Positions 1 through 64,000 of a stretch of DNA of 64,000 nt are shown one piece after another. Position numbers and translations under genes: made by a program. The notes beneath the pieces were generated by a model. It did not search any database and was not told the origin of the DNA. It worked only from the letters and a program-made list of their open reading frames with translations. Each line of letters begins with the position of its first letter. The stretch's first letter is position 1. The DNA is from Thermococcus radiotolerans. Lineage in GTDB: Archaea > Methanobacteriota_B > Thermococci > Thermococcales > Thermococcaceae. Location: positions 1,116,001-1,180,000 of the forward strand of contig NZ_CP015106.1 in NCBI RefSeq assembly GCF_002214565.1, given 5' to 3'.

Positions 1-928
1 CGGTAACCACTGGCTCTTCCTTCCCCTTAATGCAGTTGAAGAAGTGCCTCAGTTCCCTCTCGAAGGCGTCGGGGAAGGTTGAGAGGAGCGGTGAGAAGCG
101 CGGCATCTCGAAGTTGGCCTTGGCGACGCCGACCACGGGAGTGTCCAGCGGGGTGTAGCGTATCCTGCCATTTTTCCCTATGATGTCAACGTGGTGGTAG
201 AAGACACCGTAGCGCGAGGGGTAGGGGTAGGCCCAGCTGACCTCTGCTATGCCGGTCTTTCCTCCCTCGAACTTTATCATCATCATGAAGTGGTCGAACG
301 TCCCGTTGGCCCTCGCCTCCTCCTTGATGGACTTCCCAACGGCGTAGACGCTCACCGGTTCGCTCTCGAAGAACCAGCGCAGGAAGTCCGTGACGTGAAC
401 TCCGAGGTCAACGGCGACACCGCCGCTCCTGTTCTCGTCCCAGTACCAGTAATCCCTGGGGAAGGGGAGGTTCTGGACTTCGGCCTTTCTGATGTGCATG
501 GGAAGGATGTTGCGCTTCTTTATGACCTCCTTCATCTGCATCCATCTCTTGTCAAATCGCCTCACGTGACCAACGAAGAGGTGCAGGTCTTTCTTTTCGG
601 CGGTTTTTATCATTCTCTCGCCCTCTTCAACGGTGAGGGCTATCGGCTTCTCCACTATCACGTGCTTTCCTGCCTTGAGAGCCTCAACGGCAAGTTCTGC
701 GTGGGTGTAGGTTGGCGTGAGCACCTCAACGACGTCAACCTCTGTATCCAAAAACTCGTCGAGACTCGTGAACGCCTTCGCCCGAAACTCCTTCGCACCC
801 TCGCGGGCCCGTTCCGGGTCTATGTCCATGCAGGCGACGACCCTGATGCCCTCGATTCCCCTGAGGGCCTTTTTGTGGGCAAGGTTGAATATGTTTCCGC
901 AGCCTATCACTCCGACCTTTAGCTCCAT
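1..928 (-). CDS. Gfo/Idh/MocA-family NAD(P)-dependent oxidoreductase (3' end beyond the window)
   Basis: Reading leftward from ATG at 926-928, the product begins MELKVGVIGCGNIFNLAHK, a Rossmann nucleotide-binding start with GxGxxxxxxH spacing. The family signature EKPIAL follows at about residue 95 (the Lys of EKP is catalytic in the family). The later part resembles the GFO/IDH/MocA C-terminal beta-sheet domain. The frame is open to base 1, so the C-terminus is missing. The family oxidises or reduces sugars, inositol or sugar derivatives; the substrate is not readable here. A GGGGG ribosome binding site lies just before the start. The gene diverges from the glycosyltransferase at 1020 and shares its intergenic promoter, which suggests a role in the same sugar or glycoside pathway. 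Confidence 0.88.
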   Translation of the reverse strand, partial: MELKVGVIGCGNIFNLAHKKALRGIEGIRVVACMDIDPERAREGAKEFRAKAFTSLDEFLDTEVDVVEVLTPTYTHAELAVEALKAGKHVIVEKPIALTVEEGERMIKTAEKKDLHLFVGHVRRFDKRWMQMKEVIKKRNILPMHIRKAEVQNLPFPRDYWYWDENRSGGVAVDLGVHVTDFLRWFFESEPVSVYAVGKSIKEEARANGTFDHFMMMIKFEGGKTGIAEVSWAYPYPSRYGVFYHHVDIIGKNGRIRYTPLDTPVVGVAKANFEMPRFSPLLSTFPDAFERELRHFFNCIKGKEEPVVT

Positions 929-959
929 GGGGATCCCCCAAGGGAGTAGGGGCAAAAAG

Positions 960-967
960 TATATAAT
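960..967. promoter_or_regulatory. Shared TATA element of the divergent oxidoreductase/glycosyltransferase promoter
   Basis: TATATAAT, preceded by A-rich sequence, reads as a TATA box on both strands. It would place one start near 990 (rightward) and one near 935 (leftward). No other good TATA element lies between the two genes. Confidence 0.6.
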
Positions 968-980
968 CCTTTTCAAAATA

Positions 981-997
981 AACCACTTTAAATGGTT
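981..997. promoter_or_regulatory. 17-bp near-perfect palindrome, candidate operator (copy 1)
   Basis: AACCACTTTAAATGGTT is palindromic with one mismatched pair. It lies 13 bp from the TATA element, over the expected start site of the glycosyltransferase gene and upstream of the TATA element as read by the oxidoreductase gene. A related palindrome sits in the same geometry at 3108-3124. Confidence 0.55.
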
Positions 998-1019
998 GTA
1001 AATTTATGAGGTGGAAGAG

Positions 1020-2162
1020 ATGAGGGTCATCGTTGGAATTCCCAGTTACAACAACGCGGAAACAATATCCTTTGTCGTTAAGCAGGCCGCCCAAGGGCTG
1101 AAGAAGTATTTCGGTGGAGGAATCGTCGTCAACGCTGACGGAGGAAGCACCGATGGGACGAGGGAGGCGGTTCTGGGGACAAAGGTCCCAGAGGGTGTCG
1201 AGGTTCACAGCTTCGTCTACAGCTGGCCGATTCCGGGAAAGGGCAGCGCTATGAAGGAGCTCATGGAGTTTGCCCTCGAGAGGGACGCCGATGCGCTCGT
1301 CTTCGTGGACAGCGACCTGAGGAGCATAACCCCCGAGTGGATATACTGCTTCGCCAAGCCCATCGAGGAGGGCTACGACTTCGTGGCGCCGCTCTACATA
1401 AGGCACAAGTGGGACGGCACGATAACCAACAACATAGCCTACCCTATGACGGCCTCGCTCTACGGGAAGAACGTCAGGCAGCCGATAGGAGGGGACTTTG
1501 GGGTGAGCAGAAAGCTCATGGAAGTCTACCTCGAAGACGGGGCGGTCTGGAAGACCCACGTGGCGCGCTTCGGCGTCGACATATTCCTGACGACGACGGC
1601 CATAGCGAGGGGCTTCAAAATCATCCAGACTGCTCTGGGGATGAAGATACACGATCCCAAGGATCCGGCGGCATCGCTCGGCCCCATGTTCAACCAGGTC
1701 GTCGGGACGCTGTTCATGCTGATGGAGAAGTACGAGAACGTCTGGAAGGACGTTAAAGCAATAGAGCCCGTTCCGGTCTTCGGGGAGCTTGAGAAAGGGG
1801 AACCAGAGCCTGTAAAGGTGACCTTAGAGCTCCTTGAGATAAGGGCAAAGGAGCTCTTTGCCCAGCACGAACCCGTGCTGAAGAGGGCACTGGGCGAAGA
1901 GACTCTCAAGGGGGTGATGGAGGCCCTCAAGACCTTCGAGTTCGACGACAGGCTCTGGAGCCACGTCCTCTACGACGGGGCGGTGGCGTACAAAAACGGA
2001 ATCCTAACCGAGGCAGAACCCCTCGTGCCGCTGTACTTCGCAAAGACGGCGGACTTCGTCAAGAGAACGATGGACATGAGCACCCTTGAGGCCGAAAAAC
2101 TGATAGAGGAGAGGGCGAAGGTCTTCCTTGAGGAGAAGGACTACCTCTTGGAGCGCTGGTAG
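1020..2162 (+). CDS. GT-A fold glycosyltransferase, GT2/GT81-like (glucosyl- or mannosylglycerate-synthase-like)
   Basis: The 380-aa protein opens MRVIVGIPSYNNAET, then has GGSTDGT, PGKGSAMKEL and the metal-binding VDSDL (a DxD motif) at about residue 100, the order expected of an inverting or retaining GT-A transferase using a nucleotide sugar. The acceptor half contains GGDFGVSRKLM and an FGVDIFLTT segment, which recalls the cytosolic glucosyl-/mannosyl-glycerate synthases rather than membrane GT2 enzymes; no membrane segments are seen. ATG at 1020 is preferred over GTG at 1011 because GAGGTGG (1008-1014) is 5 nt before it. The gene converges on and overlaps the sugar kinase by 22 bp. Substrate assignment to a small glycoside solute is inference. 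Confidence 0.75.
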   Translation: MRVIVGIPSYNNAETISFVVKQAAQGLKKYFGGGIVVNADGGSTDGTREAVLGTKVPEGVEVHSFVYSWPIPGKGSAMKELMEFALERDADALVFVDSDLRSITPEWIYCFAKPIEEGYDFVAPLYIRHKWDGTITNNIAYPMTASLYGKNVRQPIGGDFGVSRKLMEVYLEDGAVWKTHVARFGVDIFLTTTAIARGFKIIQTALGMKIHDPKDPAASLGPMFNQVVGTLFMLMEKYENVWKDVKAIEPVPVFGELEKGEPEPVKVTLELLEIRAKELFAQHEPVLKRALGEETLKGVMEALKTFEFDDRLWSHVLYDGAVAYKNGILTEAEPLVPLYFAKTADFVKRTMDMSTLEAEKLIEERAKVFLEEKDYLLERW

Positions 2163-3091
2163 AGCTCCCTGACCTCTTTCATTAGAACTATTTCCTCCAT
2201 TTTTGGAACGCTCCAAGCCCCCCTGAGGGTCGTTGAGAGCGCCGCTACGAGGTTTGCGAAGCGCCCGAGTTTTCTGAGGTGCTCCTCATCGATGGTCCCC
2301 TCACCGAGCAGGTTCGAGTAGTGAAGGCCGGCTAAGAGGGCAGCTGTGAAGGCATCCCCTGCTCCGGTGGTGTCAACCGGTTCGACTCTATAAGCAGGGA
2401 TGTGAACCTTAGCGCCTCCACTCATCAGCTCGCTGCCCTTCTCACCTAAGGTCACCGCGAGAAGTTTGAAGTCGAAGTCTTCAGGGTTTATTCCGTTGTC
2501 TCTGAGGTACGCCAGCTCCCCATCGCCGAGCTTAACTATATCCGCCAGCCCGAGGGCCCTCTCAATATCCCGTAGCATCTCTCCCTCCCTTCCGCGCCAG
2601 AGGTCGGGCCTTATGTTGACATCGTAGCTCAGTGGAACCTTTCCCTTAAGTTCCTCTAAAATTCCAAAGAGCGTCGAGCGAGAGGGCTCCCTGGCGAAGA
2701 GCACGGTGCCAAAGTGAATTGTCTCAGCGTTCTCAAGAAGGGCCGTCTCCACGTCCTCAGGCTTCAGGTTGAAGTAGGCAACGCCATCGTAGAGAATGAA
2801 CTCCGGCTTGGCACCGATGAGCTGAACGAAGACAACGCCAGTATGTTTTTCAGCGTCCCGGGATATGTATGTCCTTACCCCCTCATCATGAAGCCTTTCG
2901 AGCAGAAAGTCCCCAAAGGGATCGTCGCCGACCTTGCTTACCAGCGCACTCTCAACGCCGAGCCTTGAAAGACCAACCGCAACGTTTGCAGGAGCACCGC
3001 CCGGATGCTTCTCGAAGGACTTCACATCCTTAAGCTTCCCCTCCTGCAGGGCTATGAAATCTATGAGGACCTCTCCGATAGAGACCATCAT
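2141..3091 (-). CDS. PfkB-family sugar kinase (fructokinase-like)
   Basis: The 316-aa protein has both PfkB signatures: GGAPANVAVGLSRLG near residue 30 and the C-terminal DTTGAGDAFTAAL, whose Asp is the catalytic base. The N-terminus SIGEVLIDF is typical of fructokinase/ketodeoxygluconate-kinase members. Family enzymes phosphorylate a sugar hydroxyl with ATP or ADP. The start was taken at 3091 because GGTG precedes it by 6 nt; in-frame ATGs at 3097 and 3088 are alternatives, and the long upstream extension lies antisense inside the isomerase gene. The gene is divergent from the isomerase-like gene at 3180 and convergent with the glycosyltransferase. It probably phosphorylates a sugar released by the neighbouring hydrolases; the exact sugar is unknown. 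Confidence 0.85.
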   Translation of the reverse strand: MMVSIGEVLIDFIALQEGKLKDVKSFEKHPGGAPANVAVGLSRLGVESALVSKVGDDPFGDFLLERLHDEGVRTYISRDAEKHTGVVFVQLIGAKPEFILYDGVAYFNLKPEDVETALLENAETIHFGTVLFAREPSRSTLFGILEELKGKVPLSYDVNIRPDLWRGREGEMLRDIERALGLADIVKLGDGELAYLRDNGINPEDFDFKLLAVTLGEKGSELMSGGAKVHIPAYRVEPVDTTGAGDAFTAALLAGLHYSNLLGEGTIDEEHLRKLGRFANLVAALSTTLRGAWSVPKMEEIVLMKEVRELYQRSKR

Positions 3092-3107
3092 CGTCATCAC
3101 CACAAGC

Positions 3108-3124
3108 AACAACTTTTGGTTGTT
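3108..3124. promoter_or_regulatory. 17-bp palindrome, candidate operator (copy 2)
   Basis: AACAAC-TTTTG-GTTGTT has perfect 6-bp arms. It matches the palindrome at 981-997 at 12 of 17 positions and lies 14 bp from the TATA element at 3139-3146. It covers the expected start site of the kinase gene and lies upstream of the TATA element for the isomerase operon. Confidence 0.55.
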
Positions 3125-3138
3125 TCCTCCGACAACCG

Positions 3139-3146
3139 TTATATAC
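3139..3146. promoter_or_regulatory. TATA element shared by kinase (-) and isomerase operon (+)
   Basis: TTATATAC reads as GTATATAA on the other strand, a usable TATA box both ways. Rightward it predicts a start near 3168, giving the 3180 operon a very short leader. Confidence 0.6.
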
Positions 3147-3179
3147 GTTTCCCGCGATTGAGATACCAAGGTGCTGCCC

Positions 3180-4658
3180 ATGATAGCGGTAATAACGTTC
3201 ACGGATCCGAGGCCAACGGCCCTCTCGATCGAGCGCGAGAGGGCTTTGATGGAGAAGCACTCCACCCTCATCGGGGAGCTGAGAAAGGCTGGCTTTGAAG
3301 TTCTCGACGTGAACGAGAGGCTTGGAAAATACGAAGCCCTCAAAGCCGGTAAGAACTTCGGGGTAGATTCGATGGATGAGAGCTTCAGGGCCGGGGAAAT
3401 TATAGCCGGAAGCTCGGCCTCGGGAATAATAGCCGGCCTCTGGCACTGGACGGAGAGCAACCTCGTTACGGCACTTGTCAGAGAAACCAAGAGGCCCATA
3501 CTCCTCTACGCCGACGATGATCCGGCATGGGCAGGAACCACGTGCGTCACATCTGTCGGGGCCTCTCTTTGGGAGAGCGCGGTGAACGAGTACGCGCTGA
3601 ACCACGTCCGCCTCAAGGGGGACGTTGAAAAGGTAAAGGCCTGGGTTAGAGCCGTTGAGGCCGTCTCAAAGCTCTCCAGGAAGTCCCTCCTCCTCTGGGG
3701 GGCCCCGTACACCCTCGGGATGGAGCACCTCATGGACGACCTGCCGAGGCTTAAGAGGATCGTCGGCGACTTCATAATGCTCGGCCAGTACGTTCTGGTT
3801 AGGAAGGCGGAGAAGATGCTCTCGGACGAGAGGCTGAGGGTCCGCGTGGAGGAGTTCTACGACTGGCTGACCGAGAAAACGGAAGTCAAGTTTGACGACC
3901 TCATGCTGACACCGGAGGCGTTGAGGAGACAGATAGCACTCTACCTAGCCGCAAAGGAGAGCTGGAGCGAGCAGGAAGGCATTTCGGCCGTCTCGATAAA
4001 GTGCCAGCCGGAGCTGAGCGAGGTCTACGGTGTTACGGCCTGCCTGATTCCGGCGCTGTTCCCGTTCAACCTCGATGCCGAGGGCGAGAAGGAGGTAATC
4101 CCGGCCACGTGTGAGGGCGACGTTAAGGGCACGATAAGTTCGGCGCTCCTCTTCTATCTGAGCGGAAAGCCCCCACTCTTCGGAGACATAAAGTACGTGG
4201 ACGACGAGGTCGTCATGATAGCCAACTGCGGCGCTTCATCGCTCTACTACGCGAGGCTGAGCGAGAACCCGGAGGAGAACCTCAAAGCAACAACCGTCCA
4301 GGGACAGTGCCAGGGGGCGAGCGGCGGGGCGTTAACTTACAGAACTCCCCCGGCTGAGTTTACGGTGGCAAGGCTCATACGTCGCGGGGGGGAGTACTAC
4401 CTCCTCTACTTCCTCGCGGAGGGCCTTGAGATAACTGAGGAGATGGAATCAAAGCTCAAATGGGGCAAGCAGTGGCCGCATACGGCCATAAGGAACCCAC
4501 TCGACAAAGAAACCTTCATCTCGGCCATGGGGGCCAACCACCTCTCGCTGGTTCCCGGTGACTACACCGAGGAGCTCCGCTTTACCGCGAGGCTCTGGGG
4601 AGTAAAGGCAATAAACCTTGAAGACCCAAGGGAGGTAAAGTCCTTCCTTGAGGGGTAG
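3180..4658 (+). CDS. L-fucose/L-arabinose isomerase-like protein
   Basis: This 492-aa protein has the layout of the fucose/arabinose isomerase superfamily: alpha/beta N-terminal domains (MIAVITFTDPRPTALS), a central KCQPEL segment, then VIPATCEGDVKG (the family's metal-binding Glu region) and ANCGASSLYYA in the C-terminal half. Members interconvert aldoses and ketoses with a divalent metal; some relatives act on other substrates, so the reaction is not certain. ATG 3180 is chosen over GTG 3171 because AAGGTG at 3168-3173 sits 6 nt before it. It begins an operon with the debranching-type glucosidase (3-bp gap) and GH130. An aldose released by those enzymes could be isomerised here and phosphorylated by the divergent kinase. 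Confidence 0.72.
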   Translation: MIAVITFTDPRPTALSIERERALMEKHSTLIGELRKAGFEVLDVNERLGKYEALKAGKNFGVDSMDESFRAGEIIAGSSASGIIAGLWHWTESNLVTALVRETKRPILLYADDDPAWAGTTCVTSVGASLWESAVNEYALNHVRLKGDVEKVKAWVRAVEAVSKLSRKSLLLWGAPYTLGMEHLMDDLPRLKRIVGDFIMLGQYVLVRKAEKMLSDERLRVRVEEFYDWLTEKTEVKFDDLMLTPEALRRQIALYLAAKESWSEQEGISAVSIKCQPELSEVYGVTACLIPALFPFNLDAEGEKEVIPATCEGDVKGTISSALLFYLSGKPPLFGDIKYVDDEVVMIANCGASSLYYARLSENPEENLKATTVQGQCQGASGGALTYRTPPAEFTVARLIRRGGEYYLLYFLAEGLEITEEMESKLKWGKQWPHTAIRNPLDKETFISAMGANHLSLVPGDYTEELRFTARLWGVKAINLEDPREVKSFLEG

Positions 4659-4661
4659 TCC

Positions 4662-6527
4662 ATGAGAACCATCTTAGCCGGCAACGGAGCCTTCGTCCTG
4701 AGCGATGAGAGGGGGGACATGCCCTCCCATTACGACGGCTTTTATTTTCTTGACACAAGGTTCGTCAGAAAGGCCAGGCTTGAAGTTTCTCCGGAACCGG
4801 ACTTCATCGGGGCATCCTCAACCTTCACCCGGGCGGTTTCACACTTCTCTCTCGGCGAGCGGGGAATCCTGGTGAGGCTAAGAACGCTGGACGGGGTTTA
4901 CGAGGAAAAGCTCTCCTTCTACAACACGTCGGAAGAACCGCTCGGTGTCAGGGTCAGGTACACCTACGAGGCTCCCATCGAGGACATATTCCAGGTCAGG
5001 GGCTTTATGGGGCTGAAGAATGGAAAGGCCATAGTCCCAGTCGGCGGAACCCACCTGAAGGAAAGCCCCGCCGGAAGGAGGAGCCTCTCCACCGAGACCA
5101 ACATGGAAAGGGAGGGGAGTCTCTTAAGGGCAGAACTTGAGATACCCCCCCTCGAAAAGGCCGTCCTCTATGTCCGCTTCATCCCCAAAATCGAGGGCAG
5201 GGTCTCGGAGATACTCGCAGAGAAAAAGAGAACGATAAAAAACGTCGCCTTCACCGGCTCACCCGCCATCGACGGAATATTCGAGAGAGCTGTGGAGAAC
5301 ATAAACGCCCTGACGCTGTTTACGCGCTTCGGGCCGGTCCCCCTTGCAGGGATTCCGTACTTCGCCTGTCCCTTCGGAAGGGACGCGATAATAACCTCAC
5401 TCTTCCTCCTGCCGTACTACCCTGAATACGCCGCCGGCACGCTGAGACTCTTCGGGCGGCTCCAGGGAAAGAGAACCAACCCGAAGAACGAGGAAGAACC
5501 TGGAAAGATACCACATGAGTTCCGCCTCGGGGAGCTCGCGCAGTCGGGGAAGGTTCCCTTCGCGCCGTACTACGGCACGGTCGATGCCACCCCCCTCTAC
5601 GTGGCATTGGCCGGCGAGTACCTGCGCTGGACCAAGGACAGGGGACTGATTGAGGAACTGAGGCCGAACCTGACGGCCGCCGTCGAGTGGATACTCGGAA
5701 AGCTCGATGATGACGGCTACGTAACCTACGTTCCGGGAATACTTGGCAACAAGGGATGGAAGGATTCAAGGGATGCGATAATTGACGAGGAAGGGAAACT
5801 TCCAAAGCCGCCGATAGCGCTCGTTGAGGTGCAGGGCTACGCCTACTGGGCGCTTAAACTTGCAGGGGAGCTTGACCTGACAGAGCTCGATGAAAAGACC
5901 CTCCTCGTAGAGGCGGAAAAGCTGAAGAAAAGGTTCAACCGCGACTTCTGGCTCGGCTCCTACTACGCCCTTGCGCTGGACGGGGAGGGAAGGCCACTCA
6001 GAGTCGTCTCCTCCAACATGGGGCACCTGCTCCTGACGGGTATAGCCGAGCACGAGGAGGAACTCGCGGGGAGGCTTTTCCAGCCGGACATGCTTTCCCG
6101 GTACGGCATAAGAACCCTGAGCGCCGGAGAGAAAGCTTACAACCCCTTCAGCTACCACCGCGGAAGCGTGTGGCCGCACGACAACGCGCTGATAGCCCTC
6201 GGCCTGGCGAGGATTGGAAGAACGGACATGGCGAGGGCACTCATGGATGCCGTCTTCGATGCCGCGAAGCTTCTGCCGGAGAGGGAGCTTCCGGAGCTGT
6301 ACAGCGGCCTAAACGAGCTCGTTCCCGTTTTAAGGGCCAACTCCCCGCAGGTATGGAGCGCGGCGAGCGTTTTCGCCTTCGTTACCGCCTCGCTTGGAAT
6401 GGAGGCAGGGGATGAGCTCACCGTCCGTCCGGCAGAGGGGACGAGCATCGTTCTGAGAGGGGTTTCGTTTGGAGGAAGGAGGTACCTCATAGTGGCCAAT
6501 GGGGGCGTTAGCGTTGAACCCATATGA
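4662..6527 (+). CDS. Glycogen-debranching-type (GDE_N_bis / amylo-alpha-1,6-glucosidase-like) glycoside hydrolase
   Basis: The 621-aa protein starts with a beta-rich GDE_N_bis-like domain (about residues 1-190: LAGNGAFVLSDERG, FLDTRFV), followed by an (alpha/alpha)6 barrel. The barrel has PYFACPFGRDAIITSLF near 230, the DATPLYVALAGEYL repeat, and HRGSVWPHDNALIA near 500, the hallmark region of GDE/GH63-like barrels. It probably hydrolyses alpha-glycosidic bonds of an oligosaccharide or small glycoside. No signal peptide is visible, so it is cytoplasmic. The operon neighbours (isomerase-like and GH130) argue for breakdown of an imported or intracellular glycoside rather than bulk glycogen. Members of this superfamily include mannosyl- and glucosylglycerate hydrolases, which fits the nearby GT81-like transferase, but that is inference. 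Confidence 0.75.
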   Translation: MRTILAGNGAFVLSDERGDMPSHYDGFYFLDTRFVRKARLEVSPEPDFIGASSTFTRAVSHFSLGERGILVRLRTLDGVYEEKLSFYNTSEEPLGVRVRYTYEAPIEDIFQVRGFMGLKNGKAIVPVGGTHLKESPAGRRSLSTETNMEREGSLLRAELEIPPLEKAVLYVRFIPKIEGRVSEILAEKKRTIKNVAFTGSPAIDGIFERAVENINALTLFTRFGPVPLAGIPYFACPFGRDAIITSLFLLPYYPEYAAGTLRLFGRLQGKRTNPKNEEEPGKIPHEFRLGELAQSGKVPFAPYYGTVDATPLYVALAGEYLRWTKDRGLIEELRPNLTAAVEWILGKLDDDGYVTYVPGILGNKGWKDSRDAIIDEEGKLPKPPIALVEVQGYAYWALKLAGELDLTELDEKTLLVEAEKLKKRFNRDFWLGSYYALALDGEGRPLRVVSSNMGHLLLTGIAEHEEELAGRLFQPDMLSRYGIRTLSAGEKAYNPFSYHRGSVWPHDNALIALGLARIGRTDMARALMDAVFDAAKLLPERELPELYSGLNELVPVLRANSPQVWSAASVFAFVTASLGMEAGDELTVRPAEGTSIVLRGVSFGGRRYLIVANGGVSVEPI

Positions 6528-7425
6528 ATTCAGGTTTGAAAAACTCCCAAAACCTGTGCTTTCTCCCTCAGATGAAGGATTCGACTCAAAGAACGTCTAC
6601 AACCCCGCGGTGGTCAAGAGGAGGGAAAAAGTGGTCATGCTCTACCGTGCGGAGGCCAAAGGGGAAAAGATAACCGGAAGAATCGGGCTGGCGCTGAGTG
6701 AGGATGGAATCGACTTCATCAGACACCCAGAGCCCGTTATGGAACCGGAATACGAGTGGGAGAGCCTCGGCGTTGAGGATCCCCGCGTCGTGAGGATTGG
6801 AAAGACATACTACATGACCTACACCGGCTACGATGGAAAGACTGCACGGCTCTGCATCGCCACCTCGAAGAATCTTCTGAACTGGAAGAAGCACGGCGTG
6901 GTTTTCGAGGAGTTCCCCGCGCAGAAGAACACCACCGAAAACTGGACCAAGAGCGGAGCCATACTGACGGAGAAAATGAAGTCCGGATCCTTCGAGGGCT
7001 ATTACGTCATGTACTTCGGCGACTCAAAGGTCTGGCTCGCCTATTCAAAGGACCTCATCCACTGGGAGTACGAGAGGGAGCCCGTTCTGAGGCCGAGGGG
7101 CCATCTCGTTGAGCCCGGACCTCCGCCAATCCTCACGGAGGACGGGATACTCCTGATACACAGCGAGGCCTTTCACGAGGACGGAAAGCTCGTCTACTAC
7201 ACGCACGCTGCCCTCTTTGACCGGGAAGACCCAAGAAAGCTCATATGGAGAACCGAGAAGCCCATCCTCAGGCCAACCCTCGACTGGGAGCTGCATGGAT
7301 GGGTAGATAACGTGGTCTTCGCGGAGGCCATGATAGACCACGGGGGCAGCTACTACCTCTACTACGGGGGAGCGGACAGGCACGTTGGCCTCGCGATGGG
7401 AGGATGGAGGAAGAAAGAGGACTAA
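6514..7425 (+). CDS. GH130 family beta-mannoside phosphorylase/hydrolase
   Basis: The 303-aa five-bladed beta-propeller type protein carries the GH130 signature SLGVEDPRV near residue 90 (the Asp is the proton donor in the family), the early NPAVVKRREKVVMLYRAE segment, and a late HGWVDNVVF and YYLYYGGADRHVGLA. Family members phosphorolyse or hydrolyse beta-mannosides. I cannot tell phosphorylase from hydrolase subfamily without an alignment of the phosphate-binding Arg/His residues. TTG at 6514 is preferred: GGGGGCG lies 6-7 nt upstream, whereas ATG at 6499 has no usable site; either start overlaps the upstream gene. Cytoplasmic, last gene of the three-gene operon, and convergent with the DUF371 gene (4-bp overlap). 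Confidence 0.85.
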   Translation: MNPYEFRFEKLPKPVLSPSDEGFDSKNVYNPAVVKRREKVVMLYRAEAKGEKITGRIGLALSEDGIDFIRHPEPVMEPEYEWESLGVEDPRVVRIGKTYYMTYTGYDGKTARLCIATSKNLLNWKKHGVVFEEFPAQKNTTENWTKSGAILTEKMKSGSFEGYYVMYFGDSKVWLAYSKDLIHWEYEREPVLRPRGHLVEPGPPPILTEDGILLIHSEAFHEDGKLVYYTHAALFDREDPRKLIWRTEKPILRPTLDWELHGWVDNVVFAEAMIDHGGSYYLYYGGADRHVGLAMGGWRKKED

Positions 7426-7841
7426 TCCAGAATTATCAGCTCGATCTCCACCGTCCTCTCGGGGCTCTTCAAGAGTTCCACTATTTTCCTGTCTACGTCC
7501 CTCGCGGCTTTGTTCGCCCTTATGGCGAGGGTTCTGGCGTCGATGTAGTCACTCTTTCTCACCACCATCGAAAAATCGTGATCGAGGATCAGCCCGGGGC
7601 TCCCCTCGGCGAGAACCTCGTCCACCAAATTCCCTACCTTTATTCGGATTAGAAGCCTTTTTCCAGCCTTCAGGGCGGATTTAAACTCATCGCTAAGGTC
7701 ATTTATTCCCTTGTCGGCCTCGATGCAGAGTATGCAGTCCCCTCGGGGCGTGAGGTAGTCCTCCTTCGTGAACTCCAGCGTTGATCTGTGCGTTGCTCTT
7801 ACGTTCTCATGACCCCTGCAGCGGATTACCTCCCTCAGCAT
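7422..7841 (-). CDS. DUF371 family protein
   Basis: The 139-aa protein matches the archaeal DUF371 pattern: an N-terminal FRGHENVRATH-like stretch (here RCRGHENVRATHRSTLEF), then TPRGDCILCIEADKG. The family is small, soluble, conserved in archaea and of unknown function. A TATA element on this strand (CTTATAAAC, about 7862-7870) predicts transcription starting within a few bases of the ATG, so the mRNA is probably leaderless; this agrees with the lack of a good ribosome binding site. Confidence 0.8.
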   Translation of the reverse strand: MLREVIRCRGHENVRATHRSTLEFTKEDYLTPRGDCILCIEADKGINDLSDEFKSALKAGKRLLIRIKVGNLVDEVLAEGSPGLILDHDFSMVVRKSDYIDARTLAIRANKAARDVDRKIVELLKSPERTVEIELIILD

Positions 7842-7950
7842 GGTTCCAACTTCGAGCTGGGGTTTATAAGTCTGAGCGAGGGAAAAGCTTTAAAACTGCT
7901 TTCGAGACTGGGGTATGGTTGTCAGAGTCAAGCTAACGGGGGGATTGATG

Positions 7951-8154
7951 ATGGGAAACATCAAGCAGACGTTCATCAAGAGGGTTGCGCGCGAGCTGTT
8001 TGACCGCTACCCGAACGAGTTCACCAGGGACTTCGAGCACAACAAGAAGAAGGTTGAGGAGCTCACCAACGTCACCAGCAAGACCATCAGAAACAGGATA
8101 GCGGGCTACATGACCAGGCTCGTGAGGATGAAGGAAGAGGGCAAGATGCTCTGA
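7951..8154 (+). CDS. rps17e: 30S ribosomal protein S17e
   Basis: The product [20 protein letters not shown] is the standard S17e start, and the 67-aa length is normal for archaea. The helix-turn-helix-like part [19 protein letters not shown] is characteristic. ATG 7951 (or the adjacent ATG 7948) is chosen because GGGGGAT lies just upstream; the longer frame from 7915 adds residues not found in the family. A TATA-like GCTTTAAAA near 7886-7895 can drive the gene. S17e is a small-subunit protein shared by archaea and eukaryotes. Confidence 0.93.
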
Positions 8155-8190
8155 GCCCTTTTCTAGGATTTATTCTCTTCAAGCCACTTC

Positions 8191-8787
8191 CTAAAAGTCT
8201 TCAAGGTCTTCGAGTATTTTTCTTGGAAGTCTAGCCCTGAACTCTTTCATCAGCCGCTCGAATTCCCTCTCGTTCTCCTGGGCGATGCGGCGGAAGAGGC
8301 TCTCGATGTAGGTCTCCGTGAGCAGGCGAACCTCCTCGAGCTCCTGCTTCATCCTGATTATTTCCTCTATCCTGCCCTGTATTTCGGTCAGAAAAGTCAG
8401 AAGCTCGTCTATCTTCTCCTCGGCCGGTTCCGTAGACTTTATGAGAGCCCTGGCCTGGGCGTACTCCTTTGTCTGCCTCGGTGCTTTGGGCTCGTACATC
8501 TCGGTGCCGAAGGCGTAGGGCGTGAGCAGAACCTCAAGGCGGAAACCGCGCTTTATCGTGTAGTACTTCCTGGGCCTGCCGCGCGGTATCTTCTCGGTTC
8601 GGCCTTCGATGAGGCCCGCACTCTCGAGTATCCTGAGGTGTTCAAGAACCGCCTTCTGACCCACCCCAAGCTCCTGGCTGAGCTCGCTCACGAAGTACGG
8701 TCTCTTGGTGAGCAGGATGAGTATCCTCCTTCGCGTCTCGTTTCCGAGTATGTCCAGCAGTCTCCCCATGTTCTTATTTGAGTCCAT
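8191..8787 (-). CDS. phr: Phr-type heat-shock transcriptional regulator (ArsR-like winged helix)
   Basis: The 198-aa protein has the N-terminal winged helix of Pyrococcus Phr almost unchanged: LLDILGNETRRRILILLTKR, VSELSQELGVGQKAVLEHLR, and the wing EKIPRGRPRKYYTIKRG. A long coiled-coil C-terminal half (about residues 110-185) fits dimerisation. In Pyrococcus furiosus Phr represses hsp20, an AAA ATPase gene and its own gene at normal temperature. A GGGGGTGA ribosome binding site precedes the ATG. Between the gene's TATA-like element and the start lies GTAA-N7-TTAC (8815-8829), a candidate autoregulatory site. The inositol-phosphate synthase promoter at 29.5 kb has a similar element, and that gene is a known Phr target in P. 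furiosus. Confidence 0.9.
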   Translation of the reverse strand: MDSNKNMGRLLDILGNETRRRILILLTKRPYFVSELSQELGVGQKAVLEHLRILESAGLIEGRTEKIPRGRPRKYYTIKRGFRLEVLLTPYAFGTEMYEPKAPRQTKEYAQARALIKSTEPAEEKIDELLTFLTEIQGRIEEIIRMKQELEEVRLLTETYIESLFRRIAQENEREFERLMKEFRARLPRKILEDLEDF

Positions 8788-8814
8788 GGTCTCACCCCCT
8801 TTCCCTAACCTGAT

Positions 8815-8829
8815 GTAAGAAAAGATTAC
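8815..8829. promoter_or_regulatory. Candidate Phr autoregulatory site
   Basis: GTAAGAAAAGATTAC has inverted arms GTAA/TTAC and lies between the leftward TATA-like element (about 8829-8836) and the expected start of phr. The arms are short, so this is a suggestion only. Confidence 0.3.
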
Positions 8830-8864
8830 TTTAAGCTTTTCGGTGATTTGGGAAATTTAAAGAA

Positions 8865-9446
8865 CTAAGGAACGAAGTGGTGCTCCCTGCATCTGGCTTC
8901 GTAGCTCTCGCTTCCGCCGACGAGTATGACTGGGGAGTCACGGGGCGCCGGTTTTCCATCTATGAGGCGCTGGGTCCGGGTAGCAGGCTTTCCACAAACC
9001 GTGCACACGGCGGTGAGATAGACTATGTTGTCCGCCCGAACGAGCAACTCCCTGGTAACGGGAAACGGGTCGGCCTTGAAGTCGAGGTTGAGCCCACTCG
9101 CGATAACGTAAACCCCCTCGTCGGCAAGCCGTTCCAAGGCACCCACGATGGCCATCGGGAAGAACTGCACCTCATCAATACCTATAACCTCGTAACCCTC
9201 ACGCTTCGTTATCTCAACGATCTTCCCAACGCCTTCAGCGTTGGTTGGTATCACAAAGGCCTCGTAGCGAAGTCCGTTGTGGGCGACGACCTCGTCCTCG
9301 GAGTAGCGGTTGTCTATGCTCGGCTTGAAGAGAGCCGCCTTCCTCTTCGCAAACATCTGCCTCTCAATGCGCTTTATCAGCTCGGTTGTCTTTCCAGCGA
9401 ACATCGGACCGGTGATTACCTCCAAGAATCCCCCTGGATGAACCAT
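8865..9446 (-). CDS. tdk: Thymidine kinase
   Basis: The 193-aa type II thymidine kinase has the P-loop GPMFAGKTTELIKRIERQ at residues 13-30, the lid region with DEVQFF near 90, and the Zn-binding Cys set VCTVCGKPATRTQRL with a further Cys near the C-terminus. It phosphorylates thymidine in pyrimidine salvage. ATG 9446 is preceded by GGTGGG; the longer frame upstream has no family match. It lies about 100 bp from the RuBisCO gene on the same strand, in keeping with a nucleotide/nucleoside theme here. Confidence 0.93.
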   Translation of the reverse strand: MVHPGGFLEVITGPMFAGKTTELIKRIERQMFAKRKAALFKPSIDNRYSEDEVVAHNGLRYEAFVIPTNAEGVGKIVEITKREGYEVIGIDEVQFFPMAIVGALERLADEGVYVIASGLNLDFKADPFPVTRELLVRADNIVYLTAVCTVCGKPATRTQRLIDGKPAPRDSPVILVGGSESYEARCREHHFVP

Positions 9447-9544
9447 GATTCCCACCAAGAAAAGAAGGCTTTCAGCTGTTAAATCTCCTCCGGCCGAAAA
9501 GTTGAACGGAAGACGAAAATGGAAGAAAAAAGCCGTCAAACCGG

Positions 9545-10876
9545 TCAGACCGGGGTGACGTGGCCCCACTTTTCGAGGGCCCTGGCGAGTTCCCTGTGGC
9601 TCTTGGCGTACTCGTCGAGCGGGATGCCCTGCATGATGGCGTCGAGGGCCTGTCTGACGGCCATCGCTCCGGCCTTCGGTCCGTCCGGGTGGCCGAGGGT
9701 TCCACCGCCTATCTGGAGGACTATGTCCTTTCCAAGGGCATCTATAACCGGCTCTATGTTGCCGGGGTGAAGGCCGCCCGAGCTGACGGGCATGGCCGGC
9801 CTGATGTGGTAGAACTTCTGCTCCATGTGGAAGACGTCAGTCTCATCGGGAACGTAGTGCTCCTCCCTGAATACCCTGGCTATCTGGATGACGTCCCACT
9901 TGCTTCCCTCAAGCTTGCCAGCGCCCGCGGTTCCAACGTGGAGCTGGTCTATGCCTATGATGCGGAGGAGCTTAGCCAGGACGAACATCGAGATGCCGTG
10001 GTAGGGGTCCCTCGTGAAGGTCGCGTGCATGGCCCTGTGGCCGTGAACCGCTATGCCGTAGTCGGCTGCGATGTCCCTGATGTACTCCAGCGCCCCCCAG
10101 CCGGTGACTACGACGTCGACCATGGCATGGGGGTTGCCGTAGTCGGCGAGTATCTCGAGCCTGCGCTCCATCTCGCGCACGTCGGCAGTTATGTTGGCGA
10201 ACCAGCTCTTGGCCTCGCCGGTCTCGTCCTCGACCCTGTCTATGACGTTCATCAGAACCTCCGCCCTCGTCTCAAAGCGGTTGTACCAGGGGCTGGTCAG
10301 ATTCTCGTCGTCCTTTATGTAGTCCATTCCACCGCTGAGCAGGTCGTAGGCGAGCTTTTCAAGCTCCTCCGGCGAATAGCCGACCTTCGGCTTGGGAACC
10401 GTTCCAACTATCGGCCTGTCCTTGACGTCAAAAATCCTCTTGACGCCGTCCTTCCCGAAGTACGGCCCCTCAAACTCGCGGAGGAACTTCTCCGGGAGGT
10501 AGATGTCCTCGAGGCGGAGTCCCTTAACGCGCTTCATTCCGAAGACGTTGCCAGCGACGCTCGCGAGCATGCCGGGCATGTTCCACTCCTCGAACAGATG
10601 AATCGGATATGCTATCCTGACGATCCAGCTGCCGTCCCCCATGTCATGGAAGTGGTACGCCTTGGCCGACATGTCATCCCATCTTTCCTTCTCGTACCAC
10701 TGGTAGAGGCTCGTCCAAGTCCCGGTCGAGCTCTCCGCCGCGACGGCTCCAGCGGCATCCTCTATGCTGAATCCCTCCGCGGGGGTTATCCTGAAAACAG
10801 CCACCAGGTCCCTCTTTGGGTTGGGTTCGTAGTCCTTGTCAACGTAGATGTCGTATATCTCAAACTTCTCTACCAT
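9545..10876 (-). CDS. rbcL: Form III ribulose-1,5-bisphosphate carboxylase/oxygenase
   Basis: The 443-aa enzyme has the archaeal form III length and features: GGMDYIKDDENLTSPW, which holds the carbamylated-Lys/Asp/Glu metal site, and the loop-6 segment GTAGAGKLEG with its mobile Lys. No small subunit is nearby. In Thermococcus kodakarensis form III RuBisCO works in AMP/nucleoside degradation (ribulose-1,5-bisphosphate plus CO2 to 3-phosphoglycerate), not in a Calvin cycle. ATG 10876 follows GGAGGTGA; the 11-codon extension to 10909 covers that site and is rejected. A TATA element (TTTTTATAG on this strand, about 10916-10924) gives a short leader. The probable ribose-1-phosphate kinase five genes on (13377) acts in the same pathway. 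Confidence 0.96.
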   Translation of the reverse strand: MVEKFEIYDIYVDKDYEPNPKRDLVAVFRITPAEGFSIEDAAGAVAAESSTGTWTSLYQWYEKERWDDMSAKAYHFHDMGDGSWIVRIAYPIHLFEEWNMPGMLASVAGNVFGMKRVKGLRLEDIYLPEKFLREFEGPYFGKDGVKRIFDVKDRPIVGTVPKPKVGYSPEELEKLAYDLLSGGMDYIKDDENLTSPWYNRFETRAEVLMNVIDRVEDETGEAKSWFANITADVREMERRLEILADYGNPHAMVDVVVTGWGALEYIRDIAADYGIAVHGHRAMHATFTRDPYHGISMFVLAKLLRIIGIDQLHVGTAGAGKLEGSKWDVIQIARVFREEHYVPDETDVFHMEQKFYHIRPAMPVSSGGLHPGNIEPVIDALGKDIVLQIGGGTLGHPDGPKAGAMAVRQALDAIMQGIPLDEYAKSHRELARALEKWGHVTPV

Positions 10877-10934
10877 GCTTTCACCTCCTGAGTAACCTGG
10901 AGATTGCATCGCTACCTATAAAAATGCTGTGGTG

Positions 10935-10970
10935 CAATACTGGGGCATTCCTGCCTCTATGTGAGTATTG
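10935..10970. repeat. Inverted repeat upstream of the RuBisCO TATA element
   Basis: CAATACT (10935-10941) and AGTATTG (10964-10970) are perfect 7-bp inverted arms around 22 bp, about 10 bp beyond the rbcL TATA element, where an activator could bind. The rest of the 10877-11267 gap holds the rbcL promoter at one end and the histone promoter at the other; I see no gene in it. Confidence 0.3.
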
Positions 10971-11198
10971 GAGACGCTTTTCCTGCGTCAACGCTCCAAA
11001 CTCCTGCCCTTCTTTTAGAAATCGAAGGTTTAAAGGACCCCTAAATACGATTTAACGCCCGATTTGCCGTTTTTGAAACTTTGCCCTCAAGTTAGTATTT
11101 GCCCGTTCATAAGTCGGTAGGCTAAGGATACCAGATTTCTCAACATCTCACCCAAAAATGGCCGATTATTGGCCCCAGAGCGCCCGGTTTCCGAAAGG

Positions 11199-11206
11199 TT
11201 TATATA
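11199..11206 (+). promoter_or_regulatory. Strong histone promoter (BRE and TATA box)
   Basis: TTTATATA preceded by CCGAAAGG, a purine-rich BRE, is close to the archaeal consensus. It lies about 25 bp from a predicted start near 11230, leaving a leader of about 35 nt with GGAGGTTG before the ATG. Confidence 0.75.
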
Positions 11207-11267
11207 GACCTTTGTTCTTAGAATAGAACGCAGATACCTGCAAAACAACGTTTAGGAGGTTGGGAAA

Positions 11268-11471
11268 ATGGCTGAGTTGCCGATTGCCCCAGTTGACAGG
11301 TTGATAAGAAAGGCCGGCGCCGCCCGCGTCAGCGAGGACGCCGCCAAGCTCCTGGCCGAGCACCTTGAGGAGAAGGCCATGGAGATCGCCAGCAAGGCGG
11401 TCGACCTCGCCCACCACGCCGGCAGGAAGACCGTCAAGGCCGAGGACATCAAGCTCGCTATCAAGAGCTGA
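11268..11471 (+). CDS. Archaeal histone
   Basis: The 67-aa HMfB-type histone fold starts [20 protein letters not shown], with [20 protein letters not shown] at the C-terminus. Histones of this type form dimers and longer hypernucleosomes that wrap DNA. Length is typical and there are no tails. The strong promoter at 11199 and the GGAGGTT ribosome binding site suit an abundant protein. T-rich tracts directly after the stop (TTTCTTTTCC, CCCTTTTCC) probably terminate transcription before the convergent phosphoesterase gene. Confidence 0.96.
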
Positions 11472-11475
11472 TGGC

Positions 11476-11506
11476 CTTTCTTTTCCACCCTTTTCCGCTT
11501 TTCTGA
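11476..11506 (+). terminator. T-rich terminator of the histone gene
   Basis: Three runs of three to four T in a pyrimidine-rich tract right after the histone stop codon match archaeal intrinsic termination, which needs T-runs but no hairpin. Confidence 0.45.
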
Positions 11507-11519
11507 AAGTTTTGAATCC

Positions 11520-12020
11520 TCACCAGAAGCGTATCCTTTCGACTCTAACGCTTTCGCCGCTGACCCTCAAAAATGCAAAACCTGCGGCATCCATCCTCGG
11601 AAACGTTGGGGAGCCGGGGTTGAGGAGAACCACCCGCTCTCCATGGACCGAGTAGATATCGTGGTAGAAGCGGTGCGTGTGGCCGAATATCAGAACGTCC
11701 GCCCCCATGTCGAGGGCCTTGAGCGTCAAGAACTGTGCATTGAGCGAAAAGAACTGATGACCGTGGAGGAGACCGATACTCACGTCCTCGACATCGATGA
11801 GTCTCTCCTCGGGCAGGTTGAGGTGGTCCGCGTTTCCCCTCACGGCTACGACCGGCGCGAAATCCTCAAGCCTCTCTAGAAGTTCATGGGACGTAACGTC
11901 CCCCGTGTGGAGTATCAAATCGGGCTTTTTCTCTTCAAGATGTTGGAAAAGAAGGGAAGGAAGGTTCTTTGTCTTATCGCCGTGATGCGTGTCGCCCGTT
12001 ACCGCTATCAGCAAGCCCAT
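11520..12020 (-). CDS. YfcE/MJ0936-type metallophosphoesterase
   Basis: The 166-aa protein has the calcineurin-like phosphoesterase motifs in order: GDTHHGD, LHTGDVTS, VRGNADHLN, LLHGHQFF and GHTHRF. These bind two metal ions and hydrolyse phosphomonoesters or diesters. The natural substrate is unknown. It lies 3 bp downstream of the TFB gene on the same strand and is probably co-transcribed with gar1 and tfb. Confidence 0.9.
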   Translation of the reverse strand: MGLLIAVTGDTHHGDKTKNLPSLLFQHLEEKKPDLILHTGDVTSHELLERLEDFAPVVAVRGNADHLNLPEERLIDVEDVSIGLLHGHQFFSLNAQFLTLKALDMGADVLIFGHTHRFYHDIYSVHGERVVLLNPGSPTFPRMDAAGFAFLRVSGESVRVERIRFW

Positions 12021-12023
12021 CCC

Positions 12024-12935
12024 TCATATCGGGACGTTTATGTTGAGCTTCTCGACGAGTTCCTTATACCTGTTCCTCACGGTAACCTCGGTTACGTGCG
12101 CTACCTCGGCCACCTCGCGCTGGGTCTTCTTCTCACCCTCGAGCAGGGACGCGACGTAAAGCGCAGCGGCCGCCAATCCGGTCGGACCCTTACCGCTGGT
12201 TATCCCCCTCTTGATGGCCTCCTGGAGTATCTCCTTGGCGCGCTTCTTCGTCCGCTGGCTGACGCCGAGGGCATCACCAAACCTGTCAACGTACTCTATC
12301 GGGCTGGTCGGCCTGAGGTTCAGACCGAGGCCCCTGGCAAGGAAGCGGTAGCTCCTCCCTATCTCCTTCTTCGTGACCTTCGAAACCGCGGCAATCTCGT
12401 CGAGAGTCCTCGGGATGCTCTCCATCCTGCAGGCGGCGTACAGAGCGGCGGAAACCATGCCCTCTATGGACCTACCCCTGATGAGCTTCTTCATGACGGC
12501 CTTGCGGTAGAGCGATGCAGCAACTTCCTTAACGCGCCTCGGCAGCATCATCTGGGCCGCCATCCTGTCCAGCTCGCTGAGGGCGAAGGCGAGGTTTCTC
12601 TCGGCGGCGTCGTTTATTCTCATTCTGCGCTGCCACATTCTGAGCCTTCTCATCTTCGTACGGTACATCCCGGTTATCTGGTTGCCGTGTATATCCCTAT
12701 CGCGCCAGTCTATGTCTGTGGAGAGGCCCTTATCGTGGATCATCAAAGTCATGGGCGCACCGGTTCTGGCGCGCTTTGCCCTCTGATCCGGATCGAAGGC
12801 ACGCCACTCGGGACCCTCATCAATGACGTTCTGCTGAACGACGTAACCGCAGACAGAACAGACAATTTCGCCCCTCCGCGGGTCATAAAACAACTTATCG
12901 GAGCCACAAACCGGACAAACATTCTTATCAGCCAA
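12024..12935 (-). CDS. tfb: Transcription initiation factor TFB
   Basis: The 303-aa protein has an N-terminal zinc ribbon (CPVCGSDK then CSVCGYVV), the B-reader/linker region with [18 protein letters not shown], and two cyclin folds (about residues 110-200 and 205-300). TFB binds the TBP-DNA complex and recruits RNA polymerase. Thermococcus carries two TFBs; I cannot say which this is from sequence alone, although the neighbourhood matches the copy beside RuBisCO and the histone. It begins with TTG (12933-12935), 6 nt after GGGGTGA. The upstream neighbour is gar1 (6-bp gap). Confidence 0.95.
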
Positions 12936-12941
12936 AAGCTC

Positions 12942-13253
12942 TCACCCCCTCTTTCTGGGGGCAGGGCGTCTTGCCTTTCCGCCCTTCGTGCGCCTCTTGC
13001 CGGTCTTTCCCGGCCTCGACTTCTTGCGCTTGGTATCAACGTAGAGCAGAGTCCCGACGTAATTCTCGGGATTCTTGATGCGTGGCTTCACGGCCACGTA
13101 CGGTCTGTTAACTGGTCCGAACACATCCTTCACTACCCCGACCACGGTGAGCTTTTTGTCAACCACCGGGTCGTTGAGCGAAGGAACCCAGTCCGTACGC
13201 AGAATAAGGAACCCCTGCTTCGCGTAGTGAGAAACTTTGCCCAGGCGTCTCAT
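12942..13253 (-). CDS. gar1: H/ACA RNA-protein complex subunit Gar1
   Basis: The 103-aa protein has the Gar1 beta-barrel core (KKLTVVGVVKDVFGPVNRPY, then VAVKP and YVGTLLYVD) and a basic Arg/Lys/Gly/Pro tail. Gar1 binds Cbf5 and helps pseudouridylation guided by H/ACA RNAs. ATG 13253 is chosen over 13274 because GGGGTGGGG lies inside the longer reading frame directly upstream. A TATA-like GCTTAAAAGG lies on this strand just upstream. It heads the gar1-tfb-phosphoesterase group. Confidence 0.9.
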   Translation of the reverse strand: MRRLGKVSHYAKQGFLILRTDWVPSLNDPVVDKKLTVVGVVKDVFGPVNRPYVAVKPRIKNPENYVGTLLYVDTKRKKSRPGKTGKRRTKGGKARRPAPRKRG

Positions 13254-13376
13254 AGCCCCACCCCAAAAGGACATATCCTTTTAAGCTTTTCGCTTTTGCC
13301 TTTATAAACTTTTCGCCGAATTTCCAAAAGGTTTTTATTTAAGTGCCCTCTAAAACAGAAGATTAGGTAGGTTAAA

Positions 13377-14219
13377 ATGAAATGCCTCCTCGCCGGACAC
13401 CTGGTCATCGACAGAATAATAAGGGGTTCGAGATTCGAAAGGAGGATCGGCGGAGGGGCCTACTACTCCGCGATAACCCTCGCAAATTTCTGCGACGTTG
13501 AGGTTCTAACCAGCGTTGGGGAGGATTTTCCGGACGAGTGGCTCGATGAACTAACCGACCGAGGGATAAGGCTCAGAATAATACCGGCCGAGAAGAGCAC
13601 CTCCTACGAACTCCGTTACCTGGACGCCAACAGAAGAAAGCTCCGGCTCCTCTCAAGGGCTGCCCCAATAACGGACGTGCCGGACGGGGATTACGACATG
13701 GTGATGCTGAACCCGGTTGCCGGGGAGATTCCCCCCGAAAGTGCCACCAAGTTCAAGAAGCTATCGAACTTTCTTGTTGCCGATGTTCAGGGGTTCATAA
13801 GGACACCAGAAGTTGGCCCGGTAAGGCTTCGGGAGATTGATGCGTCCTTCCTCAGGGGAATGAGGATCCTCCACGCCGACCTCACGGAAACGCGCTATCT
13901 GAAAAACTTCAACCCCAGCGATGTCGAGGTTCTCCTGGTCACCAACGGAGCGCGGCCGGGTTTTGCATACCTCAGGGGGAAGGGATGCACCTACCGGCCT
14001 GTGGAGATGGAGATCGAAGAATCAACCGGCGCGGGAGACGTGTTCCTCGCGAGCTTTGCCCATTTCTACTCCCAATGCCCGTTCATCCAGGCGCTGAAGA
14101 GAGCGAACGCGTTCACCGCTCTTTTTCTAAAGCACAGGGACTTTTCCTTCTCGATGGAAGAAGTCAACGAGCTAGCTATGAGGGTCGCGGTCGAGAGGCT
14201 TAACGATATAAATCCATAG
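13377..14219 (+). CDS. PfkB-family kinase, probable ADP-dependent ribose-1-phosphate kinase
   Basis: The 280-aa protein has the PfkB glycine motif (RIGGGAYYSAITLANF near residue 25) and the catalytic ESTGAGDVFLASF near 220. The gene order RuBisCO-histone-phosphoesterase-TFB-Gar1-kinase matches the T. kodakarensis locus in which the PfkB protein TK2285 is the ADP-dependent ribose-1-phosphate kinase of the pentose-bisphosphate pathway. That enzyme makes ribose-1,5-bisphosphate, which an isomerase converts to the RuBisCO substrate. The functional call rests on this synteny and general similarity, not on residue-level proof. The gene is preceded by AGGTAGGTT and a TATA-like TTTTTATTTAAG near 13332. 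Confidence 0.75.
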   Translation: MKCLLAGHLVIDRIIRGSRFERRIGGGAYYSAITLANFCDVEVLTSVGEDFPDEWLDELTDRGIRLRIIPAEKSTSYELRYLDANRRKLRLLSRAAPITDVPDGDYDMVMLNPVAGEIPPESATKFKKLSNFLVADVQGFIRTPEVGPVRLREIDASFLRGMRILHADLTETRYLKNFNPSDVEVLLVTNGARPGFAYLRGKGCTYRPVEMEIEESTGAGDVFLASFAHFYSQCPFIQALKRANAFTALFLKHRDFSFSMEEVNELAMRVAVERLNDINP

Positions 14220-14233
14220 GAATAATTATGCCC

Positions 14234-14289
14234 GCCGATGATGAAACGTCAGCATGCTGAAGATGATGAGGAGAGACTTCCCTGAGGTG
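14234..14289 (+). ncRNA. Box C/D guide sRNA
   Basis: All elements are present with canonical spacing: 5' stem CGCC; C box ATGATGA (14238-14244); 12-nt guide; D' box CTGA (14257-14260); C' box ATGATGA (14263-14269); 12-nt guide; D box CTGA (14282-14285); 3' stem GGTG pairing with CGCC. Two 12-nt guides and a very short D'-C' spacer are the typical Thermococcales design. Each guide should direct 2'-O-methylation of the target base paired five nucleotides upstream of its D or D' box. Targets were not searched. The 3' end overlaps the GAGGTGAT ribosome binding site of the Nudix gene. Confidence 0.88.
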
Positions 14290-14294
14290 ATGGT

Positions 14295-14804
14295 ATGGAC
14301 CGATACGTTCTGCTCGTTAAGGCCCCGAGGGGCTACGATATAACCCCCGTACGGGAGGAGCTCAGAGAGTTTCTCTCCAAAATCCATCCGGAGCTCAAGG
14401 TCGAGGCGCACAGATGCATAGGCCTAACCGCCGACATAGTCATACTGTACGGGGACGGCGTCGTACTCATAAAAAGGAAGCATGAACCGTTCAAAGACCA
14501 CTACGCCCTGCCCGGGGGATTCGTCGAGTACGGCGAAACCGTCGAGGAGGCGGCCCTGCGCGAGGCAAAGGAAGAAACCGGTCTCGACGTTAGACTCATC
14601 AAGCTCGTTGGAGTTTACTCCGACCCGAACCGCGACCCGAGGGGGCACACCGTGACGACGGCATTTCTGGCCATCGGAACCGGAAAACTGAAGGCCGGAG
14701 ACGACGCTAAGGAGGTGCACGTTATACCCGTCGATGAAGCGCTGAAGCTGCCACTGGCGTTCGACCACGCGAAGATTCTGAGGGACGCCCTGAGCCTGAG
14801 GTGA
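14295..14804 (+). CDS. Nudix hydrolase (ADP-ribose pyrophosphatase-like)
   Basis: The 169-aa protein has a full Nudix box, GGFVEYGETVEEAALREAKE followed by ETGL, near residues 72-95 (GX5EX7REUXEEXGU). It hydrolyses a nucleoside diphosphate linked to another group; ADP-ribose is a common substrate of this length class. An N-terminal extension of about 45 residues precedes the domain. GAGGTGAT sits 3-4 nt before the ATG and is shared with the end of the C/D sRNA, so transcript processing at the sRNA could affect translation. Confidence 0.9.
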   Translation: MDRYVLLVKAPRGYDITPVREELREFLSKIHPELKVEAHRCIGLTADIVILYGDGVVLIKRKHEPFKDHYALPGGFVEYGETVEEAALREAKEETGLDVRLIKLVGVYSDPNRDPRGHTVTTAFLAIGTGKLKAGDDAKEVHVIPVDEALKLPLAFDHAKILRDALSLR

Positions 14805-14808
14805 TGTC

Positions 14809-15165
14809 ATGAGGGTCGAGTTCCCTGAGTTCGGGAGGATAGTCGTGGACGGCAAGATTTACGACCACGATATCGTGATCTATCCGAGCGGAAAGATCGA
14901 GGAGCGCAAGAAATGGCTCAGCAAGAACAAGCACGGCACGAGCCACAAGCTCGACCCGGATGAGCTGAGAGAGTACCTAACGGAGGACTTCGACGTTCTG
15001 CTAGTCGGCACCGGCGCCTGGGGAAGGCTCTCCCTCCTGCCGGAAAGCAGGGAGCTGGTGGCGAACAAAGAGGTCATCGAAAAGCCGACAGGAGATGCTG
15101 TGGAGCTCTTCAACGGACTCTGGGGAAAGAGGAAAGTCCTCGCGATATTCCACATCACCTGTTGA
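14809..15165 (+). CDS. Mth938-like (DUF498) domain protein
   Basis: The 118-aa protein matches the Mth938/NDUFAF3-like fold: FGRIVVDGKIYDHDIVIYPS, then the core DVLLVGTGAWGRLSLLPES and a C-terminal KRKVLAIFHITC. Homologues occur in archaea, bacteria and mitochondria; the archaeal role is unknown. It starts 4 bp after the Nudix stop and is probably co-transcribed. Its end overlaps the convergent ABC permease gene by 11 bp. Confidence 0.85.
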   Translation: MRVEFPEFGRIVVDGKIYDHDIVIYPSGKIEERKKWLSKNKHGTSHKLDPDELREYLTEDFDVLLVGTGAWGRLSLLPESRELVANKEVIEKPTGDAVELFNGLWGKRKVLAIFHITC

Positions 15166-16618
15166 TGACAGCTTGAACCGCCGCAAAGCCGACGGTCGCC
15201 AGAGCCAGCGCGTAGGGATAGCCGAGGAAGTACCAGAGGCCGGCGATTGCTCCGAGGGTAACCCCGTTGATTATCATGAGCACCAGAACGTGACCGAAGT
15301 TCGTCTCCGGCACGGATAGCTCGCTTTCGCCGTGGTAGAAGAAGGCCAGCGCCACTGAGGACGTCAGGAGCGGAAGGATAACCGCGGCGGGAAGCAGGGC
15401 AAGGGTTCTAATGTTGAGGTACGAAACCGCTAGAACGAGGCCAACGCCGGCGGTGACCGGAACGGCGTTCATGACGAGAAGCTTCGCCCGAACGAACTGA
15501 CCGACAGTTATGGGCAGACTCCTCAGGAACTCGAACTCCCTCCCGTCTATTTTGAGAACCGTGTCTATTCCAACGGAGCTCATCCAGGCTATCATGAGGA
15601 GAACCGACGCGAGAGCCCAGTCCTCAACCTTTCCGGACGTGAGAATGCCGACGGCACTCGGCAGGATTATGAAGAGCGGAAAGACGAGACCAACGAGGAG
15701 GGCGCTCTTTCTGAAGACTACCCTCAGGTCCTTCAGGGCGATCGCCACGATTGGATGGTGGGTTTCGGCCTTGAAGCGAACTGTTCTGGAGCGGGAAACC
15801 TTCGCCCCCTCTTCGAGCCTGCCCCAGAGCCGTCCGAGGATGAACAGGTAGAGAGGAACGAGGATGACGAGATAGCCGAGGAGGATGAGGGAGGAGTGGG
15901 ATGGATCCGTTATCGAGGCGACGGAGAACGGATAAGCCAGGGAGTACTTCGAGAAAAAGGGCAGAAGGTCCTCGTAGTGCTCGTTGACGTACTGCTGGAA
16001 GTAGTTGAGGGCGTAGAAGATGCCGATGAAGAGGATAACCCCCAGGGTCCGCGCCAGCGTCCTGAGCTTCGAGAACCTGCCGCCAACGCTCGCCGAGCCG
16101 AAGAACGTGAAGACGACCAGTCCGAGGACGTGGCCGAGGAAGGCCCCGGTGAGGATCCAGAGCAGGCCAAGCAGGCCGGAGGCTCCATACTTCGCCACCA
16201 TCATGATGGCCGCTGGGAGGAGCGCGATGACCGCTGGGACGTTGTCTATCGCGAGGAGAACGCTGAGGTACTTTGAGCCCGTTCTTATGGGTAGGGGCTT
16301 GAGCGGCTCGAAGATTCCCATGGAGGTCGCGTAGGAAGCATTGACGGTCGTCGTGTAGAGCGCCATTATGAAGGGGAGCAGGGCGTAGGTGGCGAATATC
16401 ACCGCCGCCCGGGTTTCATCCTCGGCCCCGGCAATCGCCCCCGCCATCATGACGCCAAAGAACAGGAAGGCAACTGACTGAAGGGCCATCCCCCTCTTTA
16501 TGTCGCCCGCGTTCCTGAGCTGCTTCCTGAACTTCTCCGGATCGGCGGCTATCTGAGGGTTGCTCTTCAAACGCCGGTAGTGAAGCTCCTTGTAGAGGAT
16601 TCTGACTATCTCGAACAT
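15155..16618 (-). CDS. ABC transporter permease
   Basis: The 487-aa polytopic membrane protein has roughly eleven to twelve hydrophobic segments and a short cytoplasmic N-terminus (MFEIVRILYKELHYRRLKSN). There is an internal repeat-like layout with a soluble stretch near residues 265-290 (RTVRFKAETHHPIVAIALKD). It pairs with the ATPase gene 9 bp upstream; together they form an exporter of unknown substrate. The start follows GGGTGGGAGC. No substrate-binding protein is nearby, which fits export. Confidence 0.82.
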   Translation of the reverse strand: MFEIVRILYKELHYRRLKSNPQIAADPEKFRKQLRNAGDIKRGMALQSVAFLFFGVMMAGAIAGAEDETRAAVIFATYALLPFIMALYTTTVNASYATSMGIFEPLKPLPIRTGSKYLSVLLAIDNVPAVIALLPAAIMMVAKYGASGLLGLLWILTGAFLGHVLGLVVFTFFGSASVGGRFSKLRTLARTLGVILFIGIFYALNYFQQYVNEHYEDLLPFFSKYSLAYPFSVASITDPSHSSLILLGYLVILVPLYLFILGRLWGRLEEGAKVSRSRTVRFKAETHHPIVAIALKDLRVVFRKSALLVGLVFPLFIILPSAVGILTSGKVEDWALASVLLMIAWMSSVGIDTVLKIDGREFEFLRSLPITVGQFVRAKLLVMNAVPVTAGVGLVLAVSYLNIRTLALLPAAVILPLLTSSVALAFFYHGESELSVPETNFGHVLVLMIINGVTLGAIAGLWYFLGYPYALALATVGFAAVQAVINR

Positions 16619-16627
16619 GCTCCCACC

Positions 16628-17389
16628 CTAGAGGGCATCTTTAAGAGCCCGGACTACGCTCGCCACCTCGTCCTGGCTCTCGGTAAGCTTGAGGAAGACG
16701 TCCTCAAGGCTCTCCTCGTGGGCGAACTCCTTGAGCTGCTCCACGGTTCCCTCCGCGATTATCTCCCCGTTGTAGATAACCCCAACGCGGTCGCATATCA
16801 TCTCTGCCAGCGCCAGAACGTGGGTGGAGAAGACTATGCTCCTGCCCTCCTCCCTGAACTGGAGTAGGAGTTCCCGGAGAATGCGGGCGCTCTTGGGGTC
16901 GAGGCCGTTCATCGCCTCGTCCAGTATGAGAACCTTCGGGTCGTGGAGCATCGCCGCTATGAGCGACACCTTCTGCCTCGTTCCGAAGCTGAGCGAACCT
17001 ATCATCTCGCCGAGGTAGCCCCCTATCCCAAACGCCCTGACCAGGGTCTCGACCCTCTCCTGGAGCTCTTCCTTCGGAATCCCCCTCACGCTCCCCACGA
17101 AGTTAAAGAACTCAACCGGGGTTAGGCTCTCGTAGAGAACCGGCGTTTCAGGCACGTAACCGACTATCCGCTTGACTCCGAGTGAATCCTCGGCGACGTC
17201 AACGCCGCCAACAACAACGCGCCCCGAGGTGGGTTTCAGTATCCCCGCCAGAATCTTCATCGTAGTGCTCTTCCCGCTCCCGTTCGGCCCGAGGAGGCCG
17301 TATATCTCGCCATCAGCAACAGTGAACGTTATTCCATTGACCGCCCTCGTGGGGCCGAAGCTCTTGGTGAGGTTCTCGACCTCGATCAT
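16628..17389 (-). CDS. ABC transporter ATP-binding protein
   Basis: The 253-aa ATPase has Walker A GPNGSGKST (about 33-41), a variant signature SLSFGTRQKVSL (about 131), Walker B VLILDEAMNGLD, and the switch His in IVFSTHVL. In the signature, SFGTR replaces the usual SGGxx. This is the CcmA/DrrA-like class that works with two-gene exporters. The start is preceded by GGTGGT. It is transcribed with the permease at 15155-16618. Confidence 0.9.
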   Translation of the reverse strand: MIEVENLTKSFGPTRAVNGITFTVADGEIYGLLGPNGSGKSTTMKILAGILKPTSGRVVVGGVDVAEDSLGVKRIVGYVPETPVLYESLTPVEFFNFVGSVRGIPKEELQERVETLVRAFGIGGYLGEMIGSLSFGTRQKVSLIAAMLHDPKVLILDEAMNGLDPKSARILRELLLQFREEGRSIVFSTHVLALAEMICDRVGVIYNGEIIAEGTVEQLKEFAHEESLEDVFLKLTESQDEVASVVRALKDAL

Positions 17390-17558
17390 TCTACCACCGG
17401 ATGTGATAATAATCTGTGCTTAATAAATTTTATCCCTTGAATGACTCTTCATCGAAGAAACACTTAAATAAAATAAAACCCAAAATTGGGTAAAATCCAA
17501 ACCCCTGTATGGGCTTCAATTTCGTTTCTTGCCCCAGGTTTGGGTTGGAGGTGCAGGT

Positions 17559-20114
17559 ATGAGAAAAACCTCTCGGATTTTGGTTCTCCTTTTACTAAGC
17601 GCGTTAGTTGTCATCAGCGGGTGTATCGGCACCACCCCCTCACCCACCGGAACTGGCCCAACAACCAGCGAGAACCCAACGACAAGCGGCACGGGCGAGA
17701 CGACATCCACGGCGGAGAGTTCTCCAACGGAAACTGGAAGTGAGACCGGAACCCACACAACCACTGAGACCGCAACGCAAACCGAAACCCAGACTGAGAC
17801 ATCGACCGAGACCTCAACACCCACTGAGACTCCCGCACCGAACGAGAGCATTCAGTACGATGAGGACGGCAATGTGGTATGTGAGGGCGACGCCGACCCG
17901 GATCTCGGCTGCGAAGCCGGGGAAACCAACGACAACGGAACAGGGCCAGGTTTCTCCCTGCCGGATAACCTGATAAACGTCACCCTTGAGCCCGTCATAA
18001 TACCCATTTACAAGCTCACGGCGAACTTCACCTACGCCGGACCGATTGGAAGCGACGCCTTCGAGCCCAACGGGGAGAAGATAGAAAAGGTTTCGATAAT
18101 TACATCCTCCACGGACCCGGGCAAGAACGTCAAGTTCACGATAACCTTTGAGAACGAGAGCCTTGCGGCGGCATATGTCCACATCCCCGTCTTCATAGAC
18201 ATGTTTAGCGGCAAAAAGTACGTCTACGAGCCGACGGTTCTGCGCTTCGATGAGGGCGAGGAGTTCGGGAGAATATGGGAGCTTCACCTTTACTCCACGG
18301 GCTTCACCCTCTACGAGCTGACTGGAAACGGCCCCGTTGAACTTCAGAATGGAAGCGTTCAGCTCGACGGAAGGCGGGTGAGCTTCACCATCGAGAACTT
18401 CTCGGAGATATTCCCGGAGAGGGTGTACCTAAGAATCTACGGGAGCACGATGACCGATAAAAGTCCAAGCCTCACCTACCCCTACACCGGTAGCTTCGTA
18501 ATCGAGGCCGGGAAGGGATGGATTGACTACTACTCGCCGGCCAGCTTCTTCACGCCGGAGGGCAAGTTATACATGGAGGCGAGGGGCTACGACCTGATGA
18601 TTAAGCTGTACCTCGACGACCGCAAGTACCGCGACATGATGCCGATGAAGGTCTTTTTTGACAGCAGTGACAACGGCGAGGCCGACTGGGTGGCCTACCT
18701 CGACGAGGACTCCTTCAAGCTTAGGGACACGTACGGGAGCGTCTACCGCGAGGGAAAGGTGAGTACATACATCGAAAACGACAGGCACGTCGTCGAGTTC
18801 ACCATCGAGAACTTTTTCTCCCTCGTCCCCTGGCGCTACTTCCGCCTCTGGTTCGCGGGCCAGGTTCAATCCCCGACCTTCAAGCCCCGCTTCCCTGCCC
18901 ACAGCAACATCTGGGTGAACGCCACCAACGGGCTTAGCATGGACAAAGACGTTGACCGCTACCTCGTCATCGTCGTCGAGGACGTTTACATAAAGGGCAA
19001 CAAGGACAGCGCGGAGGGGGAGATTCAGCTCGTCTCGTGGGCCTTCCCTGTTTACTGGGAGCACGAGAACGACCTCGACTGGGAGTATGGGCCGATTTAC
19101 GCCGTTGGCTACCCTGCAAAGCGCTGGGTCGAGGCAAACGACCACAGCCGGCTTTTATACCACGACGAGAGGGCGATAAGCGTGAGCTATCCCTTCATCA
19201 ACGGCTATCCGATATTTGCCATGCCCCTCGAGGAGGTCAAAAAATACAGGAAAATCTACGTCCACACGGCCGGCTGGGACTTGGACGACCCCGGCGAATA
19301 CATCACACTCGGGGCCGGTTTTCTGGTTGACGCCGCCCTGGGCCTCGCCACCGGAGAAATAGGAACGGCCATGAAGTACGGCTACAACGGCGTCATGTTC
19401 ATCAACCAGCTCGTCACCGGCCAGGGTGCGGCCGAGTGGTGGGGCTCAACGATAGTCAGGGACCTCGGCGGAGACCCCGATCCGGTCGGCTACAACGGCT
19501 ACGCGATAGACACGAACGGCAACTACCGCGACGGTGTTCTCGTTGAGGTATGGTCCGCCGACGGCAACATGAGGGTGACCTACCTCGTTCAGGAAGTTGA
19601 GGTCCCGAGGACGCTCCGCTACAACACGCTCCAGGCTTACCTTGACACCGTCCAGTTCACGAAGGACACGGAGTTCGGCGACGACGAGTACTACCTCTAC
19701 GCGAGCGGATTCATTTCCTTCAAGCCAGAGGAGGTAGCCGATGTGCCCGACATAACGCGGGAGGAAACCACCGCGATGGTTCCCGTACAGCCGGTTAACC
19801 GCTATCCCGAAGCGGGAGTTCTTTCGGGGAACAGGTTCACCACAAGGCCCCAGATGCTAATCATAGGCCACACGAGGGCCGATGTGCCGTTCCTCTACCT
19901 CGAATACGACGGCTGGGAAGAGGACGCTGGAAAATGGGGCAACGACGACGACCCGATGGGGCAGGTGGCGATAACGCTCCTCCTCGACGACGACTACTTC
20001 GACTGGGAGCCGAACTCCGCGATTCCGACGAAGGAGTGGAGCCTCGAGTTCCCGAGCTGCGGGGTCTCAGGCGGCTGCTCGAAGGCGTGGTTCTGGGTCA
20101 GGGTGAAGCCCTAA
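17559..20114 (+). CDS. Large secreted lipoprotein with Thr/Ser-rich linker, unknown function
   Basis: The 851-aa protein has a lipoprotein signal peptide (MRKTSRILVLLLLSALVV then ISGCIG, lipobox Cys near residue 23). A Thr/Ser/Glu/Pro-rich linker of about 70 residues, a likely O-glycosylated spacer, follows. The large extracellular part shows two related modules: one ending FTIENFSEIFPERVYLRIYG (about residue 300) and one ending FTIENFFSLVPWRYFRLWFA (about 430). The C-terminal half includes an apolar stretch ITLGAGFLVDAALGLATGEI and Asp-rich segments that may bind calcium. I do not recognise a catalytic family; surface glycoside binding or a structural role is possible. GGAGGTG (17547-17553) fixes the ATG at 17559. 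Confidence 0.75.
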   Translation: MRKTSRILVLLLLSALVVISGCIGTTPSPTGTGPTTSENPTTSGTGETTSTAESSPTETGSETGTHTTTETATQTETQTETSTETSTPTETPAPNESIQYDEDGNVVCEGDADPDLGCEAGETNDNGTGPGFSLPDNLINVTLEPVIIPIYKLTANFTYAGPIGSDAFEPNGEKIEKVSIITSSTDPGKNVKFTITFENESLAAAYVHIPVFIDMFSGKKYVYEPTVLRFDEGEEFGRIWELHLYSTGFTLYELTGNGPVELQNGSVQLDGRRVSFTIENFSEIFPERVYLRIYGSTMTDKSPSLTYPYTGSFVIEAGKGWIDYYSPASFFTPEGKLYMEARGYDLMIKLYLDDRKYRDMMPMKVFFDSSDNGEADWVAYLDEDSFKLRDTYGSVYREGKVSTYIENDRHVVEFTIENFFSLVPWRYFRLWFAGQVQSPTFKPRFPAHSNIWVNATNGLSMDKDVDRYLVIVVEDVYIKGNKDSAEGEIQLVSWAFPVYWEHENDLDWEYGPIYAVGYPAKRWVEANDHSRLLYHDERAISVSYPFINGYPIFAMPLEEVKKYRKIYVHTAGWDLDDPGEYITLGAGFLVDAALGLATGEIGTAMKYGYNGVMFINQLVTGQGAAEWWGSTIVRDLGGDPDPVGYNGYAIDTNGNYRDGVLVEVWSADGNMRVTYLVQEVEVPRTLRYNTLQAYLDTVQFTKDTEFGDDEYYLYASGFISFKPEEVADVPDITREETTAMVPVQPVNRYPEAGVLSGNRFTTRPQMLIIGHTRADVPFLYLEYDGWEEDAGKWGNDDDPMGQVAITLLLDDDYFDWEPNSAIPTKEWSLEFPSCGVSGGCSKAWFWVRVKP

Positions 20115-20241
20115 TTCCTCTTTTACCTTTTCCACCTTCATCTCACCTGGAACCCTGCCCCAGATGAGAGCCAACTTTTTTAATCCTCCACTCCCAACTC
20201 ATGAGCATCAAGTATCAAATTAGGAAGATGGGGGGAGATAG

Positions 20242-20427
20242 TTGAACGGCTCCCAGATAATCGGTGTTGGGATAATAATAGGTGCCTACTCTCTTATGCT
20301 CTTTCTCCTGCACAAGTCGAAAAAGATAATCGAAGAACTGAAGGCCATGAGAGAGGCCCAGATGAGGCGCAGGATAAAGCAGAAGGTCAACTCCGTGAGA
20401 AACGTTGTAATCAGGAGGAGGCGATAG
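20242..20427 (+). CDS. Small membrane protein with basic tail
   Basis: The 61-aa protein starts at TTG after GGGGGGAGATAG. One membrane helix (IIGVGIIIGAYSLMLFLL) is followed by a charged helix and an Arg/Lys-rich tail ending VIRRRR. It ends 1 bp before the APC-family transporter gene, so the two are translationally linked; it may be an accessory subunit. I know no named family for it. Confidence 0.65.
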   Translation: MNGSQIIGVGIIIGAYSLMLFLLHKSKKIIEELKAMREAQMRRRIKQKVNSVRNVVIRRRR

Positions 20428-20428
20428 C

Positions 20429-22654
20429 ATGGAGGAGGAAATCGGGCTCTCGCGAGGATTATCGATGTGGCACCTCATGATGATGGGCATGGGCATGATG
20501 ATTGGGGCGGGCGTGTTTGTCGCCACCGGAATCTCGATAGGCTTCGCCGGTCCCGGCGGGGTTCTCGTGGCCTTTGCCCTCAACGGTCTCGTGGCCCTCT
20601 TCTCGGCGATGTCCTTTGCGGAGCTGGCTTCCGCGCTTCCCACCGCTGGAGGAGCCTACACCTACATAGACGAGGCGTTTAAGGGCTTAATCGGCTTCAT
20701 CTCAGGCTGGCTCAACTGGTTCGCCCTCACCGTTGCGGGAAGCCTCTACGCCATAACCTTCGCGACCTACACGGTTTTTCTCCTTGAGGGGACGAAGTGG
20801 TTCTCGTCCCTCGGTGTTGAGAGCGAGCTCGTGATAAAGGCCCTCGCGCTCCTGATAATAGCCGTCTTCGTGGTCATCAACTACATCGGCGTTTCAGAGA
20901 CGGGCAACATCGAGAACCTGATTACCATCGGCCAGATGTCAACTCTGCTCTTCATCGGTGCCTTTGCGGTGTTCTACACCATCCTCCATCCCGAGAGGCT
21001 CTCCCACTTCAGCAACTTCGTCCCGAACGGCTGGGGCAAGGTTTTAGCAGCTATGGGCTTTACATACGTTGGCTTTGAGGGCTACGAGGTCATAGCGCAC
21101 GCCGGCGAGGAGGCCTTTGACCCGAAGGAGAGCATACCCAAGGCAATCCTCTACTCCGTTGTGGCCGTAACAACAACTTACCTCCTCTTCGCCTTCGCGG
21201 CGATAGTCGGGGCCGACGTTTCGCCCGAGAACCTGACGGCGTGGTTCGCCTCCCACGGGGCCGTTGGCATGGGCGAGGCGATAAAGGACCTCATGCCCTA
21301 CGGGGGCCTCTTGATAACGCTCGCGGCGATTTTTTCCTCGACTTCAGCGCTCAACGCCACCATATACTCATCAACGAGGGTTCTCTTTGCAATAAGCCGC
21401 GATGGGAAGCTCCCGCGCTTCATATCGAGGATTCACCCGGTGAGGAGGGTTCCCCACATAGCACTTGCTCTCTCTTCCATCATCATAGTAACCGTTGCCA
21501 TGGCCCTGCCGATAGAGGACGTTGCAGCGAGCGCGGACATAGTCTTCCTGCTGATATTCCTGCTCGTCAACGCAGCCGTGATAAAGATAAGGCGCGAGAG
21601 GGGGGACGAGCTGGATTATGGCTTCCTGATGCCTTATTTCCCGGCCATACCCATCATCGCCATAGCCCTGCAGGGGGTTCTCTCCATATGGATATTCGAC
21701 GTGAGCCCAACGGCGTGGTTCGTAACGCTTGGGTGGGTAATCCTGGGTCTGGCACTGAGCTCCCGCTACAAGGGGGCGAGGGAAGTGAAGGAGGCACCTG
21801 AGAGGGAAGTTGTTTTCGGAGAGTGGTTGCCCGAAGGCTACAAGGTTCTCGTGGCCATCTCAAATCCGAGAAATGCCCCCTACCTTGCCAGGATAGGTGA
21901 GACAATAGCCCGGGCCAGAAAGGGTGAACTGGCCCTCGTAAGTGTCGTGACAGTTCCAGAGCAGACGCCACTTCAGGAGGCGCACCGCTTTGCGGGCCCC
22001 GCTTTGGAACTGCTCAGGAAGGTGAGAGAAGGGCTCAGTGAGGAGGTAAACGTGAGGGGTGTGGTTTACTACGCCCACAGCGTTTACAGGGGAATACTGA
22101 GCGCCATAAAGATCAAGAAGGCAGACCTCCTCGTGCTTGGCTGGAGGGGGCGTTCGAGGCTGGGATACATCTTTGGCAGCAACCTCGATAGGCTCGTGGA
22201 AGCCCCGTGTGATGTGCTCCTCGTGAAGCCTGGAAAGGGTGAAGAAGTTAAAAAAATCCTCTTTCCAACGGCAGGCGGTCCCCACAGCCTCCTCGCGGCG
22301 GAGATAGCGAGAATATTCGCCCTTGAAAACGATGCAAGCGTTACCGTGCTGTACGTTGACACTGAGGGAACGGAAAGGAGGAGGATAGAGCGCCGCCTTG
22401 AGCCGGTTATGAGGCTCCTGAACGGGGCGAGAGGCACCCTAAAGATTGTCCACACCAACAACCCCAAAGGTGCAATACTCTCCGAGTGCCGCAACCACGA
22501 CCTCGTTATAATGGGCGCCTCGGAGGGCTCCATTTTTGCCAGGCGACTTTTCGGGGAACTGCCCGTCGAAGTTGCGAAGGAATGTGAAAAAACCGTATTC
22601 CTCGTCAAAAAGGACCTTGGAAGGCGCTCTTGGCTCAGGAGATGGTTTTTATGA
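20429..22654 (+). CDS. APC-family amino acid transporter fused to two universal-stress (USP) domains
   Basis: The 741-aa protein has an N-terminal APC permease of about 12 membrane helices (residues 1-440), with the early IGAGVFVATGISIGFAGPGG motif. Two C-terminal USP-like domains follow (about 470-600 and 605-735). Each ends with a nucleotide-binding-type segment: GWRGRSRLGYIFGSNLDRL in the first and MGASEGSIFARRLFGELPVE in the second. The permease moves an amino acid or related cation; the USP domains probably sense ATP or AMP. The small membrane protein upstream is likely part of the same unit. Confidence 0.9.
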   Translation: MEEEIGLSRGLSMWHLMMMGMGMMIGAGVFVATGISIGFAGPGGVLVAFALNGLVALFSAMSFAELASALPTAGGAYTYIDEAFKGLIGFISGWLNWFALTVAGSLYAITFATYTVFLLEGTKWFSSLGVESELVIKALALLIIAVFVVINYIGVSETGNIENLITIGQMSTLLFIGAFAVFYTILHPERLSHFSNFVPNGWGKVLAAMGFTYVGFEGYEVIAHAGEEAFDPKESIPKAILYSVVAVTTTYLLFAFAAIVGADVSPENLTAWFASHGAVGMGEAIKDLMPYGGLLITLAAIFSSTSALNATIYSSTRVLFAISRDGKLPRFISRIHPVRRVPHIALALSSIIIVTVAMALPIEDVAASADIVFLLIFLLVNAAVIKIRRERGDELDYGFLMPYFPAIPIIAIALQGVLSIWIFDVSPTAWFVTLGWVILGLALSSRYKGAREVKEAPEREVVFGEWLPEGYKVLVAISNPRNAPYLARIGETIARARKGELALVSVVTVPEQTPLQEAHRFAGPALELLRKVREGLSEEVNVRGVVYYAHSVYRGILSAIKIKKADLLVLGWRGRSRLGYIFGSNLDRLVEAPCDVLLVKPGKGEEVKKILFPTAGGPHSLLAAEIARIFALENDASVTVLYVDTEGTERRRIERRLEPVMRLLNGARGTLKIVHTNNPKGAILSECRNHDLVIMGASEGSIFARRLFGELPVEVAKECEKTVFLVKKDLGRRSWLRRWFL

Positions 22655-22690
22655 TGGCGTTCGTGCCTGCCGATGGAGTCATTTCTGTTT

Positions 22691-23368
22691 TTACTCTTTT
22701 TTCTCAAGGTGAGCCCTCTTGACCTCAAGCACTCCGGAATAGTCCCACTCGTTCCACTTCTTTTCGACTTCATCGAAAACTATGCGCGCCTTGAAGAAGG
22801 GCGCATCCCTGACGAAGGTCTCGAACTCACCGCCTTCCCCGGCCACGTGGATTCTGTACTTCTCGTGGAGCCTCACCAGCTCCTCTAAGGCCTTCTCGTC
22901 AATCCTCCTTCCGAGCCATCTCTCGTCCAGGCCGTAGGCGGCCGTGCCGACCATGACCACGTCGAAGATGCCGATTATCTCGCGCATGTAGTCAACCGGA
23001 TCGCGGTGCCAGGCAGGGGCAAAGCTCTCTATGCCGAGCTCTTTTGCCACCCTGTCAACGCGCTTCTTCTGGTACTCGCTGGCCAAGGCGCCGGCAACGA
23101 CACCGTCTATCCTCAGCCCCTCGAGGACGGCCTTCATGTCCTCTACCTCTTTCTCCTTCTCGCCGCTCGTGAAGCCCTTCACAAGGGGAATCCCCACAGC
23201 CTTCGCCTGGAGCTCGGTGAGGTGGATGTTTGGCACGTGGTACATGTAGCTCTCGTCGCTCTCGCTCACCATCGAGACGAGGTATTTGACCTCAAACTCC
23301 TGCTTCAAGGCCCAATAGAGGGCATAGTTGGAGTCCTTCCCGCCCGAATACAGCACGGCAACTCGCAT
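22691..23368 (-). CDS. dph6: Diphthine--ammonia ligase
   Basis: The 225-aa adenine-nucleotide-alpha-hydrolase protein starts [17 protein letters not shown] (the PP-loop SGGKDS) and has the family [10 protein letters not shown] and [15 protein letters not shown] segments. Dph6 catalyses the last step of diphthamide formation on elongation factor 2. ATG 23368 has GGTGA 5 nt upstream; GTG at 23377 is part of that site and is rejected. It diverges from the IPCT/DIPPS gene across about 85 bp. Confidence 0.92.
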
Positions 23369-23453
23369 CTCTCTCACCCGAAAGCTTCAAATCGTTGGTC
23401 AGATAACCCTCACTGGAGAGTGGCTCGGCGGGGGCTTTAAAAAGGTGATGGCA

Positions 23454-24737
23454 ATGGTGCCAAAAACGGCGGTGATTCTGGCGGCAGGCCTCGGAACGAG
23501 GATGGGGGAGAGGCCCAAGGGGCTCGTTAAGGTAGCAGGAAGGGAGATTCTGTATCGGACGATGCATCTCCTTCAGAAGAACGGCGTCAAAAGGTTCGTA
23601 ATCGTCACCAACGAACGCTATGCAGGACTTTACCGTGAGTTCATCGAGGAGCACGGCCTCAACGCCGAGCTGGTGATCAACCCAGAGCCTGAGAAGGGCA
23701 ACGGACACTCCCTCCACCTCGCCAAGGATTATGTCTCTGGAAGGTTTGTTCTGGTGATGAGCGACCACGTTTACGGCGAGGAATTCATCCGGGAGGCCCT
23801 GATGGGGAGCGGCCTTATAGCGGACAGGAAACCAAGATGGACGGACGTTGGCGAGGCGACTAGGGTAAGAGTCAAAAACGGCAGAGTCGAGGAGACGGGC
23901 AAATCCCTCAACGAGTGGGACGCAGTCGATACGGGCTTCTTCGTCCTCGATGGGACAATCTTCGAGATAACAGAGGCACTGGAGAGGGAGAGAGAAGGGG
24001 ACTATTCCATGAGTGATGTTGTGAAGAGGGCAAGGCTTGAGGTTACCTTCCTCGACGGTCTCCCTTGGATTGATGTTGACACGCCCGAGGACCTGAAAAG
24101 GGCCAGGAGGATGCTCGTTAAGACCGCGGTGAAGGGAACGGGCGACGGGTTCATCAGCAGGCATCTCAACAGGAAGATTTCAACCGAGATAAGCTACCTC
24201 CTCGCCGAGAAGGTCACCCCGAACCAAATGACTGTCGTTACATTTGCCCTCGGAATAATCTCTGCCTTTCTGACGCTCCTCAGTCTTCCCTTAGCCGGAA
24301 TACTGTATCAGATTAGCTCAATCCTCGACGGCGTTGACGGCGAACTGGCAAGGGCCCAGATGATGACGAGCAGGTTTGGGGGCTACATAGATTCCCTCCT
24401 CGACCGCTACGTTGACGGCGCATTTCTGGCCTTTCTTGCTTACTCAACTCTCACCAAGCCCCTCTGGTACCTCATTGCACTCCTTGCACTCCTCGGCTCG
24501 GTGATGGTGAGCTACTCGACCGAGAGGTTCAAGGCTGCTTATGGAAAGGACGCATACAGCTCGATTCCAGCTCTCAGAAAGCTCCCCGGCAAGAGGGACG
24601 AGAGAATCTTCCTGACGATGCTCTTCCTCCTGTATCCGGTCGAGACTTCGGTTAAAGCGCTCTTCCTCCTTCTCGCCATAATCACGAACCTGCGGGTGGT
24701 AATGACGGCGTGGCTGATAGGGAGAAAGAAAAGCTGA
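23454..24737 (+). CDS. Bifunctional CTP:inositol-1-phosphate cytidylyltransferase / di-myo-inositol-phosphate-phosphate synthase
   Basis: The 427-aa fusion has an N-terminal sugar-nucleotidyltransferase (AVILAAGLGTRMGERPKGLV, residues about 5-225) and a C-terminal CDP-alcohol phosphotransferase. The latter has the motif DGVDGELARAQ followed by GGYIDSLLDRYVD (DGxxAR...GxxxDxxxD) and several membrane helices. It makes CDP-inositol and condenses it with inositol-1-phosphate to phospho-DIP, precursor of the heat-stress solute DIP. GGTGAT lies 4-5 nt before ATG 23454; ATG 23448 is an alternative. The partner inositol-1-phosphate synthase is at 29536, beyond the ABC transporter genes. Confidence 0.93.
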   Translation: MVPKTAVILAAGLGTRMGERPKGLVKVAGREILYRTMHLLQKNGVKRFVIVTNERYAGLYREFIEEHGLNAELVINPEPEKGNGHSLHLAKDYVSGRFVLVMSDHVYGEEFIREALMGSGLIADRKPRWTDVGEATRVRVKNGRVEETGKSLNEWDAVDTGFFVLDGTIFEITEALEREREGDYSMSDVVKRARLEVTFLDGLPWIDVDTPEDLKRARRMLVKTAVKGTGDGFISRHLNRKISTEISYLLAEKVTPNQMTVVTFALGIISAFLTLLSLPLAGILYQISSILDGVDGELARAQMMTSRFGGYIDSLLDRYVDGAFLAFLAYSTLTKPLWYLIALLALLGSVMVSYSTERFKAAYGKDAYSSIPALRKLPGKRDERIFLTMLFLLYPVETSVKALFLLLAIITNLRVVMTAWLIGRKKS

Positions 24738-24739
24738 GC

Positions 24740-25825
24740 TCACTCCTCGAGGAACTCAAGGGCCTTCTCCGTCTTCCTGTCGAAGAGGACTATCCTGTCC
24801 TCCCGGAGTTTCACCGTCACCGGCTCGCCGAAGCTGAAGTGCTCCCCCTCCGGGGCAAAGACCTTGACGAACGCTCCGTTGACCGAGACCGTGACTATCT
24901 GCTCCCTGCCGAGGGGCTCAAAGGAATAGACCGTTCCGACGAGTCCCTCGGTGGTTCCTTTCATGACTTCTGCGTCGTGCGGCCTGAAGCCGAGGATGAC
25001 CTCCGCGACACCGAGTTTCTCAACCAGCTCCCGGTACTGGGCCGGAATCGGAATCCTGCTTCCATAGACGTCAAGGTAAGATCCCCTGACCTCAGCCTCG
25101 ACGAAGTTCATGGGCGGGCTTCCGAGGAAGCCGCCGACGAAGCGGTACTTCGGCCTGTAATAGACGTCGTCCGGGCTTCCGACCTGGAGTATCACCCCCT
25201 CCTTGATCACGGCTATCCTGTCGGCCATTGCGAGAGCCTCGGCCTGGTCGTGGGTGACGTAAACGGCGGTGATTCCAAGCTCCTTCTGGAGTCTCTTGAG
25301 CTCGGCCCTTACCTCAAGCCTCAGGAGCGCGTCGAGGTTGCTCAGCGGCTCATCGAGTAGGAGAACGTCCGGCTCCTTGACCAGGGCCCTCGCTATGGCA
25401 ACACGCTGCTGCTGGCCACCCGAGAGCTGCCATGGATAACGGTCGAGGAGGTTCTCTATGTGGAGCATCCCGGCAACCTCCCTGACCTTTTTGGCTATCT
25501 CGTCCTTCGGTGCCTTCCTCAGCTCAAGCGGAAAGGCTATGTTGTCGAAGACCTTCATGTGCGGATAGAGCGCCCAGTTCTGAAAGACCAGACCGACGTT
25601 CCTGTCCTTCGGCGGGACATCGGTAACGTCCCTGCCGTCAAAATATATTCTCCCGCTCGTCGGCCTGTAGATTCCAGCTATCGTGTAGAGGAGCGTTGAC
25701 TTCCCGCTTCCCGAGGGGCCGAGGAGCGCCATGAACTCCTTGTCGGCTATCTCAAGGCTTACCCGTTTGAGGGCCTCAAAGTCGCCGAACCTCTTTGTGA
25801 TGTTGTCCAGGGTGACCTTAACCAT
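24740..25825 (-). CDS. CUT1-type sugar ABC transporter, ATP-binding protein
   Basis: The 361-aa ATPase has Walker [10 protein letters not shown], signature [15 protein letters not shown], Walker [13 protein letters not shown] and a C-terminal MalK-type regulatory (TOBE) domain with [11 protein letters not shown]. It powers uptake through the two permeases encoded upstream. ATG 25825 follows GAGGTGG by 5 nt; GTG 25834 lies inside that site. It is the last gene of the four-gene transporter operon. Confidence 0.93.
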
Positions 25826-25835
25826 TTCAACCACC

Positions 25836-26705
25836 TCAACCCTTTATTCCACCCGAGTAGCCCTGGAGGAGGATCTGCTGGGCGGTTATGAAGAATATTA
25901 TCGTGGGGAGGAGGTAGAACGTTCCGGCGGCCGCTATGAGGGGCATGTGGGAGTACTCGGCCTCTATGTTGGCCTCTATGAACGTCGCGAGCGTGGGATA
26001 GACGAGGAAGGTTCTCACGTAGATTATGTCCTGCCAGCCAGCGAGGAAGGCAAAGAGGGCAACAGCCAAAATCCCTGGCTTTATGAGGGGCAGCATTATC
26101 TTTCTCCAGACCGTTATCCGGGAGGCGCCGTCTATGATTCCGGACCACTCGAACTCCCAGGGAATAGTGTCAAAGAAGCCCTTCATGAGCCAGATCGACA
26201 TGGGTATCTCTAATGCAGCCCTCGCGAGGATGACGTACGCGAAGGAGTAGAGTCCGACGACCTCGTAGTTCTGGGGGAACGTGAGGCGGTAGAGAAGGTA
26301 AACGCCCACTATGAGGGCAACGCCCGGGAAGGCGTGGAGAACGAGGAGGAGAACCATCATGGTCTTCCTTCCACGGAAGTCTATCCTTGAGAGGGAGTAC
26401 CCAGCGAGGGCGCTTATCCCGGTAACGACGCCGGCCACACCAAGGGCCACTATGAGAGTGTTGAGGGTTATGCGCCATATGTTGACCCTTATTCCACCTG
26501 TGGTGGCTATCTTCCCCTGGAAGAGGTTTATCCAGTTCTCAAGCGTCGGGTGGAAGGAGTTGGGGTCAAGGTTGGTGACCATCTCCGTGCTGAAGCTCGA
26601 AAGGACGAGGAGGGAAAAGCCCAGAATTAGCGGGAGGCTCGCAAGGAGGAGGGCGAGGATTATAAGCCGCTCGTACCTCTTGGGTCTCGTCTCCACGTCC
26701 CTCAT
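25836..26705 (-). CDS. CUT1-type sugar ABC transporter permease (MalG-like)
   Basis: The 289-aa permease has six membrane helices and the binding-protein-dependent transport motif EWSGIIDGASRITVWRKIML near residue 190, the EAA loop that contacts the ATPase. The ATG overlaps the stop of the preceding permease gene. It forms the channel with the MalF-like partner. Confidence 0.92.
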   Translation of the reverse strand: MRDVETRPKRYERLIILALLLASLPLILGFSLLVLSSFSTEMVTNLDPNSFHPTLENWINLFQGKIATTGGIRVNIWRITLNTLIVALGVAGVVTGISALAGYSLSRIDFRGRKTMMVLLLVLHAFPGVALIVGVYLLYRLTFPQNYEVVGLYSFAYVILARAALEIPMSIWLMKGFFDTIPWEFEWSGIIDGASRITVWRKIMLPLIKPGILAVALFAFLAGWQDIIYVRTFLVYPTLATFIEANIEAEYSHMPLIAAAGTFYLLPTIIFFITAQQILLQGYSGGIKG

Positions 26706-27643
26706 CAGAAGTCCCCCCTGGGCTTTTTCATCATCCTCTCAAACTTGAGAACCTTGAGCGTCACGAAGCCGCCGAGGATTCCGATTATGGAGAGTATGAC
26801 GGCCGCTGCAGCGGCCAATCCCTGGTCCTGTTCTCCCCTGCCGAAGGCCGTGTTGAAGACGTAGAGCGCCAGGGTTGTTCCGTAGTCCCTGTTGACGAGG
26901 TCCCACTGGACGAGCAGGAAGAGGTGAGGATAGGTCGTCAGCAGGCTGAGGAACTGCCATGTCAGGACGTAGAGGAGGTGCCATTTAATCATCGGAATCA
27001 GAATCCGCCTCGATATCTGCCAGGATGAGGCACCATCGACCCTCGCGGCTATGACGAGTTCCTTGGGTATCTGATTCAAGGCCGAGGTGAAGACTATCAT
27101 TCCGAAACTTACACCGACCAGGCCGTTAACGAAGATTATCACGCTCCACGCCCCCCAGGGCGTTACCTGGCCCCAGGGGATGGGCTGCGAGATGAAGCCG
27201 AGACTCATGAGGATCGAGTTCAGGGTTCCGATTTCACTCCCGTGGAAGAAGTAGTACCAGACGAGGCTGTAAACCGCTATCGGAGACATCCTGGGAAGGA
27301 GCCACAGGAGCCTGTAGGAAGATGCCGGCCTCTCGTTGATGAAGAAGGTCGCGAGAGCCAGCGCAAGGCCGCCGAAGACGTTTATCACGAGAGTTATTCC
27401 AACGAACACGAGGGTGGTCATGATTACGGCCTTAAACGTCGGGTCGTGCTGGAACATGTAGAAGAGCCTCTCGTAGTTGTAGAGGCCTACGAACTCGGTA
27501 AGATATCTCTCAACGTTCCAGTTCCTCATACGGGTCATGCTTATGTAGATGGTCATAACTAAGGGCACCAGATAGAACAGGAACACCATCAGCACCATCG
27601 GGGAAAGAAAGAAGGAAAGGTCCCTGAGCTTGCCCTTTGTCAT
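26705..27643 (-). CDS. CUT1-type sugar ABC transporter permease (MalF-like)
   Basis: The 312-aa protein has six or more membrane helices and the EAA loop IAARVDGASSWQISRRILIP near residue 200. GGTGATGCC precedes the ATG. It is encoded 9 bp after the binding-protein gene and overlaps the MalG-like gene. Confidence 0.92.
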   Translation of the reverse strand: MTKGKLRDLSFFLSPMVLMVFLFYLVPLVMTIYISMTRMRNWNVERYLTEFVGLYNYERLFYMFQHDPTFKAVIMTTLVFVGITLVINVFGGLALALATFFINERPASSYRLLWLLPRMSPIAVYSLVWYYFFHGSEIGTLNSILMSLGFISQPIPWGQVTPWGAWSVIIFVNGLVGVSFGMIVFTSALNQIPKELVIAARVDGASSWQISRRILIPMIKWHLLYVLTWQFLSLLTTYPHLFLLVQWDLVNRDYGTTLALYVFNTAFGRGEQDQGLAAAAAVILSIIGILGGFVTLKVLKFERMMKKPRGDF

Positions 27644-27652
27644 GGCATCACC

Positions 27653-29287
27653 TCATCCCTGCGGGAACTTCCAGTCCTTGGGTATCTCACCCTGTATCTC
27701 GACGTTCTGGGCGAGCTCCGGGTCTGCCTGGACCTTCTGGACGATGTATTTGACCGCCTCCTCCGGGGTCATCTCGCCCCTCAGAACCTTGTCAACGGCC
27801 TCCTTGAAGATGTCCGCGAGCGCTGGGTACTTCGGGTGGGCTGGAGCGAGGTGGGTGTATTCGAGCATGTAGCTGACGTCCGCCAGGAACTGGGCGTTTA
27901 TCGGGTTGACGGTCGCTTGGACTATGTCCCCGATGTTGCTCTTCACCTCATCGCTCAGGTCGAGGTTGAGCGCTTTGAGGCCGTTGAGCCACTTCTCGTC
28001 CTTGATCAGCTTTGCCGCATCTTTTCTCACGGGCAGGTGGGCGGATATGACGCTGTGTATGGCGTTTATGTCCGGGTCGCTGGCCTTGATGAGCATCAGG
28101 AAGGCAAGCTTGTGGTAGATGTCTTTGAGCTCGTCGTACTTCGGGTTCAGCTGGCCCGCCTTGGAGTTTATCATCCAGACGAAGGGCTGGCTGAGGGTTA
28201 CCGGCTCCTTACCCTTCTCTCCGGCGGGGAAGAGGGTGTAGCAGAACCAGTCCCTCACCTCCTCAGGCTTCAGGCCCCTCGGTGTTCCCTCCTTGGCGTA
28301 GTACTGCTTGGTCTGCCACTCGGTCCAGTACCAGGTTCCGCCTATGTCGAAGAGCGTCCTGCCCTCGACGACCGTCGGGTGTATCTGCTTGGCCCAGTCC
28401 CAGCTCATTATGTCCCCCGGGAGCAGGCCATCGCGGGCAAACTTCCACTCAACGTAGAGCCACTTGTAGACCGCAGGAACGTCGACGACGAGCTTTCCGG
28501 TGTTCGGGTCGTAGAGCTTTCCGCCGAAGGCGAAGATGAACTGTATCAGATCGGGGTGGGCCGAACCCTTCCTGTGGATGAGGCCCCACTCGGCGGCGCC
28601 TTCATCCTTGGCCTTCTTGGCCCAGTAGTAGACGTCGCTCCAGGTGAACTCGCCGTTCTTCACCTTCTCATCGAGGCCGTTGAGGTCGAAACCTATCTTC
28701 TGAGCCACGTCCTTCCTTATGTAGAGCGGCCTCGCCTCGGTGTCCTGAGGCAGGCCGTAGAGTTTTCCGTTGTACTTGGAAGCCTCGATGAGGGACGGAT
28801 AGAAGTCGTCGATAACGCTCTGATAGGCCTTGGCGTAGTCGGTTATGTCGAGTATGTAGCCCTCGTCAGCCAGCGTTGGCAGGAAGGCGTAGCTGTTCAC
28901 GAAGAAGTCTCCGGCCTGCCCGAGGGGCTGCTTGCTGAGGTACTCCTTGTAGGCATCCTGGAAGGAGGCGACGTAGTGGGTCTCGGTTACGACGATCTTG
29001 ACGTTGATTCCGTTGTCGGCCCAGATTTTGTTTATCCTCCTCGCGGCCTCCACTATTCCGTAAACCCTCATGACGCTGTTCGGATCGCCGGAACCCCAGG
29101 CAGAGAACTTGACCTCTTTAACACCGTTCTGCTCCAGAACCTTTCCTATCTCCACAACGTCCTTGGTGAAGTCGCCCGTAAGCTGAACCTCGGCCTGAGA
29201 AGTCTTCGCTTCCTCGCCGCCTATGCAGCCGCTGGCGACCACTCCGAAAATCACCAGTGCAACCAGCCAGAGTGCCGCGGCCCTCAT
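27653..29287 (-). CDS. CUT1-type sugar ABC transporter substrate-binding lipoprotein
   Basis: The 544-aa protein starts with a lipoprotein signal (MRAAALWLVALVIFGVV then ASGCIGG), followed by a type I extracellular solute-binding fold. That fold has the YGLPQDTEARPLYIRKDVA hinge region and the DIGGTWYW and FSWVINSK-like late motif (here QPFVWMINSKAG). It should bind an oligosaccharide or related solute outside the cell and deliver it to the permeases. Sequence does not tell the ligand. GGAGGGTGG lies 6 nt before ATG 29287. A TATA element (TTTATAAAT, about 29389-29397 on this strand) gives a leader of about 75 nt. Confidence 0.92.
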   Translation of the reverse strand: MRAAALWLVALVIFGVVASGCIGGEEAKTSQAEVQLTGDFTKDVVEIGKVLEQNGVKEVKFSAWGSGDPNSVMRVYGIVEAARRINKIWADNGINVKIVVTETHYVASFQDAYKEYLSKQPLGQAGDFFVNSYAFLPTLADEGYILDITDYAKAYQSVIDDFYPSLIEASKYNGKLYGLPQDTEARPLYIRKDVAQKIGFDLNGLDEKVKNGEFTWSDVYYWAKKAKDEGAAEWGLIHRKGSAHPDLIQFIFAFGGKLYDPNTGKLVVDVPAVYKWLYVEWKFARDGLLPGDIMSWDWAKQIHPTVVEGRTLFDIGGTWYWTEWQTKQYYAKEGTPRGLKPEEVRDWFCYTLFPAGEKGKEPVTLSQPFVWMINSKAGQLNPKYDELKDIYHKLAFLMLIKASDPDINAIHSVISAHLPVRKDAAKLIKDEKWLNGLKALNLDLSDEVKSNIGDIVQATVNPINAQFLADVSYMLEYTHLAPAHPKYPALADIFKEAVDKVLRGEMTPEEAVKYIVQKVQADPELAQNVEIQGEIPKDWKFPQG

Positions 29288-29498
29288 GGCTACCACCCTC
29301 CAAAGTTTTCAAAAGCGAGCCCAAAAAGGCCCGGAGGGAGTTATTTTAGAAAGCGCGCAAGTGCTATCTTTTATTCAGGTTTTGTTATTTATAAAATTTT
29401 TGGACGGCCCTCTGTGAGCGGTATTCAGGCAAACGAGTACGGAGAGAATGTTCAAAAATTCATAAAATCGTTTTTTCACCAAAAACTATTTAACTGCT

Positions 29499-29512
29499 GT
29501 AAAATAATTTAC
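29499..29512. promoter_or_regulatory. Candidate Phr/heat-response operator of the inositol-phosphate synthase gene
   Basis: GTAAA-ATAA-TTTAC is a perfect palindrome with 5-bp arms between the TATA-like CTATTTAAC (about 29486-29494) and the expected start near 29514. Its GTAA/TTAC arms resemble the site in front of phr at 8815-8829. The Pyrococcus orthologue of the downstream gene is a known Phr target. Confidence 0.4.
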
Positions 29513-29535
29513 CGCAAGTAAAGGAGGTGGATGGA

Positions 29536-30684
29536 ATGGTTGAGGTTGTCATACTCGGACAGGGCTACGTTGCCAGCATCTTTGCGAGCGGTCTGGAGAA
29601 GATAAAGGCCGGAAAGATGGAGCCCTACGGCGTTCCCCTCGCCGACGAGCTTCCGATTAAAATCAGGGAGATAGAGATAGTCGGCTCCTACGATGTCGAT
29701 GCGGGCAAGGTTGGAAAGGACCTCCACGAGGTCGTCAAAGCCTACGATCCAGAGGCGCCGGAGAGCCTCAAGGGCATCACCGTCAGGAAGGGAATCCACC
29801 TGAGGAGCCTCAGGAACCTTCCGCTCGAGGCCACCGGCCTCGAAGACGAGATGACCCTCAAGGAGGCCGTCGAGCACCTTGTGAACGAGTGGAAGGAACT
29901 CGGCGCAGAGGTCTTCATAAACGTCTGCACCACCGAGGCGTTCCAGCCCTTCGGAAGCAGGGAGGAGCTTGAGAAGGCCATCGAGGAGGACAACAGGGAC
30001 AGGCTCACCGCCACCCAGGTCTACGCCTATGCCATAGCCCAGTACGCCAAGGAGGTTGGCGGTGCCGCGTTCGTGAACGCTATTCCGACCCTCATAGCCA
30101 ACGACCCGGCGTTCGTCGAGCTTGCAAAGGAGAGCAACATGGCCATTTTCGGCGACGACGGAGCCACCGGAGCCACCCCGCTCACGGCCGACATACTCAG
30201 CCACCTCGCCCAGAGGAACCGCTACGTCCTCGACATAGCCCAGTTCAACATCGGCGGAAACAACGACTTCCTTGCCCTCACCGACAAGGAGAGGAACAAG
30301 AGCAAGGAGTTCACCAAGAGCTCGGTCGTCAAGGAGCTCCTCGGCTACGACGCGCCGCACTACATCAAGCCCACCGGCTTCCTCGAGCCGCTCGGCGACA
30401 AGAAGTTCATAGCCATGCACATCGAGTACGTCAGCTTCAACGGTGCCCACGACGAGCTCGTCATCACCGGCAGGATAAACGACAGTCCAGCTTTAGCGGG
30501 CCTGCTCGTCGACCTCGCGAGGCTCGGAAAGATAGCGATTGAGAAGAAGGCCTTCGGAACCGTCTACGAGGTCAACGCCTTCTACATGAAGAACCCGGGA
30601 CCGAAGGACAGGCCGAACATTCCGCGCATCATCGCCCACGAGAAGATGAGAATGTGGGCCGGTCTGGAGCCGCGCTGGTTCTGA
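29536..30684 (+). CDS. ino1: myo-Inositol-1-phosphate synthase
   Basis: The 382-aa protein has the NAD-binding start VEVVILGQGYVASIF, the family's VFINVCTTEAFQPFG and ANDPAFVELAKESN, and the catalytic-domain GDDGATGATPLTADILSH and NIGGNNDFLAL. It converts glucose-6-phosphate to inositol-1-phosphate, the first step of DIP synthesis. GGAGGTGG (29523-29530) sets ATG 29536 as start; GTG 29527 lies in that site. The promoter carries a palindrome that may bind Phr. It works with the IPCT/DIPPS enzyme at 23454. Confidence 0.95.
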   Translation: MVEVVILGQGYVASIFASGLEKIKAGKMEPYGVPLADELPIKIREIEIVGSYDVDAGKVGKDLHEVVKAYDPEAPESLKGITVRKGIHLRSLRNLPLEATGLEDEMTLKEAVEHLVNEWKELGAEVFINVCTTEAFQPFGSREELEKAIEEDNRDRLTATQVYAYAIAQYAKEVGGAAFVNAIPTLIANDPAFVELAKESNMAIFGDDGATGATPLTADILSHLAQRNRYVLDIAQFNIGGNNDFLALTDKERNKSKEFTKSSVVKELLGYDAPHYIKPTGFLEPLGDKKFIAMHIEYVSFNGAHDELVITGRINDSPALAGLLVDLARLGKIAIEKKAFGTVYEVNAFYMKNPGPKDRPNIPRIIAHEKMRMWAGLEPRWF

Positions 30685-30735
30685 TTCTCTAAAACTTTTT
30701 AATCCCCTTGCCCTATTTTTCTCGGAGGGAAGCCG

Positions 30736-31338
30736 ATGAGCTGGAAGAGGGGAGCCTATCCTGAATTCACGCTTGAGGATGCCGTTGCGGTTCTTTTCAT
30801 GCTCCAGAACCCGACGGGGAGAAAGGCGATATCAGAGGTTCTTGACCTCGGCGAGGGAAGCGTTAGAACGCTTTTGAAGAAGCTTGCCGCCCTCGAGGTC
30901 ATAAGCTCCACCCAGCGCGGACACTCGCTCAACGAGAGGGGAATGGAGCTCCTCGAGGAAATTTCCAAGCATTTCTCCGAGGTCCACCGTATCGGCGAGG
31001 TCGAGGGCTATCCAGCCTGCGCACTAACGGTGAAAGGGGCTGGGGAGTTCAAAAGCATCGAGCTCCGCGATGAGGCCATAAGGTTCTTCGCGAAGGGGGC
31101 CATGATTCTCGTCGTGAGGGACGGGGAACCAGTCTTTCCGGAGGACGGAAGGCCGCTGAGCGAGACGATGCCCGAGCTCGCGGGGAAGATTAAGGAAGCG
31201 TTCAAGCTGAACGACGGCGACCTCGTCGTGGTAACTTGGGCGGAGAAGGAAGCCGATGCCATGAAGAGCGCCTACCACGTCGCCCTGACGCTCAAAGGCG
31301 ATGGGCTACCTGAGGAGATAAAGTCCCTCGTGAGGTGA
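30736..31338 (+). CDS. Winged-helix DUF4443-type transcriptional regulator
   Basis: The 200-aa protein has an N-terminal winged helix (RKAISEVLDLGEGSVRTLLKKL, about residues 27-50) and a C-terminal DUF4443-like domain with FFAKGAMILVVRDGEPVFPE, perhaps a ligand-binding part. It lies 4 bp upstream of pyrF, so it may respond to a pyrimidine or related metabolite. That link is inference from operon position. A TATA-like CTTTTTAATC lies near 30694. Confidence 0.72.
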   Translation: MSWKRGAYPEFTLEDAVAVLFMLQNPTGRKAISEVLDLGEGSVRTLLKKLAALEVISSTQRGHSLNERGMELLEEISKHFSEVHRIGEVEGYPACALTVKGAGEFKSIELRDEAIRFFAKGAMILVVRDGEPVFPEDGRPLSETMPELAGKIKEAFKLNDGDLVVVTWAEKEADAMKSAYHVALTLKGDGLPEEIKSLVR

Positions 31339-31342
31339 AGGC

Positions 31343-31975
31343 ATGAGGAAGCTTATTCTCGCACTCGACGTGTACGACCGGGAAAGGGCGCTTGAGATAG
31401 CCGAGTGCACGGCGGAATACCTGTGGGCGGTGAAGGTGAACTGGCCCCTGATAATAGGCTCGGGACTAAATATCATCACCGAGCTCAAGCAGGTTACGGG
31501 ACTGCCTATAATAGCCGACCTCAAGCTAGCGGACATACCAAATACCAACAGGCTGATAGCGGGTAAGGTTTTCGAGGCCGGGGCAGACTACATCATAGCC
31601 CACGGCTTCGTTGGGAAGGACAGCGTTGAGGCCGTTATGGAACTTGGAAAGACCATAATCGTCGTCGAGATGAGTCATCCCGGAGCGAGTGAGTTCATCC
31701 AGCCGGTGACTGATAGGCTGATCGAGCTGGCCAACGAGCTCGAGCCCTTTGGAATCATAGCGCCCGCCACGAGGCCGGAGCGCGTTTCGTACATACGCTC
31801 GAAGCTGAAGCCGGGAATCAAAATCCTGACCCCAGGGGTTGGCGCCCAAGGCGGTAGGGCGGGGGAGGTTTTAAAGGCCGGTGCCGACTACGTCATAGTG
31901 GGGCGCTCGATATACGCGAGTGAAAATCCGAGGGAAGCCGCGAGGAGGCTTCACGAGGAGATAGCGGGGGTGTGA
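31343..31975 (+). CDS. pyrF: Orotidine-5'-phosphate decarboxylase
   Basis: The 210-aa TIM-barrel enzyme has the active-site signature IIADLKLADIPNTN (catalytic Asp-x-Lys-xx-Asp) near residue 58 and the phosphate-binding GVGAQGGRAGEVLKAGADYV and VGRSIY. It makes UMP, the last step of de novo pyrimidine synthesis. It sits between a winged-helix regulator and a PUA-domain protein in one operon. Confidence 0.96.
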   Translation: MRKLILALDVYDRERALEIAECTAEYLWAVKVNWPLIIGSGLNIITELKQVTGLPIIADLKLADIPNTNRLIAGKVFEAGADYIIAHGFVGKDSVEAVMELGKTIIVVEMSHPGASEFIQPVTDRLIELANELEPFGIIAPATRPERVSYIRSKLKPGIKILTPGVGAQGGRAGEVLKAGADYVIVGRSIYASENPREAARRLHEEIAGV

Positions 31976-31977
31976 GG

Positions 31978-32496
31978 ATGGAGCTGAAGGTCAAGCATCC
32001 GCTCAGCAAGAAGGAGATCAAGGAGATAATCCGCGAGATGGGCGAAATCTTCGGTGAGGAGATAGCGGGCAAAATGCTCAACAAAAAGGACCGCGTCGAG
32101 GTTGCCGAGTTTGACAAGACGACGGATATACTCCTCGTTAACGGCAGACCCTTCTTCATAAGGAGGAAGGGACTGATATTCCCCCTCGTCATAGCTCTTT
32201 ACGAGCTCTCCAACGAGGAGGACCTGAGGAAGTGGCCGAGGCGCGTCGTGGTCGATGCGGGCGCGGTGCCGTTCATAATCAAGGGCGCCGACGTCATGGC
32301 GGCCGGAATAACCGACGCGGATGAAGGCATAAAGGAGGGTGACTTCGTCTTCGTGGTCGAGGAAGACTACGGAAGGCCCCTGGCGATAGGCATCGCCCTG
32401 ATGGACGGTAAGGCCATGAAGGAGAAGCCCAAGGGCAAGGCGGTGAAGAACATCCATCACGCCAAGGACAGAATCTGGGAACTGACGGTGGGCTGA
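31978..32496 (+). CDS. PUA-domain RNA-binding protein (MCT-1/DUF1947-like)
   Basis: The 172-aa protein has an N-terminal pre-PUA-like domain (about 1-80) and a C-terminal PUA domain ([20 protein letters not shown], then [16 protein letters not shown]). Such proteins resemble eukaryotic MCT-1 and the N-terminal part of eIF2D, and bind tRNA or ribosomes. The exact function in archaea is unknown. The ATG at 31978 has GGGGGTG upstream; GTG 31972 is less likely. Co-transcribed with pyrF and ribL. Confidence 0.85.
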
Positions 32497-32497
32497 G

Positions 32498-32956
32498 ATG
32501 AGCGGAACAGAGGAGGGAAGGAGGAAAATCCGCGTTCTCGTCGGCGGGGTTTTTGACATCCTTCACGTCGGCCACATTCACTTCCTCAGCCAGGCCAAGG
32601 CCCTGGGGGATGAGCTGATAGTGATAGTCGCCCACGATGAGACCGTCAGAAGGCAGAAGCGCAGAGAACCTGTGAACAGTGCGGAGGACAGGGCCGAGCT
32701 ACTCAGGGCACTCGCGGTCGTGGACGAGGTCTACATAGGCTCTCCCGGGGGGATAGACTACGAGCTGGTGAAACGGATAAACCCGGACATCGTTGCGATA
32801 GGGCCAGATCAGGCCTTCAGCTGCGAGCGCCTCAAGGAGGAGCTAAGGAAGCACGGAATAGAGGCCAACGTGATAAGGATACCCTACCTCTACAAGAGCG
32901 ACAGGGCGAAGACCAGCAAGATAATCCAGAGGATAATAGAAACGTACTGCGATTGA
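32498..32956 (+). CDS. ribL: FAD synthetase (archaeal cytidylyltransferase-like)
   Basis: The 152-aa protein has the nucleotidyltransferase start [18 protein letters not shown] (the HxGH motif) and the C-terminal [15 protein letters not shown], where the family's substrate-binding loop lies. Archaeal RibL adenylates FMN to FAD. Glycerol-3-phosphate cytidylyltransferase relatives share the fold, but the length and the DILHVGH version fit RibL. It starts 1 bp after the PUA gene stop. Confidence 0.85.
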
Positions 32957-33044
32957 TTTTAACCCTGATTTTAAGCCGCCCGCGGGAGTTGGGGCCTGAT
33001 TTTAGCGGATGATTCAAACGGTGAATTGAGCGTCTGGATTAACG

Positions 33045-33380
33045 TTAGAGTTTGAATCTCCCCATGTACTCCCGCAGGAACTCCGGATCCTCTCTTTTCA
33101 CAGCACTCATCAGCTCATCGAACTTCTTCTCCCCTAATGCGAGCTTCAGGTAGTAGTAGAGGTTGAGGGCATCCTCGACGATGATGCTCTGCCTTCTGCC
33201 CTCCTCGCCGTAGAGCTCAATGAGCTTCCTGTTCATGTCGAGGCTGACGTAAAGGGTCTTCTGCTTCTTTTCCTTCTTCATGTCCTTGGACTTGGCCTTC
33301 CGGTCCTTTTTGGGCCTGGACGGCCGGGTGAGCTCGTTAACGGAGCCGTCAAAAAGCTTGGGGATTTTATCCTTCGACAA
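33045..33380 (-). CDS. Small ribbon-helix-helix-like partner of ParA
   Basis: The 111-aa protein has a basic Lys-rich N-terminal region (residues about 15-40) and a region resembling a ribbon-helix-helix: KTLYVSLDMNRKLIELYGEE, then SIIVEDALNLYYYLKLAL. It could be the DNA-binding partner of the ParA ATPase encoded just upstream, replacing ParB. The start is TTG 33380, 6 nt after GAGGTGG; TTG 33386 is an alternative. It overlaps the parA gene end by 14 bp, which implies co-translation. The RHH call is tentative. Confidence 0.65.
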   Translation of the reverse strand: MSKDKIPKLFDGSVNELTRPSRPKKDRKAKSKDMKKEKKQKTLYVSLDMNRKLIELYGEEGRRQSIIVEDALNLYYYLKLALGEKKFDELMSAVKREDPEFLREYMGRFKL

Positions 33381-34137
33381 TTTCAACCACCTCTCTCGCG
33401 AGTTTTAGAAGGGCCTTGGAGGCTCTACCATCCCCGTCGAATTCAAATATGCTCATTCCCTGGCTCTGGGCCTTCTCAAGGGCTATTGCCTTCGGAATCG
33501 TAGTCAGTATCGGGGCGTCCGGATAGGTTGCCTTGAGCTCCCTGAGGCGCATCTTCGGAACCTTCGTCTGGCGGGTGAACTTGTTGGGAACGAGGCCGAG
33601 CAGCTTCAGATTCTCGTTGGTCTCCTCGCGGATCATGCGCATGAGGTTGAACATGAGCTGCATACCTATGACGCCGAAGTAGCTCAGCTCGAGGGGTATG
33701 AGAACGTAGTCCGAAGCGGTGAGCGAGTTGACCAGAAAGATGCCCATGCTGGGCGGGTTGTCTATGAGAACGTAGTCATAGTCGGGCAGTATGGGTGTTA
33801 GAGCCTTCTCCAGGCGCCTCTCACGGTTGTAAGCGTTGATAATCTCTATCTCCCTGGCGGAGAGGTTCAGGTGACTTGGAATGAGATGAAGATTCCTCCG
33901 CACCTCGACGATGGTGTCCTCGATGTCGCTCTCCCTGGTCATCAGCGTTCCCACGTTGCTGTCCCCGTACTGGAGGACGTCCATGCCTATCAATCCAAAG
34001 GTTAGATTGAACTGCGGGTCTATGTCAACGAGAAGAACCCTCTTGCCCATCCCAGCCAAGGCATGGCCAAGGTTCATGGTCAGAGTGGTCTTCCCAACCC
34101 CGCCCTTCTGATTGGCTATGCTGATCACGACGGCCAC
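33367..34137 (-). CDS. parA: ParA-type chromosome-segregation ATPase
   Basis: The 256-aa protein starts MAVVISIANQKGGVGKTTLT with the deviant Walker A (KGGVGKTT), then has VLLVDIDPQFNLT (A') and YDYVLIDNPPSMG (Walker B). ParA ATPases dimerise on ATP and bind DNA non-specifically. GTG 34137 is taken as start because AGGTGA is 5 nt upstream; the longer frame includes the ribosome binding site. It lies between ftsZ (30-bp gap) and the small RHH-like gene. Confidence 0.92.
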   Translation of the reverse strand: MAVVISIANQKGGVGKTTLTMNLGHALAGMGKRVLLVDIDPQFNLTFGLIGMDVLQYGDSNVGTLMTRESDIEDTIVEVRRNLHLIPSHLNLSAREIEIINAYNRERRLEKALTPILPDYDYVLIDNPPSMGIFLVNSLTASDYVLIPLELSYFGVIGMQLMFNLMRMIREETNENLKLLGLVPNKFTRQTKVPKMRLRELKATYPDAPILTTIPKAIALEKAQSQGMSIFEFDGDGRASKALLKLAREVVEIVEG

Positions 34138-34167
34138 TGGAATCACCTGCCAAAGGTAAAGAAAGGG

Positions 34168-35412
34168 TCAGGTGATGTCGATGAAGTCCTCAAGAACCCT
34201 CTTGGCGTAGGCCGGGAGTTCCTTCTTCTCCTTCTTGGATATCGTCGTGAATATCTTGTCGAAGCCGTTGTCCTCGGACTTGAAGGGCTTGACCGGCTCG
34301 GGGGCTATGATGTTCTCCTTGAAGGAGGAGCCAACGCGGAGGGCGTGCTCTCCGCCCAGGATGTGCGGGCTTTTAACGCCGGTCATGATGACCATTGCCC
34401 TGACGACCTTGCCCATGTCCTCGTCTATCCTTGCACCCCACTTGATTTCGCTCTTCTCGCCGAGCTTCTCGTAGACGATGTTCATGGCGTCGTTTATCTC
34501 TCCGAGGCTCACATCCGGTCCGACGGTGAAGTGAACCAGAGCCCTGTCGCCGCTGCCGTACTCGACCTCGAGCATCTTGTTCTCGAGCGCGTTCTTGACG
34601 GCATCAACCGCCCTGTTGCTGGAGTCGCTCTCGCCGATTCCTATCAGAGCGGCACCGCCGTTGTGCATAACGCTGTAAACGTCGGCGAAGTCGATGTTCA
34701 CCATGGACGGGAGCTTTATGGTCTCGGTAATGCCCTTGACCATCCTGGCGATTATCTCGTCCGCGAAGCGGAAGGCCGCGTTTATCGGGAGCTTCGGAAC
34801 GAGCTTGAGGAGCTTGTCGTTCTCGATGATGATGACCGTGTCGGAGTAGTACATGAGGGCCTTTATTCCAGCCTTGGCCTTCTCAATCCTTATCTTACCC
34901 TCGTTCTTGAACGGGTACGTTACAACGCTGACGACGAGCGGTTCCCTAAACCTTCCGTTGTGCCTGGCACGCTCCTTTATGACCTTGGCAACAACTGGAG
35001 CAGCGCCCGTACCGGTGCCGTTACCCATACCAGCGGTTATGAACACAAGATCGGCGTCACCGATGGTTTCGGCAATCTCATGGGCGCTCGCCTCGGCGGC
35101 GCGGTAGCCTATCTCGGGGTTTCCGCCCGAACCCTTGCCCTGCGTTATCTCCTTGCCGAGGAGAAGCTTTCTATGAGCTTTCGTCCTGGCAAGGTGCTGG
35201 GCGTCGGTGTTCATGGCTATGAGCTCCGCGCCCTGAACGCCAAGCTCGTAGAGCCTGGTTATCGTGTTGTTTCCAGAACCGCCCACGCCGACTATGACGA
35301 TCCTTATCAGATCCTCAAGGTTCTCGTCGGAGAATCTGTCGAACTTCGCTGTCCTGGGCTCGTCGTCCAAGTCGAGTTTTATTCCGGCTTGTTCCAGGAG
35401 TTTAAATACCAT
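34168..35412 (-). CDS. ftsZ: Cell-division GTPase FtsZ
   Basis: The 414-aa protein has [18 protein letters not shown], the GTP-binding G-box [12 protein letters not shown] (Asn where many FtsZs have Gly) and the T7-loop [11 protein letters not shown], whose Asp residues activate hydrolysis in the next subunit. It is therefore likely polymerisation-competent. Archaea often have two FtsZs with different duties; I cannot assign FtsZ1 or FtsZ2 with certainty. The start is ATG 35412 after GGGGGTTGGGG; the 18-codon extension covers the promoter. The upstream region repeats an 11-bp element found before the RHH gene. Confidence 0.93.
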
Positions 35413-35449
35413 TGCCCCAACCCCCTCAATACGTCTGGTTTTCGGATGA

Positions 35450-35460
35450 TAGTGATTTAA
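35450..35460 (-). promoter_or_regulatory. Conserved promoter element of ftsZ
   Basis: TAGTGATTTAA (TTAAATCACTA on the coding strand) lies 38 nt before the ftsZ ATG. The same 11 bp lie exactly 38 nt before the RHH gene start at 35670. It includes a TATA-like TTTAAATC, so ftsZ has its own promoter inside the operon. Confidence 0.55.
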
Positions 35461-35478
35461 AGTCATGATTTTAGCGGC

Positions 35479-35670
35479 TTATTTCAGGATGTAGTCAGGC
35501 GTTGAGCGTTCCTCAGTCTCCAGCTGATAGAGCTCCTTCTTCAAAAGCTCGCGAATGGCTTCTCTGATGATTTCGCTCCTGCTGGGGTAGACGCCCTTCT
35601 TAACCAGCTGATCCATGGCGTTAATCAAGCCCTGGGGGAGCTGTACACTGATGATACGCATTTTGCTCAT
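35479..35670 (-). CDS. Ribbon-helix-helix regulator (CopG-like; CdrS-like by position)
   Basis: The 63-aa RHH protein has the beta-strand MRIISVQLPQGLINAMDQLV and helix-turn-helix YPSRSEIIREAIRELLKKEL. It is encoded directly upstream of ftsZ. In haloarchaea the RHH protein CdrS is co-transcribed with ftsZ2 and controls cell division; this gene has the same size, fold and position, so a similar role is plausible. GGTGGTG precedes the ATG by 5 nt. Confidence 0.85.
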   Translation of the reverse strand: MSKMRIISVQLPQGLINAMDQLVKKGVYPSRSEIIREAIRELLKKELYQLETEERSTPDYILK

Positions 35671-35692
35671 CCCTGCACCACCCAGTTCAGTA

Positions 35693-35739
35693 AGCCGCTG
35701 AAATAACTAGTGATTTAATTAGTTAAATACTTTGCGGCT
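35693..35739. promoter_or_regulatory. Nested inverted repeats over the RHH/ftsZ promoter
   Basis: Inner arms TAACTA (35704-35709) and TAGTTA (35720-35725), and outer arms AGCCGC (35693-35698) and GCGGCT (35734-35739), frame the TATA region. The 11-bp element TAGTGATTTAA (35708-35718) is in the middle. RHH proteins bind inverted repeats, so autoregulation is likely. Confidence 0.5.
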
Positions 35740-35879
35740 GGATGTTAATATTATGATATTATCAATTTCAAAAAATTTTTAGAAAAATCCAAGAATGCAA
35801 AAAATGCTTCAGATCGGCAAAAATCGGGGAGGAGAAAGGGTTTTAACATCGAATATTTCACCCGATTTCGGGGAACTCG

Positions 35880-36287
35880 ATGAAGGGAATAACCGAAAAA
35901 CTTCACATCACAAAAGTGTATGTGGAAGACGCCGAAAAGCTCATCCCGAAGCTTGGGGGGGACGTTCAGATAGTCAGCGCCGAATGCTGGGAGGCTGTGG
36001 CGTTCGCGGCCCTGCTGGCACTCCGCTCATTCGAGAGGGAAACAAATCACGCGAGAACTCTTGGGGGAGAACTGCTGATCCGCCTGGCCGGGACCCTCCA
36101 GATAAAAGACGCCATAGCTCAAAACGGCATAAAAAACGGCGAGAACTATCTGGTGGTCTTCGGAACGCGGGAGAGGGCGTTGGAGGTTCTGCGTGAATTT
36201 GGACTGAACGAGCTCCCGCTCATCGGTTGTGACGAGGAAAAAGTGAAAACTTTTTTTGAAAAAGCCGCACTCGCTGAAGTTTTATAG
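35880..36287 (+). CDS. cgi121: KEOPS complex subunit Cgi121
   Basis: The 135-aa protein fits Cgi121: ECWEAVAFAALLALRSFERE, RTLGGELLIRLAGTLQIKDA (the conserved family core) and VVFGTRERALEVLREFGL. Cgi121 binds the kinase Bud32 and the tRNA CCA end in the t6A-forming KEOPS complex. The preceding 35740-35879 region is AT-rich, with a TATA-like GGTTTTAAC near 35838; the leader carries GGGGAA before the ATG. Confidence 0.88.
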   Translation: MKGITEKLHITKVYVEDAEKLIPKLGGDVQIVSAECWEAVAFAALLALRSFERETNHARTLGGELLIRLAGTLQIKDAIAQNGIKNGENYLVVFGTRERALEVLREFGLNELPLIGCDEEKVKTFFEKAALAEVL

Positions 36288-36371
36288 ATAGCAGGTACCC
36301 AGTTCTGTACCCCTCGGAGGATAGGTTTATAAAATCCCTTCCTCATTTTCGAAGTGCCTGAGGTGATGCTC

Positions 36372-37550
36372 ATGAAGTATAAAAAGCGCAAATATTTCCT
36401 TGCTGGCAGAATAAACCTCATCCAGCGCTCGAAAATCAGGGAGCTTTTTGAGAAGGCTAAGAAGATGGAGGACGTTATCTCCCTGGGCATAGGCGAACCT
36501 GACTTCGATACCCCCGACGTCGTCAAGGAGGCCGCCAAGAGGGCCATCGATGAAGGTTACACTCACTACACGCCCAACGCGGGCATTCCGGAGTTCCGCG
36601 AGGCCATAGCGGAGTACTACAAGACCCACTACAAGGTTGACGTTTCTCCGAACGATATAATCGTGACCGCCGGCGCTTACGAGGCGACCTATCTGGCCTT
36701 CCAGACCCTCCTTGAGCAGGACGATGACGTTATAATCCCCGACCCTGCCTTCGTGTGCTACGTTGAGGACGCGAAGATAGCCGAGGCGGGCATCATCAGG
36801 ATACCCCTCAGGGAGGAGAACGAATTCCAAGTCGACCCGGATGAACTCGTCGAGGCGATAACCAAGCGCACCAGGATGCTGGTTCTCAACTATCCAAACA
36901 ACCCAACGGGCGCGATTCTCAAGAAGAAGACCGTTAAGGCTATAGCCGACATAGCCGAGGATTACAACCTCTACATCCTGAGCGATGAGCCCTACGAGCA
37001 CTTCCTCTACGAGGGGGCGAAGCACTACCCGATGATAAAGTACGCCCCGGACAACACTATTCTGGCGAACAGCTTCTCCAAGACCTTTGCCATGACCGGC
37101 TGGCGCCTCGGATTCACCATAGCCCCAACGCAGGTCATACGGGACATGATAAAGCTCCACGCATACGTCATCGGCAACGTCACCTCGTTCATCCAGATAG
37201 CGGGAATCACGGCCCTCCGCGACAAGCGCAGCTGGGAGGCCGTCAGTGCTATGCGCGAGACCTACGCGGAGAGGAGGAAGCTCGTGCTCAAGCACCTCCA
37301 CAAGATGCCGTACATCACCCCGTTCAAGCCAAAGGGAGCGTTCTACATCTGGGCAAAGATAGACCCCAGCCTGGACATGAGCAGCGAGGACTTCGCCGAC
37401 TGGCTCCTGGAGAACGCGCGCGTCGTCGTCATCCCAGGGACGGCCTTTGGAAAGGCCGGTGAGGGCTGGATAAGGATAAGCTACGCGACCAAGAAGAGCC
37501 AGCTCATCGAGGCAATGCAGAGAATGAACGAGGCACTGTCAAAGCTCTAA
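36372..37550 (+). CDS. PLP-dependent aminotransferase, class I/II
   Basis: The 392-aa fold-type I enzyme has GIGEPDFDTPDVV, the NYPNNPTG segment, LSDEPYEHF (PLP-binding Asp) and the Schiff-base Lys in ANSFSKTFAMTGWRLGF near residue 230, with RISYA near the end binding substrate carboxylate. It probably transfers amino groups among Asp, Ala, aromatic amino acids and 2-oxoglutarate; specificity is not readable. GAGGTGA lies 5 nt before ATG 36372. A TATA-like GGTTTATAAAA lies at about 36324. Confidence 0.93.
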   Translation: MKYKKRKYFLAGRINLIQRSKIRELFEKAKKMEDVISLGIGEPDFDTPDVVKEAAKRAIDEGYTHYTPNAGIPEFREAIAEYYKTHYKVDVSPNDIIVTAGAYEATYLAFQTLLEQDDDVIIPDPAFVCYVEDAKIAEAGIIRIPLREENEFQVDPDELVEAITKRTRMLVLNYPNNPTGAILKKKTVKAIADIAEDYNLYILSDEPYEHFLYEGAKHYPMIKYAPDNTILANSFSKTFAMTGWRLGFTIAPTQVIRDMIKLHAYVIGNVTSFIQIAGITALRDKRSWEAVSAMRETYAERRKLVLKHLHKMPYITPFKPKGAFYIWAKIDPSLDMSSEDFADWLLENARVVVIPGTAFGKAGEGWIRISYATKKSQLIEAMQRMNEALSKL

Positions 37551-37562
37551 CGGGGGAAAGGG

Positions 37563-37826
37563 ATGGACGGCGTTCTGGCCATCTTCTTCGCCATTTTTCT
37601 AGCCGAGCTCGGGGACAAGACCCAGCTGGCAACCATGGCCTTCGCGGCCAGATACGGATGGAAGGTAGCGTTTATGGGGGCCATTCTGGGCCTCGCAGCG
37701 GTTAACCTCATCGGGGCGCTACTCGGCGACAAGCTCGGCGACATGGTGCCCCTCGAGGTTGTTCACAAATTCGCCGGAGCACTTTTCATTGTTTTCGGAA
37801 TCCTCATGATATTCGGAAAGCTCTAG
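37563..37826 (+). CDS. GDT1/UPF0016-like membrane protein, single-repeat form
   Basis: The 87-aa protein holds the GDT1 signature AELGDKTQLATM (E-x-G-D-K-T/S) once, with three membrane helices. GDT1/TMEM165 family proteins usually have two such repeats and move Ca2+, Mn2+ or H+. A single-repeat protein must pair with itself or a second half to form the transporter. It lies 12 bp after the aminotransferase and 12 bp before an MFS gene. Confidence 0.85.
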   Translation: MDGVLAIFFAIFLAELGDKTQLATMAFAARYGWKVAFMGAILGLAAVNLIGALLGDKLGDMVPLEVVHKFAGALFIVFGILMIFGKL

Positions 37827-37838
37827 GAGGGATAAATC

Positions 37839-39044
37839 ATGGACAAACGGTGGAGTTCAGTCCTGCTTGACACGTTGGTCATGACGGCAGGCTTTGGAAC
37901 CCTGACCATGATGGCCGTCGCAAAGCCCGATATAATCGCCCACTTCGGGATAAACAGCGCGGAGTACGAATGGCAGCACATAGCGTACGTCTTTGGTTTG
38001 TTCATAGCGTTCCTTCTCGGCCACACCAGGATATACGAGGGAAGCTTCAAGAAGAGCGTTGCCATAGCACTCAGCTGGGCGGCGATAGCGCAGGCGCTCA
38101 TTCCGCTCGCCCCCAACTGGTACGTCGTCGTCTTCCTCAGGTTCATCCAGGGTTTCGTGGTCACGCTCGTGCCGCTCTTCAGCACCCAGATAGCCCAGTT
38201 CTTCGTTGCCGAGAGGCCCTTTGCGAAGGGTATAATCCTCTCGGGTATCTTCTGGGGCGGTGTGTTCGGAAGCATGAGCGCCAAGTACGCCGTCGCGGAC
38301 TTCGGGTGGAAGGGCGGTTTCTGGGTCACCGTCCTCATAATGTACGCGGTTCTCGCCCTCTGGTGGTTCTTCGTCGAGGACTTCGAGATAATCCACAAGA
38401 CCGAGGGGACCGAGAAGGTAAGCGTCTGGAAGATGCCCTTCACCTGGGTGCTCGGATTCACGTTCTTCCCGGCCCTCTGGGTCATATTCACCATCATAGG
38501 GTTCTCCGCATCCCTCGGCTATGAAATCGGGTGGACGAAGGAGCACGTGGCAACGCTCAGCACGAGCCTCAACATATCCAAGGCGCTCTGGAGCATAGGC
38601 ATGGGCTACGTCGGCTACATGCTGTCCAGGAAGAACCCGAACGCGAGGGGTCTCTTCAAGGCCATCGTGCAGGTCATGATATTCTCCTACGCGGTTGCCT
38701 TCATCGGACTGCTGGTCTACGGCAAGGCCATGCTCGCCGGCAACTACACCCTCGCCCTCGCATCGGTGGTCCTCATCGGAGCCCTCCAGGGAACCGGACC
38801 GGCGTTCTGGACCAGCGCCCCGGCCACGTATCCCAGGAACATCTTCCCGAAGGCCAGCTTCGCCCTTGGTCTCATCTCCAACTCGGCCAACGCCATAGCT
38901 CCAACGATAACGGACGTACTCGCAAGGCAGAGCACCGGCCTGGCCCTGGGAGAACTGGCCCTCATGCCGCTCATAGGAATCCTGACCCTTATAGCGGTCT
39001 CGAGAATGAGGCTCCCGGTGGAGGAGCTCGGAGATGCGGCCTAA
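37839..39044 (+). CDS. MFS transporter
   Basis: The 401-aa protein has about 12 hydrophobic helices in two halves with a cytoplasmic middle loop near residues 185-200 (EDFEIIHKTEGTEK). FIQGFVVTLVPLFSTQIAQF resembles an MFS helix-4/5 region. The substrate is unknown; MFS carriers move sugars, organic acids or drugs. GGAGGG precedes the start. It overlaps the next small membrane protein by 11 bp. Confidence 0.88.
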   Translation: MDKRWSSVLLDTLVMTAGFGTLTMMAVAKPDIIAHFGINSAEYEWQHIAYVFGLFIAFLLGHTRIYEGSFKKSVAIALSWAAIAQALIPLAPNWYVVVFLRFIQGFVVTLVPLFSTQIAQFFVAERPFAKGIILSGIFWGGVFGSMSAKYAVADFGWKGGFWVTVLIMYAVLALWWFFVEDFEIIHKTEGTEKVSVWKMPFTWVLGFTFFPALWVIFTIIGFSASLGYEIGWTKEHVATLSTSLNISKALWSIGMGYVGYMLSRKNPNARGLFKAIVQVMIFSYAVAFIGLLVYGKAMLAGNYTLALASVVLIGALQGTGPAFWTSAPATYPRNIFPKASFALGLISNSANAIAPTITDVLARQSTGLALGELALMPLIGILTLIAVSRMRLPVEELGDAA

Positions 39045-39363
39045 ACCCCTCGTCGTTTCTTTCTTTATCCTTCTTGCGATTTTCTTCTACGGCATAGCCG
39101 CGATGAGTTTCGGGGAGGAGTACACGTTTTTTGGCTACATCCTCGTAGGTAGCGTGCACCTGCTCTTCGCCTACGGGGTCTGGACAGGGCACGAGACAAT
39201 CGTGGACCTCTCGGCGTACATAGCCCTCCTGGACCTTCTCTTCGGGCTCCTCTGGGTGATGGTGGGACTGTCCCTTCCGGCGGTAACGCTAACCCTCCTC
39301 TCGGCGCTGATCCTCTTCGTTCTGATGGACGAAGACGTAAGAACCGAGCTCAAAATGCCGTAG
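39034..39363 (+). CDS. Small membrane protein, unknown
   Basis: The 109-aa protein has four predicted membrane helices (FFILLAIFFYGIAAM, FGYILVGSVHLLFAYGV, YIALLDLLFGLLWVMVGL, LTLLSALILFVLM) and a short charged C-terminal tail. It overlaps the MFS gene end and is probably translated with it. I recognise no family. Confidence 0.65.
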   Translation: MRPKPLVVSFFILLAIFFYGIAAMSFGEEYTFFGYILVGSVHLLFAYGVWTGHETIVDLSAYIALLDLLFGLLWVMVGLSLPAVTLTLLSALILFVLMDEDVRTELKMP

Positions 39364-39415
39364 GCAACCTTTGCCCGCGCAAAGTTTCCTAACGTGGGAG
39401 AAGTATCACTTCAGC

Positions 39416-39431
39416 GGGTTTGAGAGTACAG
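39416..39431 (+). repeat. 16-bp direct repeat, copy 1
   Basis: GGGTTTGAGAGTACAG is identical to the copy at 39848-39863, 432 bp downstream; CACTTC also precedes both at a similar distance. The pair may bound or fill the island. Confidence 0.8.
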
Positions 39432-39570
39432 GAAGCTCTTGGAACAAGCTTCTCCAAAAGCATGTAGCTCATCACAGAGAACGCTCCTGTAACCGATTTT
39501 ACCCCCCAAGTGTCCATTTTTCAAGCGAGAACACTTCGAAGAAACTATTGAACATGGTTTGCTCTCCATT

Positions 39571-39587
39571 GACGCCCTACGGGCGTC
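39571..39587. repeat. Perfect hairpin with 3-nt loop
   Basis: GACGCCC-TAC-GGGCGTC has a 7-bp stem. Read on the minus strand its loop is GTA, the same as the loop of the hairpin at 39784-39800. Confidence 0.75.
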
Positions 39588-39741
39588 GATTTTTAAAGTT
39601 AAACCCACACTCAAAGAGTAACTTGAAAAGTTCTTCTCAACTTTAAAACAGCCATATTGATAATAAATCACGCAGAATTGAGCCATGAAAAAGAGCTACC
39701 AAATTTGATGAAACTTTGCACAAGAAAATTTCTGGGGGTGT

Positions 39742-39888
39742 GGGGGCGTTAGCCCCCCGGAGGATTAAGGAATAAGGAAGGTGGGGAAACGTAGTTTCCC
39801 AGGTTTTTAGAGAAAAAACGGGGTTGTGGGGTGGAACCCCACTTCGGGGGTTTGAGAGTACAGAGAGATAAGGGGGCGGAGCCCCCTT
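39742..39888. repeat. Array of four perfect hairpins at regular spacing
   Basis: The hairpins are GGGGGC-GTTA-GCCCCC (39742-39757), GGGAAAC-GTA-GTTTCCC (39784-39800), GTGGGG-TGGAA-CCCCAC (39826-39842) and AAGGGGGC-GGA-GCCCCCTT (39870-39888). Stems are 6-8 bp with 3-5-nt loops; centres lie 42-45 nt apart. Confidence 0.75.
39848..39863 (+). repeat. 16-bp direct repeat, copy 2
   Basis: Second copy of GGGTTTGAGAGTACAG, located between the third and fourth hairpins of the array. Confidence 0.8.
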
Positions 39889-39899
39889 GTCTTTCGTTG

Positions 39900-39987
39900 T
39901 GGTGCGGGGGACGGGATTTGAACCCGCGAACCCCTACGGGACGGGACCCTAAATCCCGCGCCTTTGGCCAGGCTCGGCAACCCCCGC
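39900..39987 (-). tRNA. tRNA-Leu (anticodon UAG)
   Basis: On the minus strand the acceptor stem GCGGGGG pairs with CCCCCGC. The D-arm is GCCGAGCCTGGCCAAAGGC, the anticodon stem CGGGA/TCCCG encloses TTTAGGG (anticodon TAG), a long class II variable arm follows, and the T-arm is CGGGTTCAAATCCCG. Discriminator A (39903) is followed by an encoded CCA (39900-39902). It reads CUA leucine codons. No intron is seen. The 3' end faces the hairpin island. Confidence 0.95.
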
Positions 39988-40045
39988 GCGGGTTGAACTT
40001 CTCCCCGGCGCTTTAAAAACTTTGAGGGGAAAGGCTTATAAGGAT

Positions 40046-40077
40046 GTAAAGGAAGCTTTACGTAAAGGAAACTTTAC
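40046..40077. promoter_or_regulatory. Tandem palindromic operator of the DUF2178/ABC operon
   Basis: GTAAAGGAAGCTTTAC is followed at once by GTAAAGGAAACTTTAC: two copies of GTAAAG-N4-CTTTAC with no gap. They lie directly downstream of the TATA element GGCTTATAAGG (40033-40043), over the expected start site, where a repressor would block transcription. The XRE-type protein encoded in the operon is the obvious candidate. Confidence 0.8.
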
Positions 40078-40089
40078 ATGGTGATGGGG

Positions 40090-40473
40090 ATGAAAGCCAA
40101 ACACTGGCTCGGCTGGGGAGTGATATTCGCGGTAGTTCTCGGGCTGTTCATCGTGGCCTCGAACAGGGGGAGCGTGCTCCTCGGCGTTGCGGCCCTTTTC
40201 CTTGGCGCGGTTATCGCCACCGCTTACGCTCGCTACCTGGAAAAGATTGGAGAGGTTATCGTTGATGAACGAACTGAAAGGATTGAGGAGAAGAGCCACG
40301 CCTTGACGATGCGCGTCCTCGGCTTTACCATAGCCCTGACTTTCGTTTCGACGAGCATAATTTCCCAGGGCGACCCATTCTGGAAGAGCGCCTCCATTGT
40401 GAGCGGGCTTTTCATGTTCGTCTACGCCCTCGTGCCCCTCTTTGCAAAGGCCCACTATGAAGAGGTGATGTGA
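40090..40473 (+). CDS. DUF2178-like membrane protein, paralogue 1
   Basis: The 127-aa protein has four membrane helices with a charged cytoplasmic hinge after helix 2, VDERTERIEEKSHALTMRVL. The next three proteins carry the same D-E-R-x motif. This layout matches DUF2178-type proteins, often encoded beside small XRE regulators. The C-terminus ends EEVM. GGTGA lies 5 nt before ATG 40090; ATG 40078 abuts the operator. It is the first gene of a seven-gene operon running to 43693. Function unknown. Confidence 0.75.
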   Translation: MKAKHWLGWGVIFAVVLGLFIVASNRGSVLLGVAALFLGAVIATAYARYLEKIGEVIVDERTERIEEKSHALTMRVLGFTIALTFVSTSIISQGDPFWKSASIVSGLFMFVYALVPLFAKAHYEEVM

Positions 40474-40474
40474 G

Positions 40475-40837
40475 ATGAAGTACGAACACCTGCTGGGAAT
40501 TCTCGTTACGGGCATGATAATTGGGCTGGCTTACTCGACGAAGTCCGGGAGGGCTCTCTTAGCCGTGGGAATCTTTGTAGCCGGCTTTTTGCTTAGCTAT
40601 CTGCTCACGTGGTACTACAACTCAAGGATCGAGAGGGTTGAGGACGAGAGGACCGAGTTCATAAGCGCGAAGAGCGCGAGAAACGGCTACGCGGTGATGA
40701 GTTTCCTCCTCTTCCTTGAATACCTCTGGGACTACAGCCAGGGAAACGTCGAGGTGGCAACGAAGCTTATAATTCCCCTCGCTGCAGGGGCAGCGGTGCT
40801 CCTCCTATCGCACTACCACTACGGGAGGGCGATGTGA
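40475..40837 (+). CDS. DUF2178-like membrane protein, paralogue 2
   Basis: The 120-aa paralogue has four helices and the hinge motif VEDERTEFISAKSARNGYAV. It ends HYHYGRAM. It starts 1 bp after the previous stop; GGTGATGTGA, made of the last codons of paralogue 1, is its ribosome binding site. Function unknown. Confidence 0.75.
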   Translation: MKYEHLLGILVTGMIIGLAYSTKSGRALLAVGIFVAGFLLSYLLTWYYNSRIERVEDERTEFISAKSARNGYAVMSFLLFLEYLWDYSQGNVEVATKLIIPLAAGAAVLLLSHYHYGRAM

Positions 40838-41137
40838 ATGAGGGAACTCTTAGGCATCATCGTCCTGATAATCGGGACCCTCACGACCCTTTACCTCGCA
40901 ACGGGCTACCGTAGAAACGTAGGGGAAGGAAGGGATGAGAGGGGCATTTTGATTGACTGTAAAGCCGCCGAAAAGACGGTTCTGCTCATCCAGGCCCTGG
41001 CGGTACTGGAGATACTTTACATCCGCTTTATCGTTGGTGACAGAACAAGTCCCGCCTACCACGGCATACTCTCCATAGCACTCGTGGCCACGCTCGGCTA
41101 CCTCGCCGTCAGGTACCACTACTCACGGGTGATGTGA
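40838..41137 (+). CDS. DUF2178-like membrane protein, paralogue 3
   Basis: The 99-aa paralogue is shorter, with three helices, and keeps the hinge GRDERGILIDCKAAEKTVLL and the C-terminus RYHYSRVM. It follows the previous gene without a gap. A single Cys lies in the hinge. Confidence 0.72.
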   Translation: MRELLGIIVLIIGTLTTLYLATGYRRNVGEGRDERGILIDCKAAEKTVLLIQALAVLEILYIRFIVGDRTSPAYHGILSIALVATLGYLAVRYHYSRVM

Positions 41138-41428
41138 ATGGGGAGCGAGTGGTTGTTTCTTTTCATAGCGGCCGCCACAGTGATATACTGGTTCGCATTC
41201 TACCGCTTCATGAAAGAAACCGGCCAGATGAAGGACGAGCGCGGCAGGAGAATAAATCAGGTCGCCTCCGAGAGAACCCTCATAATCCTTCAGGTTCTGC
41301 TTCTCATAGCCATCCTCGCAGTGGATAACCTCGAATGGCTCGATCCTGCCAAAGTGCTCGCCCTCATTTACGTCGTTGCTATATTCGGACACGCCCTGAT
41401 GAGGTACCACTACTCGAGGGTGATGTGA
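41138..41428 (+). CDS. DUF2178-like membrane protein, paralogue 4
   Basis: The 96-aa paralogue has three helices, hinge MKDERGRRINQVASERTLII and the same C-terminal RYHYSRVM as paralogue 3, which points to recent duplication of these two. It directly precedes the XRE regulator. Confidence 0.72.
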   Translation: MGSEWLFLFIAAATVIYWFAFYRFMKETGQMKDERGRRINQVASERTLIILQVLLLIAILAVDNLEWLDPAKVLALIYVVAIFGHALMRYHYSRVM

Positions 41429-41626
41429 TTGAAGAACCGCCTCCGTGAGCTGAGGGAGGAGTTGGGCATAACCCAGGAGGAGCTGGCGAAAGCCCTTGGA
41501 GTGACGAGGCAGACGATAATAGCCATCGAGAAGGGTCGCTACGACCCATCGCTGAGGCTGGCATTCAAGATAGCGCGCTTTTTCAACAGACGGATTGAAG
41601 AAATCTTTATCTACGAGGAGGGTTAA
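41429..41626 (+). CDS. XRE-family small HTH regulator
   Basis: The 65-aa protein is a bare Cro/C1-type helix-turn-helix: LRELREELGITQEELAKALG, VTRQTIIAIEKGRYDPSL. It starts at TTG, 5 nt after GGTGA. Being small and dimeric by family, it probably binds the tandem palindrome at 40046-40077 and represses the operon. Its place between the membrane proteins and the exporter genes suggests it senses what the operon handles. Confidence 0.9.
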   Translation: MKNRLRELREELGITQEELAKALGVTRQTIIAIEKGRYDPSLRLAFKIARFFNRRIEEIFIYEEG

Positions 41627-41648
41627 AAAGACGTTGGGAGGGCTGGAG

Positions 41649-42407
41649 ATGCCCATGGTTGAAGTTCTGAACCTAGAGAAGGACTACGGAAAGGTAAAGG
41701 CCCTCAAGGGGATAAGCTTCTCAATCAACGAGGGTGAAATCTTTGGGCTCATCGGGCCCAACGGTGCCGGAAAGAGCACCACGCTAAAAATACTCTCGAC
41801 GCTCCTCAAGCCGACGGGAGGAAGCGCGAAGATAGACGGCCACGATGTGGTGAAGGAGGCCGACAAAGTCAGGGAGATTATCAGCTACCTTCCCGAGGAG
41901 GCAGGCGCCTACAAGAACCTCACAGGCTACGAATACCTCCAGTTCATGGCACGGCTCTACGCCAAGGACGAGGAGAAGGCAAGGGAGATGCTCGAGCTGG
42001 GCATTGAGCTCAGCGGCCTGGGAGAGAGGCTGCACGACAAGGTGTCGACGTACTCCAAGGGAATGACGAGGAAGCTCCTCATAGCGAGGGCGCTCATGGT
42101 GCAGCCGAAGCTGGCAATACTGGACGAACCGGCGAGCGGACTGGACATAGTCAACGCATACGCGATAAGGCAGATGATAAGACGCTTTTCAAGGACCGAA
42201 GGAGTCACGTTCCTGCTCTCGAGCCACAACATGCTCGAGGTCGAGTTCCTCTGCCACCGGGTCGCCCTGATAAACAAGGGGCAGATAGTAGAGGTGGGAA
42301 CTCCGAAGGAGCTGAAGGAGAAGTACGACGCAGAGAACCTCGAGGAGGTCTTCATGAGAGCAGTGGGGGCGGACATCAGCGAGCCAATAGGAGGTGAAGG
42401 TGGATGA
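41649..42407 (+). CDS. ABC-2 exporter ATP-binding protein (NatA-like)
   Basis: The 252-aa ATPase has Walker A GPNGAGKST, signature TYSKGMTRKLLIARALM (SKGM in place of SGGQ, as in drug/Na exporter ATPases), Walker B LAILDEPASGLD and switch HN in SSHNMLEVEF. GGGAGGG is 6 nt before ATG 41649; ATG 41655 is an alternative. It overlaps the permease gene by 4 bp. The pair likely exports ions, lipids or a toxic compound. Confidence 0.9.
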   Translation: MPMVEVLNLEKDYGKVKALKGISFSINEGEIFGLIGPNGAGKSTTLKILSTLLKPTGGSAKIDGHDVVKEADKVREIISYLPEEAGAYKNLTGYEYLQFMARLYAKDEEKAREMLELGIELSGLGERLHDKVSTYSKGMTRKLLIARALMVQPKLAILDEPASGLDIVNAYAIRQMIRRFSRTEGVTFLLSSHNMLEVEFLCHRVALINKGQIVEVGTPKELKEKYDAENLEEVFMRAVGADISEPIGGEGG

Positions 42408-43693
42408 GCGACTTCTGGGTGATGGCCAAGAAGGAGCTGTGGAACCTCTTCAGGGACAAGAAGCTCGTCTTTGGCCTCGTGGTCGTCCCGCTGATACTGC
42501 TTCCCGTCATGGGAAAGGCCGTGAACATCGGCATGGAGCAGGCCCAGGGGGAGACACAGGTTACGATAGTCAACTTCGACGAGGGTGCCTACGGAAATCT
42601 GCTGATAAAGGCCCTGGAGGTTGCCCCCAACGTCACGGTAACCGTGGTGAACGCGACGACGCTTGACGAGGCCATTCAACAGGCCATCCAGCAGGAACAG
42701 AACGTTCTCGTGGTCATTCCCCCAGACTTCACGGCCAAGCTCCAGGCCAACGAGACCGCCACCGTCGAGATATACGGCATCTTCACGACGATAAGCACCG
42801 GCATAAAGGAGAGCGTCAGCGAGGGCAGGATAAACGCCGTCCTCGGGATACTCAGCGACGAGATAGCCAGGATAAAGGTGAAGAACCTCGGCGCCAGCAA
42901 CCCCGATGCCATACTGCAGCCGATAAGGACCGAGAGCAAGTCCGTCATAAACAACAACGTCGTGGAGGTATCTCCAACCGCGGTTTCGAGCGTTATAGCG
43001 GCCCAGGCCTTCACGATACCGCTCATCGTCTTCATGATGGTTATGATAACCTCTCAGATGGCCGCCGGAGCCATAGCGAGCGAGAAGGAGAACAAGACCC
43101 TCGAGACGCTCCTGACCCTGCCCGTGGCGAGGACGAAGATAGTCGCGGCGAAGATATTCGGAACGGCCATGATGGGTCTCGTTGCCGCGATAGCGTACAT
43201 GATAGGCATGCGCTACTACATGAGCTCCTTCGGGCTGGGTTCGAGCGGGGTGAGCCTCGAAGACCTGGGTCTGGTCGTCACCCCCACGGGGGCGCTGATG
43301 TTCGCGGTCGTGGTGTTCCTGACGATAATAATCGCCCTCAGTCTGGCCATGATAGTGGCAACCTTCGCCGAAGACGTCCAGAGCGCGACGACCCTCGTCA
43401 GCGCGGTTATCCTGCCCCTGGCGTTCCCGGCTTTCCTGCTGATGTACACCGACATCAACGACCTTCCAGCGGTCGTCAAGTACGTCCTGCTCGCGATACC
43501 CTTCACCCATCCGGTGGTGGACTACCGCTACGTCCTCCTCAGCAGCTACACGCCGATAGCGATAAGCATGGCCTACCTGACGGTGGTGGCGGTCGTCATA
43601 CTCTACGCCACGGCATGGCTGTTCTCAACGGAGAGAATCCTCACGGCACAGGTCAGCTGGGGCAGAAGGAAGAAGAAAAAAGCGGCCGAGTGA
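42404..43693 (+). CDS. ABC-2 exporter permease (NatB-like)
   Basis: The 429-aa protein has one N-terminal membrane helix, an extracellular domain of about 170 residues (VTIVNFDEGAYGNLLIKALE onward) and five or six C-terminal helices with the family motif ASEKENKTLETLLTLPVART. This architecture is that of NatB/YhaP-type exporters. It is the last gene of the operon. A Lys-rich tail ends the protein and a T-run after the stop probably terminates the transcript. Confidence 0.88.
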   Translation: MSDFWVMAKKELWNLFRDKKLVFGLVVVPLILLPVMGKAVNIGMEQAQGETQVTIVNFDEGAYGNLLIKALEVAPNVTVTVVNATTLDEAIQQAIQQEQNVLVVIPPDFTAKLQANETATVEIYGIFTTISTGIKESVSEGRINAVLGILSDEIARIKVKNLGASNPDAILQPIRTESKSVINNNVVEVSPTAVSSVIAAQAFTIPLIVFMMVMITSQMAAGAIASEKENKTLETLLTLPVARTKIVAAKIFGTAMMGLVAAIAYMIGMRYYMSSFGLGSSGVSLEDLGLVVTPTGALMFAVVVFLTIIIALSLAMIVATFAEDVQSATTLVSAVILPLAFPAFLLMYTDINDLPAVVKYVLLAIPFTHPVVDYRYVLLSSYTPIAISMAYLTVVAVVILYATAWLFSTERILTAQVSWGRRKKKKAAE

Positions 43694-43698
43694 GCTTT

Positions 43699-43706
43699 CC
43701 TTTTTT
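43699..43706 (+). terminator. T-run terminator of the DUF2178/ABC operon
   Basis: CCTTTTTT directly after the permease stop is a simple archaeal termination signal, lying at the junction with the convergent DUF54 gene. Confidence 0.5.
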
Positions 43707-44118
43707 ACTCTATCGGCACACCGTCCTTGGTCCTCGGCGCGAGCCACTTCATGAGCTTCCCTGGATCCCTGGTTCTGATGATTATCGTTATCGGGCCCAG
43801 CGGTGACTCCTCGTTGAAGTTGACGACGCCTGCGTAGGCCGCCTGCTTGTTGACCCGGATGATTATCTCCTCACCGAAGTAGCCCTCCTCAAGGAACGAG
43901 CGCGCGGTGTCCAGTATAGCCTGCCCCCGGAAGAGCTCGTAGAGCCTGCTAAGGGCCTTTCTGCTCCTCGTTTTGCCGGTCAGAATGACGTAATCACCCC
44001 TATCGAACGCCTCGAACTCCAGGTCATGAACCAGGTTCAGCATGGCCCTCTTGACCTTCTCGATGTCCTCGGTCGGATAAACGTAAGCCTCGACCTCAAC
44101 TTCCTCAAAGAGCTCCAT
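43705..44118 (-). CDS. DUF54-family RNA-binding-domain protein
   Basis: The 137-aa protein matches the DUF54 (PF01877) type: [42 protein letters not shown], then [17 protein letters not shown]. Family members are small RNA-binding proteins, some linked to the archaeal exosome; the role is unproven. ATG 44118 is preceded by GGGTGA; the longer frame to 44169 includes that site. It is divergent from the ZIP transporter. Confidence 0.82.
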
Positions 44119-44173
44119 ATTCTCACCCAGAAGAAGCTCGCGGGAAGGCTTATAAACCCAACCGCCCAAATAG

Positions 44174-44187
44174 TTAGGGTGGCCTAA
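44174..44187. promoter_or_regulatory. DtxR/MntR-like operator before the ZIP transporter gene
   Basis: TTAGG-GTGG-CCTAA is a perfect inverted repeat of the form bound by metal-dependent DtxR-family repressors (TTAGG-N4-CCTAA-like). It covers the ribosome binding site and lies 2 bp before the GTG start, where a bound repressor would block expression. Confidence 0.55.
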
Positions 44188-44189
44188 TA

Positions 44190-44999
44190 GTGTTAGAGAA
44201 CTTCGTGGCCAATCTCGCGGAGTGGATACTGAGCATCTCGAACGGCGAAATCATGTGGGTTGCCTTCTACGCCGGACTTTTCGTAGCACTCATGACTTCC
44301 CTCGGTGCCATGGTGGCGATATTCGCCAAGAGCCTCCCCGAGGGGGGCGTTGACTTCGCCCTCAGCTTCGCCGCCGGCGTGATGATAGTGGCGAGCTTTA
44401 CTTCACTCATCTTGCCCGCAATAGAGGAAACCGGCTCCTTTTCACCTGCCGGAATCGGAATAGCCCTTGGAGTGCTGCTCATCTACGCCATAGACCGCTT
44501 TCTCCCCCACGAACACCTCGTCAAGGGCTATGAGGGCCCCAAATCCATGAAGGACAAGCTGAGGAAGGTCTGGCTTCTCGTCATAGCGGTGATAATTCAC
44601 AACCTGCCTGAGGGCCTTGCGGTCGGGACGTCCCTCGTCTACAACCTGGAGGTCGGTATGGTAACCACCATAGCCATCGGAATCCAGGACTTCCCGGAGG
44701 GGACCGTCGTCTCGCTGCCCCTCGCGACGATACAGAAGAAGCGCCTCGGGCCGATAGTGATGGGCGTGCTGAGCGGCTTCGCGGAGATGGCGATGGTACT
44801 CCTCGGGGCGTATTTCTTCACCCTCTTCGCCTGGCTCTTACCGTATGGCCTCGGTCTGGCCGGCGGGGCGATGCTCTACGTGACCGTGAAGGAGATGATA
44901 CCCGAGATATACAGGGGAGAAAACAGCGACACGCTGATAACCCTGGGATTCTTCCTGGGCTTCTACGTGATGCTGTTCCTCGACTCAATGCTCGGCTAG
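44190..44999 (+). CDS. ZIP-family metal transporter (GufA/ZupT-like)
   Basis: The 269-aa protein has about eight helices with the metal-site motifs [10 protein letters not shown] (helix 4) and IGIQDFPEG (helix 5), the second with Gln-Asp in place of the His-Asn of helix 4. ZIPs import Zn, Fe or Mn. It starts at GTG after GGGTGG. The DtxR-like palindrome at its start suggests iron or manganese control. It overlaps the convergent kinase gene by 15 bp. Confidence 0.9.
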
Positions 45000-45542
45000 A
45001 ATCCGGTCAACGAGCTCCCTCACCCTCTCCTCGTACTCTTCCCTGCTGCAGTCGTTCACTATCATGTGGTCGGCCATCGCGATGACGTTTCCTATGCCGA
45101 ACTTCAGCTCCTTCCAGTCGCGCTCCTCGAAGTCCTCCCACGTTCTCGGATCGTCGTGTCTGCCCCGGGCTTTGAGCCTATCGAAGCGCATGTGCGGTGG
45201 CGTGTGAACGGCGAGTATTATTATCTCCTCGTCCGGGAAAGCGCTCCTGAAGGTTCCAACCTCATCGAGGGAGCGGACGCCGTCTATAACGACGACCCTG
45301 CTGCTCTCAAGGAGGCGCCTCACCTTTTCCACAGTCAGCTTTGCAACGGCGTTCTGACCAAGCTCCTGCCTCAGGCGGATGCTCACCTTGGCAACGTTCT
45401 CCTTGGTCAGCTCCAGACCGCGCTTTGCCGTCTCTTCCCTTACGACGTCCCCCATAGAAACGCTTGGAAAGCCTCTCCTCTCGAACTCCTTGACGATCCT
45501 GCTCTTTCCCGAACCAGGCATTCCAGTCACGATGATTATCAT
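44985..45542 (-). CDS. UPF0200-type nucleotide/nucleoside kinase
   Basis: The 185-aa P-loop protein starts MIIIVTGMPGSGKSRIVKEF, with a lid-like region MRFDRLKARGRHDDPRTWED and VIDGVRSLDEV. It resembles dephospho-CoA kinase and adenylate kinase folds; archaeal UPF0200 proteins are often named so, but the substrate is not established. The start at 45542 lacks a strong ribosome binding site. It lies 45 bp downstream of hel308 on the same strand. Confidence 0.8.
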   Translation of the reverse strand: MIIIVTGMPGSGKSRIVKEFERRGFPSVSMGDVVREETAKRGLELTKENVAKVSIRLRQELGQNAVAKLTVEKVRRLLESSRVVVIDGVRSLDEVGTFRSAFPDEEIIILAVHTPPHMRFDRLKARGRHDDPRTWEDFEERDWKELKFGIGNVIAMADHMIVNDCSREEYEERVRELVDRILAEH

Positions 45543-45587
45543 AGTGCCCACGCCAGAGTAAAGGGGCTGGATTTAAAAGTTTGACCC

Positions 45588-47768
45588 TCACTTCAGGAAG
45601 TCGTCCAGGGTCCCTTTTCGTACCCTTTCTGCCTTTTTGGAGCCCTTTTTAGCACCCTTCGGCATCTCTACACCAAAGTGCCGGAACAGTCCCTCAACCA
45701 CCTTCATTCCGATGCCCTCGACCTCCAGGAGGTCCCTCACCTTGGCGCGCATTATATCCTCCTGAGTCCTGAAGCCTGCGTTGTAGAGCGCCCTCGCCCT
45801 CTTCCTTCCGATGTTGGGGAGCCTGACCAGCTCAAGAAGCTCCTCTCTGACTCCATGCCTCAGCCTGAGGTGCAGGTCTCTCAGATAGTTCAGCACGTCT
45901 TTCTCCGGCTCGAAGAGCTTGTAGAGTTCGATGAGGGAGTACATGAGCCAGTCCGCGAGCTCCAGAATTCTGTAGAGGTCCCCGGGGTCTATGCTGTATG
46001 TCTCGTATATCCTCGCCTCCGGAACCTCGTTTATCCAGTCAAGGAGAATTTTCGCGGTCTTTATCTCGCCGAGGAAGGTCTGGAACCGGTAGTCCTCGTA
46101 GTAGGGGATGTTCGTGTACAGCTTCTCCTCAAACTCGTAGGCTAGGTCGAGGTAATCCTCCATCTCCCTCCTCCGGGCGTTCAGCGTTGCCATGTCCGGC
46201 GTCGAGGCTATCAGCTGGAAGATTCCGAAGGGGTTGGGGTTTCTCTCAAGCTTCGGGAAGGCGTCCTTGAATCTCTTCGCCGTCAGCGGGTCGATGTAGA
46301 GCTGAGATGTGCGCTTTCCGAAGGGAAGGGCTATGAAGCGGTCGTTCATGTCCATGTCCACGAACTCGTTTTCGATTAGGAAGTAGACTATGTCCTTCGC
46401 CTTGTACTCTATCGAGCTTGTGTCCTTCCTCTGGTGGAAGTAGAAGGTCTTCTCGAGGAAGCCTATCAGCTCCCTGAAGTTTGAAACGCCGAAGTTCGTT
46501 ATCAAAGCCAGAACCTGACTCCTGAAGGCCTGCTCGTTGGCGAGCATCGAGAACAGCTTTTCCGGCTTTCCATGGATGTACTTCTCCATCAGCTTCTTCG
46601 GATCTTCGGTTCTCGCTACAACTATGGCTTCGCCAACCCTGTCGTACTTCGGCCTCCCTGCTCTACCCATCATCTGCTGTATCTCGAGGACGGGTATGTC
46701 CGTCCAGCCGAAGCCGGCGTAGCGCTTGGTGTCCCGTATGATGACGCGGAACGCGGGGAGGTTTATTCCGGCGCTGAGGGTTGGGGTGGCGGTTATTACC
46801 TTAATCAAGCCCTCGCGGAAAGCATCTTCTATCATCGTCCTCTCGGTTCTGCTCAGGCCGGCATGGTGGAAGGCCACGCCGCCCCTGATGGCCTTTTTGA
46901 GCTTCTCGTTTGTCGGATTCTCCTCGAGGGAATCCGCGAGTTCCTTAAGCTGCCTTGTTTCAGGCTTCGTGAGAAGGCGGGCTACCTTGGATGACAGCGA
47001 GACGGCCTCCTTCTCGGCCGAGCGGCGGGTGTTGACGAACACCAGCGCCTGCTTGCCCCTCTTAACCGCGTCAATCGCTAGGCTCTCCCAGTTCTCCGGA
47101 TAGCGCTCCCGCTTTCCGTCCTCCCAGACTAGCTCCCCAAGGTGAAAGACGCCCTTTTTCAGCTCGACCGGCCGCCAGTCGCTCACAACGAGCTCCGCGT
47201 TGAGCCACTCCGCCAGCTCCTCGGCGTTTCCGACCGTGGCGCTCAGAGCCAGAATCTGGGCCCTGTCGAGCATGTGGCTGAGTATCATCTCCAGCGTCGC
47301 CCCCCTGTCGTAGGAGCCTATGAGGTGGACCTCGTCGGCAACGACCAGCTTGATGTCCCTTATCCAGTTGGAGCCGTGCCTCAAAAGGGAGTCAAACTTC
47401 TCGGATGTGGCGATGATTATGTCGTATCTCCCGAGCCACTCGTCGGTTGAATCGTAGTCACCGGTGGTTGCAGCGACGCGAAGGCCTAGAACCTCCCAGG
47501 CCTTGAACTCCCGGTACTTCTCCTCGGCGAGGGCTTTGAGCGGAACCAGGTAGACCGCCTTTCCTCCCTCCCGGAGGAGCTTGTTGGCCATGACTATCTC
47601 GCTCACCAGGGTCTTTCCGCTCGCGGTGGGTATGGCGAGGACTAGGTTCTTTCCGTCGAGAACCCCGCTCTTCAGGGCTTTTGCCTGCGGCGGATAAAGC
47701 TCCTCTATGCCCCTCTCAATGATGACCCTTTTCACGCGTTCGTCAACCGGGAGTTCCTCAATCCTCAT
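45588..47768 (-). CDS. hel308: Hel308/Hjm DNA helicase
   Basis: The 726-aa superfamily 2 Ski2-like helicase has the Q-motif region ERGIEELYPPQAKALK, Walker A AIPTASGKTLVSE, ADEVHLIGS, TPTLSAGINLPA and motif VI QQMMGRAGRPKYD. The winged helix and ratchet domains follow, with the C-terminal LVRLPNIGRKRARALYNAGF helix-hairpin-helix. The extreme C-terminus KGTLDDFLK resembles a PCNA-interacting tail. Hel308 unwinds stalled forks and branched DNA. The start is ATG 47768. Confidence 0.96.
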   Translation of the reverse strand: MRIEELPVDERVKRVIIERGIEELYPPQAKALKSGVLDGKNLVLAIPTASGKTLVSEIVMANKLLREGGKAVYLVPLKALAEEKYREFKAWEVLGLRVAATTGDYDSTDEWLGRYDIIIATSEKFDSLLRHGSNWIRDIKLVVADEVHLIGSYDRGATLEMILSHMLDRAQILALSATVGNAEELAEWLNAELVVSDWRPVELKKGVFHLGELVWEDGKRERYPENWESLAIDAVKRGKQALVFVNTRRSAEKEAVSLSSKVARLLTKPETRQLKELADSLEENPTNEKLKKAIRGGVAFHHAGLSRTERTMIEDAFREGLIKVITATPTLSAGINLPAFRVIIRDTKRYAGFGWTDIPVLEIQQMMGRAGRPKYDRVGEAIVVARTEDPKKLMEKYIHGKPEKLFSMLANEQAFRSQVLALITNFGVSNFRELIGFLEKTFYFHQRKDTSSIEYKAKDIVYFLIENEFVDMDMNDRFIALPFGKRTSQLYIDPLTAKRFKDAFPKLERNPNPFGIFQLIASTPDMATLNARRREMEDYLDLAYEFEEKLYTNIPYYEDYRFQTFLGEIKTAKILLDWINEVPEARIYETYSIDPGDLYRILELADWLMYSLIELYKLFEPEKDVLNYLRDLHLRLRHGVREELLELVRLPNIGRKRARALYNAGFRTQEDIMRAKVRDLLEVEGIGMKVVEGLFRHFGVEMPKGAKKGSKKAERVRKGTLDDFLK

Positions 47769-47905
47769 ACCAATCACGAAAACTCCGAAGGGCACTTTAT
47801 AGGTTTTTGGTTTCAGCTTGAAAACCTACCAAAAGGTTCCTACGAAAAGCTTAAATGAGATGGGGGGCTAAATAAAGGCGTAAAGCCTTTCAGCGGTGGT
47901 GGAAA

Positions 47906-48151
47906 ATGGTTAGGTCGTACGTTTTATTGACTGTGGAGATTGGGAAGGTTGAAAGCGTTATAGACGCCCTCAAGCAGATACCGGGCGTTACGAGGGCGGA
48001 CGCCGTCACCGGACCCTACGATGCGATAGTTCACATCGAGGCCAAGGACCTCGGCGAGCTCACCAGAAAGATACTCCACGACATACACAACATCGACGGA
48101 GTTATAGACACTACTACCGCCATAGTCGTAGAGATGGAAGAAGAGGAGTGA
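47906..48151 (+). CDS. Stand-alone Lrp/AsnC ligand-binding (RAM) domain protein
   Basis: The 81-aa protein consists only of the RAM domain (YVLLTVEIGKVESVIDALKQ, GVTRADAVTGPYDAIVHIEA) without a DNA-binding part. Such proteins bind amino acids and may join with Lrp regulators. GGTGGTGG precedes the ATG. Its stop directly abuts the end of the convergent srp19 gene. The TATA-like GCTTAAATG lies near 47849. Confidence 0.9.
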   Translation: MVRSYVLLTVEIGKVESVIDALKQIPGVTRADAVTGPYDAIVHIEAKDLGELTRKILHDIHNIDGVIDTTTAIVVEMEEEE

Positions 48152-48499
48152 TCACCTCTTTTTCTTCCTGGATTTGTGCTTCTTCTTGCCCTTGGCTTTA
48201 GCCTGGATTTTCCTGATTTCCCTGATCTTCTGGCCTATCATTTTGAGGCTCTTCCCCTTGGGGTGCTTGCCCTCGAGACGGAGCATCCCCCTGAGCCTGT
48301 ACTCCTCGTCCAGGCCCGCCAAGCGGGGGTTGAGCTTCGACTCGTCCATTTCGATGATCTTCATACTCAGTGCCCTCGCCGCGTCTGCTATCTCCTGGAT
48401 TCTTGGACCGTCAACGGCAAATTCCTTTCCAACGGCCCTGCCGTACCTTCTGCTCAACCTGGCATCGAGTTCGCTGGGCCACACCACAAACCGTTTCAT
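48152..48499 (-). CDS. srp19: Signal recognition particle protein SRP19
   Basis: The 115-aa protein has RFVVWPSELDARLSRRYGRA, VDGPRIQEIADAARAL and a Lys/Arg-rich tail (KKKHKSRKKKR), typical of archaeal SRP19, which binds the 7S RNA helices and helps load SRP54. ATG 48499 has AGGTGG 5 nt upstream; the upstream codons MEG are excluded. Confidence 0.95.
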   Translation of the reverse strand: MKRFVVWPSELDARLSRRYGRAVGKEFAVDGPRIQEIADAARALSMKIIEMDESKLNPRLAGLDEEYRLRGMLRLEGKHPKGKSLKMIGQKIREIRKIQAKAKGKKKHKSRKKKR

Positions 48500-48557
48500 C
48501 CCTTCCACCTAACAAGGTTTAAAAGAGGAGCCGTTAAAAACCCTTTTGGTGAGTCCT

Positions 48558-49196
48558 ATGGAGACCTCTGTCCTCGAAAAGTACCTCTTCGGAAAGGCCG
48601 AGAGGGGCGATACCGTTCTCATCGAGTACCGACCGACGTACCCGCTTGAGGAGCTCTCATGGGGATTCCTCATACCGGCCCTCATAGAGAGGGGAGACGT
48701 CGTCATAGGGGATTTCTTCGGTATCGGCGACCAGCTCTTCCGGAACTACATCCGCAGAATTTCCGGCAAGGAGTACTCCGACGTGATCGAACTCATAAAG
48801 AAGATAAAGGTCGTCAAGATAGGACCCGGCTCGGCCAGCTATGGAGAGGTCATAGAGGAGGTCGTTCCCGTCTACGACTCCCACAGCTTCCTCAAGAACT
48901 ACCACATGGTCGTCAACAGGATGACCCACTCGCCGACGAAGCCCGAGTACTTCGTGACCTTTGGGCTCTCCCACTACGTCCACTTCGGCGGGGACGAGGC
49001 CATGAAGGCCATAATGACCGGAATAAGCACGATACCGATGGAAGACTGGGTCGGTATACACTTCCTCAATGTCGAGGTGCTCAGCAAGGCCCACCTGGCC
49101 ATGCTGGAGGAGATGGCCTCGATAGTATTCCACGTATCCAACGAGGAACTTATCGTGAAGAAGGGCGGTGAGATTTTTGATTCGAGAGGGGGATAG
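48558..49196 (+). CDS. DUF257-family protein
   Basis: The 212-aa protein matches the Thermococcales-restricted DUF257 (PF03192) type: GDTVLIEYRPTYPLEELSWG, FLIPALIERGDVVIGDFFG, VVNRMTHSPTKPEYFVTFGL. The layout suggests a RecA/KaiC-like core without a Walker A motif, but the function is unknown. GGTGA lies 5 nt before ATG 48558. It overlaps trmI by 20 bp. Confidence 0.82.
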   Translation: METSVLEKYLFGKAERGDTVLIEYRPTYPLEELSWGFLIPALIERGDVVIGDFFGIGDQLFRNYIRRISGKEYSDVIELIKKIKVVKIGPGSASYGEVIEEVVPVYDSHSFLKNYHMVVNRMTHSPTKPEYFVTFGLSHYVHFGGDEAMKAIMTGISTIPMEDWVGIHFLNVEVLSKAHLAMLEEMASIVFHVSNEELIVKKGGEIFDSRGG

Positions 49197-49938
49197 GGTT
49201 CTTCTGGTCGACAGGAGGGGAAAGAGGTACCTCGTGACGGCCTCTAACAGGGAGTTCCATACGGACCTGGGTATAATCAACCTCGGTGAGCTGGTGGAGA
49301 AGGACTACGGGGAGAGCGTCATCAGCCACAAGGGCGAGGAGTTCAGGATACTGAAGCCGGACGTCAACGACATCATAGCGAAGATGCGTCGCGGCCCTCA
49401 AATCGTCCATCCCAAGGACGCTGGTATAATAATCGCCTACGCCGGCATTTCCCCGGGGAACACCGTGATAGAGGCTGGCGTTGGAAGCGGTGCTTTAACG
49501 ATATTTCTCGCGAACATAGTTGGCCCCCAGGGCAGGGTCATCAGCTACGAGCTCAGGGAGGACTTTGCAAGGATAGCCCAGAAGAACGTCGAGATGGCGG
49601 GCTTCGCCGACAGGGTCACGATAAAGCTCAAGAACATCTACGACGGCATAGACGAGGAAAGCGCGGACCACATAGTTCTCGACCTGCCCCAGCCGGAGAA
49701 CGTTCTCCCCCACGCGGTTGAGGTTCTGAAACCGGGTGGCTACTTCGTCGCCTACACACCGTGCACCAACCAGGTACACCGCTTCTTCCAGGCGTTCCAG
49801 GAGTACAGGGAGCACTTCTACAAACCGAGGGTCGTTGAGGTTCTCGTCAGGGAGCACGAGGTCAAGAGGGAGTGCATGAGGCCGAAGACGACCATGCTGG
49901 CGCACACCGGCTACATAACGTTCATCAGGAAGCTCTGA
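49177..49938 (+). CDS. trmI: tRNA (adenine-N1)-methyltransferase TrmI
   Basis: The 253-aa protein has an N-terminal RNA-binding part (IREGDRVLLVDRRGKRYLVT) and the Rossmann SAM site VIEAGVGSGALTIFLANIVG, with LDLPQPENVLPHA as the catalytic-domain hallmark and CMRPKTTMLAHTGYITF at the end. In Pyrococcus it methylates A57 and A58. TTG 49177 is the preferred start: GGCGGTGA is 5 nt upstream and the result MIREGD equals the known Pyrococcus N-terminus. The start lies inside the DUF257 gene. Confidence 0.92.
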   Translation: MIREGDRVLLVDRRGKRYLVTASNREFHTDLGIINLGELVEKDYGESVISHKGEEFRILKPDVNDIIAKMRRGPQIVHPKDAGIIIAYAGISPGNTVIEAGVGSGALTIFLANIVGPQGRVISYELREDFARIAQKNVEMAGFADRVTIKLKNIYDGIDEESADHIVLDLPQPENVLPHAVEVLKPGGYFVAYTPCTNQVHRFFQAFQEYREHFYKPRVVEVLVREHEVKRECMRPKTTMLAHTGYITFIRKL

Positions 49939-50028
49939 TTCTTATCCTCTTGAATATATGGCCTTTTCTTGAAAATTTCTCGTGGAGAACGGCTTATTCC
50001 GAAATCTATTCGCCCAGCTGAACCAAAG

Positions 50029-50065
50029 GTTAGCAACATCTTTATAAACACTTTTGGTTGCAAAC
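50029..50065. promoter_or_regulatory. Two SurR-type sites bracketing the TATA box of the Nfn operon
   Basis: GTTAGCAAC (50029-50037) and GTTGCAAAC (50057-50065) both match GTTn3AAC, the site of the sulfur-response regulator SurR. The TATA element CTTTATAAA (50039-50047) lies between them. One site is at the activator position, the other over the transcript start. Confidence 0.65.
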
Positions 50066-50108
50066 CTTTAGATGTCCAAATTTGACCACCTGCACGGAGG
50101 TGTTCATC

Positions 50109-52432
<2,324 letters not shown>

Positions 52433-52433
52433 G

Positions 52434-52450
52434 CCTCTTTTATTTTTCTT
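52434..52450 (+). terminator. T-rich terminator of the Nfn operon
   Basis: CTCTTTTATTTTTCTTT begins right after the sudA stop and contains a five-T run; no hairpin is needed in archaea. Confidence 0.45.
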
Positions 52451-53534
52451 TGAAGCACGCTTCCAGTATCGGATCGGGAATGTGGTAATAGACGTTTCTG
52501 CCTTCTTTAACCTTCTCAAGGAACGAAGAATCGACGAGAGCTTTCAGAAGCCTCGCCAGTACACTGTCCGCCACACTTTTACCCTCCTTCCTTTCGAGGT
52601 GTTCTTTTATTTCCTCCCACGTTCTCTTGCCATGGGAGATGGCCCTCATTATCTCGACGTACCGGTTCCTCGCGGCAGGTCTCTTTGAGAGAAAGTTCTC
52701 GAATTCATCCATGGCAAGGGCCTTCGCCTCATCAAAGACATCGTCAATGAGCCTCTCGGAGAGCCCTTTTTCCATGGCTTTTCTGCCGAAGAGAACCAGC
52801 CATCCCACTATTCCATCGAGTCTCTCAACTGCAAGGCTTATAAGTTCATCCTGGGGCATCAATCCAACCTGCTCAAAGCCTTTCTGGAGGAAATCCCTGC
52901 TCTGTTCGGGTGTGAATCTCCCCAGGGAAATCTCATGGAAGTACCTGCCGTAGAGGGGAGCCTTGGGGTCATCGGTACCGAGGTAATCGTGAAGCAGGCC
53001 CACCTCTGAACCCGTCATGACCATTCTGAGGTCGGAGTAGTCGTACAGGTGGGCAATTAAGCCGGCAAACTCGCTCCCGACCGGCCCGCGGAGGTACTGG
53101 ACCTCATCAAAAGCGAGGACAACGTCGTACTTTTCCAGCTCACGGAAGAGCGCTATGAGATCGGTTTTCTCCTCTTTCCAGGAAAAGCTCACTCCGAGGC
53201 TCAGAACCCGAAGACCGGCTATGTTTTTGAGCTCGGTTTTAATCTCCTCCCAGAGGTTACGGTTTTCGCGGAAGAATTCATTGATGGAGCTTTCTATTCT
53301 TTTGTAAACATCCATGCGGGAGTTGGCGTTGACACCCCGGAAATCTACGAGAACGTAGGGAATGGCGAGCTCATTGAGACCTACCACTAGCAGGGAAGTC
53401 TTTCCAAGCCGTCTTATACCAGTGATAACCGTTAGGGGATTCCCGGAGGTGATGGACTTCTCGAACTCCTTCAGCTCCGCTTCTCTGTCGTACAAATCCT
53501 CACGCTTCCTCTTCGGTCTGATGTCAAAGTACAC
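52440..53534 (-). CDS. Archaeal AAA-type ATPase (PF01637)
   Basis: The 364-aa protein has the archaeal ATPase fold: DREAELKEFEKSITSGNPL, P-loop GIRRLGKTSLL (GxxRxGKTS), Walker B VVLAFDEVQYLRGP, sensor VMTGSEVGLLHDYLG, and a winged-helix C-terminus (about 290-364). Such ATPases are often orphan genes in mobile-like settings; function unknown. GTG 53534 is chosen because GGGGTGG precedes it by 5 nt; GTG 53543 lies in that site. A perfect 22-bp palindrome covers its promoter. It converges on the Nfn operon. Confidence 0.88.
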   Translation of the reverse strand: MYFDIRPKRKREDLYDREAELKEFEKSITSGNPLTVITGIRRLGKTSLLVVGLNELAIPYVLVDFRGVNANSRMDVYKRIESSINEFFRENRNLWEEIKTELKNIAGLRVLSLGVSFSWKEEKTDLIALFRELEKYDVVLAFDEVQYLRGPVGSEFAGLIAHLYDYSDLRMVMTGSEVGLLHDYLGTDDPKAPLYGRYFHEISLGRFTPEQSRDFLQKGFEQVGLMPQDELISLAVERLDGIVGWLVLFGRKAMEKGLSERLIDDVFDEAKALAMDEFENFLSKRPAARNRYVEIMRAISHGKRTWEEIKEHLERKEGKSVADSVLARLLKALVDSSFLEKVKEGRNVYYHIPDPILEACFKEK

Positions 53535-53542
53535 AACTACCA

Positions 53543-53564
53543 CCCCAGTAGTTAACTACTGGGG
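53543..53564. promoter_or_regulatory. Perfect 22-bp palindrome, candidate operator
   Basis: CCCCAGTAGTT is followed directly by its reverse complement AACTACTGGGG. It lies between the leftward TATA element (53570-53577, CTTATAAC) and the ATPase start, and upstream of the same element as read rightward toward the sRNAs. Confidence 0.75.
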
Positions 53565-53569
53565 CAGAA

Positions 53570-53577
53570 GTTATAAG
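53570..53577. promoter_or_regulatory. Bidirectional TATA element
   Basis: GTTATAAG is usable on both strands: leftward for the AAA ATPase gene, rightward for sRNA A, with a predicted start near 53600. Confidence 0.5.
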
Positions 53578-53616
53578 GATTTCGTGATGTTTATCAGTGA
53601 GTAGGTAGAGATGATT

Positions 53617-53696
53617 ACCGGCGATGACGAGCCCTGGAGTGGCTGAAACTGCGCTTTGCGCAGCACCGTGATGAGGGGCATACTGGCCGAGCCGCT
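53617..53696 (+). ncRNA. Box C/D-type sRNA A with extended internal hairpin
   Basis: Elements in order: stem CGGC (53619-53622); C box ATGACGA (53624-53630, one base off RTGATGA); 12-nt guide; D' CTGA (53643-53646); hairpin CTGCGC-TTT-GCGCAG (53649-53663); C' GTGATGA (53668-53674); 12-nt guide; D box CCGA (53687-53690); stem GCCG (53691-53694). The changed positions in the C and D boxes are the two that normally form the U-U pair of the kink-turn; both are C here. The long hairpin between D' and C' is unusual. A rightward TATA element lies at 53570-53577. Confidence 0.7.
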
Positions 53697-53698
53697 AG

Positions 53699-53706
53699 AC
53701 TTTTAA
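53699..53706 (+). promoter_or_regulatory. TATA-like element for sRNA B
   Basis: ACTTTTAA lies about 25 bp upstream of the first base of sRNA B, so the second sRNA may have its own promoter. Confidence 0.4.
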
Positions 53707-53726
53707 CCTTCTCCAGAGTAGAAAAA

Positions 53727-53805
53727 GCGAGCGATGAAGACCTCTAGGGTATCTGAAACCGCGCTTCACGCGGCAAAAATGATGAAGGTCAGAAACTGAG
53801 CTCAA
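53727..53805 (+). ncRNA. Box C/D-type sRNA B with extended internal hairpin
   Basis: Elements: stem GAGC (53729-53732); C box ATGAAGA (53734-53740, one mismatch); 12-nt guide; D' CTGA (53753-53756); hairpin CCGCG-CTTCA-CGCGG (53759-53773); C' ATGATGA (53779-53785); 10-nt guide; D CTGA (53796-53799); stem GCTC (53800-53803). The order and spacing repeat those of sRNA A while both guides differ, as expected for duplicated guide RNAs with different targets. Confidence 0.72.
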
Positions 53806-53857
53806 CCCTTATTCTCCCAAAATGGGCATTATAGAGAGAAAAGCGAGAGCAGAACGC

Positions 53858-54262
53858 TCAGAGACTCTCAAGGTACTCGGCGTACGCCTTGGCGTCCATA
53901 AGCTCCTTGAGCTCCTCGTCGAGGTTGCTCGGCTTGAGCTTGGCTATCCAGTTCTCGTAGGGGTCCTCGTTGATGAGCTCCGGGCTGTCCTCCAAAGCCT
54001 CGTTGACCTCAGTGACCTCGCCGCTGACCGGGGCGTAGACCTCGGAAACGGCCTTGACGCTCTCCAGCTCACAGAGAACGTCGCCCTTGTTGACCTCCTT
54101 ACCAACCTCAGGAAGCTCGACGTAGGCCAAATCGCCGAGCTCCTTCTGGGCGTAGTCGCTTATTCCGACGAGAACGGTTCCGTCCTCAAGAACCTGGGCC
54201 CACTCGTGGTCCTTCGTGTAGTAAAGGCCTTCCTTGACCTTGTATTCCCCAACCTCAATCAT
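53858..54262 (-). CDS. gcvH: Glycine cleavage system H protein
   Basis: The 134-aa protein has YYTKDHEWAQV, VGISDYAQKELGDLAYVELP and the lipoyl-Lys region CELESVKAVSEVYAPVSGEV. H protein carries the aminomethyl group between glycine cleavage enzymes; it may also serve in lipoate metabolism. GGTGA lies 5 nt before ATG 54262. No P, T or L protein gene is in the window. A TATA-like GGTTTAAATC lies on this strand near 54296-54305. Confidence 0.95.
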   Translation of the reverse strand: MIEVGEYKVKEGLYYTKDHEWAQVLEDGTVLVGISDYAQKELGDLAYVELPEVGKEVNKGDVLCELESVKAVSEVYAPVSGEVTEVNEALEDSPELINEDPYENWIAKLKPSNLDEELKELMDAKAYAEYLESL

Positions 54263-54424
54263 GAGCATCACCATTTTCCTCTAGAACCGCCTGAGATTTA
54301 AACCTTTCCATAACGAGCCCTCCACGGTGGGGTTCCGAGAGAGCTACGCAAAAACCTTCGATTTTTCAGACATTATCCGAACGGATTTCACATTTTCGGG
54401 CAATATCTTTGCGTCTACAAAATC

Positions 54425-54432
54425 GTTATAAC
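54425..54432 (+). promoter_or_regulatory. Promoter of the Mrp operon; leaderless start
   Basis: GTTATAAC lies about 25 bp before the ATG at 54455. There is no ribosome binding site, so the first gene is probably translated from a leaderless mRNA. Confidence 0.55.
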
Positions 54433-54454
54433 CCTCCGCGCCCTAAACTACCAC

Positions 54455-55060
54455 ATGAGCCGCGTTCCCTTCTATCTGAAGGAAAGGCTTGAGACCCTCC
54501 GGGAGAGGGTCCTCCACGAGGAATTCGAGGCCTCGAAGCTCCCCTCCTGGGAGAGGGTGGTTCTGACGTGGGCAGTCCTGATGGCATTCTGGGTGGTCGT
54601 TTCTGGAAGCTTCAGGGCGAGGGACTTGGCCCTGGGCGCGGCCGTTACGCTGATAATAGCGGCTTTCATGCGCGACCTCCTAACCGAGGACATAAGGAAG
54701 AGTGGCCACATAGTCGAGAAACTCCTCTACTTCGCCTTCATATACCTCCCGCAGTACCTCGTGATAATGGCCTTCCGCCTGCTGGAGAGCAACCTGAAGG
54801 TTGCGAAGAACGTGATTTTCATGGACATCAACCCCGGAATAGTCAAGATAAAGACCGACCTTCACTCGGATACGGGCGTGACGATACTCGCCAACTCAAT
54901 AACCCTGACTCCGGGCACGTTAACCCTTGACGTCAACAAAAAGCTCGGCGAGACCTATCTCTACGTCCACTGGATAGATTTGGAGACACTCAACCGCGAG
55001 AAGGCTGGAGAAAAGATAAAGGGGGACATCGAGGAATGGCTCAAGAAGGTCTTCTGGTGA
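54455..55060 (+). CDS. mnhE: Mrp Na+/H+ antiporter subunit MnhE/MrpE
   Basis: The 201-aa protein has three N-terminal helices and the MrpE pattern YLPQYLVIMAFRLLESNLKV, then LANSITLTPGTLTLDVNKK and YLYVHWIDLET. It is an accessory subunit of the multisubunit cation/proton antiporter. First of eight overlapping genes ending at 58239. The mRNA is probably leaderless. Confidence 0.93.
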   Translation: MSRVPFYLKERLETLRERVLHEEFEASKLPSWERVVLTWAVLMAFWVVVSGSFRARDLALGAAVTLIIAAFMRDLLTEDIRKSGHIVEKLLYFAFIYLPQYLVIMAFRLLESNLKVAKNVIFMDINPGIVKIKTDLHSDTGVTILANSITLTPGTLTLDVNKKLGETYLYVHWIDLETLNREKAGEKIKGDIEEWLKKVFW

Positions 55061-55305
55061 GTGCCTTCTACGTCCTCGTCTTCACGGCCATGCTGATAAC
55101 CTACCGCGTGGTCAAAGGACCGACCCTGCCCGACAGGATAGTGGGTCTGAACACGATAACGACGAAGGTTGTCGTCATAATCGCGGTAGTCTCGGTCATC
55201 AGGGGCGAGTACTACCTTGTGGATCTCGCGATAGTCCTGCTGATGGTGAACGCCGTCGGAGGCCTGATTTTGGCCAAATACATGGAGAGGAGGAGCCATG
55301 ATTGA
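55036..55305 (+). CDS. mnhF: Mrp antiporter subunit MnhF/MrpF
   Basis: The 89-aa protein has three helices and the family motif VVKGPTLPDRIVGLNTI. ATG 55036 overlaps mnhE by 25 bp; GTG 55057, a 4-bp overlap with AAGGTC upstream, is a good alternative start giving 82 residues. Part of the membrane arm. Confidence 0.9.
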   Translation: MAQEGLLVSAFYVLVFTAMLITYRVVKGPTLPDRIVGLNTITTKVVVIIAVVSVIRGEYYLVDLAIVLLMVNAVGGLILAKYMERRSHD

Positions 55306-55612
55306 GACAATCCTCATGCTGTTTGGAGATGCAGTCATGGTCTTCGGGGCGCTCGGCATTCTCCGCTTCCCCGACGTTTATACGAGGCTCCACGCGGCAA
55401 CGAAGTGCGACACCGGCGGGGCAATGAGTATAATCCTGGCCCTGATCCTGATAATGGACGCCCCAGCGGTTGTGAGGGCCAAGTTCCTGGTATTGGCCTT
55501 CCTGATAGCTATGATAAACCCCATGGTGAGCCATGCCATAGCCCGCGGAGCCTACAAGTACGGGGTGAAGCCGAAGGTAGTGGTGGATATGTATGCTTGG
55601 GACAATCCTTGA
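55298..55612 (+). CDS. mnhG: Mrp antiporter subunit MnhG/MrpG
   Basis: The 104-aa protein has three helices and the MrpG signature LGILRFPDVYTRLHAATKCD. It overlaps mnhF by 8 bp and the next gene by 20 bp. Confidence 0.92.
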   Translation: MIETILMLFGDAVMVFGALGILRFPDVYTRLHAATKCDTGGAMSIILALILIMDAPAVVRAKFLVLAFLIAMINPMVSHAIARGAYKYGVKPKVVVDMYAWDNP

Positions 55613-55823
55613 CGTGGTCTTCGTAGCGATGATACTGCTGGCCATAGCAGTCGTTGAAGAGAAGAACCTGGTTAGTGCGGTCGTTAAATACTCCCTCCTC
55701 AGTCTGCTATTCGTCCTGGCCCTGTTCGAGCTTAAGGCACCGGACGTTGCCCTCTCGGCGATAGTCGTCGGCGCGATAGTGATAGGCGTCTTCCTCTTCA
55801 CGATAGAGGAGGTGACGAAGTGA
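55593..55823 (+). CDS. DUF4040-type Mrp subunit (split MrpA C-terminal part)
   Basis: The 76-aa protein has two to three helices, EKNLVSAVVKYSLLSLLFVL and ELKAPDVALSAIVVGA, the DUF4040 segment that forms part of the C-terminal region of the large MrpA subunit in bacteria. Thermococcales Mbh/Mrp operons encode it separately. GGTGGAT precedes the ATG. Confidence 0.85.
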   Translation: MLGTILDVVFVAMILLAIAVVEEKNLVSAVVKYSLLSLLFVLALFELKAPDVALSAIVVGAIVIGVFLFTIEEVTK

Positions 55824-56062
55824 GGAAGGCCGCCCTGGTCCTAACTCTGGCCCTTGGGGCGTTCCTGCTTGGCCTGAACTACTCTCCGTCCTACGGCGGG
55901 AGCTACGCCTACTACGTCACCAACTGGGGCGAGATTGGAATACCCAACCTGGTTTCGGCTATTCTGGCCGGCTGGAGGGCCTACGACAGCCTCGGCGAGG
56001 CGAGTTTACTGTTTACGGCAGTCATTGGCTTCTACCTGCTCCTCGGGGGGAAGAAGAAGTGA
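55820..56062 (+). CDS. Small Mrp subunit (MbhE-like)
   Basis: The 80-aa protein has two helices and a central YVTNWGEIGIPNLVSAILAG, then the RAYDSLGEASLLFTAVIGFY of the MrpA/MbhE junction. It begins at GTG 4 bp inside the previous gene after GGAGGTGA. In Mrp antiporters this sequence belongs to the end of MrpA. Confidence 0.85.
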   Translation: MRKAALVLTLALGAFLLGLNYSPSYGGSYAYYVTNWGEIGIPNLVSAILAGWRAYDSLGEASLLFTAVIGFYLLLGGKKK

Positions 56063-56064
56063 AG

Positions 56065-56460
56065 ATGAGCACCGTCGTGAGGAGCACCACCAAGATGATA
56101 AGCCCGTTCCTGGTCACCTACGCAGCGTACATCATGCTCTACGGCCATCTAAGCCCGGGGGGCGGCTTCCAGGGAGGGGTGATTCTCGCGGTCGCGGTCA
56201 TACTCCTCATAACCTCGCACGGCTACAAAAAGGTTCGGAAGAGGTTCAAGTTCAACTGGGCGAGCCTGATAGAGAGCTCCGCCGGAGCGATGCTCGTTCT
56301 GCTGGGAATCGCCGGGATAGCCTTTGGGGCGTTCTACTCCAATTTCCTCCCGACGGAGGGCGGAGTAATAGTGCCGTTCAACGTCATCGTTGGCCTTGAG
56401 GTCGGCGCCGCCTTCACCTTCGTCTTCTACATACTGCTGAGGTGGGTTGAAAGTGATTAG
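56065..56460 (+). CDS. mnhB: Mrp antiporter subunit MnhB/MrpB
   Basis: The 131-aa protein has four helices and the MrpB signature YGHLSPGGGFQGGVILAVAV. ATG 56065 gives the usual N-terminus; GTG 56059, overlapping the previous stop, is possible with GGGGGG upstream. Confidence 0.92.
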   Translation: MSTVVRSTTKMISPFLVTYAAYIMLYGHLSPGGGFQGGVILAVAVILLITSHGYKKVRKRFKFNWASLIESSAGAMLVLLGIAGIAFGAFYSNFLPTEGGVIVPFNVIVGLEVGAAFTFVFYILLRWVESD

Positions 56461-56743
56461 CCCGGAGCAGGCGGGAGTTATCATAATGCTGGTAGGGATA
56501 TACGGCCTGATGGCCAAGAGGGAGCCGATAAAGCTAGTACTTTCCATAAACGTGGTTTCTCTGGGCTTAGTGCTCTTCTTCATCGGCTTAGCGTACTCCC
56601 CCGGAAAGGACGTCCCCATAATGCCGACGGATCCGGTTGACCCGCTTCCTGCAACGCTGATGCTGACGACGCTCGTCGTTGACATCGCCATAACTTCGCT
56701 CGCTTTGGCCATAATAATCCGCATGCGGAGGGACGGCTCATGA
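56453..56743 (+). CDS. mnhC: Mrp antiporter subunit MnhC/MrpC (NuoK-like)
   Basis: The 96-aa protein has three helices like NuoK, with GIYGLMAKREPIKLVLSINV and DPLPATLMLTTLVVDIAITS. GTG 56453 lies 7 nt after AGGTGG; TTG 56447 is too close to it. Overlaps mnhB by 8 bp and mnhD by 4 bp. Confidence 0.92.
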   Translation: MISPEQAGVIIMLVGIYGLMAKREPIKLVLSINVVSLGLVLFFIGLAYSPGKDVPIMPTDPVDPLPATLMLTTLVVDIAITSLALAIIIRMRRDGS

Positions 56744-58239
56744 TTCCCCTGATGGTGGCCTTCCCGCTCCTGTTTGGGTTCATAATCGTCATCCTGGACA
56801 CCCTGCGGGCGAAGAAGATTCTAATAAAGGCATCCTTCATCCTCGGCGCCGTTCTCCCGGCCGGGATTTTTCTCGTGGGAAATGGAAGGGAAATCGTGGG
56901 GGGTTGGAGCAGGGTGGCAGGGATAGAGGTAGGAATCGGTGAAATCAACGCCCCGTTCATCGCGGGCGAGCTGATGCTCTTCACCGTCGTTGCCTTCTAT
57001 TCCCTCTCATACTTCGATTTCAGGGACAAAAAGACCGCCAAAGCCCTTGTCCTATTTCTCCTGATGCACGCGGGTTTGCTGGGGGCGTTTTTGGCGAGGG
57101 ATTTCTTCAACTTCTACATCTACATGGAGATTGCCTCGGTTTCGGCCTTCGCCCTGGTTGCCTTCTCCGAGGAGCCCGGCTCGAAAAAGGCGGCCTTTAA
57201 GTACCTCATCCTATCCCTCCTCGCTTCGTACCTCTTCATCTTCGCGATAGGCGTGATATACATGGAGACCGGCTACCTCAACGTCGAGCTCGTCGCTGAG
57301 AACGCCCTCCCGAGCAGGGAACTCAGCACCGCCCTCGGAGTGGCCTTTGCGTCACTCCTCCTGAAGGCTGGCATCTTCCCCCTCCACGGCTGGCTGCCCG
57401 ATGCCCATTCGAAGGCCCCAACCCCAGTTAGTGCCCTCCTGAGCGGGCTCGTGGTCAAGGCGCCCGCTTACGGGATGATTCTTCTCTTCTCGGCTCTGCC
57501 CGTTGGTGAGAGCCTGAAAACCGCCGCCATGATGGTGGCGGTTGCTTCCATATTCTTTGGCATCGTCATGGCGCTCCTCCAGAAAGATGCGAAGAGGCTC
57601 TTGGCCTACCACACGGTCTCCCAGATGGGCTACGTGCTCCTTGGAATAGCCACCTTCAATTTCATCGGGGCCGCTTACTACGCCCTCGCCCATTCCCTCT
57701 TCAAGGGTGGCCTCTTCCTGAGCGTTGGGAGCCTTGGAACGAGGTCGAGGAAATTGGGTGAGTTCGGCTATAGGAACGCTCCACTCATGGCCTTCTCGGT
57801 GCTGATGCTCAGCCTCGCCATAGGAGGGGTTTCGCCCTTCATAGGTTCCTACGCCAAGGGATTGATATCATCGGGTCTCGAGGGCGGATTGAAGTGGACC
57901 GTTTTGGCCGGGACGATAGGAACGCTCGTTTCATTCACCAAGCTGAACTACCACCTCTCGAGGGGAGAAACGGAAGACCTCAGGCCCTCTTGGAAGCTCT
58001 CCTCACTGGTACTTGCTTTAACCACCCTAGGCGCCGGCCTCTACCTCGGTGCGGGGCTCAAGCCGACAGACGTCATCTACATCGCCGCCGCGGTGCTCAC
58101 CTTCTTTGGGCTGAGGGCTCTGGGTGTCTTCGAGAGGGAAGTAGAGAGCGAAGCAAAGGACGTTGGAAGGGATGTAAACGTCCTGGCGGCGGTTTTTGTG
58201 ACCTTCATGCTGGCGGTGCTCCTACTCCAGTGGCCTTAA
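56740..58239 (+). CDS. mnhD: Mrp antiporter subunit MnhD/MrpD (proton-translocating, NuoN/M-like)
   Basis: The 499-aa protein has about 14 helices, with the key Glu in FYIYMEIASVSAFALVAF, the Lys and broken-helix region LLLKAGIFPLHGWLPDAHSK and AYHTVSQMGYVLLGIA. It is the only large ion-pumping subunit in this operon; there is no full-length MrpA and no hydrogenase module follows. It overlaps the convergent ACT-domain gene by 18 bp. Confidence 0.94.
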   Translation: MIPLMVAFPLLFGFIIVILDTLRAKKILIKASFILGAVLPAGIFLVGNGREIVGGWSRVAGIEVGIGEINAPFIAGELMLFTVVAFYSLSYFDFRDKKTAKALVLFLLMHAGLLGAFLARDFFNFYIYMEIASVSAFALVAFSEEPGSKKAAFKYLILSLLASYLFIFAIGVIYMETGYLNVELVAENALPSRELSTALGVAFASLLLKAGIFPLHGWLPDAHSKAPTPVSALLSGLVVKAPAYGMILLFSALPVGESLKTAAMMVAVASIFFGIVMALLQKDAKRLLAYHTVSQMGYVLLGIATFNFIGAAYYALAHSLFKGGLFLSVGSLGTRSRKLGEFGYRNAPLMAFSVLMLSLAIGGVSPFIGSYAKGLISSGLEGGLKWTVLAGTIGTLVSFTKLNYHLSRGETEDLRPSWKLSSLVLALTTLGAGLYLGAGLKPTDVIYIAAAVLTFFGLRALGVFEREVESEAKDVGRDVNVLAAVFVTFMLAVLLLQWP

Positions 58240-58629
58240 GGCAATCTCCCTCACGACGTCCAGCGATTCAAGCTCCCCCCTTAGTTCCTCCAGTGTTCCA
58301 CGCATCCCGCTCACGTCTATGACCGCGACGATTCCGGCCAGCCCGATGGAAGAGAGCTCCTCGGCCTCGCTGAAAAGTATGTTGGCCCCGTGCCTTCCGA
58401 AGAGTCCGCTTATCTTCGCCAAAACTCCGGGTCTGTCCTCGACGACGAGCTCAACCTCCACGAGCCTCTTTCCCGGGAGCGCTATCCGCTCCATGTGAAC
58501 CTCGTTCAGGTCGGTGTCTATCTCGAGGAGAAAATACGCGCCCTCCACCATGCCGAGCTCGTAGGCGTAATCCCTGGGAAGCTCAACCTTGCCGTTCTCC
58601 CGTATACGAACTATCTCGTAGTGCCTCAT
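58222..58629 (-). CDS. AbrB-like/ACT-domain protein
   Basis: The 135-aa protein has an N-terminal SpoVT/AbrB-like strand set (IRENGKVELPRDYAYELGMV, about 10-35) and an ACT domain (VEVELVVEDRPGVLAKISGL, about 57-130). ACT domains bind amino acids; the two together suggest an amino-acid-responsive regulator. Target genes unknown. Confidence 0.82.
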   Translation of the reverse strand: MRHYEIVRIRENGKVELPRDYAYELGMVEGAYFLLEIDTDLNEVHMERIALPGKRLVEVELVVEDRPGVLAKISGLFGRHGANILFSEAEELSSIGLAGIVAVIDVSGMRGTLEELRGELESLDVVREIALRPLE

Positions 58630-58707
58630 GCTCAGAACTATCTCCCAACATCATAAAAGCCTTGTCGGGCGGAAGAATTATTAACCCGCCCGCCGTAGGA
58701 GGCCAAC

Positions 58708-59856
58708 ATGGAAATCATCGGGTACGTCTTCGTGATCATCGCATTCGCGAGGCTCCTTGCGGAAGGCTTTGAGAGACTGAACTATCCAGGATTTCTGGGC
58801 GAGATAACGGCGGGAATGATACTGAGCGCCGTTCTCCTGGACATGCCCAGGGACCAGATGCTCCTCATGGCCGAGCTCGGCCTTTTCTTCCTGATGATCT
58901 CGGCCGGCCTGGAGGTGACCCCCGAGGAGCTCCACTACGCCGGGAAAAAAACGCTGCCCCTCTACATAGCCACATACATCGTCATGCTGCTGGTCACGCT
59001 TCCATTCACCGGCTGGCAGCTTAACTCCGACGCCCTCATCGTGGCCGCGATAATCTCGACCGCCTCGGCGCCGATAGTCCTGAGGCTCAAGAGATTCTTC
59101 GGGGAGGACTTCATCCACGTTGCCCTATCCTACGCGGTCATAAGTGAGATAATGAGTCTGTTCATAGTCTACATGATGGTCAGGATACACGAGACGCCCG
59201 GCGACTACACCCCGGTCCTGGAGAGCGTACTGAAGGACGCACTCTTCATCGGCATCCTCATGTACGTCAACTACATCATAGGAATAAAGCACAAGGTGAT
59301 GATAATACGCTTCCTCCGCAGGCTCAAGAGCGACGAGGCCGTTTTTGGCCTGTTCATGGTGCTCTCAACGTCACTGGCGTTTATCAGCGATGAGATAGGC
59401 CTCCACTTCAGCATAGGGGGCTTCATGGCAGGTTTAATGATGCACAGCGACCTGGTCGGAACGAAGCAGTACGACAGGCTCACGACCATAGTCAGCGGCG
59501 TTACGTACGGCATCTTCGCCCCGATATTCTTCGCCTGGCGCGGCCTCAACTTCGAGACCGAGCTGTCCTTCGTGGTGGTGGAGTTCTTCGTTCTGGTGTA
59601 CGCCGTCAGGCTGGTGCTCTCGTCCATCATCGTCAGGCACAGGGACGTTCCAACGTCGGTCGTCAGGGGAGCGGGAATAGCAAGTTTCGGTGTTCTCGGC
59701 CTGCTCGTGGGAGAAATAGGTTTCGTCTCGGGCGTTTTAAGCCAGCACATGTACGCCATGGCCTCCCTCACCAGCGTCCTTGGAATCTTCACCTCGGCCA
59801 CCCTGGGCAGGGCGGTCAACCATTACCAGTCAAAAGCCTCCAAGGCGGCCGCTTAA
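58708..59856 (+). CDS. CPA2-family Na+/H+ (or K+/H+) antiporter
   Basis: The 382-aa protein has about 12 helices with LGEITAGMILSAVLLD (the family GEIxAGxxLG-like start) and LGLFFLMISAGLE near residue 65. No TrkA nucleotide-binding domain follows, so it resembles NapA/KefB membrane cores without regulation by TrkA-N. AGGAGG precedes the ATG. It may cooperate with the Mrp system in sodium balance. Confidence 0.88.
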   Translation: MEIIGYVFVIIAFARLLAEGFERLNYPGFLGEITAGMILSAVLLDMPRDQMLLMAELGLFFLMISAGLEVTPEELHYAGKKTLPLYIATYIVMLLVTLPFTGWQLNSDALIVAAIISTASAPIVLRLKRFFGEDFIHVALSYAVISEIMSLFIVYMMVRIHETPGDYTPVLESVLKDALFIGILMYVNYIIGIKHKVMIIRFLRRLKSDEAVFGLFMVLSTSLAFISDEIGLHFSIGGFMAGLMMHSDLVGTKQYDRLTTIVSGVTYGIFAPIFFAWRGLNFETELSFVVVEFFVLVYAVRLVLSSIIVRHRDVPTSVVRGAGIASFGVLGLLVGEIGFVSGVLSQHMYAMASLTSVLGIFTSATLGRAVNHYQSKASKAAA

Positions 59857-60022
59857 AGCGAACCGCGACATGTAAAGCGTTTTCAGGCAGCAATATGACC
59901 CACGAGAGTTTCTTTCCAATATAGCGAAACGTTTTTAAGTCTGCCCCAGACTAGCGAGTAGAGAAATCGTTGGTTTAGCTTATAATCGTCTAACTCGTGA
60001 GAAAAGAAAGGAGGAAGCTGAG

Positions 60023-60496
60023 ATGAGCTGGACAACCCCAAAGAGGGCATTTATAGGCGCCGCCTCCGCGGAGGGAGGCACTAAGCTCAACGCGTTTGAT
60101 AACGCTCTCCTCAAACTCGGCATAGGAAACGTCAACCTCGTCAAGCTGAGCAGCGTCATTCCGGCCCACATCGAGTGGATAGATGAGGTGCACGACGTCC
60201 CGATTGGAATGCTGCTGCCGACGGTCTACGCCCACATCGAGAGCGATGAGCCCGGAATGACCATCAGCGCTGCCCTGGGAATAGGCATCAGCGAGAACAA
60301 CGAGGGCGGCCTCATCTACGAGTACGCCGGATACTGCACCAAGGAAGAGGCGGAGGAGATGGTCAGGAAGATGGTCGAGGAAGGCTTTGCCATGCGCGGA
60401 TGGAAGCTGGCGGAGTTCAAGGTCGCCAGCGCAAGCATCACCGTTAAGGACAAGCCGGCTGCCGCCATAGCGGCCGTGGTGATGTTCCCGTACTGA
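60023..60496 (+). CDS. pdaD: Pyruvoyl-dependent arginine decarboxylase
   Basis: The 157-aa proenzyme has VNLVKLSSVIPAHIEWI, in which self-cleavage before the second Ser yields the pyruvoyl group, and the GTKLNAFDNALLKLGIGN region. It makes agmatine from arginine. A TATA element (CTTATAAT, near 59979) and GGAGG before the ATG support the start. It is followed after 52 bp by speE, the next enzyme of the archaeal polyamine route. Confidence 0.95.
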   Translation: MSWTTPKRAFIGAASAEGGTKLNAFDNALLKLGIGNVNLVKLSSVIPAHIEWIDEVHDVPIGMLLPTVYAHIESDEPGMTISAALGIGISENNEGGLIYEYAGYCTKEEAEEMVRKMVEEGFAMRGWKLAEFKVASASITVKDKPAAAIAAVVMFPY

Positions 60497-60548
60497 GGGT
60501 GTGGTTTTTAAGCCCTTTCCCTTCTTCAGCTTTTAGAGGTGAGAGCTT

Positions 60549-61397
60549 ATGGGATTCAACGAGAAGGAGAGAGCATTCATAGAGTGGTACCCTCGCGGTT
60601 ACGGAGTCGGTTTTAAGGTGACCGACAGGCTCTTCGAAACCCAGACAAAGTATCAGAGGCTCGAGCTGTACGAGACGGAGGGCTTCGGCAAGCTCCTCGT
60701 CCTCGACGGCACGGTTCAGCTCGTCGAGGTCGGCGAGGAGAGCTACCACGAGCCGCTGGTTCATCCCGTCATGCTCGCCCACCCAAATCCGAGGAGGGTG
60801 CTCATCATCGGGGGCGGCGACGGCGGAACCCTCAGGGAGGTTCTGAGGCACGAAACCGTTGAGAAAGCCACGATGGTCGAGATAGACGAGATGGTGATAG
60901 AGGTATCGAAGATATACATGAACGTGGCGAGGGGTGCCTTCGAGGATCCCAGGGCGGAGGTAATGGTCGGCGACGGCGTGAGGTACCTCAGGGAGACCGA
61001 CGAGCGCTTTGACGTCATCATAGTGGACTCAACCGACCCAGTCGGCCCGGCGAAGCTCCTCTTCAGCGAGGAGTTCTACCGCGACGCCTACGAGAAGCTG
61101 AACGATAAGGGACTTTACATCACCCAGGCCGGGAGCGTCTACCTCTTCACCAACGAGCTCCTCGACGCCTACAAGGCCATGAAGAACGTCTTTGACCGCG
61201 TTTACTACTTCAGCTTCCCGGTAATCGGCTACGCCTCGCCCTGGAGCTTCCTCGTTGGCGTTAAGGGCGACCTAGACTTCACCAAGGTGGACGTGGAGAG
61301 GGCGAAGAAACTCGACCTCTACTACTACGACCCGGAGAGGCACGAGACGCTCTTCCAGATGCCGAAATACGTCAGGGATCTCCTTGAGGGGAGGTAA
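60549..61397 (+). CDS. speE: Polyamine aminopropyltransferase (agmatine/spermidine synthase)
   Basis: The 282-aa enzyme has [20 protein letters not shown], the SAM-type site [18 protein letters not shown] and the catalytic [17 protein letters not shown]. In Thermococcus it aminopropylates agmatine, leading to spermidine and longer or branched polyamines used at high temperature. The neighbour pdaD supplies agmatine. Confidence 0.95.
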
Positions 61398-61407
61398 TCC
61401 CCAGTGT

Positions 61408-61764
61408 TTACCCTTCGATTCTCGTTTCTCCCTCTTTCTCCAGGGCCCTTAGGGTGGACTCAATGCGGCTAAACAGCTCTTGAAAAGCCTCTTTGGGAGC
61501 CTTAGCGTAGTAAACGTAGCCCAGCCAGCCCCTGTTCACGAGGGTTCTCTCAACCAGACCCAGCTCAAGGAGGTGTTTCAGCTTTTCCCTGACGATTCTC
61601 TCCGAGAGGCCGAGGGCTTTTGCAATCTGCCTCGGCGTCAGTGACTCCCGCTGGAGAAGGGAGTAGATTTTTATCTCGGACTCTCCAAGCTCAAAGACCC
61701 TAAGGGTTTTGGATAGGGTGCGGAGCACGTCTTCCATTCCAATCCCCTGAAGATTTTTCTTCAT
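61408..61764 (-). CDS. Winged-helix transcriptional regulator (TrmB/MarR-like)
   Basis: The protein is at most 118 aa, with ELGESEIKIYSLLQRESLTP, RQIAKALGLSERIVREKLKH (recognition helix) and VYYAKAPKEAFQELFSRIES. It diverges from the UbiA operon over a shared TATA element (GTTTATAAC, 61788-61796), so it may control that operon. ATG 61764 would give an almost leaderless mRNA; ATG 61737 with GGGGAT upstream is equally possible. Confidence 0.82.
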   Translation of the reverse strand: MKKNLQGIGMEDVLRTLSKTLRVFELGESEIKIYSLLQRESLTPRQIAKALGLSERIVREKLKHLLELGLVERTLVNRGWLGYVYYAKAPKEAFQELFSRIESTLRALEKEGETRIEG

Positions 61765-61787
61765 ACCTGTTCATAGATTAGTGGAAA

Positions 61788-61796
61788 GGTTTATAA
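61788..61796. promoter_or_regulatory. Bidirectional TATA element, regulator/UbiA operon
   Basis: GTTTATAAC reads GTTATAAAC on the other strand. TTCATA occurs twice 10 bp apart between it and the regulator start (61760-61776), a possible half-site pair. Confidence 0.45.
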
Positions 61797-61828
61797 CATT
61801 TTCTTCAAGAGGGTGAACGGTGGTAGCG

Positions 61829-62638
61829 ATGACATCGATTTCAGCGGTTGTCAGGAACCTCCGGCCACTGGAGGGGAGGGTATACATAGCGCTTATTGGG
61901 TTCGCCCTTCTGATGAACTGGAGGAATACAGAAGTGTATGAGCTCGTTACGGCGTTCCTGGCGGGAGTTCTCTTCGTGTGGTACGCTTTTTCGATAAACA
62001 ACTGCTTTGACGTGGACACAGATACCAAGAATCCAGCGAAGGTTAGAAAGAATCCCATAGCCTCTGGGGAACTGTCCTTAAAGGCCGGACTGTTGCTGTC
62101 GGCTCTGCTCGCAACGGCCGGAACTGGCCTGGCCCTCACAACAAACCTCAAAGCGTTTGCGGTTTATTTAACCATGATTCTCCTCGCCACGGCCTATTCA
62201 GCGCCGCCAAGGCTCAAGGCAAGGCCCATAGTGGACGTGCTGTCCCACGGCCTCTTCTTCGGAGGGCTGCCCTTCGTTTACGGGGCAATCGTCGATGGGA
62301 ACCTGTCAGAAGTAGAGGTTCTCATGGCAATTGGGATAGCCATCTACTCCTTCGCCCTCGAGCTGAGGAACCACCTGGGGGACTACGAGAGCGACCTCAT
62401 GGCGGGGCTGAAGACAACCCCGATAGCCATAGGAAAAGCAAGGAGCGAACTCCTTGTGGAGGTTTTCTCAATCCTGGCCATTGCAACGGTCCTCTACGCC
62501 CTCAGACCACATCTGATAGTTGCCTCATCCCTGATGGTGGCGGGGCGCGGGTTAGGTATGAATCCAAGGACTGTCTACCGCATCTTCGACGCGGCGATGG
62601 TCGGGGCCGTTTTAGCGGCAGGAGGGACAGTGTTATGA
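61829..62638 (+). CDS. UbiA-family prenyltransferase
   Basis: The 269-aa membrane protein has eight to nine helices and the first Asp-rich motif SINNCFDVDTDTKNPAKVRK, as in UbiA enzymes (NxxxDxxxD). The second is ELRNHLGDYESDLMAG. These bind Mg-diphosphate of the prenyl donor. Substrate may be a sugar phosphate, quinone-like ring or glycerol phosphate. GGTGG is 5 nt before ATG 61829. It overlaps the next gene by 4 bp. Confidence 0.88.
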   Translation: MTSISAVVRNLRPLEGRVYIALIGFALLMNWRNTEVYELVTAFLAGVLFVWYAFSINNCFDVDTDTKNPAKVRKNPIASGELSLKAGLLLSALLATAGTGLALTTNLKAFAVYLTMILLATAYSAPPRLKARPIVDVLSHGLFFGGLPFVYGAIVDGNLSEVEVLMAIGIAIYSFALELRNHLGDYESDLMAGLKTTPIAIGKARSELLVEVFSILAIATVLYALRPHLIVASSLMVAGRGLGMNPRTVYRIFDAAMVGAVLAAGGTVL

Positions 62639-63531
62639 AGAAAAGAACCCTCCTTTCAATCCTCGCCTTCCTGTTTTCCGTAGGATACATAGTACGCACA
62701 ATCGAAATGGGGGAGCTGAGAGAAGCCCTCTCCACGGCAGACCCGAGGTTTCTTCTCCTTGCCTTCGGGATGGCATTTTCAGCGATACTCGTTTCGACCC
62801 TAAGGTGGTACATCGTCCTCGGGAAGCTCCAGAAAACGAGCTTCAGGAAGACCCTCACCGCGATTCTGAGCGGTTTTTATATGATGGCCTTTCTCCCCCC
62901 GAGTGTAGGACACGCTGCCAAGGTGAAGCTCGTCGGAGGGGACTACTTCAAGGCCCTCTCGGCCCTCGCCTTCGGAATTTCCCTAGAGGTTCTAATCCTC
63001 GCCGGCATCTCCCTCCTCGTATTTGGCGCAACTACGTGGGGCCTCCTTCTGCTTGGGATTCTCTTCCTGGCCCTCTTCTACGATAAGGGTGCCTACACAC
63101 TCCTCAGTAGAGGGATTGCCATAATCCGACCGCTCAGCCCCAAACTCGCCGAAAGGCTTGAAGACTATCTTGAGAGGACGTATTCAGGGTGGAAACGCTC
63201 CAGAAGGGACCCAACGACCTTTATGCTGTCCCTCCTCCTCTCGGTGCTCGCGGTGCTCCTGCAGGTGGCTGGTATAATCGCCGTTGGAAGGGCCTTCGGG
63301 CTCCCCGTTGAACCCCTTGATGCCTTCAAGGCCTTCATACTCAGCACGCTTTTTGCGAGCATAAGCGGTATTCCATCCGGCATAGGTGCGAACGAGCTCG
63401 GCATAACCCTCGCGCTGGGCTCATCGACAAAGAGCGCCGTGGTGGCGTTTACCTACAAGTTCGTCTACCAGTACGTATGGTCCTTTGTCGGGGCGGTTGA
63501 GTTTTACAGGGCCGTGGGGGGTAGGTCATGA
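62635..63531 (+). CDS. LPG-synthase-TM (UPF0104)-family membrane protein
   Basis: The 298-aa protein has about eight helices, the family segment MAFLPPSVGHAAKVKLVGGD and the conserved LFASISGIPSGIGANELGIT near the end. Relatives include the membrane half of lysylphosphatidylglycerol synthase and archaeal AglD-like proteins that are thought to flip or modify lipids. It sits between UbiA and a GT4 gene, overlapping each by 4 bp, which suggests one membrane-lipid or dolichol-type pathway. Confidence 0.85.
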   Translation: MKKRTLLSILAFLFSVGYIVRTIEMGELREALSTADPRFLLLAFGMAFSAILVSTLRWYIVLGKLQKTSFRKTLTAILSGFYMMAFLPPSVGHAAKVKLVGGDYFKALSALAFGISLEVLILAGISLLVFGATTWGLLLLGILFLALFYDKGAYTLLSRGIAIIRPLSPKLAERLEDYLERTYSGWKRSRRDPTTFMLSLLLSVLAVLLQVAGIIAVGRAFGLPVEPLDAFKAFILSTLFASISGIPSGIGANELGITLALGSSTKSAVVAFTYKFVYQYVWSFVGAVEFYRAVGGRS

Positions 63532-64000
63532 GGATAGCCCTCGTAAGCGACTGGTACTACCCGAAGGTCGGTGGCGTTGCAAGCCATATGCACCACCTAG
63601 CTATGCACCTGAAAAAGAGAGGGCACGAGGTTGCAATCGTGACCAACAATCTCAAAACGGGAAAGGAGGAGGAGCTTGAAGAGCTGGGCATTGAACTGAG
63701 AAAAATTCCAGGAACAGTCAGCCCTATTCTCGGAATAAACCTGACGTATGGCCTTAAATCGAACAGAGAACTCGGGGAGTACCTGAAAGATTTTGACGTG
63801 GTTCATTCCCACCACGCATTCACGCCCCTCGCCCTCAAGGCGGTGAAGGCCGGCAGAAACCTCGGAAAGGCAACCATTCTGACGACGCACAGCATATCAT
63901 TTTCCCATGAATCCCGACTCTGGGAGGCCCTTGGAATAACCATACCCCTGTTCAGCCACTACCTTCGCTACCCTCACCAGATAATAGCCGTCAGTAGGGC
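63528..64000 (+). CDS. GT4-family glycosyltransferase (3' end beyond the window)
   Basis: About 157 codons are visible. MRIALVSDWYYPKVGGVASH, HLKKRGHEVAIVTNN and DVVHSHHAFTPLALKAVK form the N-terminal Rossmann domain of GT-B glycosyltransferases, similar to the PIG-A/PimA-like group that glycosylates inositol lipids. The C-terminal nucleotide-sugar domain is cut off. Overlaps the previous gene by 4 bp. Confidence 0.85.
   Translation, partial: MRIALVSDWYYPKVGGVASHMHHLAMHLKKRGHEVAIVTNNLKTGKEEELEELGIELRKIPGTVSPILGINLTYGLKSNRELGEYLKDFDVVHSHHAFTPLALKAVKAGRNLGKATILTTHSISFSHESRLWEALGITIPLFSHYLRYPHQIIAVSR

Follow-up and report, generated by a model that had tools for sequence, protein, structure and literature searches.

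Tandem box C/D guide sRNAs of Thermococcus with a derived, sporadic hairpin between boxes D' and C'

The 64-kb stretch of DNA analysed here (the window) belongs to a genome of 1.87 Mb whose relatives are Thermococcus. On its plus strand lie two tandem intergenic box C/D 2'-O-methylation guide sRNAs, A and B, flanked on either side by an ORF on the minus strand (Table 1). Both RNAs carry boxes C, D', C' and D in order, guides within the range of 9-13 nt and a terminal stem; every box, guide, stem and hairpin listed in the original prediction was recovered from the sequence at its place, as was a TATA-like element for each RNA. These elements are situated 23-29 nt upstream of A and B, and their counterparts in relatives were judged by eye; a sigma-70 promoter scan is inapplicable to archaea and was disregarded. 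An orthologous A/B pair exists in most Thermococcus genomes. Also present at the locus, 5' of the minus-strand ATPase-like ORF, is a 19+19-nt inverted repeat (AACTACCACCCCAGTAGTTAACTACTGGGGCAGAAGTT, 53535-53572), which is found at the same place in many relatives and may be an operator of the ATPase-like gene family.

Table 1. Features of the A/B sRNA locus in window coordinates
Feature	Position	Strand	Basis
ATPase-like ORF, flanking the sRNA pair	52440-53543	minus	name by sequence reading
TATA-like TTTATC, 5' of A	53590-53595	plus	sequence; several relatives have a similar TTTATC
sRNA A, box C/D guide, homologue of Pyrococcus sR51 (RF01305)	53619-53694	plus	boxes, stem, cmscan, orthologues across the family
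A terminal stem CGGC/GCCG, 4 bp		plus	sequence
A box C, ATGACGA, 3b position C	53624-53630	plus	sequence
A D' guide GCCCTGGAGTGG	53631-53642	plus	sequence, target scan, orthologues
A box D', CTGA	53643-53646	plus	sequence
A D'-C' spacer, 21 nt	53647-53667	plus	sequence
A hairpin CTGCGC-TTT-GCGCAG	53649-53663	plus	fold vs shuffles
A box C', GTGATGA	53668-53674	plus	sequence
A D guide GGGGCATACTGG	53675-53686	plus	16S pairing, conservation
A box D, CCGA	53687-53690	plus	sequence
TATA-like CTTTTAA, 5' of B	53700-53706	plus	sequence; most relatives compared have CTTTTA between A and B
sRNA B, box C/D guide	53729-53803	plus	boxes, stem, orthologues in genera g1, g2, g4, g5, g6
B terminal stem GAGC/GCTC, 4 bp		plus	sequence
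B box C, ATGAAGA	53734-53740	plus	sequence
B D' guide CCTCTAGGGTAT	53741-53752	plus	sequence, target scan, orthologues
B box D', CTGA	53753-53756	plus	sequence
B D'-C' spacer, 22 nt	53757-53778	plus	sequence
B hairpin CCGCG-CTTCA-CGCGG	53759-53773	plus	fold vs shuffles, covariation
B box C', ATGATGA	53779-53785	plus	sequence
B D guide AGGTCAGAAA	53786-53795	plus	sequence, target scan, orthologues
B box D, CTGA	53796-53799	plus	sequence
ORF resembling glycine cleavage H protein, other flank	53858-54274	minus	name by sequence reading

sRNA A matches the Rfam family sR51 in cmscan with 35.9 bits (E 2.6e-6) against a gathering score of 38, and falls slightly short of this threshold because of its insert and its different D' guide; Thermococcaceae orthologues of A without the hairpin exceed the gathering score, with 48.0 and 59.5 bits. 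Pyrococcus sR51 and A have in common the boxes and a D guide to 16S rRNA, the sR51 D guide GGGCAUACUGGC being identical in A in the cmscan alignment, whereas a 21-nt spacer with a hairpin in A takes the place of 3 nt in sR51 and the D' guide is a different one. The D guide of A is conserved in the genera where A was found. It forms 12 bp with 16S rRNA, including one G-U (score 11.3, compared with 9.6 at 95% of shuffled maxima), and from the N+5 position of this complementarity A is predicted to direct 2'-O-methylation of 16S U1152 (local numbering). For the D' guide GCCCTGGAGTGG, the complementarity scan of rRNA and tRNA gave no convincing target. Many relatives have GCCTCACGRTAG in its stead, and with GCCTCACGGTAG or a similar guide, likewise seen in many relatives, 16S C1017 is a candidate site. 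Within Thermococcus the D' guide of the sR51 homologues falls into very different types (GCCTCACGRTAG, CCCTGGAGTGG, CTCCGGAGTGG) and the D guide is fixed. A natural broken sRNA was observed in genome G042 (L003/L043), where the 5' half of A is gone and sequence from the adjacent ATPase ORF joins the hairpin directly; what is left of A is the hairpin, the C' box and the D guide.

sRNA B has no specific Rfam family: the best match of the window copy is sR17 with 19 bits (threshold 36), and that of its orthologues is snoPyro_CD with 36.3 bits, below the threshold of 45. Its D' guide is almost invariant across genera in the last 11 nt. A candidate target of this guide, 23S C2537, pairs over 10 bp with two G-U, which is not above chance and not convincing; tRNA-Cys, the other candidate, offers good pairing but has an internal mismatch at guide position 4 and is not convincing either. 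No target for the D guide of B was found among rRNA and tRNA in the complementarity scan. In many species this guide is A-rich and degenerate and is followed by an altered D box, so that B behaves as a single-guide sRNA; the degenerate form occurs in orthologues without a hairpin as well. The search for guide targets in rRNA and tRNA, named beforehand as a check, was successful for the D guide of A, and none of the other three gave a convincing site. As originally predicted, A and B are archaeal C/D sRNAs. That they are chance look-alikes instead of expressed sRNAs is scarcely credible, considering the conservation of guides, boxes, stems and promoters over the family, the Rfam match of A, and the fact that homologous families are established Pyrococcus sRNAs.

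The C'/D' motif of archaeal C/D sRNAs forms a K-loop bound by L7Ae, and a D'-C' spacer of 3-5 nt is the rule. This short K-loop-type spacer, a usual though not strictly defining feature, is found in neither A nor B. The hairpins in their spacers, singled out as unusual in the original prediction, each fold better than 99% of mononucleotide shuffles (A, -9.1 kcal/mol; B, -8.0 kcal/mol; p=0.002 in both cases), and that of A is retained in the fold of the whole RNA. For long spacers in general the median is -8.0 kcal/mol, with p<0.05 against mononucleotide shuffles in 27 of 51, and weak hairpins exist (G020_A, -3.5 kcal/mol; G026_C2, -0.7 kcal/mol). Folded whole, neither A nor B is distinguished from shuffles by its energy, as is expected of C/D sRNAs. 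Covariation, named beforehand as a check of the hairpin, is present among B orthologues. In 18 distinct sequences, changes on both sides of the stem occur at four of the six pairs and 89.7% of the cells are paired; double-changed cells number 13 versus 5.7 in shuffles (0 of 500 as high). The covariation score is 0.371 versus 0.214 in shuffles (0 of 500) and at most 0.162 when the stem is slid, and since such scores are inflated by related sequences the slid control carries most weight. By inspection, an internal loop of 2 x 3-4 nt separates the C'/D' motif from the stem in A and B, and neither shows the canonical K-turn arrangement, in which a helix is set directly against the 3-nt bulge and the tandem G.A pairs; in some relatives, such as G042_B, the stem almost abuts the motif. 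In the K-loop of Pyrococcus C/D sRNAs (Nolivos et al. 2005, cited in PMC7089733) boxes C' and D' are the same and have the same position as here, but the loop is closed by a few unpaired nucleotides, where A and B have a hairpin.

At the terminal C/D motif, box C and box D of A and box C of B deviate from consensus at 3b/3n. The predicted C.C in the C/D motif of A proved correct and is common in Thermococcus, with 22 of the 46 A orthologues carrying it. In A and B orthologues the terminal 3b.3n is C.C, A.U or G.C and seldom U.U, and that of C'/D' is almost always U.U; in B, A at 3b goes with U at 3n (Fisher p=1.6e-7, relatedness ignored), and four C'/D' motifs among the A orthologues have C.C on both sides. 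Under the rules of McPhee et al. (PMC4382518), C at 3b permits folding in metal ions alone and Watson-Crick pairs do not; because of the latter, these choices are suggestive only as a further sign of selection on K-turn stability.

A was collected from 46 genomes and B from 64. The A spacers comprise 35 of up to 8 nt, six of 12 nt and five of 21 nt; those of B comprise 33 of up to 8 nt, five of 9-14 nt and 26 of at least 15 nt. Both have 3-4 nt in all outgroup genera, and no outgroup genome matched has an A, B, sR14-type or snoR9-type spacer outside the short range of 3-7 nt. Spacers of 3-9 nt occur in orthologues whose guides are the same as those of A and B: in G047, whose A guides are identical, the sequence is CTGA-CCC-GTGATGA, compared with CTGA-AACTGCGCTTTGCGCAGCACC-GTGATGA in the window. 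G024, presumably T. kodakarensis, is among the orthologues without a hairpin. The hairpin is derived, not ancestral, and sporadic within Thermococcus. The original description of it as conserved holds inside this genus, in some species, but not beyond it nor in the many Thermococcus with short spacers. Deeply conserved DNA matches at the locus were considered as traces of the hairpin and turned out to be the D guide of A and the D' guide of B. The idea of a duplication that formed a distinct sRNA subfamily was abandoned: the guides are unrelated, A is the homologue of sR51, and in genus g5 A and B are near each other without hairpins. A recent A/B duplication was likewise rejected, as only the boxes and the hairpin are alike and A and B without hairpins have just the boxes in common.

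A near-identical hairpin module, RAC-YGCGC-UYY-RCGCRG, was found in at least seven unrelated Thermococcus C/D sRNA families, namely sR51, B, snoR9, sR12, sR14, sR39 and an sR39 paralogue; the sRNAs other than A and B were found by pattern search and covariance model and named by Rfam, the paralogue being a weak sR39 match. No earlier description of the module was found in the open-licence literature. The exact pattern occurs at 14 sites in 94 genomes, 13 of them between intact D' and C' boxes and the fourteenth in the truncated A copy of G042, and the reversed control pattern has no match in the same 94 genomes. With none of the 14 exact matches outside C/D sRNA genes, a mobile element or dispersed repeat was rejected; bacterial matches to a longer hairpin pattern in a contig scan were taken as chance or unrelated repeats. 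For an unbiased picture, sR14-type and snoR9-type sRNAs were searched by guide and not by hairpin. For the sR14 type, 45 genomes have a short spacer and six have one of hairpin length. The snoR9-type spacer is short in most genomes and long in nine; three or four of these nine carry the module itself, and the rest have hairpins or inserts of other sequence. The window's own genome holds snoR9-, sR14-, sR12- and sR39-type copies without the hairpin. In many Thermococcus 3 nt separate the sR14-type D box from the start codon ATG of the HAD-family hydrolase gene that follows it (L324-L358), so that the sRNA gene directly adjoins coding sequence.

The near-identity of the module in unrelated sRNAs and its strict position would also suit a hairpin that binds a further protein or RNA, through which the sRNP would gain an extra function in regulation, localisation or recruitment, and the variable presence of the hairpin would suggest that such a role is specialised, not core. 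However, the loops and stems of B vary freely (CTTCA, CTTTG, TTTT, GCTTA, CCCT) with pairing kept, which fits recognition of shape and not of sequence, and snoR9-type hairpins of very different sequence stand at the same place. We regard an extra partner as improbable.

In a tree built from a single gene of the neighbourhood (26 genomes, 666 columns; 11 of 23 inner branches weakly supported), the presence of the hairpin changes at least twice in A, six times in B, three times in the snoR9 type and four times in the sR14 type, numbers that whole-locus transfer between species could mimic. Each of the four sR14-type hairpins compared has a 9/9 arm-plus-loop match to some A or B hairpin (null 0.001 each, with bases drawn independently and the kinship among the four rows ignored), and the sR14-type sRNA of G066 and A of G020 both read ACTGCATTTC, including a weakened stem. 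These likenesses suggest that the hairpin was copied from one sRNA gene to another and did not arise by convergence, although selection on the sequence may also account for them. G026_B, from a genome that we take to be T. onnurineus, looks like the transfer of a longer stretch between species, because its second guide differs as well. The module would probably enter the D'-C' spacer by recombination or copying between sRNA genes with common flanking boxes; guide diversity has been proposed to arise from recombination between sRNA genes and from mobilised guide regions (PMC4644070). Frequent gain and loss might also mean that the D'-C' loop tolerates nearly any self-folding insert and that the hairpin is near-neutral, without a selected benefit, a view that agrees with its sporadic presence and many losses, with different inserts in several lineages and with degraded copies. 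It is opposed by the compensatory changes that maintain the B stem, by the GC-rich, stable nature of the stems and by the long B spacers (26 of 64 orthologues), which extend across much of the genus, and we consider it unlikely.

We propose, with reasonable though far from full confidence, that A and B are ordinary C/D guides whose K-loop is extended by a GC-rich hairpin of 5-6 bp that caps C'/D' and favours L7Ae binding, and that this hairpin is an optional module of at least seven families, often gained and lost and probably copied between sRNA genes. The cap would render the K-loop K-turn-like, with a helix on both sides, which would favour folding of C'/D' and binding of L7Ae at high temperature and would stop the two guide arms from misfolding; target choice would stay with the guides, A acting on 16S U1152 and B on an unsettled site via its conserved D' guide. 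A precedent is st-sR26, an engineered P. furiosus sR26 with a K-turn instead of the K-loop, whose particle proved stable enough for days at 55 C (PMC7089733); the hairpins would be its natural counterpart. In this laboratory construct, as in the natural hairpins, a helix closes the C'/D' side in one continuous strand, although the natural ones usually leave a small internal loop before the stem. Several observations speak against the proposal: the stem does not directly abut the C'/D' motif, from which it is usually set off by 2 nt in one strand and by several in the opposite one, and is no textbook K-turn; most orthologues do well without it; and some hairpins are weak.

A capping hairpin could instead alter the architecture of the particle, by favouring a mono-sRNP over a di-sRNP or by causing unequal use of the guides. 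A two-strand RNA without an internal loop gives a different particle in vitro (review, PMC3608112), and in B the D' guide is conserved and the D guide degenerate. Yet st-sR26 still formed the apo di-RNP, its oligomeric state unchanged, and its activity pattern at D' and D was the same (PMC7089733); the D guide of B is degenerate in the absence of the hairpin too. An architectural effect appears rather improbable. Returning to the stabilising cap, a more specific version, which we put forward only tentatively, holds that recombination at shared boxes has carried copies of one short, position-specific hairpin module from guide-RNA gene to unrelated guide-RNA gene, always into the D'-C' spacer, and that in some Thermococcus lineages this has made K-loops K-turn-like and adjusted the stability of the sRNP separately for each guide.

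The role of the internal loop in the shape and stability of the archaeal C/D sRNA particle has so far been debated on the basis of artificial RNAs. Natural pairs exist in Thermococcus: one guide RNA, its guides unchanged, has a capping hairpin in some species and lacks it in others that are related, and part of these species can be cultivated, so that the internal-loop question becomes directly testable in vivo and in vitro. The suggested exchange of internal parts between guide RNAs bears on the evolution of guide sets, and in the RNAs that carry it the hairpin probably makes the RNA-protein complex hold together more tightly.
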